A stretch of 64,000 bases of DNA, from the NCBI RefSeq assembly GCF_018687785.1, contig NZ_LTBL01000001.1, positions 1,107,780 to 1,171,779 on the forward strand, written 5' to 3'. A model generated the notes under the pieces. That model was not told the DNA's origin and ran no database searches. It saw only the letters and a list, made by a program, of their open reading frames with translations. This DNA is from Methanovulcanius yangii (GTDB lineage Archaea > Halobacteriota > Methanomicrobia > Methanomicrobiales > Methanomicrobiaceae). The translations under genes were made by a program, and so were the position numbers. Shown piece by piece: positions 1 through 64,000 of the stretch. Within the stretch, counting starts at the first letter, position 1. Each line of letters starts with the position of its first letter.

Positions 1-244
1 TTAATTCTTCAACACATTTTACTTTATAAAGCTCTTTCAGATCATGCAGATTGATTATAACCCCTTCAATAACCACAATGTAGTCTTCATTTTCAAAAAG
101 ACATTTATCCTGCAAAAATTTATCAATCGTTCTTCTTTCAATATACAATTTATTTGAATCAATAGTATCAATAATCAAATCTTGATTATAACTGCTTCCA
201 AAGCCATTTTCTTTATTTCCATATACCCCTAAAAATCCCGGCAT
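1..244 (-). CDS. Asparagine-synthase-like protein, 5' part only
   Basis: The gene runs off the left edge of the window, so only about 81 N-terminal residues are visible. They start MPGFLGVYGN and resemble the N-terminal class II glutamine amidotransferase (Ntn) domain of AsnB-type proteins, which normally begin M-C-G-I. Here residue 2 is Pro instead of the Cys nucleophile, so glutamine hydrolysis would not be expected. Such homologues occur in polysaccharide and peptide-modification clusters. It is the most distal visible gene of the AT-rich minus-strand glycan block, downstream of rfbB. The substrate cannot be told from this fragment, and the synthetase domain is not visible. Confidence 0.6.
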   Translation of the reverse strand, partial: MPGFLGVYGNKENGFGSSYNQDLIIDTIDSNKLYIERRTIDKFLQDKCLFENEDYIVVIEGVIINLHDLKELYKVKCVEEL

Positions 245-341
245 AATAATGATTCAGATTCATCTGCCATAATGAATTTGTTTCTCTGTTATGAGATCAT
301 TACATATTTACCATATAATATATGTGGCACCCAATAATCAT

Positions 342-1358
342 TCAACACCCCAAAAAGTCTCTGTTTTCAAGGTACCACTCAATTGTCTTTACAATTCCCT
401 CTTCAAAACTAATCATAGGTTCCCAATTAAATTCTTTGGATAACTTGGATGAATCGATGCCGTACCTTCGATCATGCCCTTTGCGGTCATCGACATATTT
501 AATGAGAGAATCATTGACGGATTCGTCTGCTTTATTTTTTATGTGCTCAACTACCAAATTGACGATTGAAATATTTGTTCGTTCATTATTTCCACCGACA
601 TTGTAAATATCCCCAATTTTCCCATTTTTAATAACTACATCTATCGCTCTGCAATGATCTTCAACATATAGCCAATCCCTGATATTTTTACCATCCCCAT
701 AAACTGGGATATCCTTTTTTAGAAGGCAATTTTTGATAATTAGAGGTATCAATTTTTCAGGATATTGAAACGGACCATAATTATTTGAACATCGGGTAAT
801 ATTTATTGGCAATCCATGGGTATCAAAATATGATTTTACAAGAAAATCTGCTCCTGCTTTTGAAGCCGAATATGGACTGTGAGGATCTAGTGGGGTTCCC
901 TCTGTAAATAGTCCTTCATCACCAAGACTACCATAAACTTCATCTGTAGAAACCTGAAGAAATTTCACTCCAGGCTTATAGTTCCCTTCATATTCCCATG
1001 AATTCCTTGCGGCATCTAAAAGGATTTGTGTGCCAAGAACATTTGTTCTCACAAAATCTTCTGCACTTTCAATCGAACGATCGACATGGCTTTCTGCAGC
1101 AAAATTCACAACGTAATCAATTTTATTTTCCGTAAATATTTTGTTGACTAAATTCGCATCACAGATATCTCCCTGTATGAATGAATAATTTTTACAATCT
1201 TCAACTTCACGTAAATTGGAAAGATTTCCAGCGTAGGTTAATTTATCGAGGTTTATAACATCGATTTTTTTCCCATATTTCGTAATAATATGGATAATGT
1301 AGTTTGAGCCAATAAATCCGGCGCCACCGGTGATTAGGTATCTTTTAGTCATGTTCAC
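342..1358 (-). CDS. rfbB: dTDP-glucose 4,6-dehydratase
   Basis: This short-chain dehydrogenase (338 aa, normal length) converts dTDP-glucose to dTDP-4-keto-6-deoxyglucose. The NAD-binding GGAGFIG motif is at residues 11-17. The Thr-Asp-Glu catalytic group sits in STDEVYG (137-143) and the YxxxK pair is Y163/K167. It lies 2 bp downstream of rfbA and follows the WecE, WecF and formyltransferase-fold genes, so its product is expected to feed WecE. ATG at 1358 is used; the second ATG (MTKRY) two codons later is also possible. The gene is AT-rich like its neighbours. Confidence 0.95.
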   Translation of the reverse strand: MNMTKRYLITGGAGFIGSNYIIHIITKYGKKIDVINLDKLTYAGNLSNLREVEDCKNYSFIQGDICDANLVNKIFTENKIDYVVNFAAESHVDRSIESAEDFVRTNVLGTQILLDAARNSWEYEGNYKPGVKFLQVSTDEVYGSLGDEGLFTEGTPLDPHSPYSASKAGADFLVKSYFDTHGLPINITRCSNNYGPFQYPEKLIPLIIKNCLLKKDIPVYGDGKNIRDWLYVEDHCRAIDVVIKNGKIGDIYNVGGNNERTNISIVNLVVEHIKNKADESVNDSLIKYVDDRKGHDRRYGIDSSKLSKEFNWEPMISFEEGIVKTIEWYLENRDFLGC

Positions 1359-1360
1359 AA

Positions 1361-2236
1361 CTAGTCACAATTAGAATCTAATAATGATAATATGTATTGG
1401 CCATAGTCAGTCATATATAAATCATCCCCAAGAGCCCGAAGCTCATCGCCATTTATGAATCCTTGTCTCCAAGCAATTTCTTCAATACATGCGATATAGA
1501 GACCCTGACGTTGTTGAACTGCTTCAACGTATGAACTAGCAAGGAGCATGCCTTGAGGAGTCCCGGTATCTAGCCATGCCATACCTCTTCCCAAGAGAAT
1601 TACGTCTAATTCACCTTTTTTTAAGTACTCTTCATTGACAGACGTAATCTCAATTTCACCACGAGATGAAGGCCGAATATTTTTTGCAATCTCAACGACC
1701 TGATTATCATAAAAATATAGACCAGGAATTGCAAACTTGGACTTGGGGTTATTTGGTTTTTCTTCAACTGAGAGGACCCTTCCATTTTCATTAAACTCAA
1801 CTATTCCAAATTCACTGGGATTCGAAACCTGATACCCAAATATGGTTGCACCCTCTTTTTTTGTCCTTGCTTTCTCAAGAATGGAAGAGAATCCCTGCCC
1901 ATAAAATACATTATCCCCAAGTATGAGGCAGACATTGTCATCTCCTATGAAATCCTCACCAAGGATAAAAGCTTCTGCAAGCCCCCTTGGTCGATTTTGC
2001 ACTAGATATGAAAAATTAACTCCTAGGCGGGAACCATCACCAAGCAATCTCTTATATGAATTAATATCATCAGGTGTTGAAATGATTAAAATATCCTTAA
2101 TTCCCGCAAGTAAAAGAACCGATAATGGATAATATACTAAAGGTTTGTCATAGATGGGAAGTAACTGCTTGGATACTGATATTGTCATTGGGTAGAGACG
2201 GGTGCCTTTACCCCCAGCCAATATGATACCTTTCAT
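1361..2236 (-). CDS. rfbA: Glucose-1-phosphate thymidylyltransferase
   Basis: It makes dTDP-glucose from dTTP and glucose-1-phosphate, the first step toward dTDP-deoxysugars. The 291-aa length is typical of the short RfbA/RffH form. The nucleotide-binding signature GGKGTRLYP is at residues 8-16, and the family segments around [13 protein letters not shown] and WLDTGTP are present. It is the first committed enzyme of the dTDP-4-amino-4,6-dideoxyhexose branch and is followed immediately by rfbB. The low GC matches the rest of the block. Confidence 0.95.
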
Positions 2237-2267
2237 GAAATTAAATTAAGGTGCAATTCATGATTAT

Positions 2268-3188
2268 TCATTTCGATTCAAACCGTTGCCTTACCTTTCT
2301 TATTGGAAGAGCATCGGATCCATCATTATATGATGCTGATGTCACCTTCAGAAGACCTTGTCCACAAATTATTATTGGAAACCCATCTTCGATTTGCCAA
2401 ATTTTTCCGCTGTCTCTAACTTCGAAGAATAAATCATAATTTAAAACCTCGCATCTCCAGATACGAATCAGTTTACCGGAAAGGAATGAATAAGCACCTG
2501 AATAAGGTAAACCTGAGGCACGGATCAAATTTCGAATCGTATTAGCAGACCCATTCCAATCGATTAAATTATCTTCAGGGTTTCTCCAAATACCATAAGT
2601 TGCATGATCGTTATCTTGTGGGATAGGTGCCAATTTACTCTTCTCAACCAATGACAAAAACTCAAAAAAGGCTTCGATATATATTTCGGACATTATATCG
2701 ATTAAATCAGAAATATATGAAGAATTATCAATTTTCATCTCTTTTTGAAGTAAAATATCACCTGCATCCACTTTTTCCGCTGCATATAATACTGTGAGAC
2801 CTGTTTTAGAATCTCCCCTAATTATTGCATTCGCAAGTGGACTAAATCCTCGATATTTTGGCAATAAACTATCATGGAATATTACAATTTTATCTGGTAG
2901 AAAATTGTTTAAACTCATTGGTATAAGATATTGCCACCCAATTGCAATTATTCCTGAAATCTCTCTTGTTTCAATGATATCATCCAAATTCTGCTTTGTT
3001 TCGTGCCAATCCAAATAATCAATATTATTTTTTTCACATAATTCTTGAATTTTAAACCCATAATCTACTTCTTCAAATCGTTGTGTATATGAAATTACGG
3101 AACCAATAATTTCGTTTTTTTTCTGTGAAATTATTGAATCAAGAATAGAATATCCTTTTTTTGTATTAAGACATAGTAATAATTTCAT
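2268..3188 (-). CDS. Formyltransferase-fold protein, probable sugar N-formyltransferase
   Basis: The 306-aa protein has the methionyl-tRNA-formyltransferase fold: HDSLLPKYRG at residues 105-114 and DAGDIL at 141-146, followed by a C-terminal domain. Its place between wecE and rfbA suggests that it formylates the 4-amino group of a dTDP-4-amino-4,6-dideoxyhexose, as VioF/WbtJ-type enzymes do. His105 and Asp141 of the Asn-His-Asp catalytic triad are present, but the Asn position two residues before the His is Ile103. Activity is therefore uncertain: it may be a variant transferase or may use another acyl donor. A housekeeping Fmt role is unlikely, since archaea do not formylate initiator tRNA. 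Confidence 0.72.
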   Translation of the reverse strand: MKLLLCLNTKKGYSILDSIISQKKNEIIGSVISYTQRFEEVDYGFKIQELCEKNNIDYLDWHETKQNLDDIIETREISGIIAIGWQYLIPMSLNNFLPDKIVIFHDSLLPKYRGFSPLANAIIRGDSKTGLTVLYAAEKVDAGDILLQKEMKIDNSSYISDLIDIMSEIYIEAFFEFLSLVEKSKLAPIPQDNDHATYGIWRNPEDNLIDWNGSANTIRNLIRASGLPYSGAYSFLSGKLIRIWRCEVLNYDLFFEVRDSGKIWQIEDGFPIIICGQGLLKVTSASYNDGSDALPIRKVRQRFESK

Positions 3189-3209
3189 AATTCCCTCTAT
3201 CTTATATAT

Positions 3210-4340
3210 TCAATATTTCAAAAATTGTATTATTAAATCGATAATTTTTATTAATTCTTTATCATCCAAATCCACGAAAATTGGTAACCTCAAAATATTA
3301 TTCGCTAATTGTTCTGTTACTTGTAAATCACCTTTCTTGTACCCCAATTTCCCACCCATCGTCGAGATATGCAGTGGCATGTAATGAAATACTGCTTGAA
3401 TATTATTATTATTTAAGTGATTCAACAATCCATTTCTGATTTCCTCGGAGGGAAGTATAAGATAATATATATGTGCATTGTGTGTGCAGCCATTAGGTAC
3501 ATGTGGCCGAATAACTAATCCGTCATCCTCCAGTTCTTTGAAGGCTTCATTGTAAATGTCCCAAATATTAAGGCGTTTACTCATTATTTCTTCAAATCTT
3601 TCCATTTGAGCAGTAAGTAATGCTGCTAACAGATCCGATGGTAAATATGATGATCCTATATCATGCCAGGTATATTTGTCTACTAGCCCTTGAATAAACT
3701 GGCTCCTGTTTGTCCCTTTCTCTCTGAGAATTTCTGCCCTCTCAAGATAGCGGGGGTCATTTATGACAAGGCCTCCTCCTTCACCCATGCAGTAATTTTT
3801 TGTTTCATGAAAGCTGTAGCAGCCCATATCTCCTAAAGTGCCAGCATATTTTCCATGGTAAGTGGAACCCACCGCCTGGGCTGCATCCTCAATAACAAAA
3901 ATATCATGCTCTGCTGCAGTTGCATTAATTGAATCCATCTCGCATGGTACACCCGCATAATGGACCGGACATATTGCCTTCGTTTTAGGTGTAATATGCT
4001 CCTCAATCGTTGTTGAATCCATATTTAAGGTTAAAGGATCAATATCAACAAATACTGGTCTTGCACCCCTTAACATAAAGGCATTTGCTGTGGATACAAA
4101 AGTATAGGAGGGCATTATAACCTCGTCACCTTTTCGAATATCGATTAAAAATGCACTTAATTCGAGAGCATGTGTACAGGAAGTGGTAAGAAGAAAATTA
4201 TTGATATTGAATTTCTTTTTGAAAATTTCAGTTACCCTTTTAGTATATTCACCATCACCACTGATTCTCTTATTCTTGAGGCAATCTACAACATACTCAA
4301 TTTCTAGAGAGGTAATACTCGGTGAACTATATGGTATCAT
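3210..4340 (-). CDS. wecE: dTDP-4-amino-4,6-dideoxygalactose transaminase
   Basis: This PLP-dependent DegT-family aminotransferase is expected to convert dTDP-4-keto-6-deoxyglucose to dTDP-4-amino-4,6-dideoxygalactose (dTDP-Fuc4N). At 376 aa it has the same length as E. coli WecE/RffA, and several long segments look nearly identical from memory: GDEVIMPSYTFVSTANAF (71-88), SFHETKN with PLP lysine K181, and REKGTNRSQF. It overlaps the upstream wecF-like gene by 4 bp, so the two are probably translationally coupled. The close WecE match favours the galacto (Fuc4N) over the gluco (Qui4N) product. Confidence 0.9.
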   Translation of the reverse strand: MIPYSSPSITSLEIEYVVDCLKNKRISGDGEYTKRVTEIFKKKFNINNFLLTTSCTHALELSAFLIDIRKGDEVIMPSYTFVSTANAFMLRGARPVFVDIDPLTLNMDSTTIEEHITPKTKAICPVHYAGVPCEMDSINATAAEHDIFVIEDAAQAVGSTYHGKYAGTLGDMGCYSFHETKNYCMGEGGGLVINDPRYLERAEILREKGTNRSQFIQGLVDKYTWHDIGSSYLPSDLLAALLTAQMERFEEIMSKRLNIWDIYNEAFKELEDDGLVIRPHVPNGCTHNAHIYYLILPSEEIRNGLLNHLNNNNIQAVFHYMPLHISTMGGKLGYKKGDLQVTEQLANNILRLPIFVDLDDKELIKIIDLIIQFLKY

Positions 4341-5461
4341 GATAGCTGATTATTATTTGATGGCAAACTAAATACCTTATCCCATTGAAATTTTAAATTC
4401 TGATTACTTAGAAATACTTGAGTTTTATGTCTATTTTCTGATGCTATTGAAGAATCAAATTCATAAAATTCTTTAAAGGAATTATTTTCAATTTCATCAA
4501 TAGAGTAGACCTTCAAATCATTTTCTTTTATTAATATTTCAAATATGCAACTATCAGCATTAGCGTATATTTTAGCACCGGATAGAATTAAAGAATATAT
4601 TGTACCCATTGCCTGTTGGCGATTGTGATTGAAAATTCCAATGTCAATCTCGGATAAGATTTGACCATAACTTTCTCGGTCAATATAATCATTTAGAGCG
4701 ATAGCCTTATCTCCAAAAATTTCTTTTGCGAATGTTTCAACGTACTTACCATATTCTTGATCGCCATAAGACAGAGGGATAAATATTTTAATATTTTCCT
4801 CATTAAATTTCTTTAAATACATTAGTGCATCAATATGACGATTGGATTTTGTGGCGGAGTTGCCCAATAAAATATGTATTGCGTCTTTCGTATCCTTATT
4901 TTCATACGAAAGTTCATTCTGAACCCCTAAATAAGGATAATATGCCTGAAAATTAATTGCTGCACTATGATACCATTTTCTACACAATTGAAAGTCACAG
5001 TTATTACTGACAATACAATAAAACGATGGGATAATCCTCTTTCTGAGTACCTCCATCATATAATTAGTTAAAGATTTATTTTTCTCTCGATATGCATATA
5101 AATCTCCACCCCAAACAATCCATACCGATTTCTTTAAAATTTCATTCTTAAACGAAAGAAGAAATGTTAAACTAAAAGGAATGAAGATTGAATGGAAAAT
5201 AATTAAATCGTAACCATTACATTTCTCAAGGAATTTATACGCCTGCAAAAAATTGTAAAATTTTATTCTAACAAAATCCAGATGAATCCCTTTGGTGATG
5301 TCAGGAACAGAAAATCTATCGTGGATAGATTGCAGTGACTGATTCAGACATATGAAATGATGGTTGTTTCCATCGTAATTTTTCCTAATAAAATCTATTT
5401 GCCCCTCAAGTGGTCTAAATCCCAAAACACTGAAAATATGCAATATTTTTTTCATGTCCAA
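4337..5461 (-). CDS. WecF-like dTDP-Fuc4N-sugar transferase (GT56-like)
   Basis: A 374-aa glycosyltransferase resembling enterobacterial WecF/RffT, which transfers 4-acetamido-fucose in enterobacterial common antigen synthesis. Matching blocks are WIVWGGDLYA (about residue 115), ILLGNSATKSNRHIDAL (about 195-211) and FNHNRQQAMGTI (about 280). It is the first gene of the wecF-wecE-formyltransferase-rfbA-rfbB run and overlaps wecE by 4 bp. Context and similarity suggest that it uses the N-acylated dTDP-Fuc4N made by its neighbours. The acceptor, presumably lipid-linked, is unknown. Confidence 0.78.
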   Translation of the reverse strand: MDMKKILHIFSVLGFRPLEGQIDFIRKNYDGNNHHFICLNQSLQSIHDRFSVPDITKGIHLDFVRIKFYNFLQAYKFLEKCNGYDLIIFHSIFIPFSLTFLLSFKNEILKKSVWIVWGGDLYAYREKNKSLTNYMMEVLRKRIIPSFYCIVSNNCDFQLCRKWYHSAAINFQAYYPYLGVQNELSYENKDTKDAIHILLGNSATKSNRHIDALMYLKKFNEENIKIFIPLSYGDQEYGKYVETFAKEIFGDKAIALNDYIDRESYGQILSEIDIGIFNHNRQQAMGTIYSLILSGAKIYANADSCIFEILIKENDLKVYSIDEIENNSFKEFYEFDSSIASENRHKTQVFLSNQNLKFQWDKVFSLPSNNNQLS

Positions 5462-5731
5462 TCATTTCTCTATTCAATCAAAGAATTAAATATTTATTTA
5501 TCATTTCATGAGGATCGTGTTTGTTCTCATATAATTTTACGAACAAGAAATTTAATTATAATCTGAAATTTTAAAAGGATGATGGAAAAATTACCGAATA
5601 ACAACAATATAATTACGAATACACAATATTACCGCAATCCTAGATTTGCCTCATTGCCTAAATTGAATCCTAGATAAGTCCATACAAAATATACAAAATT
5701 TTAATCGCCAAATTGCCTACATTTTAATCGT
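5462..5731. other. AT-rich spacer
   Basis: There is no convincing gene in these 270 bases. The spacer separates the ATP-grasp gene from the wecF-led run and is strongly AT-rich on both strands. It is a likely site for a promoter of the wecF-wecE group, but no single TATA box can be chosen among many candidates. Confidence 0.5.
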
Positions 5732-6883
5732 TTATTCCACAATTTTTTTTAATTTCCAAAGACAGCCAAATAAAATTGAACAGGCGGATATTAATAGTTC
5801 TATAAAAAAAAAGCAAAAAGTATCTGTTCTGAACCACACATCCCTGAATTTTATTTTATCTTCAACATAGCAATATTTTTGAAATTCTGAACTTGTTATT
5901 AACTTAATTTTTAAACCATCTAAATATCCTGCCAACCAAATATATCCTATACGAGCCTCGGGGGGCGTATTGATTCGATTACCAAACCCGAGTAAAATTG
6001 CAGGAAAATTCGCCCCATTATCAATAGATAATTGCAAAGGCCCCCAGAATCTTGGATTTGCTTCGATAGCATAATACTTTTGTGAACTCAAATCTTTTTT
6101 AAGTTCAACCATCACTACACCATCCCACCCAATTTCTTTAAACATGGTATCGATTTTTATTACGATATCAGGTGGCAATTCATATGGGGCAGATTTAATC
6201 ACAGACTTCCCATTTGGTTGTTGATGGAGGTTAATTTGAGTGAAGCTCAACTGATTATGACCTTCTTTGTAACATGTACAATAATATATACTTGGTCCAG
6301 AAATATATTCTTGGGTAAAATGTAAGTCAAGATCCAGATCCATCCGATTTAAATCAGACAATGATTTCTCATTTTCAATCAATTTAGGGCTCTGAAGCAC
6401 CGATGAGCTGCTAATCAGCTTTTTTGGTTTAATTACAAATTTTTGTAGAAATTTTGTTTTATCATACAATCCATTTTTTGGAACATCGATTGAAAATTTT
6501 CGACACAGATTTACAAAACTTTCCTTATCTGAAATTAATTCGTAAGTGTTTACATCAACAGTGGGCACTGTAATGCCACATTTAGTAAGATGGTCTTTTT
6601 CAGCGATTGCCCACCTCAATTGCTGTTCGCCATAGGGGAGTAGCGTATAGTCGCCGAGTTCATTCTTCATTGATATTAATGAGGATATAAAAGCATCTTT
6701 TGAGGTCTTGTCATAATATAACGGGGTATGATGAATATAACTCCAAAATGCAATTTTATTCAATAACGAATTACTACTAAAGGAAATGAATAAATTTAAA
6801 TCATAGCCATCCAAGGCTCGGATGGTTGCAATCGCCGCCCGTATATTGGCATCTGCCATTATCACTACATTTCTCATTAGCAA
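5732..6883 (-). CDS. ATP-grasp ligase with C-terminal membrane segment
   Basis: The 383-aa protein has an ATP-grasp core. A pre-ATP-grasp domain (about 1-110) is followed by the ATP-binding lysine region (VIKPKK, near residue 150) and the metal-binding YAIEANPRFWGP motif (near 272-283). A hydrophobic stretch near the C terminus (FCFFFIELLISACSILFGC) is probably a membrane anchor. ATP-grasp enzymes join a carboxylate to an amine, thiol or similar nucleophile. Within a glycan locus this could mean amide-linking an amino acid to a sugar acid or amino sugar, but the substrate is not evident. Confidence 0.7.
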   Translation of the reverse strand: MLMRNVVIMADANIRAAIATIRALDGYDLNLFISFSSNSLLNKIAFWSYIHHTPLYYDKTSKDAFISSLISMKNELGDYTLLPYGEQQLRWAIAEKDHLTKCGITVPTVDVNTYELISDKESFVNLCRKFSIDVPKNGLYDKTKFLQKFVIKPKKLISSSSVLQSPKLIENEKSLSDLNRMDLDLDLHFTQEYISGPSIYYCTCYKEGHNQLSFTQINLHQQPNGKSVIKSAPYELPPDIVIKIDTMFKEIGWDGVVMVELKKDLSSQKYYAIEANPRFWGPLQLSIDNGANFPAILLGFGNRINTPPEARIGYIWLAGYLDGLKIKLITSSEFQKYCYVEDKIKFRDVWFRTDTFCFFFIELLISACSILFGCLWKLKKIVE

Positions 6884-6899
6884 TCACACAAAGCTATAT

Positions 6900-7721
6900 T
6901 TATGATTTGCAAATAAATAATGGTCTTTCCATGAATCTATAATCCAAGTTTGCATTAAAAAATTTATTCTTAAAAATAATACCATACTTTGTCCAAAAAC
7001 TAATTAATGGATGGACATTCTTAGAATCATTAGATATTTCATAATCAACATAATTCGGCGATTGATGATTTGTTACAACCCCACAATATTCAATATTCCA
7101 TCCTGCGTCACGTAAGAGATCAATTGTGAAATCTAAAATATCATCATCATCACAGAATTTCCCCTCATGCCCTAACCAAGTGTATCCGGTTTGGAAAATA
7201 AGGTACTCCGTAATATTTCGCAATTCTGTAAGATATTGAACCGCATAATCACGCCAATCATCAACACTACGAACAAAATTTGAATCAAAATCTTCCCCTG
7301 CATGCTGGAGAACATTAAAAAAAAGCACAATATCATATCTTTTTAGATTTTTAATATCTTTAAGGGAAACACCTTGATTTACGTTATTAAAAGAATTATC
7401 GTCCAGCCCTAGTATACGTTTACATGTGTCGATAGCAATTGAATGATCGATAAATGGTTCGTAGGTAGTAAGGTTTCCCTGCATCTCGGTAGCCAATCTA
7501 AAAGAAAAATAACCAATATTTGCCCCAATATCCAATATTCTCTTATTTTTAAAATTTATTTTTTTTGAGAACCATTCATATCTCTCATTATCGAGTCTTC
7601 GTGAATGGCTAAATCGCGAAAGGGTTGGCTCAATATTTATTAGGGCCGGAGGTAACATTTGGTAATGCCCATGTTTTGATCTTGCATCAAGTAATTTTCG
7701 AATATCTTCCAATTCCTGCAT
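6900..7721 (-). CDS. SAM-dependent methyltransferase
   Basis: The 273-aa class I methyltransferase has the SAM-binding motif ILDIGANIGYFSFRLA near residues 61-76. An acidic post-motif region (TTYEPF) and a later block (DIVLFFNVLQHAGEDF) follow. It starts at 7721, overlapping the stop of the upstream deacetylase by one base (TAATG), so the two are probably coupled. The context suggests methylation of a sugar or linked group in the surface glycan. The target atom cannot be assigned. Confidence 0.75.
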   Translation of the reverse strand: MQELEDIRKLLDARSKHGHYQMLPPALINIEPTLSRFSHSRRLDNERYEWFSKKINFKNKRILDIGANIGYFSFRLATEMQGNLTTYEPFIDHSIAIDTCKRILGLDDNSFNNVNQGVSLKDIKNLKRYDIVLFFNVLQHAGEDFDSNFVRSVDDWRDYAVQYLTELRNITEYLIFQTGYTWLGHEGKFCDDDDILDFTIDLLRDAGWNIEYCGVVTNHQSPNYVDYEISNDSKNVHPLISFWTKYGIIFKNKFFNANLDYRFMERPLFICKS

Positions 7722-8770
7722 TATTTGTTTCTCCCCATTAAATTATATAATACCATTTCACCGCTTGTAATCCACGCATTCTTCTGGTAGCAGTATTCAA
7801 GAATTTTCTCATATGCCTCTTTCTCCAAGGTTCCATCTAGCAACATGGAGTTATGCCATAAAAGACAGAATACGCCAAAACATTCTGAAACTCTATCAAT
7901 AAGGTGCATTACACATTGTAATGCCACGTCGCCGGTAAGCCTCATATAATTAGTAAATAACGTCCCTTCCATGACGACCAAAGGGATCTCAATGATATCA
8001 ATCATTGAATTTGAATTCAGATTGTATGGCTGAAATGGGTGGCACATTCCATTCCTAAAACCGGTACAATCAGCATAACCAAATGTTGTGTCATAAAGGA
8101 ATCCAGCTTTTGCAAGGTGCTCCCAAGTATCGGGTGTTTTAAAATGAAGATAGTGGTTCCGATATCCAATTACATCAGAACCAAGGGCATTCTCCAGCCT
8201 CTTTTTTTCTGAAGAGATGCGTTCGTAGGAATTATATGCTTCATGCCCACCATGAAGTCCCACCTCCCATCCTCTGTCCCTGATATTTCTGATATCATCT
8301 TTTAAATCCATGATATCATATGAATAATCCTGATCTCCTGGTTGTAAGGCAAGGAAATAAAAGCTCGATTTTGCACCGTATTGTTCTTCCAGGTCCATTA
8401 TTTCTTCAAAATTGCACAAGGGCTTCCTTTTATTGAATGTACCTTTTAACGATCGTATGAATCCATTTTTATCTCGACAATATAGAGATTTTGCCAAATG
8501 GAACCCTCTTTGAGGAATACTGCGGTAAACATTGTCGATGTCGTGGGTGAGACAGACTGCGAATTTCTTACCATCGGGATACTCCGGTCTAAATCCCGAA
8601 TCCATTAGGTATTTCGAAACAGTTGGGTCAAAAATATCTCTTGTTTTGCTTAGGTAATAGGGAAAACGATCATACTGATCGCTAAATTCAGGATTATATT
8701 CTTCCTTTCTTGTAAAATGATCCCATAGTTCTGGTTGATCTTTAAGTAATTCGAGATATTCACTTCCCAT
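7721..8770 (-). CDS. Polysaccharide deacetylase family protein (NodB-like)
   Basis: The 349-aa protein carries NodB-type carbohydrate esterase motifs. LTHDIDN (near residue 73) supplies the Thr-His-Asp and metal-binding Asp, GLHGGHEAYNS (near 172) the His pair, and YRNHYLHF (near 200) the next block. Such enzymes remove N- or O-acetyl groups from sugars. No signal peptide is visible, so it probably acts in the cytoplasm on a lipid-linked or nucleotide-linked intermediate. It is the first gene of the AT-rich block, about 70 bp after the GC-rich wecC-like gene. Confidence 0.75.
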   Translation of the reverse strand: MGSEYLELLKDQPELWDHFTRKEEYNPEFSDQYDRFPYYLSKTRDIFDPTVSKYLMDSGFRPEYPDGKKFAVCLTHDIDNVYRSIPQRGFHLAKSLYCRDKNGFIRSLKGTFNKRKPLCNFEEIMDLEEQYGAKSSFYFLALQPGDQDYSYDIMDLKDDIRNIRDRGWEVGLHGGHEAYNSYERISSEKKRLENALGSDVIGYRNHYLHFKTPDTWEHLAKAGFLYDTTFGYADCTGFRNGMCHPFQPYNLNSNSMIDIIEIPLVVMEGTLFTNYMRLTGDVALQCVMHLIDRVSECFGVFCLLWHNSMLLDGTLEKEAYEKILEYCYQKNAWITSGEMVLYNLMGRNK

Positions 8771-8840
8771 GACAGAACCTTATTAATAGTAATTGTGGAG
8801 ATTTCAAAGTAGTACATTCCCTCTAATTGCAATGTGATAT

Positions 8841-10307
8841 TTATTCTGATATCGTATAGCCATTCTTATCGCCGCGTCCGATACCGCGGTAGACAAAACC
8901 TGCGTCTATCCAAGCACCAGGATGGACAACGTTCCTGCCATCAATAATAGCGGGCCGGGAATGGTTGCAGAGCCTCTTCACTTCTACGGGACCAAGCGTC
9001 CGGTACTCCCTATGCCCAGCAAATATTACGAACGCATCGACCCCGGTCAGGACGTCAGCGAGGTCGCGGCTGATCACCGCACCCTCCGGCACGTCCGGTG
9101 CCGTCTCCTGGTCGACCCACGGGTCGTGGACGCGGACCTCGGCGCCGGCGGCACGGGCCGCCTCATAGAAGGGCGCTGCCGGGGTATTTCTTGCGTCGTC
9201 GGAGTCATTGAGGAAGGCCCAGCCGAGGAGGGCGATTGTCGCGCCCTTCAGGGGCGCTTTTGGGTCTCTTCCTGCCTGCCGGAGGGCCGACTCCGTCAGG
9301 TGGAGCATATGGGTCGGCATGAAGTCATTGATCCGGCGCGATGTGATGTAGAGGGATGCGATGTCATCCGGCCAGTCGAGGGCATCGGGCCCAAGCTGCT
9401 CCACACCCCGCTCCAGATGATACGTGTCCTTCGTCAGGCAGTGCCCGCCGACGCCGGCGCCGGGCCAGAGGATGGCGCGGGTGATCCCCTCGCCCTTCAG
9501 GGAGTCGATACCCGCCCGTACATCGTAGAAGTTGATTCCCATCGCCTCGCAGTAGAGGGCGAGCTGGTTGGCTGCTGCAATCTGCATGTCGCGGAAGGTA
9601 TTCTCCGCGGTCTTCGTGACCTCAGCTGCGGTTGCACTCATGGGGATGAGCCGGCCCTTCGTCAAGACAGGACCATAGAGCTCACATGCACGCTGTGTGG
9701 AGACCTCGTCGATTCCCCCGACAACCCTGTCGTGCTCCCGGATATTCTGCAAAAGACGGCCAACCATCACACGCTCGGGGGCGTGGGAAAGACAGAAGTC
9801 CTCCCCTGCAACAAGCCCTGACTCCTCCTCGAGGATCTGCCGGGCCATCCCTTCCGTCGTGCCCGGCGTAATCGTCGACTCCAGGACGACAAGCGTGCCA
9901 GGCGTCAGATAGCGTCCGACGTTGCGGAGCCCTTCAACGAGGGGGGTGAAGTCCGGAATAAGGTCTTTTGGATTTGCAAACGGCGTCTGGATGGCAAGCG
10001 TGACCGCGTCACATTCTGCAATACGGGAAAAATCAGCCGTACACCGGAACTTCCCGGCACCCGTCACCTTCCCGAGAAGCTCTTCCAGACCAGGTTCCTC
10101 TCCCTTGAGGGGGCTTTCGCCCGCATTGAGCATCGCAATCTTGTAGCCGGAACTCTTTGAGTCCCGCTGGAAACCATACACCATCGAAAACGCCGGCGAA
10201 TCCGCAAAGAGGGCCGCCGCCGGGATGCCTACATAGCCCATGCCGATGACCCCCACCGTACGGATAGGGCCGCGGTCTTCCAAAATTCGTTTAAGTTTCC
10301 CGCTCAT
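8841..10307 (-). CDS. UDP-N-acetylhexosamine 6-dehydrogenase (WecC/WbpA-like)
   Basis: An NAD-dependent UDP-sugar dehydrogenase of 488 aa that oxidises C6 of a UDP-HexNAc to a uronic acid. The Rossmann motif GMGYVGIP is at 22-29 and the catalytic cysteine is C290 in GGHCLTKD. The sequence looks closest to the UDP-ManNAc/UDP-GlcNAc dehydrogenases. It overlaps the upstream oxidoreductase by 4 bp and is the last GC-rich gene before the composition drops. With its upstream neighbours it fits WbpA of the UDP-GlcNAc(3NAc)A pathway; a WecC role giving UDP-ManNAcA is the alternative. Confidence 0.88.
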   Translation of the reverse strand: MSGKLKRILEDRGPIRTVGVIGMGYVGIPAAALFADSPAFSMVYGFQRDSKSSGYKIAMLNAGESPLKGEEPGLEELLGKVTGAGKFRCTADFSRIAECDAVTLAIQTPFANPKDLIPDFTPLVEGLRNVGRYLTPGTLVVLESTITPGTTEGMARQILEEESGLVAGEDFCLSHAPERVMVGRLLQNIREHDRVVGGIDEVSTQRACELYGPVLTKGRLIPMSATAAEVTKTAENTFRDMQIAAANQLALYCEAMGINFYDVRAGIDSLKGEGITRAILWPGAGVGGHCLTKDTYHLERGVEQLGPDALDWPDDIASLYITSRRINDFMPTHMLHLTESALRQAGRDPKAPLKGATIALLGWAFLNDSDDARNTPAAPFYEAARAAGAEVRVHDPWVDQETAPDVPEGAVISRDLADVLTGVDAFVIFAGHREYRTLGPVEVKRLCNHSRPAIIDGRNVVHPGAWIDAGFVYRGIGRGDKNGYTISE

Positions 10308-11215
10308 GTATGCATTCGCCCGGTAATTGATTCGCAGATATGTACATTTTCCAGTGCCTGTGCCGGGGTGACGGGGAACGGCCGGCCACTTTTCACGCTG
10401 TCGAGAAACGTGACGAGCTCGGTCTTCAGCGGCTCTATCTTCCCCACCATCACCTTCTCGATGATGTTCTCCTGTACATAACGCTGGGCTTCCATGTGGT
10501 AGTTCTCGGGCTTACGGTAGACATAGACCTCCTGTGTCATGAAATCCCCTTCGACCGTCATCTCCTCCATCTCGATAGAGATGCTGCGAACTTTCTTTGA
10601 GGCCTTCCGACTTGCCGAGAGATAGACGGGAGTCTTCCCGAACTCAAAAAGAGCGCCACAGACGTCAAAGGTGCACACCGCTTCCATTGAATAATCCCCG
10701 GTAAAGAGGGCGTGGAAGATGATGTCGATGTCATGGATCATCAGGTCCTCCACCACGGAGCTCCCTGTCACCCGTGACGACGCCGGATTATGCCGTTTAA
10801 GTTCGACATAAAGGGGGTCTTTCACGATCCTGGCAAGTTCGGGGATGATGGGGTTGAAGCGCTCGATGTGCCCTACGCCGACGACGAGCTCATCAGGTAT
10901 TGACCCAATGAGTTCCTCTCCCTCCTTTGAGGTGAGGCATATGGGCTTTTCGATGAGTAAGTTCACGCCTGCGTCGATCACCTCTTTTGCGGTTGCAAAA
11001 TGATAGGGCGTGGGAACACAGAGGCTCAGCGCATCGACACTTCGCAGGAGTTCGTCCATGCTGCCCGCTTGGACAGCACCGGTACTTTTTGCCACCCCCT
11101 TTGCCGCCTCTGAATTCAGGTCGAATACCCATACATCATCGACCCCTTTCAGTTCCGAATAAACGCGGGCGTGGTTTCTCCCCATCATACCCACGCCGAT
11201 TACTCCAACATCCAT
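10304..11215 (-). CDS. Gfo/Idh/MocA oxidoreductase (WbpB-like)
   Basis: A 303-aa NAD(P)-dependent oxidoreductase with the N-terminal motif GVIGVGMMGRNHARV (4-18), the family EKPICLT block and a C-terminal substrate domain. Between an aminotransferase and a UDP-HexNAc dehydrogenase it fits WbpB, which oxidises C3 of UDP-GlcNAcA before transamination. It ends with a 4-bp overlap into the dehydrogenase gene and begins 1 bp after the aminotransferase. The substrate is inferred from context only. Confidence 0.82.
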   Translation of the reverse strand: MDVGVIGVGMMGRNHARVYSELKGVDDVWVFDLNSEAAKGVAKSTGAVQAGSMDELLRSVDALSLCVPTPYHFATAKEVIDAGVNLLIEKPICLTSKEGEELIGSIPDELVVGVGHIERFNPIIPELARIVKDPLYVELKRHNPASSRVTGSSVVEDLMIHDIDIIFHALFTGDYSMEAVCTFDVCGALFEFGKTPVYLSASRKASKKVRSISIEMEEMTVEGDFMTQEVYVYRKPENYHMEAQRYVQENIIEKVMVGKIEPLKTELVTFLDSVKSGRPFPVTPAQALENVHICESITGRMHT

Positions 11216-11216
11216 C

Positions 11217-12305
11217 TTACTTAACTCCGTTTAGTATCTCAGCAATATAGAGGCATTCTTCCCTGCCAACACCGGGGTGCACCGGCAGGCTGAGCACATG
11301 TTGTGATGCGCTGTCTGAGATGGGACAGGAGTCCCCATTCCCATTTTCAGCATAGAGCGGTTGCCGATGTACCGGCATCGGGTAGTGCACCGCCGAACCG
11401 ATGTCCTTCTCACGCAGGTAGGCCATCAGGCCGTCACGCGAGAGCGGGCACTCCTCATCGACGTCGAGAACATACTGGTGATAGACATGCGTTGCCCCGG
11501 GACGGGTCACCGGGGTCGCTATCCCCTGACTCTGGATATGAGAATTGTACCACTCTGCGTTTGCCACGCGCCTCGCGTTCATCGCATCGAGCTTTCCGAG
11601 CTGCACGCGCCCGATGGCCGCCCCGATGTTCGTCATCCGGAAGTTGTATCCGAGTTCCGTATGGAGGTACTTATCGCTCTGCCCGTGGTTGATGATACGC
11701 CGGATATGGGAGGCAAGTTCGGCATCATCCATCGTCACCATCCCCCCTTCGCCGGATGTCATGTTCTTCGTTGGATAGAAGGAGAAACATCCCACATCAC
11801 CAAATCCGCCGACTTTCTTCCCGCGGTAGGTCGCCCCATGTGCCTGGGCACAATCCTCTATCAGCACAAGACCCTTTTCCTCGCAGATCTTCAGCACCGG
11901 GTCGATGTCGAACGGCTGACCGAAGAGGTGAACCCCGATGACTGCCTTCGTCGCCGGAGAGAGGGCGGACCGGACCGCCTCCGGGTCGATCGTATAGGTG
12001 GAGGGCTCGACGTCCACCATCACCGGTCGTGCCCCGCACATGCTCACGCTCGTCGCCGTGGCAATGAAGGTGAAGGAGGGGACGATGACCTCATCACCGG
12101 GTCCGATACCGAGTGCAAGGAGGGCGGCGTGCAGGGCGGCCGTCCCGGAATTGACCGCCACACCATGCTTCGTTTCACAGTACGCGGCGAACTCCTCCTC
12201 AAACGCCGTTACCACCTCCCCCTGTGCAAGCATCCCTGACTGCATCACCTCGGCGACTGCAGCGATCTCTTCTTCTCCTAGAAATGGGCGTGCAACAGGG
12301 ATCAT
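11217..12305 (-). CDS. DegT/DnrJ/EryC1/StrS aminotransferase (WbpE-like)
   Basis: A 362-aa PLP-dependent sugar aminotransferase. The PLP lysine is K180 in SFYPTKN, and the family segments [15 protein letters not shown] (70-84) and [10 protein letters not shown] (149-158) are clear. It is flanked by the WbpB-like oxidoreductase and a hexapeptide acetyltransferase, which points to transamination of the 3-keto UDP-GlcNAcA intermediate, as by WbpE. It overlaps the upstream acetyltransferase by 4 bp. It is clearly distinct from the WecE paralogue at 3210. Confidence 0.85.
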
Positions 12306-12784
12306 CTCTGAGCCTCCGCAGGAAGGTCGCGGAACCGGGCAGGAGCACCGACGGCGAGGGTATGCGGCGGCACATCCTTCGTCACGATAGCGCCGGCGGC
12401 AACAAGCGATCCTTCCCCTATCTCAATGCCCGGCAGAATGGTGGCATTGGCACCGATGGAGGCCCCCTTCCTGATGATCGGGCCCTTGAGATTTCCACGG
12501 TCGTTCGGGGGGTACGGATCATTGGTGAGGACCGCATTTGGACCGATGAAAACATCATCCTCGATCACAACTCCTGTCGGAATATACACCAGGCTCTGCA
12601 TATTTACCCCGTTTCCAATTTTGGTATTCCCTTCGATGATGGTATTTGTGCCAATTGAGACATTGTTCCCAATGGTCGTATGTTCCCTGATGACGACATT
12701 ATGACCTGTTGAAAAATTATCTCCCGCTGTGACATCACAGTATATAGTGGTCCCTGACCTGATGACAGCATTTCTTCCAATCAC
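12302..12784 (-). CDS. Hexapeptide-repeat acyltransferase (WbpD-like), start unclear
   Basis: A left-handed beta-helix acetyltransferase with many [IV]GxxxxI hexapeptide repeats and a loop containing NDPYPP. It is the expected N-acetyltransferase (WbpD) of the UDP-GlcNAc(3NAc)A branch and overlaps the aminotransferase by 4 bp. The first canonical start in frame is GTG at 12784. However, the same frame reads good hexapeptide sequence upstream, back to about 12900 ([18 protein letters not shown]), with no ATG, GTG or TTG before an in-frame stop near 12950. The real protein may start at a rare codon or the 5' end may be damaged. Confidence 0.8.
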
Positions 12785-13039
12785 CGTTCCCGGAAAGTCG
12801 GTTTCCTCCAGACGTTGCCGTGATGGATAACCAAAGACAACATTCTCTGAAATAATTGCATTCTCCCCTAACGTATTCTTACCAAAGTGAATGATCGCAC
12901 CATCCCAGAATCTATTGATGAACGGGTAAATATTTGAATTACACTACTAATAACAAGACCCCAGCTTTTTCAAGAGTACATGCCTATCACCACGCACATT
13001 GGACAATTTTGATGTTATTGGGCCCCATCGCCCAGACAA

Positions 13040-14779
13040 TTATTCCACCGTCACGCTCTTCGCGAGGTTTCGCGGCTTGTCGATGTCCCGCCCCAGCCGC
13101 TTTGCCACCTCGTACGAGAGCATCTGCGCCGCTACCGTGTAAGCGGCGACATCGGCGAAGACATTCCGGTGCCGGACCGGGATCACCACCTCTGCGATAT
13201 CCGCCACATCGACATCTCCGGGGTCGGCAATGGCGATGATCGGGGCCTGCCGGGATGCAATCTCCTTTAGATTCGCAAGCATCAGGTTTCGCGTCTCCCC
13301 CGGGGGAACGAAGGCGACGACCGGCGTCTCTTCGCTGAGAAGGGCAAACGGTCCGTGCTTGAGCTCGCCCCCCGCATACCCTTCGGCGTGGATATAGGAT
13401 ATCTCCTTCATCTTCAGGGCGGCCTCGAGGGCCACCGGATAGAAGACGCCACGCCCGATGGCGATGAGCGTCGACGCTCCGGCACAGGCATCCGTCGCTT
13501 TTGTCACATCCAGCTGGAGAACCGCCTCGATCGCCTGCTTGACGTCAGCCAAAAGAAGCGAACATTGTGCACCCTGCGAAAGAGAGACGATCTTCATCAG
13601 CGCTGCGAGCTGCGCGATAAACGACTTCGTCGCAGCGACGCTGATCTCGGGCCCCGCCGCCGTATAGAATACATGGTCCGCCTCACGCGTGATCGAACTT
13701 CCAAGGGTATTCGTGAGCGCCACAGTGCGGCACCGGTGGAACTTCGCCCGCCGAAGTGCCGCGAGCGCGTCTGCCGTCTCCCCCGACTGGGAGATTACGA
13801 GCACCACCTCGTCCGGCGACGGCCGGACGTAACGGAATTCCGAGGCTATCTCGGTCCGGACAGGAAGTTCACTGAATTCCTCCATCAGGTACCGGAAGAT
13901 CATCCCGGCGTGATAGGAGGTCCCGGAGGCGACGACAGTCATCCCCCTTGCCCCTTTCAAAACTGTCTGCATCTCCTCGATATCCTGCATGGCAGCAAGC
14001 GTTCGTGAAAACGCCTCCGGCTCCTCGAAGATCTCCTTGATCATGTAGTGGTCGAACCCGGTCTTTTTGGCCGCTTCCGGGTCATAGGCCACAAACTGTT
14101 GGGCCCGTACGACCGGCCCTTCACCGTTTTCGATCCTGAGCGAATCCTTTGAAACGAGCGCACAATCCCCGTCCTCGAGAAAGATGACATCCCTCGTGTA
14201 CTGAATGACAGGAAGCAAATCGGAGGCACACACCATCTCACCGTCCCCCACTCCTATCACAAGCGGGCTCCGGTTCCGGGCGGCGGCGATGGCATCATCC
14301 TGTGCAGAGATCACGAGCACCGCATACGACCCCTCCAGCCGCGCAACAACCTCCCGGAGCGACCCCAGCAGATCACCGTCATAACACTCTTCAAAGAGAT
14401 GGGCAATCACCTCGCTGTCGGTATCGGAGGAAAAGATGTGTCCGGCGGCTAAAAGTTCCGCGCGAAGAGCCGAGTAATTTTCAATGATCCCGTTATGGAC
14501 GATCGCAAAGTTCCCGGTGCAGTCGGTATGCGGGTGGGCATTCTTCGCGGACGGAACCCCATGGGTTGCCCATCGGGTATGGCCGATACCGACGGCTCCT
14601 GAAGAGACGCCATTGGTACGGTAATCGGATATTCGTCCTGCGTCCTTTACCACCGAGAGGGTACCATCCGAGATCGCAAGCCCATACGAATCATACCCCC
14701 GGTACTCCAGCGCCCGCAGCCCCTGCACCAGAACCGATTCGGCATTGCGCCAGCCGACATACCCGACAATCCCGCACAT
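13040..14779 (-). CDS. glmS: Glutamine-fructose-6-phosphate aminotransferase
   Basis: It makes glucosamine-6-phosphate from fructose-6-phosphate and glutamine. The 579-aa protein begins MCGIVGYVG with Cys2 as glutaminase nucleophile and has two SIS isomerase domains (VASGTSYHAG near 288; IAIGRGVFYPVALEAALK near 442). It ends DKPRNLAKSVTVE, the usual GlmS C terminus. It lies 2 bp downstream of a GlmU-like gene in the glmM-glmU-glmU-glmS operon. Confidence 0.97.
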   Translation of the reverse strand: MCGIVGYVGWRNAESVLVQGLRALEYRGYDSYGLAISDGTLSVVKDAGRISDYRTNGVSSGAVGIGHTRWATHGVPSAKNAHPHTDCTGNFAIVHNGIIENYSALRAELLAAGHIFSSDTDSEVIAHLFEECYDGDLLGSLREVVARLEGSYAVLVISAQDDAIAAARNRSPLVIGVGDGEMVCASDLLPVIQYTRDVIFLEDGDCALVSKDSLRIENGEGPVVRAQQFVAYDPEAAKKTGFDHYMIKEIFEEPEAFSRTLAAMQDIEEMQTVLKGARGMTVVASGTSYHAGMIFRYLMEEFSELPVRTEIASEFRYVRPSPDEVVLVISQSGETADALAALRRAKFHRCRTVALTNTLGSSITREADHVFYTAAGPEISVAATKSFIAQLAALMKIVSLSQGAQCSLLLADVKQAIEAVLQLDVTKATDACAGASTLIAIGRGVFYPVALEAALKMKEISYIHAEGYAGGELKHGPFALLSEETPVVAFVPPGETRNLMLANLKEIASRQAPIIAIADPGDVDVADIAEVVIPVRHRNVFADVAAYTVAAQMLSYEVAKRLGRDIDKPRNLAKSVTVE

Positions 14780-14781
14780 GG

Positions 14782-15936
14782 CTATCTCACCAGAGTTCCG
14801 TCGGGGATCGTCCCCTCGATCTTCTGTCCGGTTCCGATACGGACATCGCTTCCCACGATAGCCCCGGCGTAATGGGTGAATGGTGCCGATGAGGAACGGT
14901 CACCGATGACCGCCCCAAACTTTGCGCGGATGAGCCCCTCCCCCATATCGACGATGCTCTTCGTGGGGTGGATGGCGGTATGGGACTGGAGATCCACGCC
15001 TTCGCCAATGACTGCCCTGTGAAGGGATGAATACGGGCCCACGTGAACATCGTCCATCACGAGGGATGTCCCCAGATGCGAATACGGCGCAATTCGCACG
15101 CCGGACCCGATGGACGTGCCCCCATCGATGACAACATGAGGACCGATATCACAGTTGTCCCCGATGACCACCGGCCCCGTGATGACGACACCCGGATGGA
15201 TTCGGCTGTTCTTCCCAATTCGCACCGACCCTGCGATCACCACATCGCGGGCGACGGTTCCCCCGGTGGAGCCTTCAAGAGAGGAGAGGATCTTCTCATT
15301 CAGCCTGAGCAGGTGCCAGGGGAACACGGCATCGTCCCACGCATCCGCCCACACGGAACGGAAGGAGAAACCATCCGCAATGGCAGCATTTACCGCGTCA
15401 GGAAGTTCCCCGCCCCCAAGATAGGGATAGACCGCCGGGTCAAGGTGGAATACACCGGTACTCACAAGGGAACTCTCCGGATGACCCGGTTTCTCCTCGA
15501 TTTTACGTACCATCTCATCCGCGACAGTCACCACCCCGAAGTTCGATGGTTCCGGGTGGTGGGTGACAAGAAGTGAACGCGGCTCACCGGCGACCTTGCG
15601 GATTGAGGCGGCATCGATGTAATTGTCCCCCGGAAGCACAACAAAATCATCACGGATTACATCCAGGGCACACGAGAGGGCATCCATCACTCCCAACTGT
15701 CGTTTCTGGATGACCACGGTGATATCCAGGTCGAAGGTATCGAGATACCGGATCACCTGTTCTTTTTTATATCCCACCACCACGACGATATCTCGAATTC
15801 CGGCCGCGACGACCGAATCGATGACATGTCCGAGGATCGGTTTTCCCCCCACGGGGATCATTGCCTTGGGCCGGTTCTTCGTGAGAGGCCGCATCCGCGA
15901 CCCTTCTCCTCCGGCAAGAATGACTGCCTGCATCAT
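14782..15936 (-). CDS. Bifunctional sugar-1-phosphate nucleotidyl/acetyltransferase (GlmU-like)
   Basis: A 384-aa archaeal GlmU-type protein. The N-terminal nucleotidyltransferase domain carries LAGGEGSRMRPLT (7-19) and RPKAMIP, and the C-terminal half is a left-handed beta-helix of hexapeptide repeats. The expected reactions are acetylation of GlcN-1-P and uridylylation of GlcNAc-1-P. It sits 3 bp after a paralogue at 15940 and 2 bp before glmS. The two paralogues may divide the activities or use different sugars. The sequence alone does not tell which one makes UDP-GlcNAc. Confidence 0.88.
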   Translation of the reverse strand: MMQAVILAGGEGSRMRPLTKNRPKAMIPVGGKPILGHVIDSVVAAGIRDIVVVVGYKKEQVIRYLDTFDLDITVVIQKRQLGVMDALSCALDVIRDDFVVLPGDNYIDAASIRKVAGEPRSLLVTHHPEPSNFGVVTVADEMVRKIEEKPGHPESSLVSTGVFHLDPAVYPYLGGGELPDAVNAAIADGFSFRSVWADAWDDAVFPWHLLRLNEKILSSLEGSTGGTVARDVVIAGSVRIGKNSRIHPGVVITGPVVIGDNCDIGPHVVIDGGTSIGSGVRIAPYSHLGTSLVMDDVHVGPYSSLHRAVIGEGVDLQSHTAIHPTKSIVDMGEGLIRAKFGAVIGDRSSSAPFTHYAGAIVGSDVRIGTGQKIEGTIPDGTLVR

Positions 15937-15939
15937 GTA

Positions 15940-17139
15940 TCACCTGATAATTGCATCTTCCCCGACGATGCCGCTGACATACGAGTGGGGGCCGATTCTC
16001 GCACCCCGGCCAATGGCGGCGCCGACGTTCACGGAACAGTTGATGCCGAAGAGGACGTCATCGCCGATGACAGCACCGAACTTTCTCCTCTTCGTATCCT
16101 GACTACCCACCCTCACTGACCGGTTGTCATGCCGGAGGTTCGCAACCTTCGTCCCTGCGCCCAGATTGCATCCCGAACCGATGACGCTATCGCCCACATA
16201 ATTGAAATGGGGGATGTTCGTGTTCGGGAAGATGACGGAATTTTTCACCTCGACACTGTGCCCGATGTGGCAGTTCGCTCCGATAGCGGTCGAGCCCCGG
16301 ATATAGGCATGCGGCCCGATGCGGCAGTTCTCCCCGATGATACACGGTCCTTCGATATAGGTGCCTGATTTCACGACGGCGCCCTCTTTCACCACGACCG
16401 GCCCATGCAAAATGACATTCTCCTCCACCGTCCCCGAAACCTTCGTTTCCATATGGTCCATGCAGAGGGCATTCGCATCAAGAACGTTCCACGGTTGACC
16501 GATGTCCATCCATGAGGAGAGGAGCATCGCCTGCAGTTCTCCACTGCGAATATACTCCTGGAGCGCATCGGTGAGTTCGACCTCGCCCCGTTCCGAGACA
16601 GGGCAGGTGCGCAGGTACCCGAAAATCCGTGCGTCAAGGCGGTACGCCCCCGCATTGATCAGGTTCGTCGGTGGATTCGGTGTCTTCTCGTACAGTCCGG
16701 TGATCCGGTCGGCCTCCACCTCGACGACGCCATACTCCTTCGGATCTTCCACCTCTGCAAGCCCCATGCAGACACCTCCCGTCCCGGAGATCCTCCGGAG
16801 ATCCTCCTCTGAGAGGAGCATGTCACCATTCAGGAGGACAAACTCATCCTCCAGCAGGTGCTCGGCCGAGAGAAGAGCATCCCCTGTCCCCCGCTGGCTC
16901 CTCTGGACGACATAGGATATCTTCACACCACAGCGTTCGCCCTTTCCGAAATAGCTCCGGACGGCTTCTTCACGGTACCCGACGACGCACACGATGTCAT
17001 CGAAGCCGGCACCGGCGGCAGCGCTCACAAGATGGGCGAGCATCGGTCGGTTTGCGATGGGAATCATCACCTTGGGACGGGTCGCGGTCAGCGGCCACAT
17101 CCGCTTCCCCATACCTGCCGCAAGAAGCACGCATTGCAT
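15940..17139 (-). CDS. Bifunctional sugar-1-phosphate nucleotidyl/acetyltransferase (GlmU-like), paralogue
   Basis: A 399-aa protein with the same domain plan as its downstream neighbour: a nucleotidyltransferase signature LAAGMGKRMWPLT (6-18) with RPKVMIP, then a long hexapeptide beta-helix. The helix contains HFNYVGDSVIGSGCNLGAGT and the KRRKFGAVIGDDV block typical of GlmU-type acetyltransferases. It follows glmM by about 9 bp. Of the two paralogues this one retains the more GlmU-like C-terminal region, so it is my first choice for UDP-GlcNAc formation. Confidence 0.88.
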   Translation of the reverse strand: MQCVLLAAGMGKRMWPLTATRPKVMIPIANRPMLAHLVSAAAGAGFDDIVCVVGYREEAVRSYFGKGERCGVKISYVVQRSQRGTGDALLSAEHLLEDEFVLLNGDMLLSEEDLRRISGTGGVCMGLAEVEDPKEYGVVEVEADRITGLYEKTPNPPTNLINAGAYRLDARIFGYLRTCPVSERGEVELTDALQEYIRSGELQAMLLSSWMDIGQPWNVLDANALCMDHMETKVSGTVEENVILHGPVVVKEGAVVKSGTYIEGPCIIGENCRIGPHAYIRGSTAIGANCHIGHSVEVKNSVIFPNTNIPHFNYVGDSVIGSGCNLGAGTKVANLRHDNRSVRVGSQDTKRRKFGAVIGDDVLFGINCSVNVGAAIGRGARIGPHSYVSGIVGEDAIIR

Positions 17140-17148
17140 AGGTTTCTC

Positions 17149-18417
17149 TTATTGTTCTTTCCTAATCTTTGTTATCCCTTCACGAAGGAGAGAATGGCCG
17201 ATTTCAAGGTATTTTTTCGCATCTGCCTTCTCTTGTGCTTCAACAGTAAGCCGTATCTTCGGTTCCGTCCCGCTCGCCCGGATGAGAATCCACCCATTCT
17301 CCTGCTCACGCCGCAGGCCGATGGTCGGGCTCTCCGCCCCAAGCGCTTTCATCACCGCAGGGGCATCAACACACCGGACCGAGTCCCGCAGAACGGGATA
17401 CTGCGGTGCCGTATCATACCACTCGGCGACATCCCACTCCGAAGCGATCATCGCAAAGAGTCCAGCCGCATAAATCCCGTCCGGGCAGAGGGAATGATCC
17501 GGGAAGATCCAGCTCCCAGATGGTTCCCCTCCAAAGTCGCCCCATGACGCAAGGCGTTCGGAAACGAAGGAGTCCCCAACAGGGGTACGCTGTACCTCGG
17601 CAACCTCCTCGATCGCCATCGACGCATCGAAGGTCGTCACCACCTTCTTTGCCCCGAGCCATTCGGCGAAGAGCATCAGCATCATATCCCCGGAGATATA
17701 CCTTCCTTTCGCGTCAAAGCCCATCATCCGGTCGGCATCGCCGTCATGGGCGATGCCACAGGTCGCGCTGTTCTCCCGAATAAGTGAAGGAAGGTGGTGA
17801 AGATTTTCTTCCAGCGGTTCGGACGGGCGGGCAAACCGCCCGCAGACATTCGCGTTTACGGCAAGGCATTTCCCCCCGGCTGCACCGAAAAGCCGGGGCG
17901 TAATCACGCTACCTGCACCGTTCCCGCAGTCGAGAACAATTCTGCTTTTTGAGGGAAGGGAGATTTTCCCGAGGATTGCGTCCATATGCGGCGTAACAAT
18001 ATCCCGGCGATCATTCCGACCCCTACCTGTCACCGGCGGATAGACACCTGACCCAATCCTCTCCTCAATTTCACTTTGCTGGGAAAGAAAGAACGACGAT
18101 CCATCCGGATTGAAGAGCTTAATCCCATTGTACGGTTCAGGGTTGTGTGACGCGGTGATCATGGCACCGGCCGAGGCATCCCGGGTCGCATAGGCAACCG
18201 TCGGGGTCGGAGCGACGCCCCCGTCCCAGACACATCCCCCGGAACCAAGGATCCCGGCAGAGAACGCGTGCGCAAGGAGGGGGCCGGTCGTCCGGGCATC
18301 GCGGCCGAGTATCACTGTCTGCGCTCCCTCGCCCATAATCTGCCCAACCCGGAGGCATATCTCAACGAGCGACGACGAAAATTCCCTTCTGATACCCGAT
18401 GATCCAAATAACCCCAT
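17149..18417 (-). CDS. glmM: Phosphoglucosamine mutase
   Basis: It interconverts GlcN-6-P and GlcN-1-P. The 422-aa protein has the phosphoserine loop TASHNP (88-93, Ser90), the metal-binding DGDADRM motif and the C-terminal phosphate-binding RASGTEPKIRLTVEA. ATG at 18417 is preceded by a GAGGAG ribosome-binding site. It is first in the UDP-GlcNAc operon and diverges from the flippase gene. A phosphoglucomutase/mannomutase activity is possible, but the operon favours GlmM. Confidence 0.92.
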   Translation of the reverse strand: MGLFGSSGIRREFSSSLVEICLRVGQIMGEGAQTVILGRDARTTGPLLAHAFSAGILGSGGCVWDGGVAPTPTVAYATRDASAGAMITASHNPEPYNGIKLFNPDGSSFFLSQQSEIEERIGSGVYPPVTGRGRNDRRDIVTPHMDAILGKISLPSKSRIVLDCGNGAGSVITPRLFGAAGGKCLAVNANVCGRFARPSEPLEENLHHLPSLIRENSATCGIAHDGDADRMMGFDAKGRYISGDMMLMLFAEWLGAKKVVTTFDASMAIEEVAEVQRTPVGDSFVSERLASWGDFGGEPSGSWIFPDHSLCPDGIYAAGLFAMIASEWDVAEWYDTAPQYPVLRDSVRCVDAPAVMKALGAESPTIGLRREQENGWILIRASGTEPKIRLTVEAQEKADAKKYLEIGHSLLREGITKIRKEQ

Positions 18418-18565
18418 TGTACTCCTCTTCCATCGCCATGAACTGCAGTATGCCCCTTCTCTGGATCAACTGCATTCTTCGGTTCGTTCTCATATCTCCT
18501 TCAGGCAATAAGAAATATCTCATAGATTTATGTGGAAACCTGCCCCAATCAATATCTAATCATCA

Positions 18566-20029
18566 ATGAAGAAAGCCATCGAACGCGTCCTGTCCATCGA
18601 CCCCATCCGTCGCCAGAGCCTGATATCCTTCAATTCGCAGATCATCATCACGGCACTCGGGTTTCTCTCCACCATATATATCGCCCGGGTAATCGGTTCC
18701 GACGGGTACGGAGCTTACGCGCTTTTCCTTTCATACTTTGGAATCATCACCCTCTTTACCGATACCGGTATCACCTCGGCAGTGGTCAAGAAGGTTTCTG
18801 AGGGTAAAGAAGAGAACCAGTATTTTTCCGCCTATCTCTCCCTGAAAATCATTCTGCTCATTTGCGTTGTCACAGCGCTCTACATAACCCAGGATCTCTT
18901 CGTTGATCTCAACGAAAGCGGCCTTATGCCATGGCTCATTGCTGCAATTGTCCTTGCCTCGTTCTGGGGGATGCTTGCGGCAGGAATGCAGGCGACAGGG
19001 AACTGGGGCCTTCGCGAGATCTCAAACCTGTTAACCAGTATTCTGCGGATTATCATTCAAGTCATCGCAGTATTCTTAGGATTTTCCATTTCAGGTATGG
19101 TAGGCGGGTTTGTTTTCGGATACCTTGCAGGCATCGTGATGCTGCTTCGGCATATCCCCCTTCGATTCGCTTCATTCTCCCGGACCCATATCAAGCAGCT
19201 CATCATCTTCGCATTCTTCGCCGCAGGAGCCGTCGTCGGCGCCGTCCTCCTGAACAACACCGATCGCATCATGCTCGGCTACTTCTTCACCAACAGCGAA
19301 GTCGGTGTATACGCCATTGCATTCCAGCTTACCGTGATTGGAAATTTTGCCGCAACAGCAATTGGATCCACTATCTATCCACGATTTTCCCGCTCTGCAA
19401 CAGAAGGTAATATCGGTGCCATTGAAAATGGCCTGAAAAAGGCAATCCCTTTTGCCCTCACCCTTGCACTGCCAATGGCAGCAGGTGGAATCGTGCTTCA
19501 CAATGAGCTTCTCCCCATTCTCTACGGCAACGATTTCTCATCGGGTTCTACAGTTCTGATCTTCCTGCTGATCTTCCAGATCTTCATTTGTGCCAATATG
19601 ATCCTCGGCAACACACTCACGGCAATTGATCGCGTCAAAGAAACCGCCCTCTCCACCCTCATCGGGGCCTCCCTCAATATCGTTCTCAACATCATCCTCA
19701 TCCCCTCCATGGGACTCACCGGTGCCGGCGTCGCAACCGTCATGGCAGGCGCCGTTATCCTCGGCACCCGCTACCTCTTCCTCCGCCAGCACATCCGCGT
19801 CAACGTGAACGTTTCCATGCTCACCCATATCATCGTCGCCTCCCTTCTAATGGGCATCGTGATAGCCGTCCTGAACGCGCTCATCGACATCGACTCCATC
19901 ATCACCCTCTTTGCCGTCGTCGCCGTAGGGGCTGTCATCTATCTTGGAAGCCTCTACAAGCTGAACGCGGAATTTGCTGGGGAGATCCTCGGGATCTTCG
20001 GTATCCTTCGGGGGAAGAAGAGCGACTGA
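18566..20029 (+). CDS. Polysaccharide flippase (Wzx/MATE-like)
   Basis: A 487-aa integral membrane protein with about 12-14 hydrophobic segments, typical of the MOP superfamily of oligosaccharide flippases. The N-terminal RRQSLISFNSQIIITALGFLSTIYIARVIG-like region and the LLNNTDRIMLGYFFTNSEVG segment match the RfbX/Wzx pattern. It would move a lipid-linked glycan across the membrane for S-layer or surface glycosylation. It is transcribed away from glmM from a ~150-bp divergent spacer. The AT-rich stretch just upstream of the ATG implies a short leader. Confidence 0.88.
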   Translation: MKKAIERVLSIDPIRRQSLISFNSQIIITALGFLSTIYIARVIGSDGYGAYALFLSYFGIITLFTDTGITSAVVKKVSEGKEENQYFSAYLSLKIILLICVVTALYITQDLFVDLNESGLMPWLIAAIVLASFWGMLAAGMQATGNWGLREISNLLTSILRIIIQVIAVFLGFSISGMVGGFVFGYLAGIVMLLRHIPLRFASFSRTHIKQLIIFAFFAAGAVVGAVLLNNTDRIMLGYFFTNSEVGVYAIAFQLTVIGNFAATAIGSTIYPRFSRSATEGNIGAIENGLKKAIPFALTLALPMAAGGIVLHNELLPILYGNDFSSGSTVLIFLLIFQIFICANMILGNTLTAIDRVKETALSTLIGASLNIVLNIILIPSMGLTGAGVATVMAGAVILGTRYLFLRQHIRVNVNVSMLTHIIVASLLMGIVIAVLNALIDIDSIITLFAVVAVGAVIYLGSLYKLNAEFAGEILGIFGILRGKKSD

Positions 20030-20582
20030 ACGGATCGATTCGTCAGACAGTTATGCACAGAATGGGGCCATACCCCCTCCATAATGAGGTGAAAAACCCC
20101 ATATTTCAGGCCAAAAGAAGCTGAATTTGACCCTTTTGTCCGTGATTATCGGGCCTTGAGGAAAGGAGGATGATTCGCCTACTATTTACAAAACAGAGTA
20201 TATTCCAAGGACGATATTCGCCGTTTCAGGACCTCTTTTTTTCGCAGGTGCCAGTGGTCGGGAGAGAGTGCGATCCGCCCGCATTTTGCATCTGTATCGA
20301 TGCTATTTTTCGCGCTGTTTTTCCAAAAATACCCCATATTTAAGCGTTTCTTATAAAGACCTCCACAAAAATGAGAAATCGGTGCATTCATACATGGTGA
20401 GGGAAATCATCGATTATCGTCAAAATTTTGCCTAAAAATGTCAGCCATAATCGACGAAATTACCATTCAGAAGCGAGATGTACGGATGACAGGATCATTC
20501 CATCATAGAGTGGAAAGAACACGATTGCAATCTCTTGCAAAATTCATCGCACACGAGGCCTTCCGCATCCTGAAATAGAACA
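20030..20582. other. Gene-poor spacer of 553 bp
   Basis: I see no gene that can be supported here. A 69-codon minus-strand frame at 20182-20391 has no recognisable features. One imperfect inverted repeat is present: TCATCGATTAT at 20407-20417 against ATAATCGACGA at 20447-20457, 10 of 11 positions pairing. The region is AT-richer than the genes on either side. Confidence 0.5.
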
Positions 20583-21035
20583 TCACCCCTCCAGCCCCCT
20601 CAACGCATCCTTCGTCTTCTCAACGATCTCCTCGCTTCCTTCGATCTCGGCCACGTCGCACACCGCCTCGAGAACGTGCACGCTCTCCTCGAGAAAGCTC
20701 ATGATATCCATCGGGTAGAGCTCGATGCCGTACTCGTCAAGGAGGACTTGGGAGATGCCCCGGTGGTCGAGGCCCTCCATCCGCAGTTCCAGGATGGTGC
20801 GGGTGAACTTTCGCTCCGGGCAGCCGCACATCGGCGAGTCGCGGCACCGGCAGTCGAGAAAGTCCTTGAAGATGTTCATCAGCTGCTCGCGCAGGCCGCG
20901 GTCGAGGTTGTCGTAATCGATGTTCGAGACCATCACCTCGAGAAACGGCCCGGAAAAGACCTTCTCGGGGATGCGGTACCCCACCATGCTCTGAAGTTTC
21001 TTGGCAGCCCGGAACCGGGCCTTTGCGGCAATCAC
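20583..21035 (-). CDS. Conserved archaeal protein of unknown function, Cys-rich
   Basis: This 150-aa protein is acidic and helix-rich. A cysteine cluster CRCRDSPMCGC lies in its middle (about 63-73) and could bind metal. The later segment reads ELRMEGLDHRGISQVLLDEYGIELYPMDIMSFLEE, like a small helix-turn-helix or helicase-associated module. It resembles the DUF5814-type proteins of methanogens, from memory only. The start is GTG at 21035 with GGTGA 8 bases upstream. Three 15-bp tandem repeats lie just upstream (21049-21093). The function is unknown. Confidence 0.65.
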   Translation of the reverse strand: MIAAKARFRAAKKLQSMVGYRIPEKVFSGPFLEVMVSNIDYDNLDRGLREQLMNIFKDFLDCRCRDSPMCGCPERKFTRTILELRMEGLDHRGISQVLLDEYGIELYPMDIMSFLEESVHVLEAVCDVAEIEGSEEIVEKTKDALRGLEG

Positions 21036-21048
21036 GACGGTTCACCAG

Positions 21049-21093
21049 ATATCAAATGAAGATGTATCAACTGAAAATTCATCAAATGAAGAT
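21049..21093. repeat. Three tandem 15-bp repeats
   Basis: Three head-to-tail copies are ATATCAAATGAAGAT, GTATCAACTGAAAAT and TCATCAAATGAAGAT. They lie between two divergently named but same-strand genes, 14 bp upstream of the GTG start at 21035. They could be protein-binding sites in its promoter or a chance microsatellite. Confidence 0.7.
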
Positions 21094-21158
21094 TCCACCC
21101 GGATTTGTGCTGAAATTCCTGAAAAAAAGAATGTCAGGTGCATCATCAGATGCGGGTA

Positions 21159-21785
21159 TCAGATCCCTTCCCCGAACTGCTCCTCGAAGTTCTTCAGGGT
21201 CTTCATTGCTGTGCCCATCTCATCCACCTCGATGAGCCAGTCGTCGAAGAGGCATGGCTCCTCGAAGTCGCCGCGGAGATACTTCCCGCAGCACGAGCCG
21301 CCATCGAGGACGAGGGCGCCGATCGTCGCCGCGACCTCCAGTGACTCCTCGGCCTTCTCGTCCCCGAGGGCCCGTCCGTCCTTGACGAGGTCCTTTATCT
21401 CACCGGAGGCACTCCCCTCAAAAAGCTTCTTGCAGGCGGCAAAAAGGACGAGGAAGCGCATCTGGACACCCGCGATGATATCGGCGATCTCGGAATCGGG
21501 AATCGGCCCCATGATGATTGCCTCGACCTCATTGAGCTTTTCCGTGGCAGTCGGTGCCGAATAACTCCCGTTCTGGAAGAGCTTGACGATCTTCAGGACG
21601 GAGACATTGATATCCTCGGTAAAATTATTGAGCGAATGCAGGCCTTCCGGCATATCCTCCGATTCCGGGTCCTCTTCAAAACTCATCTCTTCGAGCGTCT
21701 TCAACCAGTTGTCCCAGCGTTCCTGCGTGTAAAAATAGTACAGGACCGACTGCGGTTCCGCTGTTTCCTTCTTCTTCCGCGCCAT
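21159..21785 (-). CDS. DUF2150 family protein
   Basis: A 208-aa acidic protein, MARKKKETAEPQ..., conserved in euryarchaeal methanogens as DUF2150; no activity is known to me. The sequence is mostly helical, with FYTQERWDNWLKTLEEM near the N terminus and a GGSCCGKYLRGDFEEPC segment near the C terminus whose cysteines could bind metal. I use ATG at 21785; GTG at 21797 would add four residues. It is on the same strand as the Cys-rich gene at 20583, separated by a 123-bp gap. Confidence 0.75.
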   Translation of the reverse strand: MARKKKETAEPQSVLYYFYTQERWDNWLKTLEEMSFEEDPESEDMPEGLHSLNNFTEDINVSVLKIVKLFQNGSYSAPTATEKLNEVEAIIMGPIPDSEIADIIAGVQMRFLVLFAACKKLFEGSASGEIKDLVKDGRALGDEKAEESLEVAATIGALVLDGGSCCGKYLRGDFEEPCLFDDWLIEVDEMGTAMKTLKNFEEQFGEGI

Positions 21786-21989
21786 AGTAGTACACACTTA
21801 CACAGGGACGATATTAGTATTTTCGAGTAGAGCACCCGGAACCGCTCTATGCCTACCTGCTAGCGCGCCCTTCCCCCTCTCGTTTCCCTACAAAAATGGC
21901 TCGCAGTTGCCCCGGCATCGAATGCGCTGCCTCCCGCCCGGCATGCACCCCAAATCCAGTTCGGAAAACATGCCCCCTCTCTCCAAACC

Positions 21990-22781
21990 TTGATGAATAT
22001 CCCCGCCAATATCAAAGCCACTATGGGCGCAGAGGAATGCCTCCGGACGATCTTTCTCGCACACGAACCGTTCCTCATCGCACTCTCGGGAGGAACCGAC
22101 AGTCTGACGCTTGCGGCTGTTGCAAAGGCTGCTGGCGCCCGTTTTGCCGCGGTGATGGTCGACACGGGCCTTACCCCCGCAGGCGAACCGGACCGGGCAG
22201 CAGACTTCGCCGACCGCGAGGGAATCCCTCTCCGGTTTCTCCGGTGCGACATGCTGGGAATTCCGGAGGTCTTGGAAAATGCACCCCTTCGCTGCCTCGC
22301 CTGTAAACGTGAGATGATGAGGATCATCACCTCCTTTGCAAAAGCAGAAGGATTCTGTGCCGTGATGGACGGGACCAACGCGGATGACCGCCCGGACGAG
22401 CGCCCCGGCATGCAGGCGCTCACCGAGTACGGGATTGTGAGCCCCTTTACCGCCTGCGGCATCGGCAAGGAGGATATCCGGCGGCTGGCCCGGACGTATC
22501 ACGTCCCCACCGTCCCGTCCTCCTCCTGCCTTGCGACGCGCTTTCCCTGCAACACCCATCTCACCAGCGCCGAAATCGACCGCATCCGGCGGGCGGAGGC
22601 GCTCCTGCGCCCCCACGTAGAAGGGCGGCTCCGGGTCAGGAACGAGAACGGCCATGCAGTCGTGGAGGCAGCGGCATCCGAACACCAGAAAATCCGGGAG
22701 CACGCGGGCGCCCTCCGGAAGCTTGGCTTTCCGGATGTCACCATAATCGCACCGGACCAGGCACCCGCCAGCGAACCATAA
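21990..22781 (+). CDS. larE: ATP-dependent sulfur transferase LarE-like
   Basis: A 263-aa PP-loop ATPase with SGGTDS at 33-38 and the LarE signature DGTNADD...DERPGMQAL (128-144). LarE inserts sulfur into the nickel-pincer nucleotide cofactor. A CxxC pair (C102, C105) and a third Cys (C180 in SSSCLATRFP) suggest the [4Fe-4S] type of LarE that uses a cluster as sulfur carrier instead of sacrificing a cysteine. No larB or larC is adjacent, but thiI follows 36 bp downstream. Start is TTG at 21990 or ATG at 21993. Confidence 0.85.
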   Translation: MMNIPANIKATMGAEECLRTIFLAHEPFLIALSGGTDSLTLAAVAKAAGARFAAVMVDTGLTPAGEPDRAADFADREGIPLRFLRCDMLGIPEVLENAPLRCLACKREMMRIITSFAKAEGFCAVMDGTNADDRPDERPGMQALTEYGIVSPFTACGIGKEDIRRLARTYHVPTVPSSSCLATRFPCNTHLTSAEIDRIRRAEALLRPHVEGRLRVRNENGHAVVEAAASEHQKIREHAGALRKLGFPDVTIIAPDQAPASEP

Positions 22782-22817
22782 GAAATCTCCGGTCAATACT
22801 AACAAAGGACACAAAGG

Positions 22818-24014
22818 ATGGAAGAACGACACGTAGTCATGATCAAATTCGGGGAACTCTTTCTCAAGAGCGAACCCGTCATGCGCCACTATATCGGCAT
22901 ACTCACGGGAAACCTCACCAAGGCACTGGACGCAGCAGCAATCGACCACACCATCGAGGTGTACCGCGGACGCATTCTGGTCGAAGGCCCGGACATAGAG
23001 GGCATATCACGGACCGCCGCCCGTCTCTTCGGGGTGGTGGGCGTCGCCCGCTGCATCCGGACCGAACCGGATCGCGAGCAGATCGAGACCGCAGCAGCAA
23101 AGCTTGCGGCACGAACGATGAAGGAGGGGATGTCCTTTGCCGTCAGGGCCCGGCGTTCGGGCATGAAGGGTTTTACCAGCCAGGAACTCGGGGCCTCCAC
23201 GGGGGCAAGGATATTCGATGCCGTCCCCGGCATCACCGTCGACCTGACCAACCCCGACTATGAAGTCCACGTCGAGGCGAGGGAGTTCGGCGGTCTCGTC
23301 TATGATGCAATCCTCCCGGCACCCGGGGGCCTCCCGCTCGGGACACAGGGCCATGTCCTCTCCCTCCTCTCCGCCGGTATCGACTCCCCGGTCGCGACCT
23401 GGCTGATGATGCGCCGGGGATGCATCCCCACCCTGATTCACATGGACGGAGGAAAATATGCCGGCGAGCAGGTCAAACCCGGCGCACTGCGCCACCTCGA
23501 AACCCTCTCCACCTGGTGCCCGGGACGCACGCTGCGCCTCATCTCCGTGCCGATGGAGGCATTCTTCGATGCCATGGTGGCATCAGGCGCTACCCGGACA
23601 AGGTGCCTCCTCTGCAAGCGCTTCATGGTACGGGTGGCCGCGGAAATTGCCCGGCGCCAGCAGCACCTCGCCATCGTGATGGGGGATAACATCGGGCAGG
23701 TCGCAAGCCAGACGCTTGCCAACATGAGCGTGATCGAGGCGGTCGCACCACAGGAACTTCCGATCCTCCGGCCCCTCATCACCTACGACAAGGATGAGAT
23801 CGTCACCCTCGCACGTTCCATCGGCACCTTCCGCGAGAGCGCCGGCGATTTGGAATGTCGGGTCGTCCCCAAACATCCGGCAATCGCGGCTCAACCGGCA
23901 ACCGTCCTCGAAGACGAAGCGCCGCTCGACATTGCATCGCTCGTGGAGACCGCCATCGAACATGTCACCATCCATGCAGCCCGCAACGGCAGCCTCATTG
24001 AACGCGACGAGTAA
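22818..24014 (+). CDS. thiI: tRNA 4-thiouridine synthetase
   Basis: A 398-aa ThiI with an N-terminal ferredoxin-like/THUMP region (about 1-165) and a PP-loop AANH domain with LSAGIDSPVA at 184-193. It activates U8 of tRNA by adenylation and adds sulfur. It lacks a rhodanese domain. Instead it has C263/C266 (RCLLCK) and C347 (LECRV), the three-cysteine pattern described for methanogen ThiI, where they hold an Fe-S cluster. It follows larE on the same strand and is convergent with the SepCysS gene. Confidence 0.93.
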   Translation: MEERHVVMIKFGELFLKSEPVMRHYIGILTGNLTKALDAAAIDHTIEVYRGRILVEGPDIEGISRTAARLFGVVGVARCIRTEPDREQIETAAAKLAARTMKEGMSFAVRARRSGMKGFTSQELGASTGARIFDAVPGITVDLTNPDYEVHVEAREFGGLVYDAILPAPGGLPLGTQGHVLSLLSAGIDSPVATWLMMRRGCIPTLIHMDGGKYAGEQVKPGALRHLETLSTWCPGRTLRLISVPMEAFFDAMVASGATRTRCLLCKRFMVRVAAEIARRQQHLAIVMGDNIGQVASQTLANMSVIEAVAPQELPILRPLITYDKDEIVTLARSIGTFRESAGDLECRVVPKHPAIAAQPATVLEDEAPLDIASLVETAIEHVTIHAARNGSLIERDE

Positions 24015-24015
24015 A

Positions 24016-24029
24016 AAATATAAAAAAAG
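24016..24029 (-). terminator. T-rich terminator after SepCysS gene
   Basis: On the minus strand a T7 run and a T6 run separated by ATA follow the stop of the SepCysS gene within 15 bp. Archaeal terminators are commonly T-runs of this kind. Confidence 0.55.
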
Positions 24030-24030
24030 G

Positions 24031-25209
24031 TCAGGAGACGGACAGCCCGTTCTCTTCGGCGACCTCGACGAAGGAGCGGGCGACATGCTCTATCTGCATG
24101 TCGTTCAGTCCGTAGGTGTTGAACTTCCAGACCCGCGTCGACCCGGGGATCACCCCGATGACCCCCTTCTTTTTCAGCGAGCCCGAAAGGAAGAATCCCT
24201 TCTTCTTGTGCGTCGCCGCCACCTTGTCATAGGAGCCCAGCGTGTTGATGCGGGTCAGGGTGTGCCGCCGCGGGTATTCGCTCTCCACTGTCGTCCCCTC
24301 GATGGAGAGGAGGGCATCCACCACCCTGTTACTGTTTGCCACTTCGTGGTCCCACTGTTCGACGCGGGCCTTCACTGCAGGGAAGGAGGCCATCATGCCC
24401 ACGACAGGGGCCCCCATCAGGGTGCACCCCATCATCTCCACTTCCTTGATGCCGAAGGTTCTGCCCGTCACATCTCCCTTCACCTGGGTCGTCCGGAAGA
24501 CCCGCTCGGCATACTCGCCATTTGCGGCAAGGACTCCCGACGGGGCGGGCGCCGCCATGCTCTTGTGGCCGGACCCCACAACGAAGTCAACACCGAACGC
24601 CTTCCCGTCCACCGGCATGATGCCGACCGAATATGCCCCGTTCATGAGCACCGGGACGTCGTACTGGTGTGCCACCTTTGCAATTTCCTTCACTTCGTGG
24701 ATATTGCCGTACTGGTAGTCCACGTGCTCGACGAAAAGGAGGGCGGGCGCGCGGCCGTACTTTTTCGTCACCTCATCGAGCCGTATGGCGGCGTTCTCCG
24801 CCGTGATACGGTTGTTTGCATCCTTGGGAATCTCGTGGATGTCCCCTCCCGACTGTTCGAGGGAGACGAACTCGGTATAATGGGAGAGCGCCGTCAGGAG
24901 GACGGGATCGCCCTTCTTCACCATCGTGCTTGCAACCGCCTGAAACCCCCGCCGTGCGCCGGGAACCACCCGAACCTGATCCATATTGAGCCATTCGGCA
25001 ACATCCCGGTGGAACTGCGCAATCGGCGGTTTATTGATATAGTCCAGCCGGAACGGCTTGAGGCAGTTGTCACAGACCGAATACCCGTCGGCAAAGGCGA
25101 TGACGGCCTTATGTGCCTCCGGCGTCAGGCGTCCGCCTGCCTGGATGGGATCGATATTGACATAGAGCTCCTCGACCTCACGGGTATCGATATCCCCTGC
25201 ACATTTCAT
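24031..25209 (-). CDS. pscS: O-phosphoseryl-tRNA:Cys-tRNA synthase (SepCysS)
   Basis: A 392-aa PLP enzyme that converts Sep-tRNA(Cys) to Cys-tRNA(Cys), the route to cysteine in many methanogens. The PLP lysine is K216 in GSGHKSMAAPAPSG. Cysteines C46, C49 and C262 correspond to the three-cysteine set known from M. jannaschii SepCysS, implicated in persulfide or Fe-S chemistry. It overlaps an upstream 65-aa gene by 4 bp and converges on thiI. The partner SepRS is not in the window. Confidence 0.94.
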   Translation of the reverse strand: MKCAGDIDTREVEELYVNIDPIQAGGRLTPEAHKAVIAFADGYSVCDNCLKPFRLDYINKPPIAQFHRDVAEWLNMDQVRVVPGARRGFQAVASTMVKKGDPVLLTALSHYTEFVSLEQSGGDIHEIPKDANNRITAENAAIRLDEVTKKYGRAPALLFVEHVDYQYGNIHEVKEIAKVAHQYDVPVLMNGAYSVGIMPVDGKAFGVDFVVGSGHKSMAAPAPSGVLAANGEYAERVFRTTQVKGDVTGRTFGIKEVEMMGCTLMGAPVVGMMASFPAVKARVEQWDHEVANSNRVVDALLSIEGTTVESEYPRRHTLTRINTLGSYDKVAATHKKKGFFLSGSLKKKGVIGVIPGSTRVWKFNTYGLNDMQIEHVARSFVEVAEENGLSVS

Positions 25210-25403
25210 TTTATAAGCTCCTTTTCAAGAATATCCACCTGTTTTCGTAGCTTCTCCAGTGCCTTTGCCACTGCCGCCTTCTGCTCCTCATCCAGCCGGT
25301 GCGCCGGAGCCGTCTCCCGGAGGACGGCCCGGAGATCGGTGAAGAGATAGAGTCCCTGAAATACCGCGTCAACTGCCCTCTGTGACATCATATCACCTTC
25401 CAA
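25206..25403 (-). CDS. Small coiled-coil protein coupled to SepCysS
   Basis: A 65-aa protein whose C-terminal half (LDEEQKAAVAKALEKLRKQV) looks like a charged coiled coil. The stop overlaps the SepCysS start by 4 bp, so the pair is probably translated together. In class I methanogens the adaptor SepCysE holds SepRS and SepCysS together; this protein could be a reduced version of such an adaptor. That is inference from position and helical character, not from clear sequence identity. Start at ATG 25403 or one of the following Met codons. Confidence 0.7.
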   Translation of the reverse strand: MEGDMMSQRAVDAVFQGLYLFTDLRAVLRETAPAHRLDEEQKAAVAKALEKLRKQVDILEKELIK

Positions 25404-25557
25404 CCCTCCTTAACGGACGGCAGGAATATTCGATAACCAACATTCATCGTCGGCATCATCATTAATCCTGACGTTTCCGACAGCAGAATTCCCTGCAGGG
25501 CGGCAATGGTCGGAAGAACTATACGTGCCGGTTGAAAGAAACCATGCAGACACATCC

Positions 25558-26172
25558 ATGCGCAAAGTCCAGATCCCCTCGATGCTCGGCGACATCGTCA
25601 CCTCGGCCATCACCTCGGCTGACGACGCGATCTTTTCCGAGTGTGCAGCATGCCCGTTCTGCGGCGGCGAGGTGAAGGCCCATGACATGCGCCGGAAAAA
25701 ATATGCAACGATCCTCGAGAAAGGAGCACGCAGGCAGATTCATGTCTTCGTAAAGAGGTTTTACTGCACGGAGTGCGGTCGCCTCTGTTACGCCGACTCA
25801 CCCTTTTATCCGGACACCAGGATGGGAATGCCGGTGGTGGACCTCTGCACCACCCTTATAGAAAAACATCCGTTTCACCATGCCGCCAGAATTCTCCGGT
25901 CACTCAATATCATCGTCGACCGGGGAACCCTGAGAAATTATGCCGGGAGAAATGACCTCCCCCACCCCGAAGTCATCGAGATGTACGGGATTGACATCCC
26001 CCTCTCCATCTTTGACCTCTCGGCACGTTCATTCCAGGGGCCCGAGCGGACTTCCGTCCCACGGACAGAACTCTTCGGCTCCGCCCGTCTCCCACCCGCA
26101 CACCGGGCATTTCTTCTTGCGATGGGGACGGGCAAACGGAATCAGTGGAATAAACAGGAAGAGAAAAAATAA
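25558..26172 (+). pseudogene. Zinc-finger, transposase-like N-terminal fragment, probably truncated
   Basis: The frame reads about 204 aa from ATG 25558 (GTG 25525 also possible). Residues about 30-85 hold two CxxC pairs (CPFCGGEVKAHD and YCTECGRLCY) forming a zinc ribbon. A helix-turn-helix-like region follows (HPFHHAARILRSLNIIVDRGTLRNYAGR), as in the N-terminal part of some archaeal transposases. After about residue 160 the reading frame runs antisense to the small zinc-ribbon gene at 26029 and loses family character. I read it as a 3'-truncated gene whose tail is read-through. Confidence 0.55.
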
Positions 26173-26277
26173 CGGAAACCCGGCCATCCATAAGATGACA
26201 GATACCAGAGCTGAGCCGACCAGAAGAAGAATGCTCAGTGCCCTTCGGTCCGTAGCGCCACCTCCCGCACGGCACAT
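26029..26277 (-). CDS. Small membrane protein with C-terminal zinc ribbon
   Basis: An 82-aa protein with two hydrophobic segments (about 14-30 and 33-48) followed by a basic stretch and a zinc-ribbon-like CPVCGWETGGAEEFCPWDG. It overlaps the 3' end of mfnF by 43 bp, which suggests co-transcription, and is antisense to the tail of the plus-strand fragment at 25558. The two membrane helices plus zinc ribbon are coherent, which makes this the better gene of the overlapping pair. No function known. Confidence 0.65.
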   Translation of the reverse strand: MCRAGGGATDRRALSILLLVGSALVSVILWMAGFPLFFLFLFIPLIPFARPHRKKKCPVCGWETGGAEEFCPWDGSPLGPLE

Positions 26278-27158
26278 GCCGGCAGGGCATCCGACATCTC
26301 ACCAATAAGGTCGGAAAGCACCACCCCACCAAGGGCGCCACCAATGACCCGTGCGCCAACACCCGCAAATACCAGCTCCTTCTCCCGCCGAGCGTCATGC
26401 CGCTCCACCTGTGAGCGTATGAGCGAGAGTTGTTCCTCCCAGAATGCCCCGGCAATTTCCCGGGCCCCAACTTCTCCTATCTCGTCCAGGTCGGAACAGA
26501 CCACCCTCGAGAGGCGCTGAAGTGCAGCAGGGATGTCCACGGCCGCGCCGTCGGGCGTCGGGACCGTATACTCACCGGAACCGATATGCCCCAGGACCAG
26601 GTGAACATCCGCACTGACCGCAAAGAGTTCGTTGCTGACCAGTGTCTGCGTTCCCGCAAGACAGACCGAGCGCAGGAGCGATGCCACGGGAGCGCGGAGA
26701 ATGCCCGTATACACGAGCATCCCCCTCTGGAGACGGTCGACGTCGGTGAGGCCCTTCAGTGCATCAAAAGGCTCGAGGGGAATGATATCGGTCGTGGTGC
26801 TCCCCATATCAACAAGGATGGCATCGGAAAACCGCCCCCTGAGCCAGTCCGCGGACGCAAGCCAGTTTGCCGCCGCAAGGCTCCGGTCCGCCCCGGCGTG
26901 AAAGGTGCCGTCCGTCCCGTAGAACACCGCATCAGGAAGGGCCGTCCGGACCGCATCGACGATGAACCCGATACCCTCGGTCTTGTTTGCAAATCCGTCG
27001 GCAAGCTCGCCGCTCATCACCACAGCCGCAGACTCGCCGCTGTATGCCGCGAGGATATCGGCAATCGGGGATTCCTGCCAGAGGGGACAATAATGGATAT
27101 CCACACCGCCCTCAGTCACCACCTTGAGATTTGCTCCGCCGACATCGATGCCGATCAC
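26235..27158 (-). CDS. mfnF: Methanofuran biosynthesis protein MfnF
   Basis: A 307-aa ASKHA-fold protein with MIGIDVGGANLK at the start and LVDMGSTTTDIIPL near residue 114, the two phosphate loops. It belongs to the H4MPT-linked C1 transfer family, in which MfnF couples the aminomethylfuran phosphate to gamma-glutamyltyramine during methanofuran synthesis. It overlaps mfnD by 4 bp. The pairing with a tyramine-glutamate ligase makes the methanofuran assignment firm. Confidence 0.88.
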   Translation of the reverse strand: MIGIDVGGANLKVVTEGGVDIHYCPLWQESPIADILAAYSGESAAVVMSGELADGFANKTEGIGFIVDAVRTALPDAVFYGTDGTFHAGADRSLAAANWLASADWLRGRFSDAILVDMGSTTTDIIPLEPFDALKGLTDVDRLQRGMLVYTGILRAPVASLLRSVCLAGTQTLVSNELFAVSADVHLVLGHIGSGEYTVPTPDGAAVDIPAALQRLSRVVCSDLDEIGEVGAREIAGAFWEEQLSLIRSQVERHDARREKELVFAGVGARVIGGALGGVVLSDLIGEMSDALPACAVREVALRTEGH

Positions 27159-28045
27159 CGGATCACCACCTGCCCGGACTTGTCGTATCGTGCCGTGCCT
27201 GTCAGGTGCACCTCACCGGGGAGAATCCCCTTCGATGCATCAATGAGGATGTCACCAATCTCCTCGTCCATGATGGCGTCGATGCCCACCAGACTCGATG
27301 TCGGACGGGGATTGACATCGACCACATACACCTCATCTGTCACCACCACATCAACCCCGGCATACCCCTGACACCCAAGGACGGTGGCCGCCTTCACTGC
27401 CGTCCCCACTATCTCGTCTCTGCGCGGGTGATCGACATTCGTTGTTCCGCCGGAAAACGAGAACATATCCCCGTCAAGAGCGATGTGCTGCGCATTGAGA
27501 GAGAGAACCAGCGGTTCCGCCCCGCTGTAGTAGAGGCAGGCCTCCCCCACAAACCTGCTCCCGACAAGGCTGACACTGAGATGCTCTCCCTCGATAAATT
27601 CCTGGCCGAATTCACCAGCGCCCGGCTCCTCATCCCGAAGGCGCATATTGACCGTTCCTGCCCCCGACACCTCCTTTATGACGCGCCTGCCCGACTCCAC
27701 TTCTTCAGGCACCGCAATCCCATGACCGGCGAGAATGCGGCCTGCCTGAATTTTGTTGGCACAGAGCGCACAATTCAGAGAGCCGCACCCGATGTTGTGC
27801 GTCAGATCCTCGATGATCTTTGTATATCGCCCGAGGAGGGCGTCCGGCGCGATCACCAGCCCGAAATCGCATTCCGGGGCAAGCCGCCGGAGCTCATCTG
27901 CAAAGTCGCCCTTTTCGGGAGACACTACATCATACCCGCACCGGGTAAAACTGTCGCCAATGACCCTGAGCATCGCCTCCCCTTCGGGGGCCAGGACCGG
28001 GTCGTGAAAGACGGAATATTCGGCCAGTAATACCTTCATTGCCAC
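27155..28045 (-). CDS. mfnD: Tyramine-L-glutamate ligase MfnD
   Basis: A 296-aa ATP-grasp enzyme that forms gamma-glutamyltyramine for methanofuran. The ATP-binding central domain carries GQEFIEGEHLSVSL (about 146-159) and the metal-binding VVDVNPRPTSSLVG (about 247-260). It is the first gene of the mfnD-mfnF pair, with 4-bp overlap. A generic ATP-grasp assignment would be the fallback, but the N terminus (LLAEYSVFHDP...L.PEGEAML) and the mfnF neighbour fit MfnD. Confidence 0.88.
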   Translation of the reverse strand: MAMKVLLAEYSVFHDPVLAPEGEAMLRVIGDSFTRCGYDVVSPEKGDFADELRRLAPECDFGLVIAPDALLGRYTKIIEDLTHNIGCGSLNCALCANKIQAGRILAGHGIAVPEEVESGRRVIKEVSGAGTVNMRLRDEEPGAGEFGQEFIEGEHLSVSLVGSRFVGEACLYYSGAEPLVLSLNAQHIALDGDMFSFSGGTTNVDHPRRDEIVGTAVKAATVLGCQGYAGVDVVVTDEVYVVDVNPRPTSSLVGIDAIMDEEIGDILIDASKGILPGEVHLTGTARYDKSGQVVIR

Positions 28046-28123
28046 AGTATTGCACTGACGGAGAGATGAGTATGACGATCGGACCCTTTTTCATCTTCTC
28101 GTCCCAACGATGGTTGAGATTGG

Positions 28124-28924
28124 ATGAAACCGGTTATTCTCCTGACAAACGACGATGGGGTGACATCGGAAGGCCTCTGGGCGGCGTATGACGCACTTGC
28201 GGATATCGCCGAGATCCATGTCTTCGCACCCTCTACCCAGCAAAGCGCCGTGGGCCGCTCCATTTCCATATTCGACCCCATCCGGGCGCACAGGGTGGTT
28301 CTTCACGGCCGGGATGCCCATGCCGTCGACGGCAAACCGACCGACTGTGTCATCCTTGCAATGTATGCCTTCGGCATCAAACCGGACCTGGTGGTGTCCG
28401 GCATCAACATCGGGGAGAACCTCTCCTTCGAGTCCATCATGACCTCGGGGACCATCGGTGCGGCACTGGAAGCGGCGAATCACGGACCGCCTGCCGTCGC
28501 CTTCTCCATCCAGGTCTCGGACCAGGGAGAAAAGTTCGACAACCCGCAGTACTCGTCGGCGAACTTCGAGCATGCGAAGACAGCAGTGCGCGACATCGTC
28601 CTCCGACTGCTGGAGACCGGATTTCCGCCGAATACCGATGTCGTCAACGTCAACATGCCTCCGGGCCCCTATGCAGGCTATGCCGTCACCACGCTTGCCC
28701 ACAAGCTCTTTCACACCGGTGTCGAGACACGCGTCGATCCCCGGGGGCGCCCGTACTACTGGATCAACGGACCTCTGGTCGACGAGGCACCCGAAGGGAC
28801 CGATGTGTATGCAGTCCATCACGGCATGGTCTCCATCACCCCGATCACCCTCGACTCCACCGCCCACGGCGACATGGGTGCAATGGAGACACTCTTTCCA
28901 AAAACAGATGACCAGGATATCTGA
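28124..28924 (+). CDS. surE: 5'/3'-nucleotidase SurE
   Basis: A 266-aa SurE phosphatase that removes phosphate from nucleoside monophosphates. Family motifs are ILLTNDDG (5-12), VSGINIGENL near residue 90 and TSGTIGAALEA near 106. It diverges from mfnD across about 80 bp. The start ATG at 28124 directly precedes the conserved KPVILLTNDDG, leaving little choice. Confidence 0.95.
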   Translation: MKPVILLTNDDGVTSEGLWAAYDALADIAEIHVFAPSTQQSAVGRSISIFDPIRAHRVVLHGRDAHAVDGKPTDCVILAMYAFGIKPDLVVSGINIGENLSFESIMTSGTIGAALEAANHGPPAVAFSIQVSDQGEKFDNPQYSSANFEHAKTAVRDIVLRLLETGFPPNTDVVNVNMPPGPYAGYAVTTLAHKLFHTGVETRVDPRGRPYYWINGPLVDEAPEGTDVYAVHHGMVSITPITLDSTAHGDMGAMETLFPKTDDQDI

Positions 28925-28933
28925 TATCCGGGT

Positions 28934-29503
28934 TTATTCTTCTCCGAAATAGTCCGGGAGGGGGTCGTCCTCAGCCAGACCTTCGTCCCGTTCTTTGTAA
29001 CCGCAGATGCCGGGATAGCCGGCGACAATGAACCACCCGGCCACACACATGAAGAGAGCACCTATCGGTATGGCGAAGCCGGACGACCCGGCAAATGAGA
29101 ACCCGTATTGTGCGATGGTACCTCCCAGATATGCCAACCCGGCCGCGATGAGGGATATTCCCGCATATCTTCGGCTACTTCCGGAATGCTTCCGGACATG
29201 GTGGCAGGCAAAAACAAGTGCCACGCAGCACAACAGAACCCCCCCAAGCCAGAAGAACGGGACCAGTGCACTTCTTCCGGTGATGGCGCCGGATGTCACA
29301 AGGTCGACATCCCTGACAAGCGTAATCAGGGAGGGGCCGAGATACGTCTGCTGGTACCGGAACAGCGGAAAGGCAACACCCGCACCGATGCCGTTTCCGA
29401 TATAATACACCGAAACCGGAACGACCAGCGATACGGCGACGAGGAGAACGGAAAATACCGCCCCCTTTCTGTCGCACTCCATCTCATCCCGCGGTTCAGA
29501 CAT
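28934..29503 (-). CDS. Four-TM membrane protein of unknown function
   Basis: A 189-aa protein starting MSEPRDEMEC. About four hydrophobic segments are visible (FSVLLVAVSLVVPVSVYYIG; VPFFWLGGVLLCCVALVFAC; ISLIAAGLAYLGGTIAQ; IPIGALFMCVAGWFIVAGY), followed by an acidic tail (DEGLAEDDPLPDYFGEE). The open frame extends further upstream, but that part is antisense to the HEAT gene's own frame, so I start at ATG 29503. It overlaps the HEAT gene by 8 bp and is probably co-expressed with it. Confidence 0.7.
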   Translation of the reverse strand: MSEPRDEMECDRKGAVFSVLLVAVSLVVPVSVYYIGNGIGAGVAFPLFRYQQTYLGPSLITLVRDVDLVTSGAITGRSALVPFFWLGGVLLCCVALVFACHHVRKHSGSSRRYAGISLIAAGLAYLGGTIAQYGFSFAGSSGFAIPIGALFMCVAGWFIVAGYPGICGYKERDEGLAEDDPLPDYFGEE

Positions 29504-30074
29504 TCTCCCCCATTCCCTCAAGAGCCTCATCAAGAGCGGCAATGACCGTTGCATCCCCTTCCGTTTGCCGGACACACCGGAAGAGATCTGCATAGTCCGC
29601 GGCAGCCATCCGGGCAAGGGTGCGCACCGCCATGCGCCGGACATACGGATTTTCATCCGTACAGAGACGTTCTGCGATCTCCTCTGCCGCGACTTCGCCA
29701 TGCAGCAGTCCGAGGGATTTCACCGCCATATACCGTACATGGTCCTTTGTATCCGTCAGGTGCGAACGGAGCGTTTCCACTGCACCCGCATCGCCCGAAA
29801 GACCGAGTGCTTCGGCGGCCCGGTACCGTACAATCCAGTCCCCATCCTCCATCAGCGAGATGAGAAGGGGAAGGCTTGCAGGTGACGCAGCGGCAAGGGC
29901 CTCCATGGCACGGGCACGCTGTTCCTTACCGTTGTTTTTCAGCTGCAGCGCCATTTCCATTCCCGTCTCATCCGAATACAGCTGGGCAAATTCCCGAATA
30001 GCGGCACCTCTGGCTTTCGGATCGGTTTCCAGGCAGGAGGAGATGATGCTGTTTATCTCATTTAGACGGTCCAT
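29496..30074 (-). CDS. HEAT-repeat protein
   Basis: A 192-aa all-helical protein with at least three HEAT/PBS-lyase-type repeats, for example DGDWIVRYRAAEALGLSGD, DTKDHVRYMAVKSLGLLHG and DENPYVRRMAVRTLARMA (about 77-160). Such repeats bind other proteins. It is followed, with 8 bp overlap, by a membrane protein gene, so the two may form a complex. No catalytic motif is visible. Confidence 0.85.
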   Translation of the reverse strand: MDRLNEINSIISSCLETDPKARGAAIREFAQLYSDETGMEMALQLKNNGKEQRARAMEALAAASPASLPLLISLMEDGDWIVRYRAAEALGLSGDAGAVETLRSHLTDTKDHVRYMAVKSLGLLHGEVAAEEIAERLCTDENPYVRRMAVRTLARMAAADYADLFRCVRQTEGDATVIAALDEALEGMGENV

Positions 30075-30170
30075 TGGTACTCACCTTTCCATCTCTGCAC
30101 AAGGTTTCGGGAAATCGATAGTAAACTTTCTCATTTGCCGCAGTAAAAAATTATTATGGAAATGAACTCT

Positions 30171-30189
30171 CTCTTTACATGGTAAAGAG
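30171..30189. promoter_or_regulatory. Perfect 8-bp inverted repeat upstream of exported-protein gene
   Basis: CTCTTTAC (30171-30178) and GTAAAGAG (30182-30189) are perfectly complementary around ATG. A TATA-like AT-rich stretch lies at about 30144-30157. The palindrome would therefore fall near the transcription start, 20 bp before the ATG at 30210. It is a candidate operator, or a small hairpin in the leader. Confidence 0.45.
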
Positions 30190-30209
30190 GCAGGACACCA
30201 GGAGATCGT

Positions 30210-31889
30210 ATGGCTGACACCCCACAAAAAACAAGAAAATACACTGTCCTTGCTGTCACTGTGGTACTCATCATAATGGCAGGGGGCATCGCTATTGACA
30301 GTGGCACAATGCCATTTTTCCTGAATAATTCCTCACAGGCCACCGTCAATGTAACCCCGGCAGAGGCGTCTCTCTTCCATACCATCGGCAACCTGACCAA
30401 CCCGGCAGGCTCCGAAGCCCTCCGGGAGGTGCCGACGCGGCCGTCGATTGAAGGGACGGTGAGCGCCAGTGAGACCGAGAGCAGTTTCAACTATCAGAAG
30501 GAGATTCTCTCGGCATTCATCGAAGCGTCACAGACCTTCGAGGGTGCAGGGAAGGCCATGACCTCCTATGAGATGACGACCTACAATCTCTTCACCGACC
30601 CCGATTTAGGGAATTCCGCTCATCTCGGGCGTCCATACGGAGCGATGGCCACCGTGGTCATCAACGGGACACCGGGGATGCTCGAAAATACCCTCTGGGG
30701 ATATGAAGTTGATGCGACCGCCATAACCCGTACCGTCATGACCAGCGATGCAGGATCGGATACAGGTTTTGTCGCAGTCTCATTTGTGACGCAGGACACC
30801 GGCACTCCCGTCTTTTACGCACTCATCACCGCAGAAGAACTGGCAGCATTTGACGGGAGATGGGGCGGCGGCTCCTACATCTGCCAGGATGACTGGACGA
30901 AACTGCGCTATGACGATTCATTCGTCGGCTGCGGCTATGAAGACCCCGATGAGCGGCTCATTCCCGAGGTTGACCCGGGCATCTCCTATGAGGAATTTGA
31001 CAAATACGGACTTTATGTCCAACCGTCAGAGATCCGCGATACCATTGAAAAACAGACCATCGCACTCAACGGCATCGTCTCCCGCATATCGGAGGGTGCC
31101 CTGAACAATGACTTCGACCTGATGAAGGAGGCGTCAATGCAGCTGATGAGTGAAGCGCGCAGTATAAAAACCGAGATATCCGCCCTCCCCGTCGGCCCCG
31201 TGTACCGCGATGATATCGCTGAATTCATTGAAGGCATTGACAACTATCAGTATGCCGGGGCCATGCTCTGGTACGGGTCGGCCTTTACCCAGCCGGATGC
31301 CATACGGAAAGGCAATGATTACCTCATCGCCGGGATCGAGCACAACAACAACGCCCTTGCGGGGCTGGATATGCGTACGATAAATACGGCCCTCATTGAT
31401 CTGCCCGATGAGGACATCTTCCCCCATGCACTGTACCTCCATGATTTCTACCGGTTCCAGGACGCAAAGAAGGTCAACGACATCTCCATGAAGATCACCG
31501 GCGTGAAGGGTTCCACACTCTATTTCACCACCAACGAAGATGGCGAGGAGGAGAAGGTTCTCGCAGGGTACGGGTACAAATACGTCCTGCCTGTCGTCGA
31601 GGTCACCCATTACGGCTACCGCGGAGGCGGCAGTTCGCGCATCACGACGCCAGAACCCTCAAAGTTCACCATCATATGGAATGGAGAGGAGTACGCGGCA
31701 GAGTCCCCGTCAGGCTATCTGCAACCCCTCGGGCAGGCATACACGCGGCAGTATCTGGACAGGAAGGAAACGGTGGAGGCATTGTTACTCTTCAAAGTCC
31801 CTGCCAGCCTCAACTACGAGGAAGCATATCTCAAGGTGGACCTCGGTTCGGAAGGAACACCGGTCTGGCATCTGACCGAACGTCAATAA
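30210..31889 (+). CDS. Large exported or membrane-anchored protein of unknown function
   Basis: A 559-aa protein with a basic N terminus (about 1-12), one hydrophobic segment (YTVLAVTVVLIIMAGGIAI, about 11-29) and a long extracytoplasmic part. The rest is acidic and soluble-looking, with a cysteine pair region (SYICQDDW...VGCGYEDPDE, about 225-250) and a helical middle. A GGAG site precedes ATG 30210. I recognise no domain. It could be a surface protein or a periplasmic-type binding protein of methanogens. Confidence 0.8.
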   Translation: MADTPQKTRKYTVLAVTVVLIIMAGGIAIDSGTMPFFLNNSSQATVNVTPAEASLFHTIGNLTNPAGSEALREVPTRPSIEGTVSASETESSFNYQKEILSAFIEASQTFEGAGKAMTSYEMTTYNLFTDPDLGNSAHLGRPYGAMATVVINGTPGMLENTLWGYEVDATAITRTVMTSDAGSDTGFVAVSFVTQDTGTPVFYALITAEELAAFDGRWGGGSYICQDDWTKLRYDDSFVGCGYEDPDERLIPEVDPGISYEEFDKYGLYVQPSEIRDTIEKQTIALNGIVSRISEGALNNDFDLMKEASMQLMSEARSIKTEISALPVGPVYRDDIAEFIEGIDNYQYAGAMLWYGSAFTQPDAIRKGNDYLIAGIEHNNNALAGLDMRTINTALIDLPDEDIFPHALYLHDFYRFQDAKKVNDISMKITGVKGSTLYFTTNEDGEEEKVLAGYGYKYVLPVVEVTHYGYRGGGSSRITTPEPSKFTIIWNGEEYAAESPSGYLQPLGQAYTRQYLDRKETVEALLLFKVPASLNYEEAYLKVDLGSEGTPVWHLTERQ

Positions 31890-31895
31890 TTCCAA

Positions 31896-31901
31896 TTTTT
31901 T
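31896..31901 (+). terminator. T6 run after exported-protein gene
   Basis: Six T residues begin 6 bp after the stop codon at 31889 and are followed by further pyrimidines. This fits an archaeal T-rich terminator. Confidence 0.4.
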
Positions 31902-31979
31902 CTTTCCCCTTCCCTAAGAGAATGGTCTTGAGAATGCGAAAGCATGTGGCGGAACGCAAGGCTCCACGCTCTGCCGAAT

Positions 31980-31993
31980 GAAAAACAAAAAAT
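31980..31993 (-). terminator. T-rich terminator after tRNA-Asp
   Basis: Downstream of the tRNA-Asp 3' end the minus strand reads T6, G, T5. This is a typical archaeal stop signal for the tRNA pair. Confidence 0.55.
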
Positions 31994-31998
31994 GAATA

Positions 31999-32071
31999 CG
32001 CCCAGGACGGAATTCGAATCCGTGTCGCAGCCGTGACAGGGCTGCATGATAGGCCCCTACACTACCTGGGC
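31999..32071 (-). tRNA. tRNA-Asp (GTC)
   Basis: The 73-nt cloverleaf has acceptor arms GCCCAGG/CCTGGGC with discriminator G, anticodon stem CAGCC/GGCTG around loop CTGTCAC (anticodon GTC), and a T-arm with the TTCGAAT loop. CCA is not encoded. It lies 22 bp downstream of tRNA-Tyr on the same strand. Confidence 0.95.
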
Positions 32072-32093
32072 TCGTTTGCACACTTTAAACAGA

Positions 32094-32199
32094 TCCCGCC
32101 TCCCGGAGTCGAACCGGGGACATCGCGGTAGCCGCGCAGTTACCTACTTCGGCAAACCATACTACAGCCGCGCACTCTACCAGTCTGAGTTAAGGCGGG
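32094..32199 (-). tRNA. tRNA-Tyr (GTA) with 32-nt intron
   Basis: Acceptor arms are CCCGCCT/AGGCGGG with discriminator A; the C1-G72 pair is the archaeal Tyr identity. The anticodon GTA follows stem CGCGG. The frame is restored only if about 32 nt after position 37 are removed, the canonical archaeal intron site, joining CTGTAG to ACCGCG. The spliced length is 74 nt. The intron ends with a copy of TGCGCGGCT that also occurs in the 5' exon. Confidence 0.92.
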
Positions 32200-32220
32200 T
32201 CTGGTTCCGTGGTGCTCTAC

Positions 32221-32229
32221 AATATATGA
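32221..32229 (-). promoter_or_regulatory. TATA box of the tRNA-Tyr/tRNA-Asp unit
   Basis: On the minus strand TCATATATT lies 22-30 bp upstream of the tRNA-Tyr 5' end, the usual archaeal TATA distance. Confidence 0.6.
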
Positions 32230-32379
32230 CAGTTGAAGTATTAAAGATTATGATTTGAGCTGGAAACCCCGAATCGTCCTGATACCATCCCTTTTTATTC
32301 CAGTAAAGATAACAGGGGTGCATGTCTCAGCAACTGAGATCAAACGGAACCGTCGCAGAATCTGCGGCAGATCGCTTTC

Positions 32380-33885
32380 TTGGGCGACAAATGTACTGAA
32401 ACGAGAGCTGTTACTATTTTCGACACCACCCTCAGGGATGGTGAACAGACACCGGGTGTCTCCTTCACACTGGACCAGAAGATAGCCATCGCGCATCAAC
32501 TCGCCGATATCGGCGTCCACGTGATCGAGGCAGGGTTTCCCGCATCCTCTGTCGATGAGAAGGCGACTGTTCGCACCATAGCATCGGAAAACACCGGTGC
32601 GAAGATATGCGGCCTGGCACGTTCCATCCGGAGTGATGTGGACACCGCCATCGACTGCGGCGTCGACATGGTGCATGTCTTCATCCCGACCTCGGAAGTA
32701 CAGCGCAGGCACACGATCAAAAAGAGTCACGAGGAAGTCCTGGCCATCACCGCTGATATCGTCGGGTATACCCGCGATTATATCGGGGAGGTAATGTTCT
32801 CTGCGATGGATGCGACCAGGACCCCGTCGGAGGATTTGATTGAGGTCTACCGTACGGCGGTGGACGCCGGGGCGACCATCATCAACGTCCCGGACACGGT
32901 CGGCATCGCAACGCCGACCTCCATGCATGAACTGGTCCGGTTCATTCGCAACAACGTGGACTGCCCCATCGACATCCACTGCCACAACGATTTCGGGATG
33001 GCGGTCGCAAACACCGTCACCGCCGCCGAGGCAGGGGCATCACAGGTGCAGGTCACGGTCAACGGCATCGGCGAGCGGGCAGGGAATGCAGACCTCGCCC
33101 AGACGGTAATGTCCCTTACGTCCATCTTCGGGATGGAGACGGGCATCGTTACCGAACGACTGGTCGAGACCTCCCGGATGGTCTCGCGGTTCTCGGGGAT
33201 CGGCATCGCGCCGACACAACCGGTGGTCGGGGACAATGCCTTCTCCCATGAAAGCGGCATCCACTCCCAGGGAGTCCTCTCTGAGGCTTCCACCTTCGAA
33301 CCGGGCATCATGACCCCCGAGATGGTCGGCCACCGGCGTCGCCTGAAACTGGGCAAGCATGTGGGGCGCCATGCGGTCGGCCAGATGCTCTCCGAGGCGC
33401 ACATCACCACGTCCCCGGAACAGCTCGACGATATCGTCCTGCGCATCAAGGAGATCTCGGGCAAAGGCCGCAAGGTCACGGAAAACGATCTCTATGAGAT
33501 TGCAGAGACGGTCATCGGCCAGTCGTCCATCGAGAAGAACATCTTACTGGATGACATCGCCATCCTCACCGGCAACCACGTTCTGGCCACCGCCACCGTC
33601 AAGGCGACCGTCGACGGCGCTGAGAGGATCTGCTGCAGGACGGGCAATGGTCCGGTCGACGCTGCGATGAATGCCCTCCTGGGCATCGTACCCAGGGGCA
33701 TGCAGCTGAAGGAGTACTCCGTCTCCGCCATTTCGGGAGGCAGTGACGCCATCGGCCATGTGACGATAGCAGTCGAGGACGAGAAGGGCAGAATCTACGA
33801 TGCATCCGCATCGTCGGACAATATCGTGCTCGCATCGGTCGATGCCATGATCAATGCACTCAACCTGGTCTACAGGGCCAGGTAA
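32380..33885 (+). CDS. leuA: 2-isopropylmalate synthase family enzyme
   Basis: A 501-aa DRE-TIM acyltransferase with the FDTTLRDGEQTPG motif (about 14-26), HCHNDFGMAVANT (about 205) and HESGIHSQGV (about 293). The C-terminal LeuA allosteric domain (about 370-501) is complete. It condenses acetyl-CoA with a 2-oxo acid. Methanogens carry LeuA, CimA (citramalate) and AksA (homocitrate) paralogues, and substrate choice is not certain here; the C-terminal domain fits LeuA or CimA better than AksA. The only in-frame start near the conserved region is TTG at 32380. Confidence 0.85.
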   Translation: MGDKCTETRAVTIFDTTLRDGEQTPGVSFTLDQKIAIAHQLADIGVHVIEAGFPASSVDEKATVRTIASENTGAKICGLARSIRSDVDTAIDCGVDMVHVFIPTSEVQRRHTIKKSHEEVLAITADIVGYTRDYIGEVMFSAMDATRTPSEDLIEVYRTAVDAGATIINVPDTVGIATPTSMHELVRFIRNNVDCPIDIHCHNDFGMAVANTVTAAEAGASQVQVTVNGIGERAGNADLAQTVMSLTSIFGMETGIVTERLVETSRMVSRFSGIGIAPTQPVVGDNAFSHESGIHSQGVLSEASTFEPGIMTPEMVGHRRRLKLGKHVGRHAVGQMLSEAHITTSPEQLDDIVLRIKEISGKGRKVTENDLYEIAETVIGQSSIEKNILLDDIAILTGNHVLATATVKATVDGAERICCRTGNGPVDAAMNALLGIVPRGMQLKEYSVSAISGGSDAIGHVTIAVEDEKGRIYDASASSDNIVLASVDAMINALNLVYRAR

Positions 33886-33889
33886 TCAA

Positions 33890-33905
33890 TATTTTAAAAA
33901 AAAGA
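33890..33905 (-). terminator. T8 terminator between convergent leuA and pfdB
   Basis: The 22-bp gap between the two stop codons holds AATATTTT followed by A8. On the minus strand this is a T8 run just after the prefoldin stop. Confidence 0.5.
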
Positions 33906-33907
33906 AT

Positions 33908-34270
33908 TTACTGGGCCTCAGGTGCACGGCCGCCCTCGAGGGCCGCCTTCACCTGTGCCTGAAGCTGTTCGAGCTTTGCCTGAAGGGCCTTCTCCTGGCG
34001 TTCAAGCGATTTGATCCGAAGCTCGAATGTATCGATCTTCTCGGTGATGTCCGAGGCGACCTTGTCACGGTTCTGCTGCATCATCACGCTCCCTATGGTC
34101 ACGTAGACAGTTGCATCCTCAGCAATATCATTCAGTTCTTCCTGCGCCTTCTTTGCCTCTTTTCCCATCAATTCGTACTGCATTTTCTGCTGCATAATCG
34201 TGGAGAGCTGCTGCTGCACCTGCTGCAGCATTGCAATCTGGTTCTGGACTTTGGGTGGTATCGAATTCAT
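33908..34270 (-). CDS. pfdB: Prefoldin beta subunit
   Basis: A 120-aa chaperone subunit starting MNSIPPKVQNQIA. It has the two long coiled-coil helices (about 5-45 and 70-110) joined by the beta-hairpin region DATVYVTIGSVMMQQ. Prefoldin delivers unfolded proteins to the thermosome. The open frame extends upstream, but ATG 34270 gives the normal family length and overlaps the pcc1 stop by 4 bp. It is the last gene of the translation/proteasome superoperon. Confidence 0.95.
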   Translation of the reverse strand: MNSIPPKVQNQIAMLQQVQQQLSTIMQQKMQYELMGKEAKKAQEELNDIAEDATVYVTIGSVMMQQNRDKVASDITEKIDTFELRIKSLERQEKALQAKLEQLQAQVKAALEGGRAPEAQ

Positions 34271-34527
34271 GTAAATATTACCTCCTGCATCTCTTCTGCA
34301 ATCATCACCAGTCGAAGATACGTATTCAGGGCTGCCCGCAGGGCAGGCACATCTTCCCCGGAAACGCTCAGGGTCAGACCGCCGTCCACGTCGCACGTGA
34401 GGAGAGCCCGTGAGCGCCCGATATCCTCCAGTTCGGGAAGAACTGCCTGATATACAAGATGCGGACGGTCCGGCATGAACCTGAATACTGCTTCATGCAC
34501 CTGCACATTTGACGTTTCTGAGGACAT
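34267..34527 (-). CDS. pcc1: KEOPS complex subunit Pcc1
   Basis: An 86-aa protein of the CTAG/Pcc1 family. Pcc1 dimerises the KEOPS complex that makes t6A37 in tRNA. The fit rests on length, a beta-alpha layout (VHEAVFRF...VYQAVLPELEDIGRSRALLTCDVDGGL...ALRAALNTYLRLVMIAEEM) and its usual archaeal place between Brix and pfdB. ATG 34527 gives MSSETSN, and the gene overlaps the Brix gene by 35 bp and pfdB by 4 bp. Confidence 0.82.
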   Translation of the reverse strand: MSSETSNVQVHEAVFRFMPDRPHLVYQAVLPELEDIGRSRALLTCDVDGGLTLSVSGEDVPALRAALNTYLRLVMIAEEMQEVIFT

Positions 34528-34903
34528 ACTGCCTCCCCTGGGGGCCGTGAAACGAAACAACGTCTCCGCCGGTTTCGGTAAGAGTAACATCAAGATATTT
34601 TATCAGTGCATTATAAACCGTTTGGTTGCCCGTCTGAATCCCCCGGGAGAGCGGCCCTTCACGCCGTTTCACTTCAAATGACGGAAACTTCAGCGCAGCC
34701 ACATTCTCGCCGGATGCATAGACGTCAACGATGATGTCCCCAGCCTCGCGGTACACGACAAGAACGCATGTATCTTCTTCAAGGACAACGCCAAGGCCTG
34801 CCTTTCCCCGCGGCTTGTAGGACGCCTCCAGAGTAAATGCAAGGTCTTTAGAAAAGGTTCGCAATTCGGGAACAGGTTTCCGCGACGTGGTAACCAGTGT
34901 CAT
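34493..34903 (-). CDS. Brix-domain rRNA processing protein (Imp4-like)
   Basis: A 136-aa archaeal Brix protein beginning [23 protein letters not shown], the family's diagnostic N terminus. It is expected to help assemble the ribosome by binding rRNA. The start at 34903 overlaps the rpoP stop by 3 bases. The length is a little short compared with other archaeal Brix proteins of about 150-180 aa. Confidence 0.88.
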
Positions 34904-35031
34904 CTGGCCTTCAGGTGCTTGATTCCTGCTCCGCGTTCCTTAAAAAGTATACGGTGCCCGCAATAGGGACAGCGGACATTCACGTCGATCTCGACTTTCT
35001 GCTTGCACCGTGCACATTTATATCCTGCCAA
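34900..35031 (-). CDS. rpoP: RNA polymerase subunit P (Rpo12)
   Basis: A 43-aa zinc-ribbon protein. It reads [12 protein letters not shown] and [16 protein letters not shown], with two CxxC pairs binding zinc, then KHLKAR at the end, which is standard for archaeal RpoP. It starts at TTG 35031, seven bases after the rpl37ae stop, and its stop overlaps the Brix start. It is too short for most gene finders, but position and motif make it certain. Confidence 0.93.
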
Positions 35032-35037
35032 GGACCG

Positions 35038-35331
35038 TCACGACTCCTTTACAAGAGAACGCTCAATGGTGCGCAGTGCGACCTTGAGGTTCGGGGTCTG
35101 CGGCACGTAGGCACCGCCTGCAAATTTAAATCCGCATTTGCGGCATTCCCATATTCCGGTACCCTGGCGCGAGACTGCCTGCGTATCACAGCGCGGACAG
35201 ACATGCTTTGCGCGGGATACCTTCTCAACCTCGTTGACACGCTTTCTGATGAATCGGCCGTAGCGGGGACCAAACCTGCCGGCACTCCCGGTGATACGGC
35301 CTTTCGCTCTCTGTCTTCCTTTCTTTGCCAT
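35038..35331 (-). CDS. rpl37ae: 50S ribosomal protein L37Ae
   Basis: A 97-aa zinc-ribbon ribosomal protein with [22 protein letters not shown] (about 45-66), the L37Ae/L43 zinc site, and a basic N terminus. It lies 46 bp downstream of the SBDS gene. In many archaea the exosome genes rrp4, rrp41 and rrp42 sit in exactly this gap; here they are missing. Confidence 0.96.
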
Positions 35332-35377
35332 ATGAAATACCCCTGATGTGTCTGTATATATTTACTCTTAACCTTTA

Positions 35378-36079
35378 TTAATCCTGATCCAGGATCTTCA
35401 CTTCCGCGTCTCCCTTCGAGACACGATTGATGAGACTGTAAAACTCATCCTGTATCCCCGCAGGGATGCGGACGACGCATATCCACGACCCGTCGTTCTG
35501 CCACTGGTCACGTTCGATGGTCGTGGCGGCGGCAATCTCGCCATATGCCTTCGCAGCGTAATCGCCGGGGATTTTTACCGCGAATTTCATCTCGGCAAAT
35601 TTGATGGGGAGTATCGGCCGAAGCGCCTTGACGACGTCTTTTACCTGCTCCTCAAAGTTGCGGAACGGGTCGACATTGACCCGCGCTTCCTCCATTGCCA
35701 TCTCGATACGCTGTGGCGGGTGGGGAAGTTTTGTCTGCGGGTTGATGGCGTTGCGCGCAATGAACGTGACGACCTTGCGCCGCCGGGCCTCGATCATCGC
35801 CTTGCGCTGTTCCGCCGTCAGATGGATTTCACCCTTTTTGACTATACGGAGCGCAATTGGTTCGAATTCCGTTGTTTCGAAGACTTTTTTGAGCGACTCT
35901 TCGGATGCCTTCTCCGCCTTCGAAGAGTTCTCAAATATGAACAGTGCCGCTACGGCATCCTCGATCTGGATCTCTTCGCCCTGGCGGATCAGGGCAGCCA
36001 TATCGGGGTCCACAAGTATCTCAAACCGTTCCCCGTGACTGTCCAGCCTGGCAACCACTGCCTGGTCAAGAGGGATCAA
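35378..36079 (-). CDS. Ribosome maturation protein SBDS
   Basis: A 233-aa protein of the SBDS/Sdo1 family with the FYSH-like N-terminal domain (AVVARLDSHGERFEILVDPD), a central helical domain (LTAEQRKAMIEARRRKVVTFIARNAINPQTKLPHPPQRIE) and a ferredoxin-like C-terminal domain. It helps release the anti-association factor eIF6 from the large subunit. It follows psmA by 10 bp. Confidence 0.95.
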   Translation of the reverse strand: MIPLDQAVVARLDSHGERFEILVDPDMAALIRQGEEIQIEDAVAALFIFENSSKAEKASEESLKKVFETTEFEPIALRIVKKGEIHLTAEQRKAMIEARRRKVVTFIARNAINPQTKLPHPPQRIEMAMEEARVNVDPFRNFEEQVKDVVKALRPILPIKFAEMKFAVKIPGDYAAKAYGEIAAATTIERDQWQNDGSWICVVRIPAGIQDEFYSLINRVSKGDAEVKILDQD

Positions 36080-36089
36080 TGCGCATCAC

Positions 36090-36836
36090 CTACTCGGACT
36101 GATCCGGTGTCGCGGCCTCGAACTTCGTCGTGTATTCACTGACCTCGTCCTTCGTCATCTTCCTGAAAATGCCGGTCTCGTTCGGGATCGCACCGATCTC
36201 GACAGTATCAACATCGAACTTGCCCTCCGTCGCCGCATGGAGCGCACGGAGACCAAGGAGAATGCCGTCGGCCATTCCCATCGCCTCGTCATACTCCTCG
36301 TCGAAGACCTTCATGACGGCCGGCCGGCCGGTCCCGATGCCCGTGGCCTTGTACTCGAGGAGCGTGCCCGACGGGTCCGTCTCGAAGAGTCGTGGCACGC
36401 CTTCGCTCACGCCAGCGATGAGAAGAGCGGTGCCGTACGGACGGGCGCCGCCGAACTGGGTGTAGGTCTGCATATGATCGCAGAGTTTCTTTGCAAGCGT
36501 CTCGATGTCGATCGACTCGTTGTAGGTGACCCGGTTGATCTGCGACTCCACCCGCGCCCGGTCGACAAGCGAACGGGCGTCCCCGACGAGTCCGGAGGAC
36601 GCGACGGCGATGTGCTCGTCGATCATGAAAATTTTCTCGATCGACGACTGCTCGAGAAGACGTGAACTGACACGTTTGTCGACGATGAGGACAACCCCGT
36701 CGCTGCACTTGATTCCTACTGCGGTTGTTCCCCGCTTGACTGCCTCACGGGCATACTCCACCTGGTAGAGCCTGCCATCAGGGCTGAAAACCGTAATCGC
36801 CCTGTCATATCCCATCTGTGCCTGCATTGGTTGCAT
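36090..36836 (-). CDS. psmA: Proteasome alpha subunit
   Basis: A 248-aa 20S proteasome alpha subunit. The N-terminal gate sequence [21 protein letters not shown] (about 9-29) and the [20 protein letters not shown] segment are diagnostic. It forms the outer rings that control substrate entry. ATG 36836 overlaps the upstream rnp2 gene by 32 bp; a start at the Met before GYDRA (36815) would shorten the overlap. The acidic C terminus ([10 protein letters not shown]) is normal. Confidence 0.96.
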
Positions 36837-37320
36837 TGTATTCCTCCAAGTCTTCCTGAGTAACGTATAGTGATACCTGTTTTTTAATACCGTCCTTTAC
36901 TAAATCAACCTTTTGACCTGATTGACTCAATATGCGGTAGGATTCTCCCTTCATGTCCACCATCCTCCCGTCCTCCTCAGGCGCAGGAACGGGAACCTCC
37001 CTGCGAAGGGCCCGGAGCGTCCCCGAGGTTCGCACCGGATGGATGGCGGCGCGGGATCCGTTCACCGATGTGACGGCGGCAAGGGCAGCCTCCAGGGCAT
37101 CCTCATGCCCGCGTGCACACCGGATGATGACCCGGCCGGCGACTGCCTCGATGACCGCCGGCTGCATCGCCGAGGTCACAACATCACCCCACATCCACGT
37201 GGATGCATCGATGATCGCATAATAGACCTCGCGAGGGTCCGGGACGAATGAAGCCGGAACGATCTGTGCTGCGATGTACCGCCAGTTCGTCCGCATCGTT
37301 GGCGGCCTGGGTTTTACCAT
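36805..37320 (-). CDS. rnp2: RNase P protein component 2 (Pop5)
   Basis: A 171-aa protein whose first ~120 residues match archaeal Pop5: [17 protein letters not shown], then [15 protein letters not shown] and [17 protein letters not shown]. It pairs with Rpp30 in the RNase P specificity core that trims tRNA 5' ends. The C-terminal ~50 residues (about [17 protein letters not shown] onward) are an extension beyond the usual family length. It overlaps rnp3 by 7 bp and psmA by 32 bp. Confidence 0.9.
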
Positions 37321-37961
37321 TCGATCACCTCGACAGGTTTTGGCCTGTCCACGACGGTACGGACCCCCCCGAGGGCTGCCGCCGCCTCGGCATCATCCAG
37401 CCCGATGACCGAGAGCAGATGGATAGCAGCCCGCACGGACCGCACACCAAGGAGGGAATGCGCACCCGAGGAGACCGTAAGGGGAAATTCGTACTTCCGG
37501 GACAGGCGCGCAACATCCGAGAGGCGCTCCATCGCACGCTGACGGCGCACCCCTTTCAGGCAGGTCATGACCGTAAGATCGATATCCACTGCCACACCCC
37601 GGTCCGCCGCCGATCGTGCCGCAACATGGTCGAAGGCACTCCGGTGAACGGCATGCACTCCCTTGAGGACATGCACTCCCGGGTAGGTAAGCACGGCCCG
37701 GTTGAACGACATATCGCCGGCACAGACCATGACAACATCCGATGCCCCGCGATCCTCGCGAACTGCCCGGATGACTTCCTTCATCGACGCGCCGGGGATA
37801 ATCGTTCCCCGGAGAAAGCTGACGCCCTCATATTCGCATCTCTCTGCGATGCCGGTCGCAACGGCACTGTCATAGCCGAGGCTCCTGAGTTCGAGGGCAA
37901 ACCTTCGAAGAGAGGTATCGCCGGCCGGGTACGGGTGGACTGTTGCGTCAGTAGAAAACAT
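37314..37961 (-). CDS. rnp3: RNase P protein component 3 (Rpp30)
   Basis: A 215-aa TIM-barrel-like Rpp30 protein. It starts MFSTDATVHPYPAGD (the family usually has a D..H/N-P pattern here) and contains SFNRAVLTYPGVHVLKG and the C-terminal FPLTVSSGAHSLLGVRS segment. With Pop5 it forms one protein pair of archaeal RNase P. It lies 97 bp after rpl15e, a gap that holds a GC-rich hairpin (38008-38033). Confidence 0.92.
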   Translation of the reverse strand: MFSTDATVHPYPAGDTSLRRFALELRSLGYDSAVATGIAERCEYEGVSFLRGTIIPGASMKEVIRAVREDRGASDVVMVCAGDMSFNRAVLTYPGVHVLKGVHAVHRSAFDHVAARSAADRGVAVDIDLTVMTCLKGVRRQRAMERLSDVARLSRKYEFPLTVSSGAHSLLGVRSVRAAIHLLSVIGLDDAEAAAALGGVRTVVDRPKPVEVIEW

Positions 37962-38007
37962 TCATCACCAGACTCCTGCGGCAGGTGCTTTCATGGCTCT
38001 CTTTGGG

Positions 38008-38033
38008 GCCGGGAATCGCCGCCGCTTCCCGGC
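38008..38033. promoter_or_regulatory. Perfect 8-bp GC-rich hairpin between rpl15e and rnp3
   Basis: GCCGGGAA (38008-38015) and TTCCCGGC (38026-38033) pair perfectly around a 10-nt GC-rich loop. It lies inside the transcribed gap of the superoperon. It could act in RNA processing, attenuation or mRNA stability. Confidence 0.4.
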
Positions 38034-38058
38034 GGTTGCTGGAAAAATGTAAAGGGGA

Positions 38059-38649
38059 TTATTTCCCCTTGTTGGCGTTGGAACGGATCGAGGGACGGGT
38101 GTGCTCGGTACCCTTCCCGCGCTTGCGCATGCCGCGCCCCTTCCTGCCTGCGCTGGTGCGACCGCGTTCTGCACGGCCGCGCTGTTTCGGATCTGCCATC
38201 CATCCGAGGTGGCGATCGTTCTTGATCGCCGGGTGGTGGCCGTCCACGAGGATGACCTCATAATACTTCGAGCGGCCGTCTTCGCCGACCCAGTATGAGT
38301 TGAGGACTTCCATATTCACGAACTTGCGTGATGCGCGCTCCTCTGCAATCCGCTGGATGCTCTTACCGGCGGTAATGCGGCTCATGCCCATCCGGTTGGT
38401 CCGGCGACCGCGAATGTAGCGTGACTTCCGGCGACCGCCACGGCGCACCTTCACACGTGCAACGACGATGCCCTGCTTTGCACGGTAGCCGAGTGTGCGT
38501 GCCCGGTCGATACGGGTCGGGCGCTCAACACGCACGACACTGCCTTCCCGGCGCCACTGCTGCATTCTGTTCCAGAGAAGTGCTTTCACTTCGGTTTCGT
38601 CAGGCTTCTTCCATGCCTCACGAACATAACTGTACATTGATTTTGACAT
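38059..38649 (-). CDS. rpl15e: 50S ribosomal protein L15e
   Basis: A 196-aa basic ribosomal protein: [16 protein letters not shown], then [29 protein letters not shown] and the basic [15 protein letters not shown] stretch. I choose ATG 38649 because GGTGA stands 8 bases upstream and homologues start near [12 protein letters not shown] 38664 would add five residues. It is the first gene of the superoperon continuing through rnp3, rnp2 and psmA. Confidence 0.96.
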
Positions 38650-38780
38650 TGGTTGATTCACCATGAAGGTTCAGCCCACGTAACGGGGGCCACATCCCTT
38701 TGTTCCAGTGGACATTCATCCAGTGGTTCGTATATTTTTGCCGTGAGAGTATAAAAAAGCAGGGGGGCCGGGATGCCCCT

Positions 38781-39251
38781 TCAAAATCCTTTGCGCTTCT
38801 CGGTCACGATGATTCCCTCGATACGTGTCGAGGGATACTGCCCGTTCTCATCCTTCTCCGCCGATTTGACCATGTCCCAGATCGTCAGAAGAGTGACGGA
38901 AACCCCGGTCAGGGCTTCCATCTCGATGCCAGTCTTTCCGTACGTCCTGACCGTAACGCTCGCCTCGATGAACCCGTCGCCGTGAGTGAAGTCCACATCC
39001 ACACCGCCGACCGGCAACGGATGGCACATGGGGATGAGCGCAGGGGTGCTCTTGACGGCCATCACCCCCGCCACCCGTGCGGTTGCAAGGACGTTGCCCT
39101 TGACGGCCTCCCCCTCGCGAATCGCCTGCAGCGTCTCCTCCTTCAGGTAGATTCTCCCCTGTGCCGTTGCCTCGCGGTGGACATCCGGCTTCGCCGTCAC
39201 GTCGACCATGTACACCCTGTCATCCTTGATATGTGAAAATTCAGGATCCAT
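38781..39251 (-). CDS. moaC: Cyclic pyranopterin monophosphate synthase
   Basis: A 156-aa MoaC that forms cPMP in molybdopterin synthesis, a cofactor needed for formylmethanofuran dehydrogenase. Conserved blocks are [18 protein letters not shown] (about 15-32), [15 protein letters not shown] (about 67-81) and the [23 protein letters not shown] core (about 104-126) with the catalytic region. It stands alone between nnr and the L15e operon. Confidence 0.96.
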
Positions 39252-39335
39252 TCTCTTTCTCCTCCCGTATCGATGCAGGCTCCACCTGCATCCGGACTCC
39301 TTCTATATTCATCCCGGGGCACTAAAGCAATATCC

Positions 39336-40760
39336 TCACCTGTCGTAGAGCACCCCGGGCAGGGTGCGAAGGAGGTCCGTTGCGGCAAGGCCGTCGCCCT
39401 CTCCGGCGCATGCCTCGCCCGCCAGACCACAGGCATGGGCCCCGATACAGGCGGCATCGAAGGCATCCAGCCGGCAGAAGAGTGCCCCTACCAGCCCGGC
39501 AAGTATATCCCCCGTGCCCCCGACGGTCATCGCAGGGGTCCCCGTCCGGTTGAACCGGACCCGCTCACCGTCCGAGACGATGTCCGTCGGACCTTTTGCA
39601 AGGACGACGCCCGGTCCCGCTTCGCGGCGAACCGCCCTCGCCCGCTCCATGATATCGTTCGTAAGATGCGTCCCGAACATACGGGCAAACTCCCCTGCAT
39701 GCGGCGTATAAATACATTCTACCGCCGCCGGCAGTGGCCGGCGGAGGGCATCGGCATCGAAGACCGCCTTTTTGCAGGCCGGGGCAAGCGACGCCACCAC
39801 GTCATGGCTGTTTTTCCCCAGACCGCAGCCGACAACCACCACATCGGCCTCCCGGGCAAGACCCGCCAGCCGGGAGAGATGCTCCGGGCCGATGATGCCC
39901 CCCTCGAGCTGTTCGACGATCAAATCGGGACAGGGGAGAAGATGCGGGGTTGCGATGCGGACGATGTCGGCTCCCCCGCGCAGTGCCGCCATCCCGGCAA
40001 GATACGGTGCCCCCTGATACGGGCCGCCCCCGATGATGAGCACTTCACCGCCGGCACCCTTGTGAGCGTCCGCATCCTTTCGCAGGACGAGGGAGAGATC
40101 CCCCGGACCCGTGCAGCACTCCGCCTCGATGGGAATGCCGATATCGATGACCGCCGCCCCTTCACTCTTTGCCCGGTGAAAGGCGCATATCCGGTCCGGG
40201 ACGATCCCCGCTGTCGGAACGTCGGCGGCGAGGACGGGGGCGGGACTCCGGTTTGCCATCATCACCGCCGTGGCATACGGTTCACGCAGCGGCCCCGACG
40301 ACCCGGTCCCGAGCATCGCATCGATGATAACATCCGCCTCCTCGAAGAGTTCGCTGCAGGCGGGAAGGTTCTCAGCACACGGGACATCAATGACCGGCAC
40401 CCCGCAGGATGCAAGGACGGAAAGGTTCCGATCCCCCTCGGCGGTGGCCATCGCGATCCCGGCATTTTGGCCGGCACCGGCCCCTCCCCGAGCTCCCATC
40501 ACCAGGACCGTGACCTCGCACTCACGGTGCAGGTGGCGTGCGGCAACGCAGCCGTCGCCGCCGTTGTTCCCTCTCCCGCAGAGCACCAGGACACGGTCCG
40601 GCCCATAGTACCGGGCCACCCCTGCGAGCCCCGCACCGGCATTCTCCATCAGCTGGAGGGATGACACCCCGAGTGCCATTGCGTTTGCATCGACCGCACG
40701 CATCCGGCCGGCAGATATGACGCCCGTCTCACAGAATTCCTGCAGCCCTCTCATCCTCAC
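39336..40760 (-). CDS. nnr: Bifunctional NAD(P)H-hydrate epimerase/dehydratase
   Basis: A 474-aa repair enzyme for damaged NAD(P)H. The N-terminal YjeF_N epimerase domain (about 1-210) contains LCGRGNNGGDGCVAARHL. The C-terminal ADP-dependent dehydratase domain (about 220-474) contains YTPHAGEFARMFG and TVGGTGDILAGLVGA. Both domains look complete. It diverges from the RecJ-like gene across about 110 bp. Confidence 0.94.
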   Translation of the reverse strand: MRMRGLQEFCETGVISAGRMRAVDANAMALGVSSLQLMENAGAGLAGVARYYGPDRVLVLCGRGNNGGDGCVAARHLHRECEVTVLVMGARGGAGAGQNAGIAMATAEGDRNLSVLASCGVPVIDVPCAENLPACSELFEEADVIIDAMLGTGSSGPLREPYATAVMMANRSPAPVLAADVPTAGIVPDRICAFHRAKSEGAAVIDIGIPIEAECCTGPGDLSLVLRKDADAHKGAGGEVLIIGGGPYQGAPYLAGMAALRGGADIVRIATPHLLPCPDLIVEQLEGGIIGPEHLSRLAGLAREADVVVVGCGLGKNSHDVVASLAPACKKAVFDADALRRPLPAAVECIYTPHAGEFARMFGTHLTNDIMERARAVRREAGPGVVLAKGPTDIVSDGERVRFNRTGTPAMTVGGTGDILAGLVGALFCRLDAFDAACIGAHACGLAGEACAGEGDGLAATDLLRTLPGVLYDR

Positions 40761-40872
40761 CTTCTCACTCCTGTATTCTGATTCTTTCCTGCCCCTTCAT
40801 TAACATTCAGGTATCACGGCCCGCGCCTTCATCAGGAGGGAGAACCCATCTTTTGTGCAAGGAACGGTGCCA

Positions 40873-42258
40873 ATGGGTCTGGAAGATGATATACGAATAG
40901 TGGCCGACCGCATCCGTGACGCCGAATCGGTGACGGTCATATCCCATATCGATGCCGACGGCATCACCAGCGAAGCCGTCATGATGCAGGCGGCAAGAAG
41001 CCAGGGCATTCCCGCACAGAGTGTCTTCGTTCGCCAGCTGGAACCCATGACGATGAAATACGTCCCGGAGGATGACAGCCTCAAGGTCTTCGTCGACCTC
41101 GGCGCAGGGCAGCAGGACCTCATGGACGAGCGGGGACTGGAGGTGGAGGAGGTCGCAATCATCGACCACCACGTCCCCCAGAACACTGACACCCCCTATA
41201 TCCAGGCCAATGCGCAACAGCACGGACTCGGGTACTTCTCCGCGGCCGGAATGGCCTATCTTGTCGCGCGGGAGATGGACGCGGGCAATCCCTCTCTCGG
41301 GATGCTCGCAAAGCTTGCCGTCATCGGAAATGTCGGCGACATGATGGCCCGGGAACACTGCGGCCTCGTCGGCCCCGCCCGCAGCATCGCCGAAGACGGT
41401 GTGACATTCGGCACCGTCGAGATACGAGCCCGTGAACTGAATTGTTACGGCATCTCGACGCGCCCGGTGAAGGTCTGCCTCTCGTACAGCGATGATCCGT
41501 TCATCCCCGGCATCTCGAACAACGAAAAGAAAGCAGAGGAGTTTCTTGAGAAGATAGGTATCCGACAGAGAACCCCGTCGGGGAGCTGGAGAGTGTGGGA
41601 GGAGTACTCCGTTGAGGAGAAAGGCATCGTGATGAATGCCCTCGTCGAACAGATGCTTGCCACCGGCGAGGACCCGTCCCGCCTCTTTGGCGAGCATTAC
41701 ATCTTTCCCGAGGAGACGCCGGGAACTCCCCTCCGGAACGCCTCCGAGTACGCGACGATGCTCAACGCCTGTGGCAGGTGGGCCGAGCCCCGTATCGGCA
41801 GCGCCATCTGCCTCGGCGACCGCGGCCCGATGCTCCAGGACGGGGAACGCATGCTGCGCCATCACCGGACCATCATCCGCGAGATGATGGAGTACATCCT
41901 CGATACCGGGACGACCATCCTCTCCCACACCCAGTTCATCCACACCGGCGACAGGTTCCCCGACACAATCGTGGGCATAGGCGCCGGGATGGCACTCTCC
42001 AAACTGGACTGGGAGAAACCCATCATGGTTCTCAGTTACCTCCACGACGACCCCGACCTTGTCAAGGTCTCCATGCGCACCAACGAACGGATGGTTCAGC
42101 GGGGCGTCGATCTTCAGGCGGCACTGACCCTGGCCTCCGAGGAAGTCGGCGGCGGGGGCGGAGGGCATAAGATAGCTGCGGGAGCATATATACCCACGAG
42201 TGCTGAAAAGGAGTTTGCCCATCGTGTCAACAGAATCATTGCAGGCCAGTTCACTTAG
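40873..42258 (+). CDS. DHH-family single-strand exonuclease (archaeal RecJ/GAN-like)
   Basis: A 461-aa DHH phosphoesterase. It has the N-terminal metal motif HIDADG, the DHH motif in AIIDHHVPQ and a C-terminal DHHA1 RNA/DNA-binding motif with a glycine-rich EEVGGGGGGHKIAAGAYI. Archaeal members (GAN) associate with GINS and CMG at replication forks or act in repair. I use ATG 40873, which has AAGGA 9 bases upstream; GTG 40855 would add six residues. It overlaps the PUA gene. Confidence 0.88.
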   Translation: MGLEDDIRIVADRIRDAESVTVISHIDADGITSEAVMMQAARSQGIPAQSVFVRQLEPMTMKYVPEDDSLKVFVDLGAGQQDLMDERGLEVEEVAIIDHHVPQNTDTPYIQANAQQHGLGYFSAAGMAYLVAREMDAGNPSLGMLAKLAVIGNVGDMMAREHCGLVGPARSIAEDGVTFGTVEIRARELNCYGISTRPVKVCLSYSDDPFIPGISNNEKKAEEFLEKIGIRQRTPSGSWRVWEEYSVEEKGIVMNALVEQMLATGEDPSRLFGEHYIFPEETPGTPLRNASEYATMLNACGRWAEPRIGSAICLGDRGPMLQDGERMLRHHRTIIREMMEYILDTGTTILSHTQFIHTGDRFPDTIVGIGAGMALSKLDWEKPIMVLSYLHDDPDLVKVSMRTNERMVQRGVDLQAALTLASEEVGGGGGGHKIAAGAYIPTSAEKEFAHRVNRIIAGQFT

Positions 42259-42703
42259 ACGGGCCCGGACCATCGCCGACTATCAGTTCGGCAGCGGTGC
42301 CGGGGAGGCGTTGTTTCCGGAGAATGCGGAGTTCCAGTACTCCACGACGAAGCGGATACGGTATATCCTCCTCGACGGCACCCGCCTTGCCACCGTACGG
42401 GCATCGGACGGGAGGCTTACCCTCTCCATCGAAGGGGCTGAACGCCTGTGGACGTTTCTTCCCCCTCCGGCGTACCGCGTCACCGTACAGGAGGACGTCG
42501 CCCCCTTCGTCGGCAAGGGAAAAAACGCGATGGCAAAACACGTCCTCTCTGCGGATGAAGGCATCCTTGCAGGGGATGAGGTTCTCGTTGTTTTACCGGA
42601 CGATACCCTGATTGCGACCGGGAGCGCCGTTCTCTGCGGAAGTGAGATGATGGCATTTAATTACGGAGTAGCAGTACAGGTACGTTCAGGAAGGTTAGTC
42701 TGA
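42224..42703 (+). CDS. PUA-domain RNA-binding protein related to archaeosine TGT
   Basis: A 159-aa protein. The N-terminal part (RRARTIADYQFGSGAGEALFPE, about 13-34) matches the domain preceding PUA in archaeal tRNA-guanine transglycosylase, and the C-terminal ~75 residues form a PUA domain (PFVGKGKNAMAKHVLSAD..I.AGDEVLVV). It probably binds tRNA or rRNA. GTG 42224, with AAAAGGAG about 10 bases upstream, is the preferred start; GTG 42200 is the longer option. It overlaps the nuclease gene by 35 bp, and NAC follows after 1 bp. Confidence 0.85.
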   Translation: MSTESLQASSLRRARTIADYQFGSGAGEALFPENAEFQYSTTKRIRYILLDGTRLATVRASDGRLTLSIEGAERLWTFLPPPAYRVTVQEDVAPFVGKGKNAMAKHVLSADEGILAGDEVLVVLPDDTLIATGSAVLCGSEMMAFNYGVAVQVRSGRLV

Positions 42704-42704
42704 C

Positions 42705-43043
42705 ATGATGCCAGGAATGAATCCCAAAAAGATGAAACAGATGATGAAGCAGCTCGGCATGAAGATGGAGAACATCGAGGGCGTCGAGCGGGTCATTGTA
42801 CAGACGAGCGAAGGCAACTATATCTTCGAACCGGCCGAGGTCGTTGTCACAACGATGCAGGGAACAACCACCTACCAGCTTCAGGGCGAACCGCGCTTTG
42901 AGCCGAAGGAGATCGAAATCCCCGATGAGGACGTCATGCTTGTCGCCGAACAGGCACAGGTCTCACCGGACGAGGCACGTGCAGCCCTCATAGAATCAAA
43001 CGGCGAGATTGCCGATGCAATCATCAGACTGACCGGTGCATGA
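42705..43043 (+). CDS. nac: Nascent polypeptide-associated complex protein
   Basis: A 112-aa archaeal NAC. It has a basic, methionine-rich N terminus (NPKKMKQMMKQLGMKMEN), the NAC beta-barrel (GVERVIVQTSEGNYIFEPAEVVVTTMQGTTTYQ) and a C-terminal UBA domain (QVSPDEARAALIESNGEIADAIIRL). It binds nascent chains at the ribosome exit. The stop overlaps the trmI start by 4 bp. Confidence 0.96.
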   Translation: MMPGMNPKKMKQMMKQLGMKMENIEGVERVIVQTSEGNYIFEPAEVVVTTMQGTTTYQLQGEPRFEPKEIEIPDEDVMLVAEQAQVSPDEARAALIESNGEIADAIIRLTGA

Positions 43044-43768
43044 TACACAACCAGGACAGGGTCATCCTCATCCATGAGGGCAAGGAATACTATGTGACGG
43101 CCGGGGCGGGCAAGCTCAGTACCGACAAGGGGATGATCGACCTTTCGCTCCTGCCGGGCATGGAAGGAGGGGAGATCATCCCCTCGCACCTGGGAACACC
43201 CTTTCTCATCAGGGTACCACGACCCACCGACTTCTTCTGCCACGCCCGGCGGACCGGCGCCCCGATGATGCCCAAGGACATCGGTATGGTCTGCGCATTG
43301 ACCGGGATGAACCGCCGCGACCGGGTCCTCGACGCAGGGACCGGGTCGGGTGTTGCCGCGATCTTCTTCGGAGGGATTGCTGAGCATGTGACAACCTATG
43401 AAGTCCGCGAGGACTTTGCCGAGCGGTGCAGGAAGAATATTGCCGATGCGGGGCTGGAGAACGTCGAGGTGATAACAGGGGATGTCCTGACGGCAGAGGG
43501 AGCGTACGATGTCGTCCACTTCGACCTCCACATCACGGCGGATCATGTCCGATACGCCCACCGCCTGCTCACCCCCGGGGGGTACCTTGCCTGCTACACC
43601 CCCTTCCTCGAACAGACCTTCACCGTCATCGACACCGCACGGGACCTCTTCTCCGAAGTGGTCTGTCATGAGCTCCTTGCACGGGAACTGACCAGAAGCG
43701 AACGCGGGACCCGCCCCTCCACACGGGTGGGCCATACCGGATATATCACGATCGCACGGAAGAACTAG
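43040..43768 (+). CDS. trmI: tRNA (adenine-N1)-methyltransferase (57/58)
   Basis: A 242-aa SAM enzyme that makes m1A at positions 57/58 in the T loop. It has an N-terminal beta domain and the SAM motif VLDAGTGSGVAAIFFGG (about 95-111), preceded by PMMPKDIGMVCALTGM, typical of TrmI. It is the last gene of the PUA-NAC-TrmI run. Confidence 0.92.
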   Translation: MIHNQDRVILIHEGKEYYVTAGAGKLSTDKGMIDLSLLPGMEGGEIIPSHLGTPFLIRVPRPTDFFCHARRTGAPMMPKDIGMVCALTGMNRRDRVLDAGTGSGVAAIFFGGIAEHVTTYEVREDFAERCRKNIADAGLENVEVITGDVLTAEGAYDVVHFDLHITADHVRYAHRLLTPGGYLACYTPFLEQTFTVIDTARDLFSEVVCHELLARELTRSERGTRPSTRVGHTGYITIARKN

Positions 43769-43851
43769 GGGGCGGTGCATCCCCACGGCCGGTTTCCCGG
43801 AGGCAACCACCCGGTTTTCCGGATTTTTTCCTTCAGTCCGGGTCTGGAAAC

Positions 43852-43861
43852 GTATATATAC
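43852..43861 (+). promoter_or_regulatory. TATA box for the symporter operon
   Basis: GTATATATAC stands out in a GC-rich spacer and would place transcription start near 43885. This leaves a leader of about 150 nt before the accessory gene at 44034. Confidence 0.55.
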
Positions 43862-43901
43862 ATACAATCCCAGTGAGTATCAGGTACTTTGGATATGACA
43901 G

Positions 43902-43942
43902 GAAAAGGCACAGTATTCATCAGGGACTCATCCCGCCTTTTC
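43902..43942 (+). promoter_or_regulatory. Structured RNA leader of the symporter operon
   Basis: GAAAAGGC (43902-43909) pairs perfectly with GCCTTTTC (43935-43942). Stacked directly inside is a second hairpin GGGA/TCCC (43923-43926 with 43931-43934) around a CTCA loop, leaving a 13-nt bulge on the 5' side. A T-rich run follows (43947-43963). This could be an attenuator or a small ligand-sensing element. Confidence 0.45.
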
Positions 43943-44033
43943 ACCGTTTTTGCCTTCTTCTTTAGTTAGGGAGCCGACCCTTCCCGCCGGTTCCCCTGTA
44001 ACGTCACATCACCAAAGACCGTGAGGTTTTTCC

Positions 44034-44159
44034 ATGCTCGGAATTTCTGACCCACAGATCTGGATAGGATACGGTCTGGCCATCGGCTGGACCGTCGCGT
44101 GTATAGCCTACGGCATTCTCATGTGGAACCGTGAAGGGGCTGATGACCATGGCCGTTGA
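44034..44159 (+). CDS. Symporter small accessory protein
   Basis: A 41-aa single-TM protein, MLGISDPQIWIGYGLAIGWT through GILMWNREG. Tiny proteins starting MLG(I)xDP with one TM and a WNR ending are found directly upstream of sodium:solute symporter genes in archaea and bacteria and are thought to assist them. It overlaps the symporter start by 11 bp. ATG 44034 follows GTGAGG about 7 bases upstream. It is easily missed because of its length. Confidence 0.8.
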   Translation: MLGISDPQIWIGYGLAIGWTVACIAYGILMWNREGADDHGR

Positions 44160-45726
44160 CACCCTGACTCTTGCAGCCCTCACCATCATCTACCTGATTG
44201 CCGTCATCGGACTCGGTTACATGGGCTACCGCCACACAAAGGAGCACGAGGACTTTCTGGTCGCCGGACGACGGATTCACCCGCTGGTCCTCGCCCTCTC
44301 CTACGGGGCCACCTTCATCAGCACCTCCGCCATCATCGGTTTCGGCGGCATCTCCGCCCAGCTGGGCATGGGACTCGTCTGGCTGACCGTCCTGTGTATT
44401 GGCGTGGGAGTCTTCATCGCCTTTGTGATATACGGGAGAAAGACCCGTGAGATCGGGCATCGCACCGGCGCGGTCACATTCCCTGACCTGATGGGCCGTA
44501 TCTATCACTCGCAATTCATGCGGTACGCCTGTGCATTGGTCATCATCGTCGGAATGCCCCTCTATACAGCGGCGATCCTCATCGGCGGCGCGAGGTTCAT
44601 CGAGTCTACGCTTGCCGTGCCGTATGACCTGGCACTCATCGGGTTTGCCGTCATCGTCGCCGCCTATGTGATCCTCGGCGGCCTTATCGCCGTCATGTAT
44701 ACCGATGCACTGCAGGGAGCGATCATGTTCGTCGGCATGACCCTCCTCCTCGTCCTCACCTACATCTACCTCGGCGGCGTCGTCGAGGCGCATACCGCAC
44801 TCGAAGCGCTCGCCCCCATGGTTCCCGACGGACTTGCGGCCGCCGGCCATAACGGCTGGACGGCGATGCCGGACTTCCTCTCGCCGCTCTGGCTGGTGAT
44901 GGTAACGACACTCGTCCTCGGCGTGGGGATCGGCGTCCTCGCCCAGCCCCAGCTTGCGGTGCGGTTCATGACCGTCCGGGACAACCGGGCGCTGAATCGT
45001 GCCGTCCTCGTCGGAGGGATATTCGTTCTGATGATGACCGGCGTCGCCTTCACGGTCGGGCCGCTCACGAATGTCTGGTTCGTGCAGACGACAGGGCTGA
45101 CCGCCGTTGATGCCGCAGGCGGCAATGTGGACTCGGTCATCCCGCTCTACATCAATGCGGCGATGCCCGACGCCTTCATCATCATCTTCATGCTCGCCCT
45201 CCTCGCCGCGGCGATGTCGACCCTCAGCTCGCTCTACCACACGATGGGGTCGGCCATCGGCTACGACATGGTCGGCACCTACCTGAACGCCACCCCGTCC
45301 ATGCGGACCATCCAGGCGGGCACCGTGGCCATGATTCTCGTCAGCACAGCCATCGCCTACCTCCTCCCGGGGAGCATCATCGCACGGGCGACCGCGATGT
45401 TCATGGGCCTCTGCGCGGCAGCCTTCCTCCCGGCATTCACCCACGGACTCTATAGCAGACGGCCCTCGGCATTTGCAGCGAAGGTAAGTCTTATCGCAGG
45501 CGCCGGAGCCTGGTTCCTGTGGACCGCGTTCGTGCACCTGAAGGAGTCCGCGCCGCTCGGCATCTCGAAACTCCTTTTTGGAACTGACGCCCTGCTGGGC
45601 ATGCCGTGGCAGGTCGTCGACCCGCTGGTCATCGCACTGCCGTTCTCGGCGGTGGCGCTCGGGGCGGCGGTTCTCTATGAACATACGACGACGGACATCC
45701 ATTCGACGGAAGAGATCGGGGACTGA
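44149..45726 (+). CDS. Sodium:solute symporter (SSS family)
   Basis: A 525-aa integral membrane protein with about 13 hydrophobic segments and the SSS-family core. Recognisable blocks are YRHTKEHEDFLVAGRRIHP, LSYGATFISTSAIIGFGG and FMLALLAAAMSTLSSLYHTMGSAIGYD, the TM8 sodium-site region. It imports a solute such as an amino acid, pantothenate or carboxylate using Na+; the substrate is unknown. I choose ATG 44149, 9 bases after GAAGGGG; ATG 44143 or GTG 44131 would lengthen it slightly. It is cotranscribed with the 41-aa accessory gene. Confidence 0.9.
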   Translation: MAVDTLTLAALTIIYLIAVIGLGYMGYRHTKEHEDFLVAGRRIHPLVLALSYGATFISTSAIIGFGGISAQLGMGLVWLTVLCIGVGVFIAFVIYGRKTREIGHRTGAVTFPDLMGRIYHSQFMRYACALVIIVGMPLYTAAILIGGARFIESTLAVPYDLALIGFAVIVAAYVILGGLIAVMYTDALQGAIMFVGMTLLLVLTYIYLGGVVEAHTALEALAPMVPDGLAAAGHNGWTAMPDFLSPLWLVMVTTLVLGVGIGVLAQPQLAVRFMTVRDNRALNRAVLVGGIFVLMMTGVAFTVGPLTNVWFVQTTGLTAVDAAGGNVDSVIPLYINAAMPDAFIIIFMLALLAAAMSTLSSLYHTMGSAIGYDMVGTYLNATPSMRTIQAGTVAMILVSTAIAYLLPGSIIARATAMFMGLCAAAFLPAFTHGLYSRRPSAFAAKVSLIAGAGAWFLWTAFVHLKESAPLGISKLLFGTDALLGMPWQVVDPLVIALPFSAVALGAAVLYEHTTTDIHSTEEIGD

Positions 45727-45735
45727 CACTCCCCC

Positions 45736-45742
45736 TTTTTTT
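45736..45742 (+). terminator. T7 run after the symporter gene
   Basis: Seven T residues follow C5 about 10 bp after the stop codon, a plausible archaeal terminator separating the symporter unit from pyrBI. Confidence 0.45.
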
Positions 45743-45823
45743 AAGGTCCCGGGATACTACTATTACGTCCGGTTGCGAAGTACTCTGCATGACGTATCCT
45801 GCCGGCGGATGTGGTCTTAACGG

Positions 45824-45854
45824 GTCCCGTGCCGCAGGATTTTTTTTCCGGGAC
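45824..45854 (+). promoter_or_regulatory. Inverted repeat with T8 loop upstream of pyrB
   Basis: GTCCCG (45824-45829) can pair with CGGGAC (45849-45854). The 19-nt loop contains eight T residues (45840-45847). It lies 26 bp before pyrB. It may be a promoter-proximal regulatory site or a chance pairing. Confidence 0.3.
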
Positions 45855-45879
45855 ATCGTTCATATGCGGAGGAGTGCGG

Positions 45880-46773
45880 ATGTACCATATCATATCGATT
45901 AAGGATTTTGAACGTGGGGAGATCGATGAGCTCCTCGACAAGGCACAGGCGATTGACGAAGCGTCCGGCCCGTTTTCCACCCTGAACGGCAAACAGGTGG
46001 CACTCCTCTTCTTTGAGCCGAGTACCCGAACCCGGATGTCCTTTGCCTCTGCGGTGGCGAGGCTGGGAGGAACGACTCTCTGTGTCGACAGCGTGGAAGG
46101 AAGTTCCATCTCGAAGGGTGAGACCCTCGCCGATACCGTCCGGGTGGTCAGCAGTTATGTGGACGCCATCGTCCTTCGCCACCCGAAGGAGGGCGCCGCC
46201 CGTCTCGCGGCCGAGTTCGCCTCGGTCCCGGTCATCAATGCAGGTGACGGCGCGGGGCAGCACCCCTCGCAGACGCTGCTCGACCTCTATACCATCCGTC
46301 AGTCGATGCCGCTTGAGGGAATCGACGTCGGACTCCTCGGTGACCTGCGATACGGGCGCACCACCCATTCGCTCGCCTATGCCCTCTCCAATTATGACCT
46401 GACCATCCACACCATCGCCCCCAAGTCCCTCGAACTGCCAACCCCCCTCATCGGCGAACTTCTGGACCGGGGATGCGAGGTCGTCGAGCACGAGGACATC
46501 ACGGACATAATAACAGAACTCGATGTCCTCTATGCGACGAGAATCCAGCGGGAGAGGTTCCCGGATGCGGCATCCTACTACGAAGTGGCCGAAAGCTACC
46601 GTATTACCCCGGAACTGCTGGAAGAGAGGAAAGAGAACATGATTATCCTCCACCCCCTCCCGCGGGCAGGAGAGATCGACCCCCGGGTCGACGCCCTTCC
46701 CTGTGCAAAGTACTTCGAACAGGCACAAAACGGGGTCCCGGTCAGGATGGCCATGTTAAAGGAGGTGATCTAA
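45880..46773 (+). CDS. pyrB: Aspartate carbamoyltransferase catalytic subunit
   Basis: A 297-aa ATCase catalytic chain, which forms N-carbamoyl-aspartate in pyrimidine synthesis. The carbamoyl-phosphate motif STRTR is at 48-52, with GDGAGQHPSQTLLDLYTI and HPLPR later. ATG 45880 with GGAGGAG upstream starts MYHIISIKDF; the longer open frame upstream has no family match. TAATG joins it to pyrI. Confidence 0.97.
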   Translation: MYHIISIKDFERGEIDELLDKAQAIDEASGPFSTLNGKQVALLFFEPSTRTRMSFASAVARLGGTTLCVDSVEGSSISKGETLADTVRVVSSYVDAIVLRHPKEGAARLAAEFASVPVINAGDGAGQHPSQTLLDLYTIRQSMPLEGIDVGLLGDLRYGRTTHSLAYALSNYDLTIHTIAPKSLELPTPLIGELLDRGCEVVEHEDITDIITELDVLYATRIQRERFPDAASYYEVAESYRITPELLEERKENMIILHPLPRAGEIDPRVDALPCAKYFEQAQNGVPVRMAMLKEVI

Positions 46774-47243
46774 TGCAGGAGGAACCGAAGGGCCTCCTGA
46801 TCCGGCCGATACGGGACGGCACGGTCATCGACCACATCACCCACGGCGAGGCGCTGGTCGTACTAAGGATACTCGGAATTACGGGGTCGACGGATGAACG
46901 GTTGTCCATTGCCACCAATGTCGAGACCAGGATTCGGGGCACAGGGGGCCTGAAGGACATCGTCAAGGTCAGCAACCGGGAACTCTCAAAGGAAGAAGTG
47001 GACAGGATCGCGCTCATTGCTCCCAATGCCACAATCAATATCATCCGGGATTACAACGTGGTCGAAAAGATTGGGGTCGAGATCCCCCGGCATCTCAGAG
47101 GCATCATCAGGTGCACCAACCTGGGGTGCATCAGCAATGCCAACGAACCCATCGAGAGCGCTTTCGAGGTGACCGCAAACGGCCTGCGATGCCTCTACTG
47201 TGATACGGTGATCAATTCGGACTTTGCCCAGCACATCATCTGA
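46773..47243 (+). CDS. pyrI: Aspartate carbamoyltransferase regulatory subunit
   Basis: A 156-aa regulatory chain with the N-terminal allosteric nucleotide-binding domain (LLIRPIRDGTVIDHI) and a C-terminal zinc domain with four cysteines (CTNLGCIS and CLYCDTVI). It confers CTP/ATP control on PyrB. The start overlaps the pyrB stop by one base, and AAAGGAGGTGATC just upstream is a near-perfect ribosome-binding site. It converges on coaD with an 8-bp overlap. Confidence 0.97.
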   Translation: MQEEPKGLLIRPIRDGTVIDHITHGEALVVLRILGITGSTDERLSIATNVETRIRGTGGLKDIVKVSNRELSKEEVDRIALIAPNATINIIRDYNVVEKIGVEIPRHLRGIIRCTNLGCISNANEPIESAFEVTANGLRCLYCDTVINSDFAQHII

Positions 47244-47694
47244 TCACCCGGCCGTGGTCATCGATCTCCCCCCGGTGAATACGGGTGCTGGAGATCCACC
47301 GCCCGTCTTCGGCAAGGACACAGGTGATCTGATAAATATCCACTTTTTTTCGGCCTTTCTCTTTTCGCAGGCGGTTGATCTCGAGGCCCACGGGATAGGT
47401 CTCTTCGCTGACGACGAGTGCATCAAAATCGCTGTTCAGGGTGGACCCGAATTTATCTTCAAGGGGCTCGATCTCCCATGATGCGGAAAATTCCGACGCC
47501 CGGATGAATGACTCCAGTGCGCGCCTTCTCTCTGCAAACGGCATGATTGGATGGGTTTTGGACCCGGCAAAGGCATCCGTGGAGAGTCCTATGACCACAT
47601 GCCCGGCATCACCCGCAAGTTCGAACGAGCGGGCGATCAGCTTCTTGTGGCCGTCATGGAGCGGGCTGAATGTGCCCCCCACCATAATATTCAT
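47236..47694 (-). CDS. coaD: Phosphopantetheine adenylyltransferase (archaeal CoaD)
   Basis: A 152-aa nucleotidyltransferase for the penultimate step of CoA synthesis. It has the nucleotidyltransferase motif GGTFSPLHDGHKKL (6-19), the archaeal/eukaryotic-type VSEETYPVGLEINRLR block and a terminal ISSTRI motif (about 138-143). It overlaps the 3' end of pyrI tail-to-tail. Confidence 0.94.
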   Translation of the reverse strand: MNIMVGGTFSPLHDGHKKLIARSFELAGDAGHVVIGLSTDAFAGSKTHPIMPFAERRRALESFIRASEFSASWEIEPLEDKFGSTLNSDFDALVVSEETYPVGLEINRLRKEKGRKKVDIYQITCVLAEDGRWISSTRIHRGEIDDHGRVIR

Positions 47695-47724
47695 TGGAAA
47701 TTGAGGTTAAACGTTGTACCTATT

Positions 47725-48216
47725 ATGAATAGCGATACTCCCGCCGGAATCTCAGCATTTGTCGCGGATAATGCAACGGTGACCGGCGATGTTTCCATCG
47801 CCCCGGACGTCAGCATCTGGTACGGTGCCGTCATCAGGGCTGACAGGAACTCCATCACCATCGGGAGGGGAAGCAATATCCAGGACAACGCGGTGGTCCA
47901 CAATACTCTGACCTCCCCCGTCGTTATCGGAGAAGACGTCTCCATTGGTCATGGCGCGATTGTGCACGGGGCAACGATCGGGAGCCGCGTGCTCATCGGC
48001 ATGGGTGCGATTGTGATGAATAATGCCGTCATCGGCGATGATTCGATCATCGCTGCCGGAGCCGTGGTAACGGAGGGGAAGGAGATCCCTCCCCGTTCCC
48101 TCGTCATGGGAGTTCCCGGAAAGGTCGTCCGCGAGGTCAGCGACGAACAGGCAGCAGGTATCGTGGAGAATGCGAGGGTCTATGTCGGCCTCGGGAGGGA
48201 GACGTTCCATGGCTGA
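47725..48216 (+). CDS. Gamma-carbonic-anhydrase-like hexapeptide protein
   Basis: A 163-aa left-handed beta-helix of the YrdA/CaiE/CamH class. Three histidines at the zinc-ligand positions of gamma-carbonic anhydrases are present (H59, H76, H81 in AVVHN and GHGAIVHG). The acidic loop that carries the proton-shuttle Glu in Methanosarcina Cam is not evident, so activity is uncertain. ATG 47725 is the family start. Its 3' end overlaps the hdrA-like gene by 8 bp, so the two are likely co-translated. Confidence 0.88.
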   Translation: MNSDTPAGISAFVADNATVTGDVSIAPDVSIWYGAVIRADRNSITIGRGSNIQDNAVVHNTLTSPVVIGEDVSIGHGAIVHGATIGSRVLIGMGAIVMNNAVIGDDSIIAAGAVVTEGKEIPPRSLVMGVPGKVVREVSDEQAAGIVENARVYVGLGRETFHG

Positions 48217-49483
48217 GGTCGCGGTCATCGGCGGTGGTGTGGCCGGCATCCAGGCGGCACTCGATGTCGCCAACCACGGAGTCAGGGTACACCTCATAGA
48301 ACGCCAGCCCACCATCGGCGGGCACATGGCGCAACTCGACAAGACCTTCCCCACCAACGACTGTTCGATGTGCATTCTCTCGCCGAAGATGGTCGATGTC
48401 GCCCGAAATCCGAATATCATTCTCCACACCCTCTCGGAAGTGACGGGAATCGAGGGTGAGGTCGGGGATTTTACCATTACCGTCCTCCGCCACCCGCGCT
48501 TTGTGGATGAGGATGAGTGCAACGGTTGCGGAGACTGCATTGAGGTCTGTCCGGTCGAAGTCTATAACGAATTCGATGCCGGTATCGGCGTGCGAAAGGC
48601 CATCTACAAGCCGCACCCCCAGATTGTTCCCGACGTGACCATCCGTGATGCGGACCACTGCATCGACTGCGGCCTCTGCTATGATGTCTGCGGCAAGGAT
48701 GCCGTCCTCCGTGAGGAGAAAGAGAAGGAGTTCACCCTTCACGTCGCAAGCGTCATCATTGCCACCGGCTTTACAACCTTCGACCCCCAGATCAAGGGCC
48801 AGTACGGCTATCTGCGATACCCGGACGTCATCACCAGTCTCGAGTTCGAACGGATGATCAATGCAAGCGGACCTACCGGGGGCAAACTCAGGAAGATATC
48901 GGACGGGACCGCCCCGGAGAGCATCCTCTTCATCCAGTGCGTCGGATCGCGTGACATGACGATCAAGCATGGCTACTGCTCCGGCGTCTGCTGCATGTAT
49001 GCGATAAAAAACGCCATCCTCATCAAGGAGAAGAATCCGTCAATCGAGGTCACCATCTGTTACATGGATATCCGTGCCTACGGGAAGGGCTACGAGGAAT
49101 ATTATGAACGCGCCAAGGATGCGGGCATCCGGTTCCTCCGCGGCATCCCCGGCGAGATCATCCGTACGAAGACCGGGATGGAAGTCCCTGTCGAGGATAC
49201 GGAAACCGCCGAGTACGAGGTACTCACCCCCGACATCGTTGTCCTCTCCGTCGGAATGGAGCCTGCCACGGGAGCAAAGGAGATTGCCGAAAAGTTCGGA
49301 ATTCCCGTGGATGACAATGACTTCTTCCAGCCGGAAGACCTGAAGCTCGCCCCGGTGAACACCATCAAACCTGGAATATACATCGCTGGCGCGGCAGTCG
49401 CCCCCAAGGACATCCCGGATAGCGTCACACAGGGCGAGGCCGCGGCCATGCGGGCATTCAGGGATGCCATCCGCGCCGGGTGA
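48209..49483 (+). CDS. Short HdrA-like flavoprotein with two [4Fe-4S] motifs
   Basis: A 424-aa homologue of heterodisulfide reductase subunit A. FAD-binding GGGVAGIQAAL (8-18) is followed by the HdrA hallmark TNDCSMCILSPKM (49-61). Two ferredoxin-type motifs, CxxCxxCxxxC, lie at 104-114 and 151-161, and GYCSGVCCMYAIKNA near 265. Canonical HdrA is about 650 residues; the extra N-terminal and C-terminal cluster domains are absent. No hdrB, hdrC or mvhD is adjacent. It may be a dedicated electron carrier for another enzyme. GGGAGGGA precedes ATG 48209. Confidence 0.88.
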   Translation: MAEVAVIGGGVAGIQAALDVANHGVRVHLIERQPTIGGHMAQLDKTFPTNDCSMCILSPKMVDVARNPNIILHTLSEVTGIEGEVGDFTITVLRHPRFVDEDECNGCGDCIEVCPVEVYNEFDAGIGVRKAIYKPHPQIVPDVTIRDADHCIDCGLCYDVCGKDAVLREEKEKEFTLHVASVIIATGFTTFDPQIKGQYGYLRYPDVITSLEFERMINASGPTGGKLRKISDGTAPESILFIQCVGSRDMTIKHGYCSGVCCMYAIKNAILIKEKNPSIEVTICYMDIRAYGKGYEEYYERAKDAGIRFLRGIPGEIIRTKTGMEVPVEDTETAEYEVLTPDIVVLSVGMEPATGAKEIAEKFGIPVDDNDFFQPEDLKLAPVNTIKPGIYIAGAAVAPKDIPDSVTQGEAAAMRAFRDAIRAG

Positions 49484-49488
49484 GAGTG

Positions 49489-50496
49489 ATGAAGCCCGCC
49501 ACCGACCGGACGATCACATGGGACGAGGAGGCAGGATGCCTCCGGTTTATCGAGCAGACCCTCCTGCCGGAACGGTACGAGATTGTCAGGACCACGGAGG
49601 TCGAACGGCTTGCCACAGCCATCCGCCGTCTGGAGGTTCGCGGGGCCCCGGCCCTCGGGGTGGCTGGGGCCTACGGTGTCGCCCTCTCCGCACGTTCACA
49701 CGCCGGCACAGGATACGATGAGTTCATGGAGAGTGTCCGCCGTGATGCGGCGATGCTCAATGCCACCCGTCCGACCGCGGTCAATCTGGGATGGGGCATC
49801 GACAGGGTTCTCGGCGCTCTTTCCGGGGAGGAGACACCGGAGGCAGCGGCGCGGCGGGCACTCGAAGAGGCCCGTGCCATAGAGGAAGAGGATGTCCGCC
49901 TCTGCCATGCCATCGGCGACCACGGGGCGGCACTTCTTCCGGACCGCTGCACGGTTCTGACGCACTGCAACGCCGGGGCGCTGGCATGCGTCGAATGGGG
50001 CACGGCCCTCGGCGTGGTCCGCTCGGCCGTGGCGATGGGCAAGGAGATAAAAGTGATCTCCTGCGAAACCCGCCCCCTGAATCAGGGATCGCGCCTCACC
50101 GCCTTCGAACTGGCCCGCGACGGTATCGGGGTGGAGACGATCACTGACAGTACCGCAGCGTACCTGATGCGAAAGAAGGTCATTGACACGGTCATAGTAG
50201 GCGCCGACCGCATCACGCGGGACGCTGTCTTCAACAAGATCGGGACCTACATGCACGCAGTCTGTGCATGCCACCATGACATCCCTTTTTACGTAGCAGC
50301 ACCGTATTCTACGTTGGACCTGCAGCGCTCGGAGGACGATATCACCGTTGAAGAACGCGCCCGCGAAGAGCTTGCAGAATGCGGCGGCAGGAAGCTGATG
50401 CCGGATGGCGTTCGGGCCCGCAACTATGCCTTTGATGCCACCCCGCTCGACCTCGTGACCGCCATCATAACAGAACAGGGCGCAGGAAAACCCTGA
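49489..50496 (+). CDS. mtnA: Methylthioribose-1-phosphate isomerase (MtnA)
   Basis: A 335-aa member of the eIF2B-related isomerase family with RRLEVRGAPALGVAGAYGVAL (about 46-66), LTHCNAGALACVEWGTALGV with the catalytic cysteine, and VIVGADRITRDAVFNKIGTY with the catalytic Asp. It works in methionine salvage or 5-deoxyribose disposal. Aromatic EIF2B-like sugar isomerases are the alternative, but these motifs are MtnA-like. ATG 49489 follows GGTGA; GTG 49480 overlaps the hdrA stop. Confidence 0.92.
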   Translation: MKPATDRTITWDEEAGCLRFIEQTLLPERYEIVRTTEVERLATAIRRLEVRGAPALGVAGAYGVALSARSHAGTGYDEFMESVRRDAAMLNATRPTAVNLGWGIDRVLGALSGEETPEAAARRALEEARAIEEEDVRLCHAIGDHGAALLPDRCTVLTHCNAGALACVEWGTALGVVRSAVAMGKEIKVISCETRPLNQGSRLTAFELARDGIGVETITDSTAAYLMRKKVIDTVIVGADRITRDAVFNKIGTYMHAVCACHHDIPFYVAAPYSTLDLQRSEDDITVEERAREELAECGGRKLMPDGVRARNYAFDATPLDLVTAIITEQGAGKP

Positions 50497-50528
50497 AAAC
50501 ACGGATATAATTCACCCACCACCCATTC

Positions 50529-51233
50529 ATGTCGATCGAACATCTTCCCACCCCTGCCATCCCCGGAACCGGATTCTGGGACCAGCTGATATTCACCATA
50601 GGTGAGGTCACCCTCATCATACTCGCCTTCTTTATCATCATCCCGGTCGTGGTTCTTGCGATATCCTTTCTCTCCATCCATCACCGCAAATTCTACTTCC
50701 CCCGCCTCCTGAAGGCGGGCCTCACCCTGACGGAAGGGACCGTCAAGGCTCTCTGCAAACTCTTCGGACTTGACGACAAGGAGCTGACGGCCTTTTTCAT
50801 CCATCTGCACAATACCCTCTCCACCACGGCATTTTCCGCGATACCGGTGGAAAGACGGGCAATATTCGTCCCCCAGTGCCTGAGAAATTCCCAGTGCCCG
50901 GCAAACCTGACCCCTGAAGGACTGGTTTGCAAGAGGTGTGGGAGATGCGAGGTGGGCGAGAATATCGACATTTTGGAATCCTATGGCTACAAGGTCTGGA
51001 TCGCCCCTGGTTCCACCCTCATCAAACGCATGGTGAAGAAATACCAGCCGGAGGCCCTCATCGGAGTGGGCTGTCTGATGGAGGTCAAGGAAGGCATCGA
51101 GATGGCAGACAAACTCGGGATCGTTGCAATGGGCGTTCTGACCATGAAAGACGGGTGTGTCGAGACGATCGTCAACTGGCCGGACGTCTATGATGTCGCC
51201 TGTCTCGGCATTGAAAAAAAGAGTTCTCAGTGA
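50529..51233 (+). CDS. DUF116 membrane protein
   Basis: A 234-aa protein with one strong N-terminal TM segment (VTLIILAFFIIIPVVVLAISFL, about 28-49) and the DUF116 domain. The domain has an RAIFVPQCLRNSQCPANLTPEGLVCKRCGRCEVGE cysteine cluster (about 114-148) and IGVGCLMEVKEGIEMADK, suggesting a bound Fe-S or zinc site. The function is unknown. It converges with the bactofilin gene and overlaps it by 7 bp. Confidence 0.85.
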   Translation: MSIEHLPTPAIPGTGFWDQLIFTIGEVTLIILAFFIIIPVVVLAISFLSIHHRKFYFPRLLKAGLTLTEGTVKALCKLFGLDDKELTAFFIHLHNTLSTTAFSAIPVERRAIFVPQCLRNSQCPANLTPEGLVCKRCGRCEVGENIDILESYGYKVWIAPGSTLIKRMVKKYQPEALIGVGCLMEVKEGIEMADKLGIVAMGVLTMKDGCVETIVNWPDVYDVACLGIEKKSSQ

Positions 51234-51643
51234 CCGTTTCCGAGCACTTTCACATTTCTTCCGGTCAGCCGACCGGACTGGATCTTTCCCACGACATAAA
51301 TGGTCTCGTCGCTTGAGACTTCTCCCACCTTGACACCGGGGCGAAGGGTAATATCTCCTCCGGCACGCACCGTTGCAACCTTTGCATCATCGCAGAGGAC
51401 GACATCCTCGATGACATCGAGTGTTCCCTTGATTCGCACCTTGTTTCCGATAACCGCCCGCTCGCAGGTTACGTCCCCTCCCACGGTGGACATGGGCCCC
51501 AGCTCAAGTGTCCCGTTCACATCAAGACGCCCCCAGATGTGGGTCTCGGGCGGGACGATGAAATTTCCCGGAACCTTGACATTTCCGTCGAAATATGAGC
51601 CGCGTGGTGCGATGAACGAATCTCCCTGACGGTAAATTTTCAT
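51227..51643 (-). CDS. Bactofilin-like polymer-forming protein
   Basis: A 138-aa protein made of short beta-helix turns (FDGNVKVPGNFIVPPETHIWGRLDVNGTLELGPMSTVGGDV...). This is the DUF583/bactofilin pattern seen in archaeal and bacterial cytoskeletal filaments. No membrane segment is visible. It is transcribed just downstream of the UbiA-type prenyltransferase gene across about 60 bp. Confidence 0.8.
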   Translation of the reverse strand: MKIYRQGDSFIAPRGSYFDGNVKVPGNFIVPPETHIWGRLDVNGTLELGPMSTVGGDVTCERAVIGNKVRIKGTLDVIEDVVLCDDAKVATVRAGGDITLRPGVKVGEVSSDETIYVVGKIQSGRLTGRNVKVLGNGH

Positions 51644-51705
51644 TGTTTATTTCTCATTTTTCAAAGAATAATAAAGGTATTCACTTACCCCTGCCAGGCA
51701 CCCCT

Positions 51706-52548
51706 TCAGAGAAGAAGTGCGGATGCGATAAGGATGGCAAGAGCAAGAAACATGCCGTTTTTCAGAATACCTGTTGCATTCGATGCACGCACGCACGAAG
51801 GGTCGCTGCACCGGAGGGAGAGGGCCGCACCGGCAAGAATGATGACGTCTGCGACGGTGATCGCTCCGACATACACCGCCCCCCACCAGGGAAATATCGG
51901 GAGATAACTCACGATAACAGCGCAGAGCGCGAGAAGAAAGGCCAGGGCTGCGGCGTTTCGGACCCCGGTGATCATCGGAAGGGTATGGGCGCCCCCTATC
52001 CGGTCCCCCTCGATATCCTCCGCATCCTTGAGGATTTCGCGCGAGGTCATGCACAGGAAGGTGATACCTGCAACGGGAATATTGAGAAGAAGCCCCTCCA
52101 CGCCCGCATACGCACCGCCGAACAGGAAGATGCTCCCCGAAAAATAGGCAACGGCGAGGTTGCCGGCAAGAGGCAGCCGTTTGAGATTTCGGGCGTAGAG
52201 CACAAGGACGAGGGAATTGAGAACGGCGATTCCGAGACAGGCAGGCGACGCCAGCGTCGCGAGAAGCACGCCCCCCACGAAGAGGAGGAGGCTGTACCTG
52301 AAGGCTCCTTCGGGGGTGACCTCCCCACGGGGAATGGGCCGGTCCGGCCGGTTGACTGCATCGATGTCCCGGTCATAATAATCATTCACCGCATTGCCGG
52401 CGCCCGTAATGAGGAACACCACGGGGACGAGGAGCAGGGACATCGGCGGGATGGTTCCCGTTGCCACGATGACGCCCAAGAGCGAGGCGATGCCCGCCAT
52501 CACTGCATTGACGGGGCGAAGAATCCGGATATACCACGGGAGAGCCAT
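51706..52548 (-). CDS. Digeranylgeranylglyceryl phosphate synthase
   Basis: A 280-aa UbiA-superfamily prenyltransferase with about eight TM segments and the two aspartate-rich motifs NDYYDRDID (about 54-62) and DAEDIEGDR (about 175-183). It adds the second geranylgeranyl chain to GGGP in archaeal membrane lipid synthesis. Closely related UbiA enzymes exist, but RPNRP-like spacing (VNRPDRPIPRGEVTP) supports DGGGP synthase. Confidence 0.88.
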   Translation of the reverse strand: MALPWYIRILRPVNAVMAGIASLLGVIVATGTIPPMSLLLVPVVFLITGAGNAVNDYYDRDIDAVNRPDRPIPRGEVTPEGAFRYSLLLFVGGVLLATLASPACLGIAVLNSLVLVLYARNLKRLPLAGNLAVAYFSGSIFLFGGAYAGVEGLLLNIPVAGITFLCMTSREILKDAEDIEGDRIGGAHTLPMITGVRNAAALAFLLALCAVIVSYLPIFPWWGAVYVGAITVADVIILAGAALSLRCSDPSCVRASNATGILKNGMFLALAILIASALLL

Positions 52549-52601
52549 TGATTATGCATCAGGTATGCTGCTGACCCGAGAAGAAGATTTTCAAAAGAAG
52601 A

Positions 52602-52676
52602 CGGGCTTGAGGGGATTTGAACCCCTGATCATTAACTTAGGAGGCTAACGCCTTATCCAGGCTAGGCCACAAGCCC
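52602..52676 (-). tRNA. tRNA-Arg (CCT)
   Basis: The 75-nt cloverleaf has acceptor arms GGGCTTG/CAAGCCC with discriminator G. The anticodon loop CTCCTAA is held by stem TTAGC/GTTAA and gives CCT. The T loop is TTCAAAT. No intron and no encoded CCA. Confidence 0.95.
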
Positions 52677-52743
52677 ACAATGCTGCCATTACTATTGTGC
52701 ATCAGAAGCTATAAGATTACCTGAATCGCACATTCTGAGAGCG

Positions 52744-53853
52744 ATGGGACTTGTTGAAGTAAGAGAGGGTACAACGCATTTTTTTGTCCCCGAACAGGAT
52801 GCCGATAGCTCCTTTCCCCCCGGAACCGGAGCAGTATTTTATAATCGCCGGATGGAACTGAACCGCGACGCCACCGTTCTCTTCCTCCGGCACACCGATG
52901 TGAGCTCCTATCTCGATGCCATGGGGGCATCCGGAGCCAGGGGTCTCAGGGTAGCCAACGAATGCGGCATCCCGGTTACCATCAACGACTATAATCCCGA
53001 CGCGGTCGACCTGATCGAACGCAATGCCACTGGATTTACGGAAGAAGACATCACCGTCACCCAGGCCGACTGCAGGGTGCTGATGGGAGGGCGCAGGTTT
53101 GATGCAATCGACCTCGATCCCTTCGGAACACCGGCTCCCTTCGTCGATGGCGCGGCCACCAGCGCAAAACGCTACCTCTTTGTGACGGCCACCGACACCG
53201 CACCCCTCTGCGGCGCACACCTGAAGGCCGGGATGCGGCGGTACGGGGCACGTCCTCTCAACACAGAGTATCACAGCGAAGTGGGGCTCCGTGTGCTCCT
53301 CGGATTTGTCGCCCGCGAAGTGGTCAAATACGACCGGGGCATCGAACCCCTCTTCTGTTTTGCCCGGGAGCACTTTGTCCGCCTTCACCTCCGCGTGACG
53401 AGGGGCGCAGGGAGGGCCGACAAGACCGTCGCCCGCATCGGCTACATCCACCAGTGTCCGGCCTGCCCTGAGCGGCTGGAAGAGCCGGGCATCGTTGCCG
53501 GGTGCCACATCTGTCCGCGGTGCGGAAAGCGTATGACCCCCACCGGACCCCTCTGGCTGGGGCAGGTCAATGACCGGGACCTCATTCATACGATGGCGGC
53601 TGGGCTTCCCTCCGTCCCGCTGGGCACATCCGGCGCCATCGAACGGCTCCTCGCCATCCTCGGGGAGGAACTCGACACCTCCACCTTCTACAACTATCAC
53701 CGGCTTGCAAAATTGTGGCACACCTCGCCCCGGGGCATGGACGACGTGCTCGCCTGCCTGAAGGAGGGAGGGTACGAGGCATCGCGGACCCACTATGACG
53801 GGAGGGGACTCAAGACGACGGCACCTCTCGATGTCCTGCGGGAATGCATCTGA
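52744..53853 (+). CDS. trm1: tRNA (guanine-26-N2)-dimethyltransferase
   Basis: A 369-aa Trm1 with the SAM domain in the N-terminal half (DAMGASGARGLRVANE, then NDYNPDAVDLIERN) and catalytic DAIDLDPFGTPAPF (about 120-133). A zinc-binding region CPACPE...CHICPRCGK lies near 238-262. It makes m2,2G26. It starts 67 bp from the divergent tRNA-Arg gene. CTATAAGATT about 35 bp upstream could serve as TATA box, implying a very short leader. Confidence 0.95.
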   Translation: MGLVEVREGTTHFFVPEQDADSSFPPGTGAVFYNRRMELNRDATVLFLRHTDVSSYLDAMGASGARGLRVANECGIPVTINDYNPDAVDLIERNATGFTEEDITVTQADCRVLMGGRRFDAIDLDPFGTPAPFVDGAATSAKRYLFVTATDTAPLCGAHLKAGMRRYGARPLNTEYHSEVGLRVLLGFVAREVVKYDRGIEPLFCFAREHFVRLHLRVTRGAGRADKTVARIGYIHQCPACPERLEEPGIVAGCHICPRCGKRMTPTGPLWLGQVNDRDLIHTMAAGLPSVPLGTSGAIERLLAILGEELDTSTFYNYHRLAKLWHTSPRGMDDVLACLKEGGYEASRTHYDGRGLKTTAPLDVLRECI

Positions 53854-53878
53854 TTGATACTGTAGTATTAAAGGAATT

Positions 53879-54991
53879 TCAGGGTTTTGTGACGACTGTC
53901 AGAATATCCCCGTCGTCGAGTTCATGGGGCAGGCCGACCCGCTGCGCATCGTGCTTGACCGACGTTCCCCAGACCTTCGCGTACCTGAACTTCTCCACGA
54001 AGTCACGGTGCAATTTGTTGCAGACGTCCTCCACGGTGGCGGGTTTTCGGATAATGAGCGGTTCTTCGAGGTCGGCCGCTTCACCCACCGGTTTCATGTA
54101 AATGCGGATGAAGCCAAGGTGATCGAAGATCGCATCCTTCAACAGTTCGATGTTGTAGCCGCTTGCCGCCGAGAGCATGATGGGAGGCCGCCCGAACCGG
54201 TCGCTCACGTCCCTGACAATCTCCTCTCTTGTCTCCTGGTCGACAAGGTCGACCTTGTTGATGGCAAAGAATGCCGGAGTATACACCCGGTTGCTCATCA
54301 TCGCATCGATGAAATCATCCTGGGTCACGTGGCCGCGGACGAGCACATCTGCATTGACACACTTGTTCTCAGCGAGGATGGCACGGATCTCCTCGAGGTC
54401 GAGGCCAGCGTCCCCCACCGTATTGAACCGGATACCGCCGCTTGATTTCTTTTTTATTGTGATATCGGGTTTCTGATGGTTAATCCGTATTCCTGCGTCA
54501 TAGAGTTCGCGGATGAGGACATCGATGTGCTTTTCGTTGTAGACGTCTCCCAAAAGGAGAATGAGATCCGCACCCCGGACGACCGAGATCACTTCCTTGC
54601 CGCGCCCCTTGCCCATCGCAGCACCGGCGATCAGCCCGGGGATATCAAGGATCTGAATATTGGCCCCTTTGTGCTCCATCGAGCCGGGAACCACAGTCAG
54701 CGTGGTGAAGGCATATGCCGCAGCTTCGCTCCGGGTCCCGGTCAGACAGTTGAGAAGCGTCGACTTCCCCACCGACGGGAACCCGACAAGGACGACCGTT
54801 CCGTCCCCGGATTTCTTGACAGAATATCCCTCTCCACCACCGCTGGAGGCCATGGCCCGGCTGACCGCCTCGTCCTTCAGCCGGGCGAGTTTTGCCTTGA
54901 GTTTCCCGATATGCCCTGAGGTCGCCTTATTATATTTGGTAGTGCGGATTTCTTCTTCAAGATCCCGAATCTCTTCTTCAACTGAGGCCAT
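53879..54991 (-). CDS. DRG-type GTP-binding protein
   Basis: A 370-aa OBG/DRG GTPase. It has a helical N terminus (MASVEEEIRDLEEEIRTTKY onward), G1 GFPSVGKST (70-78), G3 DIPG, G4 NKVD and a C-terminal TGS domain. The DRG-specific insert with SSGGIRFN is present. These GTPases act on ribosomes in translation. The open frame extends to 55192, but ATG 54991 gives the family start. Confidence 0.93.
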   Translation of the reverse strand: MASVEEEIRDLEEEIRTTKYNKATSGHIGKLKAKLARLKDEAVSRAMASSGGGEGYSVKKSGDGTVVLVGFPSVGKSTLLNCLTGTRSEAAAYAFTTLTVVPGSMEHKGANIQILDIPGLIAGAAMGKGRGKEVISVVRGADLILLLGDVYNEKHIDVLIRELYDAGIRINHQKPDITIKKKSSGGIRFNTVGDAGLDLEEIRAILAENKCVNADVLVRGHVTQDDFIDAMMSNRVYTPAFFAINKVDLVDQETREEIVRDVSDRFGRPPIMLSAASGYNIELLKDAIFDHLGFIRIYMKPVGEAADLEEPLIIRKPATVEDVCNKLHRDFVEKFRYAKVWGTSVKHDAQRVGLPHELDDGDILTVVTKP

Positions 54992-55034
54992 TTTTGTTGG
55001 TACAAGTGGGATTTCGAGATACTTATTGGTAGTG

Positions 55035-55042
55035 TATTTATA
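55035..55042 (-). promoter_or_regulatory. TATA box of the DRG gene
   Basis: TATAAATA on the minus strand lies about 45 bp upstream of ATG 54991, implying a leader of about 20 nt. Confidence 0.5.
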
Positions 55043-55257
55043 CATTTCATTTTGATACGATTCCGGGAAAATGGGGCAGGTATCGATGAAAACGGGAGAC
55101 AGAAATGATGAGCGGATCCATAAGGAAGTCACCCATGGCGGCTGAAGGGCAATGCCGCGCAGACCTCTCCGGACAGGCAGGGATTGGGACAATTCAGTCG
55201 GTCTTCATCGTAAAACAGGATGTCGGTGTGTCCGGCGGGGCGTTTCGGGCGAGGGTG

Positions 55258-55371
55258 TCAGGTGGCACCTGCCGCCAGAAGGACGATGAGAATGAACCCT
55301 CCGGCAACAAGCGTCACAAACCCGCCCATCCGGAGCAGAAAATACAGGCGGGCGATCTCTTCCGGCTTCAT
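55258..55371 (-). CDS. 37-aa single-TM protein at the end of the ATP synthase operon
   Basis: [20 protein letters not shown] followed by a hydrophobic stretch to the end gives one TM helix. The ATG overlaps the atpD stop as ATGA, the same coupling used between the other ATP synthase genes here, which is the main support. No homologue is known to me. It might be a small accessory or assembly subunit. Confidence 0.6.
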   Translation of the reverse strand: MKPEEIARLYFLLRMGGFVTLVAGGFILIVLLAAGAT

Positions 55372-56018
55372 GGGAAGAACTCCCCGGACCGGGTCCCTTT
55401 TGCCCGTTTTCTCCGGAAGATATCCTCACGCTCCATCTCCTCGAGATACCCGTCGATATACGCCGCCGTATCATAGAGGGAGGGGAGGAGGATGTTTGCC
55501 AGTGCATTGACCCTGCGTCGGGTGGTGGCAATCTGTTCTGCGAGGCGCACGAGCGATCCCTCAAGTTCGGCAAGCACCAGCGCAGCCCGGACCGCTTCCC
55601 CGCACGCACGGTACGCCTCATCGAGATGGGACGACGGGACGGCAAGCGGGTAACCGGGTTCATGGGCATCCCGAAGCCTGTCGGGAAGAGTCAGCGAGGG
55701 GACGGCCGTCCCCATCACCGTCTCGGTTCGCATTGCCACCTCTGCCACCGGTGGCGCCATGGAAAGCGCATCCTCAAGATCCCGGAGCCCCATGGCCATC
55801 CTGGCCCGCATGAGGGGAGGATAGGATCGCCCAAAGGCATCCTCCGCCTCCTTTCTCAGGGCATCCCGCCGGTCCCTGAGACGGAAAAATTCCATCACCA
55901 TCGTATCCAGTTTTTCCTGAAGGAGTTCATGCCCCTTCTCCGCGACGACAATGCGCTTGCGGATCTTCAATAGCTCGATACGTGTCGGGCGCGTCCCCGG
56001 GATGATCTGCCGGCTCAC
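55368..56018 (-). CDS. atpD: A-type ATP synthase subunit D
   Basis: A 216-aa central-stalk subunit. The N terminus [34 protein letters not shown] and the C-terminal [18 protein letters not shown] are the family's two long helices. It couples rotation of the K ring to catalysis. It overlaps atpB by 4 bp. Confidence 0.96.
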
Positions 56019-57403
56019 TCCTCCTCTCCCTCCCGGTACCTGTCTATCAGTGCCGGGTCAATCCGGTTGAGCTCCTCTGGTGGAAAGAGCCGGAAAAGGT
56101 CCCACGCAGCATCCAGCGACTCGCGAATCGTCCGCCCCCGTGCAATTCCCTGACCAACAAACTCCTCCTCAAACCGTTCGGCAAATGTGAGATATCGCCG
56201 GTCGGCCTCCGATAGGCCCTCCTCGCCGATCACGGTCACAAGGCTCTCCAGCCGCCTGCCCTTCGCATAGGCGGCATACAGCTGATCAGAGACACTGCCA
56301 TGGTCTTCGCGGGTCTTTCCCGCCCCGATTCCCCCGGACATCAGGCGGGAGAGAGAGGGAAGGACATCGATGGGGGGATAGATGCCCTTGCGGTGGAGGT
56401 CACGGGAGAGAACGATCTGCCCTTCCGTGATGTACCCGGTCAAATCCGGTACCGGGTGGGTGATGTCATCGTCCGGCATCGAGATGATGGGAAGCTGGGT
56501 GATCGACCCCGTTCTCCCGTGAATCCTTCCTGCACGTTCGAAGATGGAGGCGAGATCGGTATACATGTACCCGGGATATCCACGCCGTGCCGGGACTTCA
56601 TCGCGGGCCGCGGAGACCTCTCGCAAAGCCTCGCAGTAGGCGGTGATGTCCTGCAGGATGACGAGCACATGCATCCCGAGATCAAAGGCCAGGTACTCTG
56701 CGGCGGTAAGTGCCAGGCGCGGTGTGATGATCCGCTCGATGGCCGGATCGTCCGCCCGGTTGATGAAGACCACCGCATGGCCAAGCGCACCGGTCTCTTC
56801 GAATTCATTCAAAAAGAAGCGCGCCTCTTCGTTGGTGATCCCCATCGCCCCGAAGACAATGGCAAACTCCTCATGATCCCTGAGTACCCGGGCCTGACGG
56901 GCAATCTGTGCGGCCAGACTTGAGTGCGGCAGCCCCGCCCCCGAAAAAATCGGCAGTTTCTGCCCCCGCACGAGGGTGTTCATCCCGTCGATCGCGGATA
57001 TCCCGGTCTCGATACAGTCCTCGGGGAAGGCACGGGCGGTCGGGTTGATGGGCGACCCGGAGATGTCCATGACTTTTCCCGGGATGACCGCGCCCCCCCC
57101 GTCCGCCGGTGCTGCCGACCCGTCGAAGATCCTCCCCAGGATCTCGGGGCTTACCACCATCCGAAGAGGTTCGCCGGTAAAGCGGACCGAGGTGATGTCG
57201 GTGTCAAGATCCCGCGTCCCGCCGAATACCTGAATCACAGCAACATCCGTGCGGCTCTCGAGGACCTGTCCGAGCCTCTTCTCCCCGTCCGGCAGCCGCA
57301 CCTCCACCACCTCCCCGTAGGCGGCGTCACCGACCCCCGAGACCGCCATCAGCGGACCCGACACACGGGCGACCGAGGTGTATTCACGTGCAGGCGAGGT
57401 CAT
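56015..57403 (-). CDS. atpB: A-type ATP synthase subunit B
   Basis: A 462-aa non-catalytic A1 subunit with [46 protein letters not shown], in which the P-loop is degenerate as expected, and the [21 protein letters not shown] segment. It alternates with subunit A in the hexamer. It overlaps atpA and atpD by 4 bp each. Confidence 0.97.
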
Positions 57404-59163
57404 CGACTCCCTCCTTCCCCGGCGCCAAACGCCGAAGCCATCTCACGTTCGGTCTCATCAACATACCCCTCGAATTCATCGTTGGGAACCGTTCCGAGAC
57501 GGGCGAGGCGTGAGGTGACCGGAAGCGCCCGTATCTCTGCGACGGTCTTTCCCCGGGCGACCGCCGCTCTCCCGAACCTGGCATAATCCGTGATGAGCTG
57601 CATCATGGCGTACTGCTTTTCCGGCGGGCAGAACGTATCGACCGGGTCGAACGCCGATTGCATGAGAAACCACTCCCGGATAATCTCCGCGACATGCAGC
57701 GACAGTTTGTCATCCTCGGGAAGTACATCCGGGCCGACGAGGTGTACGATCTCCTCCAGTTCGCTCTCCTTCTGTAAAACCGCCATCATTGCACCCCGCA
57801 TCGCATTCCATTCCTCCCCGCCGCGGCCTTTCCACCATTCCTGGACGTCGTCGGGATAGAGGGAGTAGGAACTTAGCCAGTTAATCGCCGGATAGTGGCG
57901 TGCATGCGCAAGATCGGCATCCAGCGCCCAGAAAACCCGGACAACACGCAGCGTGTTCTGGGTGACTGGTTCGGAGAAGTCCCCGCCGGGCGGAGAGACC
58001 GCCCCGATGACCGAGACAGAACCCGATTTCCCGGACGGCCCATGCACACGGACCTTTCCGGCGCGCTCATAGAATCCTGCAAGCCGGGAGGCAAGATATG
58101 CGGGATACCCGTGTTCACCCGGCATCTCTTCCAGCCGCCCTGAGATCTCCCGCATCGCCTCGGCCCACCGGGAAGTGGAATCCGCCATCAGGGCTACGTC
58201 ATAGCCCATATCGCGGTAATACTCCGCGATGGTTATGCCGGTATACACCGAGGCCTCACGGGCGGCAACCGGCATGTTCGAGGTGTTGCCGATGAGAATC
58301 GTCCTGTCCATCAAAGGGTCGCCGCTCCGGGGGTCGGTGAGGGCGGGGAACTGCCGGAGCACATCCGCAAGTTCGTTGCCCCGTTCCCCGCACCCCACGT
58401 AGACAATGATATCGGCGTCCGACCATTTGGCGAGCTGGTGCTGAACCACGGTCTTTCCCGCCCCGAAAGGACCGGGGACGGCAGCTGTTCCGCCTTTTAC
58501 GATGGGGAAGAAGGAATCGATGATCCGCTGCCCGGTGACCAGCGGGGTATCGGGACGGAGTTTCTCCGCAAAGGGTCGCGCAACCCGAACAGGCCAGCGA
58601 CGCATCATGGAAAGGGGCACCTCCGTTCCTCCTGCGGTGAGAACGCCAGCAACCTCTTCGGTTATTGCATACCTTCCGGAACCGGCGACGGTCGTAAAGA
58701 CCCCCGCTATTCCGTGGGGAACGAGTATCGGGTGTTCGAACCGTCCCTCGGCCACCGTCCCGACGATGGTCCCGGGGACCGCCTTTCCGTCGGCTTCGGC
58801 GAGGGGAGTGAATTCATACCTCCGTTCGCGGTCGAGGGCAGGAAGCGATGCGCCGCGGATGATGAAGTCCCCCATCTCATCGCGGAGAACCTCAAGGGGA
58901 CGCTGTATTCCGTCATAGACCATGCCCAGAAGACCGGGTCCGAGTTCGACGGAGAGGGGCGCTCCGGTCCGTTCCACCGGTTCACCGGGGCCGATGCCGG
59001 TCGTGTCCTCATACACCTGAATCGTTGCCACATCACCGGCAAGCCCGATGATCTCGCCGATGAGGGCGTCCGTTCCTGCACGGACCACTTCATACATCCG
59101 GGCACCCCGCATTCCGTCCGCTTCCACGACAGGGCCGGTGATCCGGATGATCCGTCCGGTCAC
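57400..59163 (-). CDS. atpA: A-type ATP synthase catalytic subunit A
   Basis: A 587-aa catalytic subunit with P-loop GPFGAGKT at 231-238 and the A-subunit-specific insert between residues about 100 and 190. [32 protein letters not shown] and [13 protein letters not shown] also occur. It makes or hydrolyses ATP at its interface with B. It overlaps atpF and atpB by 4 bp each. Confidence 0.98.
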
Positions 59164-59471
59164 CTCCTCACCCCCGGCATATGTCTGCCCGCCACCTTCC
59201 GGACCGCCCGTGTAACCGCATCCTCACCATGAACCGGGCCTGACGGCCCGGGTATGCCGATAATGACCGGGTATGCCCCCCGTAACGGAGGCAGCGAAAT
59301 TTCCGTGAGGTACCGATCAAGCACGAGAACGATAGCCGTCTCCTCATCCGCGAGCACCTCTTCAAGGGCATGTTCTGCGTCGGTTATGTCAGTACAGGTA
59401 ATTGTGTGGGCGATTCCGCCCGCCAGGCAGGCAGAGGTTGTCATGCGGTCACCAATAGCAATGATCTTCAT
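59160..59471 (-). CDS. atpF: A-type ATP synthase subunit F
   Basis: A 103-aa central-stalk subunit beginning MKIIAIGDRMTTSACLAGGI. It has the typical Rossmann-like N terminus and a middle helix (EHALEEVLADEETAIVLVLDRYL). The usual C-terminal regulatory tail is present (VTRAVRKVAGRH). It overlaps atpC and atpA by 4 bp each. Confidence 0.93.
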   Translation of the reverse strand: MKIIAIGDRMTTSACLAGGIAHTITCTDITDAEHALEEVLADEETAIVLVLDRYLTEISLPPLRGAYPVIIGIPGPSGPVHGEDAVTRAVRKVAGRHMPGVRR

Positions 59472-60667
59472 TCTTCCTTCTCCTCCAGAACCAGCACCTC
59501 TTCAATCTCCTCCGGCGATAGGCCCGCCTCCACTCCGTTTGCAATGGCCCGCATATTCTGCGACTCATACCTGAGGGCGACCAGATACCGGAGGAGAGGC
59601 CCGCTTTCGAGGTGATACTGGTTTGACACCGCCCGGACGGCATTCAGAAGACAGCGGTCAAGGGCCGCCTCCATCACGGGGATATTCTCATCACGGATTG
59701 CATCCGGCCGTTCGGAGAGATCCGGTTCATACTGCGTTCCTGCAAGGCTCGATACGAGATCCGGGAGAGATCCCGCACGTCGGGCGCGCTGGAACCGTTC
59801 CCCGATGAGTTCGAACCCGCCGTCAAAGATCAGGTGGTGGTCGGTCCGTTCCCTCTCCATCCCGAAGGCAAGGGCCCGGGCAAGCACACGGATGTTGGCG
59901 ACGTCGACCAGTCGTCCGGCAACTTCGGTCACCGGCGGAGCAAGGGAGATGTCGACCTCTCGTGCGGCAAGTGAGAGATTTCTCATGCCTGCCCGGTGGA
60001 GATGAGTGGAGAATACGGAGATATCCCCTGCTGCCTCCTTATACACCTCAGCCAGCAGTGGTCCGAACGGCGCTGAGGAAAAACGGCTTATCGCATCATC
60101 GGGTCCTGCGGCATGCACCGCCTTGCGTATCATTTCAGGGGTCAGGGGACCGGCAGGGGAAGCCCGCCGCTCAAGGTCGGCCGGGGAGACGCCCCGTGCT
60201 TTTGCGGACATGATCCATCCCGCTTCTCCCGCAAGGAGCATCTCCGTATAGGCCCTGAAGAAGTGTCGGACACTGTCAGGAACGTTCTCCGAGAGACGTA
60301 TCATCGAATGGTAATAATGGCTGCGAATGGACTGTTCCGCCATATCGATGTCCATCTCCGCTGCCGGGGAGAAGGGATGGCCCGCCGTCCTGAAACGGTC
60401 AAAGAGGTCGTGGAGGGTGTGCGCCTCGAGAACGACATTCACGGTTTCCCGGTCGACCATGGGATTGCCGATTGCCCGGACGCGTGCATCCGGGCGGGCG
60501 AAGGCAGCGATGTTCAGGATTACCTGAAAATATCCAGCCGATGCAGCGATCAACAGGGCGATGAGGACTGCGATCACGAGGGCAACCACCAGAAATGCCG
60601 ACCCGTCGCCACCACCAAGCAGGCCTGCAAACATCATGTCAAGTGTGCTGTCAGTCATCGTCACCAA
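59468..60667 (-). CDS. atpC: A-type ATP synthase subunit C with N-terminal membrane segment
   Basis: A 399-aa subunit C (V-type d homologue) that connects the central stalk to the K ring. The C-terminal ~340 residues show the three-fold repeat of the family and the terminal LRYESQNMRAIANGVEAGL block. Unusually, residues about 20-48 are strongly hydrophobic (GSAFLVVALVIAVLIALLIA). Family members are normally soluble and about 340-360 aa, so this protein has an added membrane anchor. GTG and ATG starts are available at the N terminus. Confidence 0.9.
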   Translation of the reverse strand: MVTMTDSTLDMMFAGLLGGGDGSAFLVVALVIAVLIALLIAASAGYFQVILNIAAFARPDARVRAIGNPMVDRETVNVVLEAHTLHDLFDRFRTAGHPFSPAAEMDIDMAEQSIRSHYYHSMIRLSENVPDSVRHFFRAYTEMLLAGEAGWIMSAKARGVSPADLERRASPAGPLTPEMIRKAVHAAGPDDAISRFSSAPFGPLLAEVYKEAAGDISVFSTHLHRAGMRNLSLAAREVDISLAPPVTEVAGRLVDVANIRVLARALAFGMERERTDHHLIFDGGFELIGERFQRARRAGSLPDLVSSLAGTQYEPDLSERPDAIRDENIPVMEAALDRCLLNAVRAVSNQYHLESGPLLRYLVALRYESQNMRAIANGVEAGLSPEEIEEVLVLEEKEE

Positions 60668-61247
60668 AGAGTATCCGCGCCGTTTCCCGGGTCAGGCGCT
60701 CCCGCATCCGCTCACATCGTGCAGAGAACCGCTGGTCACACCGGTGAGCACCCCGTGTGACGACGACGCCCCCGCTCCCGCGGTCCGGCGTCTTCTCCCG
60801 GAGAACCTCCGCTACAATCTCCGGGAACTCCTCAAGGGCGCCATGTGCTGCCGTCTCGTCTTCTTCCCGGAAGAGAACCCGCACATCACCGGGACCGACG
60901 ATCTCCCGCCCTTCGGCGATCAGTCGCTCAAGAACTGCCCGATAGGCGGGCAAACCCGGGAGGGCGGATAGGTCGCGGTGTGCTCCGGCAAAACATTGTG
61001 TGATCCCGGATTCGCGTGCCTCACGAATCCCTGTTCGTGCATTCAGATGCGCCAGGGCAAGGATCTTTCTGCGCCGGGCCTTTGCCTCGCGTTCCGCGGC
61101 TTCAAGGATGGCGGCATATTCCCTGGTGGCGGCAATGTTCCCCTCGCGACGAATCCGGGCCTCTTCATCCGCGGCCTCACGGCAGATCCGTTCCACTTCA
61201 GCAGCCGTATCGGCACGGATTCGTGCGATGATCTCCTCCACCCCCAC
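60651..61247 (-). CDS. atpE: A-type ATP synthase subunit E
   Basis: A 198-aa peripheral-stalk subunit with the long N-terminal helix rich in Glu, Arg and Ala (IRADTAAEVERICREAADEE onward) and a C-terminal globular domain (GGVVVTRGAHRCDQRFSARCERM...). It pairs with subunit G/H, which is not visible in the window. It overlaps the C gene by 17 bp and lies directly after atpK. Confidence 0.92.
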   Translation of the reverse strand: MGVEEIIARIRADTAAEVERICREAADEEARIRREGNIAATREYAAILEAAEREAKARRRKILALAHLNARTGIREARESGITQCFAGAHRDLSALPGLPAYRAVLERLIAEGREIVGPGDVRVLFREEDETAAHGALEEFPEIVAEVLREKTPDRGSGGVVVTRGAHRCDQRFSARCERMRERLTRETARILFGDDD

Positions 61248-62696
61248 TTAGGCACCTCCAAAGAGGCCGATGCCAAACATGATAAGAACGGCCACAAGGA
61301 GCCCGAATATCGCAAACGTCTCGGCCATGACCGCAAAGACAAGGCTTGCACCCATGGCGTCCTGGCGCTGGGCCGTCGCTCCGATTCCGGAAGCGGCGGT
61401 CATCCCCTGCCCGATGGCTGAGAGACCTGCGAGGCCTACGGCAAATCCCGCACCGATGGAGGCGAGACCCGCCGCCGCCGTCGCGGTCACATCGCGGGTG
61501 ATCATGCCGGTAAACGCCATGATGAGGATCGCAACCAGAAGGCCATAGATCGCCTGCGTCTCGGGAATCACCGTAAAGACCAGACCTTTCCCGAACATCT
61601 CCTCTTTTTCCGCCGTTGCGGCAATGCCCGCGGATGCGGCGATGCCCTGACCGATGGCCGAGATGCCGGCAAAGCCCACCGCAAACCCGCATGCGATGGC
61701 TGCAAACCCCGCGGCAAGGGTGGCGGTGACGTCACGCGTGATCATGCCCGTGAAGACCATGATGAGGATGGCAACGAGGAGACCATAGATCGCCTGCGTC
61801 TCGGGAATCACCGAGAATACGAGATTCTTCCCGAACGTTCCCTCATGCTCCGCGGTGGTCGCGGTACCCGAAGCGGCCGCAATGCCCTGACCGATGGCCG
61901 AGATGCCGGCAAGGCCGACGGCAAATCCACACCCGATGGCTGCAAATCCGAGGGCGATATCCGCCGTCGGCGAGCCTGCGATCATCCCGGTGAACGCCAT
62001 GATCAGGATGGCGATCAGGAGGCCATATATGGCCTGCGTCTCCGGTATGACCGAAAATATCAGGTTCTTCCCGAAACTCTCCTCGTGTTCGGCGGAGGCC
62101 GCCGACCCCGCGGCGGCGGCTATGCCCTGACCAATGGCAGAGAGCCCCGCAATACCCACTGCAAGGCCGCACCCGATGGCAGCAAGCCCGGTCGCCTCCG
62201 TTGCGGTGGAGTCCCCCGTCAGAAGTCCGGAAAACGCCATGATCAGGATGGCAACCAGAAGACCATAGATCGCCTGTGTCTCGGGAATCACCGCAAATAT
62301 CAGGCTTCGCCCCATCGCTGAATCGTGTTCCGCCGTGGCGGCGATGCCCGCCGATGCCGCAATGCCCTGACCGATGGCAGAGAGGCCTGCAATTCCCGTC
62401 GCAAGCCCGGCGCCCACCGCCGCCAGCCCGAGGGGGAGCGGGACGCTCCCTCCGTCACCACCGATGACACCCGTCGAGAGGAGGATGAGAACCGCAATCA
62501 GGAGGCCGTACATCCCCTGCGTCTGCGGTACCGCCTGGAAGACAAGGGCACGCCCGAACTTCTCCGGCCGAATGGCAATGACACCCGCTCCCGTGGCACC
62601 GGCTATCCCGACACCGATGCCGGACCCGATGGCAGAGAGGCCGACCGCGAGGCCTGCCCCAATCACTGCAAGAATGAGCCCCGCATCGACCGTCAT
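61248..62696 (-). CDS. atpK: A-type ATP synthase proteolipid subunit K, six-hairpin fusion
   Basis: A 482-aa membrane protein made of six tandem 80-residue hairpins (12 TM helices) starting at ATG 62696. The ion-binding carboxylate is E139, E219, E299, E379 and E459 in hairpins 2-6; hairpin 1 has Q58 instead. Hairpins 2-5 read IGQG in TM1 and PETQAIYG in TM2, the pattern of Na+-binding rings. Hairpin 6 has AETFAIFG, lacking the second Gln. The open frame continues upstream to 63407, but that part is antisense or out of frame with atpI. A single-hairpin proteolipid is about 80 aa. Confidence 0.93.
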   Translation of the reverse strand: MTVDAGLILAVIGAGLAVGLSAIGSGIGVGIAGATGAGVIAIRPEKFGRALVFQAVPQTQGMYGLLIAVLILLSTGVIGGDGGSVPLPLGLAAVGAGLATGIAGLSAIGQGIAASAGIAATAEHDSAMGRSLIFAVIPETQAIYGLLVAILIMAFSGLLTGDSTATEATGLAAIGCGLAVGIAGLSAIGQGIAAAAGSAASAEHEESFGKNLIFSVIPETQAIYGLLIAILIMAFTGMIAGSPTADIALGFAAIGCGFAVGLAGISAIGQGIAAASGTATTAEHEGTFGKNLVFSVIPETQAIYGLLVAILIMVFTGMITRDVTATLAAGFAAIACGFAVGFAGISAIGQGIAASAGIAATAEKEEMFGKGLVFTVIPETQAIYGLLVAILIMAFTGMITRDVTATAAAGLASIGAGFAVGLAGLSAIGQGMTAASGIGATAQRQDAMGASLVFAVMAETFAIFGLLVAVLIMFGIGLFGGA

Positions 62697-64000
62697 CTGC
62701 TCCCTCCCGGGGGTTCGGTGACCTTGCGCCGTGCAGCGAAGGGTGCAAACGCCCGCCCGCCGGCGGTGAAGAACCGGCCGAAGAATTCCACATACTGGAG
62801 GCGCAACGCATGGATGAATCCCCCAAGGGACTGGAGAATCAGGTTGGCCGCATGACCGACAACGGCGAAGATGACACCCACGATAACGAAGACCGGTCCG
62901 ATGCCTGCAATCATCCCCGAGAGGGTGTTGATCATCATCGCAATCCCGCCGGTCGCAAGGGCGAGGGCGAGGATACGGGCATAGCTGAGCCAGTCGCCCA
63001 GGTACCCGGTGATGGAGAAGAACCCAAGGGGGCCCTCGTTCACCATAATACCGCCGATGCCGAGGGCGGCACCGGCCCAGGCAGCCGTCATGACCGGCGG
63101 GGAGAACGTGCCCCATCCGAAGAACGAGAGGATCAGGACCGCTGCGGAGGGCTGAAGACAGAACCATGTACCCTCCTCGAGGAGCATCGCACGCACTTTC
63201 CCTTCCCGAAGGTGTTCGGCAGCCGCAATACAGAGCCCGAGGTTGAGATGTGCAATCCCTATGGCAAGGGCGATGATGAGGATTGAAAGCGGATCTTTCA
63301 GAGGTTCGATGAGAGTTCCGGGGAGGGTTACCCCAAAGACCCTCGGGAGGAGATCGCCGAAGAAACTCCCCATCAGAAGGCCGAAGACGGTCCCGGCGAT
63401 ACCGCATGCGATGAGGACGATTGCCAGGTCACGCACGGTACCGGGCGCATGCCCGGCCCCTCGGAGAAGAAGGGCGGCGATGAGAGCGAGAAGGATGCCG
63501 TATCCCGCGTCGCCGAGCATCAGACCGAAGGTGAGGACGAGAACCGGCGCAAGAAACACCGTCGGGTCCACCTTTCCATATTCCGGCATTCCGAACATCG
63601 TCGTGAGAAAGCCGTACGGGGCCAGCCATCGGGGATGATCGAACGCCGCGGGCACATCATCTCCCGTTGCAGGCACCGTGGTGCAGAATGCAAGCCCCGC
63701 CGACGAGGAGGAACAGAGCGCAGTAATCCGGGGGATGTCCTTTTCCCGGGCCCATCCTTCCAAAACCGTGATGGTCTCCGTCTTTCCGAAGAGCGGGGCT
63801 GCGTCTTCGCGATCCCGTATGATCGCCAGCTCCTCCGCCATCGCCCGCAGCGGCACAAGGTGGGTAGCTGCCATGGCGGAAAGCGAGGAGTGTATTCGCT
63901 CCTGCTCTTTCCGAATTCCGCCCCGTTCCTCCCTGACAGCTGCTATCCCCTCTTCGGCCGAACCGGTTGCCGTTTCCGGAACGAATTCATGAAATGCAAT
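62693..64000 (-). CDS. atpI: A-type ATP synthase subunit I, 5' end missing
   Basis: The C-terminal ~435 residues of the membrane stator subunit are visible; the frame stays open to the right edge of the window. The C-terminal membrane domain has about seven TM segments with GDAGYGILLAL, the essential-arginine region HALRLQYVEFFGRFF near the end and GDWLSYARILALALA. With the K ring it forms the ion path. Its stop overlaps the atpK start by 4 bp. Canonical length is about 650 aa. Confidence 0.94.
   Translation of the reverse strand: MAFHEFVPETATGSAEEGIAAVREERGGIRKEQERIHSSLSAMAATHLVPLRAMAEELAIIRDREDAAPLFGKTETITVLEGWAREKDIPRITALCSSSSAGLAFCTTVPATGDDVPAAFDHPRWLAPYGFLTTMFGMPEYGKVDPTVFLAPVLVLTFGLMLGDAGYGILLALIAALLLRGAGHAPGTVRDLAIVLIACGIAGTVFGLLMGSFFGDLLPRVFGVTLPGTLIEPLKDPLSILIIALAIGIAHLNLGLCIAAAEHLREGKVRAMLLEEGTWFCLQPSAAVLILSFFGWGTFSPPVMTAAWAGAALGIGGIMVNEGPLGFFSITGYLGDWLSYARILALALATGGIAMMINTLSGMIAGIGPVFVIVGVIFAVVGHAANLILQSLGGFIHALRLQYVEFFGRFFTAGGRAFAPFAARRKVTEPPGGSR

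Follow-up and report, generated by a model that had tools for sequence, protein, structure and literature searches.

An exosome-less SBDS-L37Ae junction in Methanovulcanius yangii and a Gln-type RNB protein as a candidate substitute in Methanomicrobiales

The genes rrp4, rrp41 and rrp42 of the RNA-degrading archaeal exosome, which adjoin the SBDS gene in most archaea, are missing from the translation/proteasome superoperon of Methanovulcanius yangii, where exactly 46 bp separate the genes for SBDS and ribosomal protein L37Ae, and the exosome core is lost from the genome, not moved. The absence is not particular to this genome; it is order-wide. Exosome loss in this group is already known and is confirmed here at the scale of the whole class, which corresponds to the order Methanomicrobiales in older names (0/199 genomes). 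The reading that we favor, at roughly two chances in three, is that the three genes were cleanly excised in the class ancestor and that the excision was tolerated because an RNB-family ribonuclease had already taken over. Beyond prior work, the analysis adds an RNB protein with a C-terminal S1 domain, its Gln-type active site, and genomes with neither enzyme.

Gene order at the SBDS-L37Ae junction

The superoperon has the order L15e-Rpp30-Pop5-PsmA-SBDS-[rrp4-rrp41-rrp42]-L37Ae-RpoP-...-Pcc1-prefoldin, and open reading frames with Pfam/NCBIfam matches recover it in the window (the whole stretch of DNA analyzed, 64,000 nucleotides) except for the bracketed genes (Table 1). The original prediction, that rrp4, rrp41 and rrp42 are missing from a 46-bp gap between SBDS and rpl37ae with the remaining order intact, is borne out to the exact coordinate, and all of the genes that it named have family matches, the Brix-like gene being weakly supported. 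We note that this gene is short (136 aa) and too divergent for any Pfam model. The gap contains a AAATATATA box and CAGGGG ahead of the L37Ae ATG, both of which are seen in near relatives. A tblastn search of the window for rrp remnants with Rrp4, Rrp41 and Rrp42 of an outgroup locus (L068), at E≤10, gave scattered matches, the best at 0.14 and none in the gap.

Table 1. Features around the SBDS-L37Ae junction, in window coordinates
Feature	Position	Strand	Evidence or remark
Prefoldin beta	33908..34396	-	PF01920 9.2e-21; TIGR02338
KEOPS subunit Pcc1	34267..34593	-	NF011470 1.8e-14
Divergent Brix-like rRNA maturation protein	34493..34903	-	NF002093 4.1e-07, far under cut-off; Pfam silent
RNA polymerase subunit P (RpoP)	34900..35031	-	PF03604; NF001606 3e-25
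Ribosomal protein L37Ae	35038..35331	-	PF01780 3.7e-34; opening gene past the junction
SBDS-L37Ae intergenic stretch	35332..35377	-	site of rrp4-rrp41-rrp42 in outgroups
SBDS ribosome assembly factor	35378..36079	-	TTG start; Pfam SBDS N, II, C; TIGR00291 8.8e-88; final gene before the junction
Proteasome subunit alpha PsmA	36090..36836	-	PF00227 1.5e-57
RNase P Pop5/component 2	36805..37320	-	PF01900 7.4e-15
RNase P Rpp30/component 3	37314..37961	-	PF01876 1.2e-22
Ribosomal protein L15e	38059..38664	-	PF00827 5.2e-82

An SBDS-protein scan of named genomes gave 99 confirmed loci, the best 80 of which were kept; 68 of these were assigned to Methanomicrobiales by title or SBDS identity, and the other 12 are the outgroup. 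Among these best 80 of 99, L37Ae directly follows SBDS in all 68 named Methanomicrobiales loci, and none of the 68 has an Rrp4, Rrp41 or Rrp42 match at E≤0.01. The gap has a median of 45 bp and is at most 66 bp in 63/68 (range 21-251), lengths that rest on start codons picked by a simple rule. In the same best 80 of 99, rrp4-rrp41-rrp42 lie downstream of SBDS in 11 of the 12 named outgroup loci; the PsmA-SBDS-Rrp4-Rrp41-Rrp42-L37Ae part of the superoperon order was checked on outgroup loci, and at L068 Pfam confirms the identity of all three rrp genes. At the twelfth outgroup locus, from a Thermoplasmata MAG (L072), the Rrp genes and L37Ae were not found in the 6 kb downstream of SBDS. A second set of 30 genomes has the short junction in 13/13 class members and Rrp4 beside SBDS in 12/12 exosome-bearing genomes; in 5/5 genomes labeled haloarchaea-like from their gene content, both the Rrp genes and L37Ae are absent from the 1.5 kb next to SBDS. 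The two sets may share assemblies; for example, each of G008, G025 and G061 matches a named locus at 100% identity (L058, L048 and L050, respectively). Because 68/68 and 13/13 relatives show the same arrangement, the short junction is neither chance nor misassembly. As a separate observation, the gap is widened to 142-251 bp, versus ~45 bp, in three Methanomicrobium loci (L009, L010, L012) and in L063.

Loss of the exosome core across the class

The RNase_PH profile PF01138, which covers Rrp41 and Rrp42 and also PNPase, has no match in the M. yangii genome (two contigs, 96.36% complete) or in any of 199 class genomes, 135 of which reach 90% completeness with no more than 5% contamination. The search is positive in Sulfolobus and Methanosarcina controls, and across the phylum 220 of 392 genomes have the family. 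The ECR1_N profile PF14382, common to Rrp4 and Csl4, is positive in the same two controls and matches none of 40 relatives, M. yangii included. Because both families are absent at these scales, the exosome core genes have been lost rather than relocated. The original prediction had left these two outcomes side by side, of which loss stands and relocation falls, and it had proposed genome-wide searches for Rrp4, Rrp41, Rrp42 and Csl4, which come back empty as given above, and for RNase R and RNase J, homologues of which exist elsewhere in the genome. Relocation of the exosome genes to another site, for which the small unseen part of a 96.4% complete assembly is the sole support, is refuted by these counts at the sensitivity of a family search, leaving it a negligible probability.

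Exosome loss in Methanomicrobiales was reported in 2021 (PMC8481954, the available part of which counts two exosome losses), and in 2014 four Methanomicrobiales species were marked as exosome-less with DnaG retained (PMC4227792, likewise from the available part). Genes and order are identical to those in the two papers, and the window is a further member; the SBDS-L37Ae junction and the replacement of the exosome in the order are undescribed in the accessible text of either.

An RNB-family protein and the order of events

The M. yangii genome encodes one RNB (RNase II/R-type) protein, outside the window (G000:C1:1988985-1989983, also L095:5249-6832; E 7.2e-80; the gene spans about 1988748-1990331), with an RNB domain at residues 80-412 (266.6 bits against a Pfam cut-off of 29.3) and a C-terminal S1 domain at residues 459-518 (PF18614, 9.5e-15). 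About 80 residues precede the RNB domain, and no cold-shock domain is matched in Pfam at E≤0.001. The best PDB relatives are bacterial RNase R, and the score with the NCBIfam model for RNase R proper (TIGR02063) is 251.6 bits against a threshold of 597.85. The active-site stretch SIDNxDSxDLDQ is shared by the class and by two further families, f14 and f22. At the position equivalent to Asp210 of E. coli RNase II, Gln is found in 16/16 class and 6/6 sister-clade sequences (22/22), and Asp in 16/16 haloarchaeal-type, 5/5 Methanosarcina-type and 6/7 bacterial RNBs, so that the M. yangii protein has three of the four catalytic Asp residues. The equivalents of Asp201, Asp207, Asp209, Tyr253 and Arg500 are conserved in all 50 RNBs; that of Glu390 is kept in M. 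yangii and replaced in 1/7 bacterial sequences and in 4/4 f22 ones, by Asp in three of these four and by Tyr in the other. Four catalytic Asp residues are named for RNase II in the available text of PMC3293843, and because Asp209, which it rates as the most critical, is kept here, it is plausible that the Gln-type RNB is an active enzyme. A literature search returned no title on Gln-type RNBs in methanogens, a weak negative drawn from titles.

RNB proteins occur in 69 of 83 class genomes and in 162 of 392 genomes of the phylum, these 392 dividing into 207 with the exosome only, 149 with RNB only, 13 with both and 23 with neither. In a tree of 50 RNB sequences, where the class is represented by loci chosen from 16 of the 69 genomes (one with two copies), the class forms one clade (97/89) and f14+f22 (100/98) is its sister, the joint node having 100/99. 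The family f14 is one that we take to be Methanocellaceae, f22 is closest to named Methanothrix loci, and the RNB bearers of both retain the exosome (the 13 genomes with both). Because this sister clade sits in exosome-bearing genomes, the Gln-type RNB probably predates exosome loss, an order of acquisition then loss that comes from a tree in which bacterial relatives are sampled incompletely (7 bacterial sequences). Later RNB transfer between methanogens may also have occurred. A joining of the class RNBs to an actinobacterial sequence (L166) was left unused, since the tree program flags it as two long branches meeting, and near and distant DNA searches for plasmids with RNB genes yielded nothing useful.

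If our favored reading holds, the 46-bp junction would be the scar of an excision of rrp4-rrp41-rrp42 in the class ancestor that left the flanking genes and their order untouched, and 3'-5' RNA decay would have passed, at least partly, to a hydrolytic RNB-family enzyme before the deletion. We infer this takeover, ahead of the three-gene excision. Bulk RNA turnover would then be shared between RNB and three proteins that were kept, aRNase J (5'-3'/endo), aCPSF1 and DnaG, and with the exosome gone, A-tailing by Rrp41 would be impossible. Two RMMBL nucleases, of 662 aa and 448 aa, are present in the M. yangii genome and by size and family would be aCPSF1 and aRNase J, respectively; such nucleases are found in 39/40 relatives. 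The exosome cap component DnaG (NF003108) is matched at E 1.6e-146 in M. yangii and in 39/40 relatives, being missing in G008; it occurs in exosome-less archaea as well. A third RMMBL nuclease of ~530-550 aa, bacterial RNase J-like by size, is seen in G002, G005, G006, G008 and G078 only.

Neither RNase PH nor RNB is present in 14 of the 83 class genomes (G022, G025, G028, G033, G038, G039, G040, G049, G059, G061, G065, G067, G078 and G082). These assemblies are 94-100% complete, three of them (G038, G040, G049) are single contigs, and they include 9/9 sampled genomes of genus g18 plus single members of other genera; the isolate Methanomicrobium mobile BP (L009) is without RNB too. RNB is thus not indispensable, which, like the Gln at the Asp210 position and the unconserved RNB gene neighborhood, counts against the takeover reading. 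Subthreshold RNB fragments at E 0.147 (G078) and 0.527 (G025) were taken as chance. All 15 RNB-less genomes, M. mobile included, have RMMBL nucleases of ~450-510 aa (RNase J size) and ~640 aa, and compensation by extra RNase J copies was rejected, as 13 of the 14 have two RMMBL nucleases like the others and G078 has three. Nine phylum genomes outside the class also have neither enzyme; because the two with completeness figures stand at 78% and 70%, such cases may be assembly gaps. The RNB gene neighborhood shows no conservation among the relatives compared, and it is accordingly from absence that RNB loss is read. Synteny was discarded as a deletion scar, the flank of the G013 RNB gene being only partly present in G040 of the same genus. 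That gene, in the region G013:C1:640499-648499, adjoins a 2.7-kb stretch in five near-identical copies, presumably an rRNA operon. A tentative extension, which we hold at somewhat under even odds, is that an Asp210-to-Gln RNB stood beside the exosome in the ancestor that the class shares with the f14/f22 lineages and freed the cell from dependence on the exosome. Repeated later losses of the RNB itself (in g18, in M. mobile and in single members of other genera) would then have given methanogens with neither RNase PH nor RNB.

Rival substitutes and known systems

A serious rival, which falls a little short of an even bet, is that the exosome was replaced not by RNB but by RecJ3/4-aRNase J, in which a 3'-5' exonuclease of the DHH family binds aRNase J. 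In the available part of PMC10470531, this pair is reported to have 3'-5' RNA exonuclease activity in Haloferax volcanii and to accompany the lack of an exosome in certain methanogens and throughout the haloarchaea; it would account for the 14/83 RNB-less genomes, where RMMBL nucleases persist. The same part of that paper finds H. volcanii RNase R inactive in high salt, which calls for caution in assuming that the RNB protein carries RNA decay. The window does contain an archaeal RecJ-family nuclease, at 40855-42258 on the plus strand (NF053576, 3.2e-159), ~5 kb from the junction and in the opposite orientation, with DHH, DHH-CID and DHHA1 domains. However, no S1 domain is matched in it at E≤1, and by the criteria in the available text of PMC10470531 this gene, the one examined, is not RecJ3/4.

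It is unlikely that the haloarchaeal and methanomicrobial losses were one event in a shared exosome-less ancestor already using RNB. Both groups are exosome-less, their DnaG proteins cluster together (PMC4227792, available part), and an AU test leaves haloarchaeal and methanomicrobial RNBs as one clade unrejected (p 0.338), as it does all archaeal RNBs (p 0.303). The best tree nevertheless separates the two RNB groups, whose active-site motifs differ; haloarchaeal-type RNBs share 26-29% identity with the M. yangii protein, and the haloarchaeal query is nearer bacterial RNase R (27-35% identity). L37Ae is also not within 1.5 kb of SBDS in the 5/5 haloarchaea-like genomes, and PMC8481954, in the part cited above, counts the losses as two. 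Given p 0.338, we make no claim of independence for the two RNB groups.

Excision in the class ancestor after takeover by RNB remains the reading that we prefer. The loss itself is ordinary for the order; the leads lie in the Gln-type RNB and in the members having neither enzyme. They open to test the disposal of RNA 3' ends in one order without the conserved phosphorolytic machine, by an unusual RNB enzyme in some members and with neither enzyme in others, and the states before and after the loss can be compared through related exosome-bearing lineages that have this RNB type.

Like M. yangii, the H. volcanii control has no RNase PH or ECR1_N match but does encode aRNase J, DnaG and an RNB protein; its RNB, however, is of a different type (DDA motif, ~440 aa), and in haloarchaea-like genomes the gene order past SBDS differs from that of the window. 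Methanocaldococcus jannaschii, also run as a control, gives no match to PF01138, PF14382 or PF00773, a neither-state shared by 14/83 class genomes; in the class, by contrast, this state is secondary and scattered in a clade otherwise with RNB. Bacterial RNase R and RNase II share the RNB domain and C-terminal S1 domain with the M. yangii protein, which differs from them in having Gln in place of Asp210 and no matched cold-shock domain.
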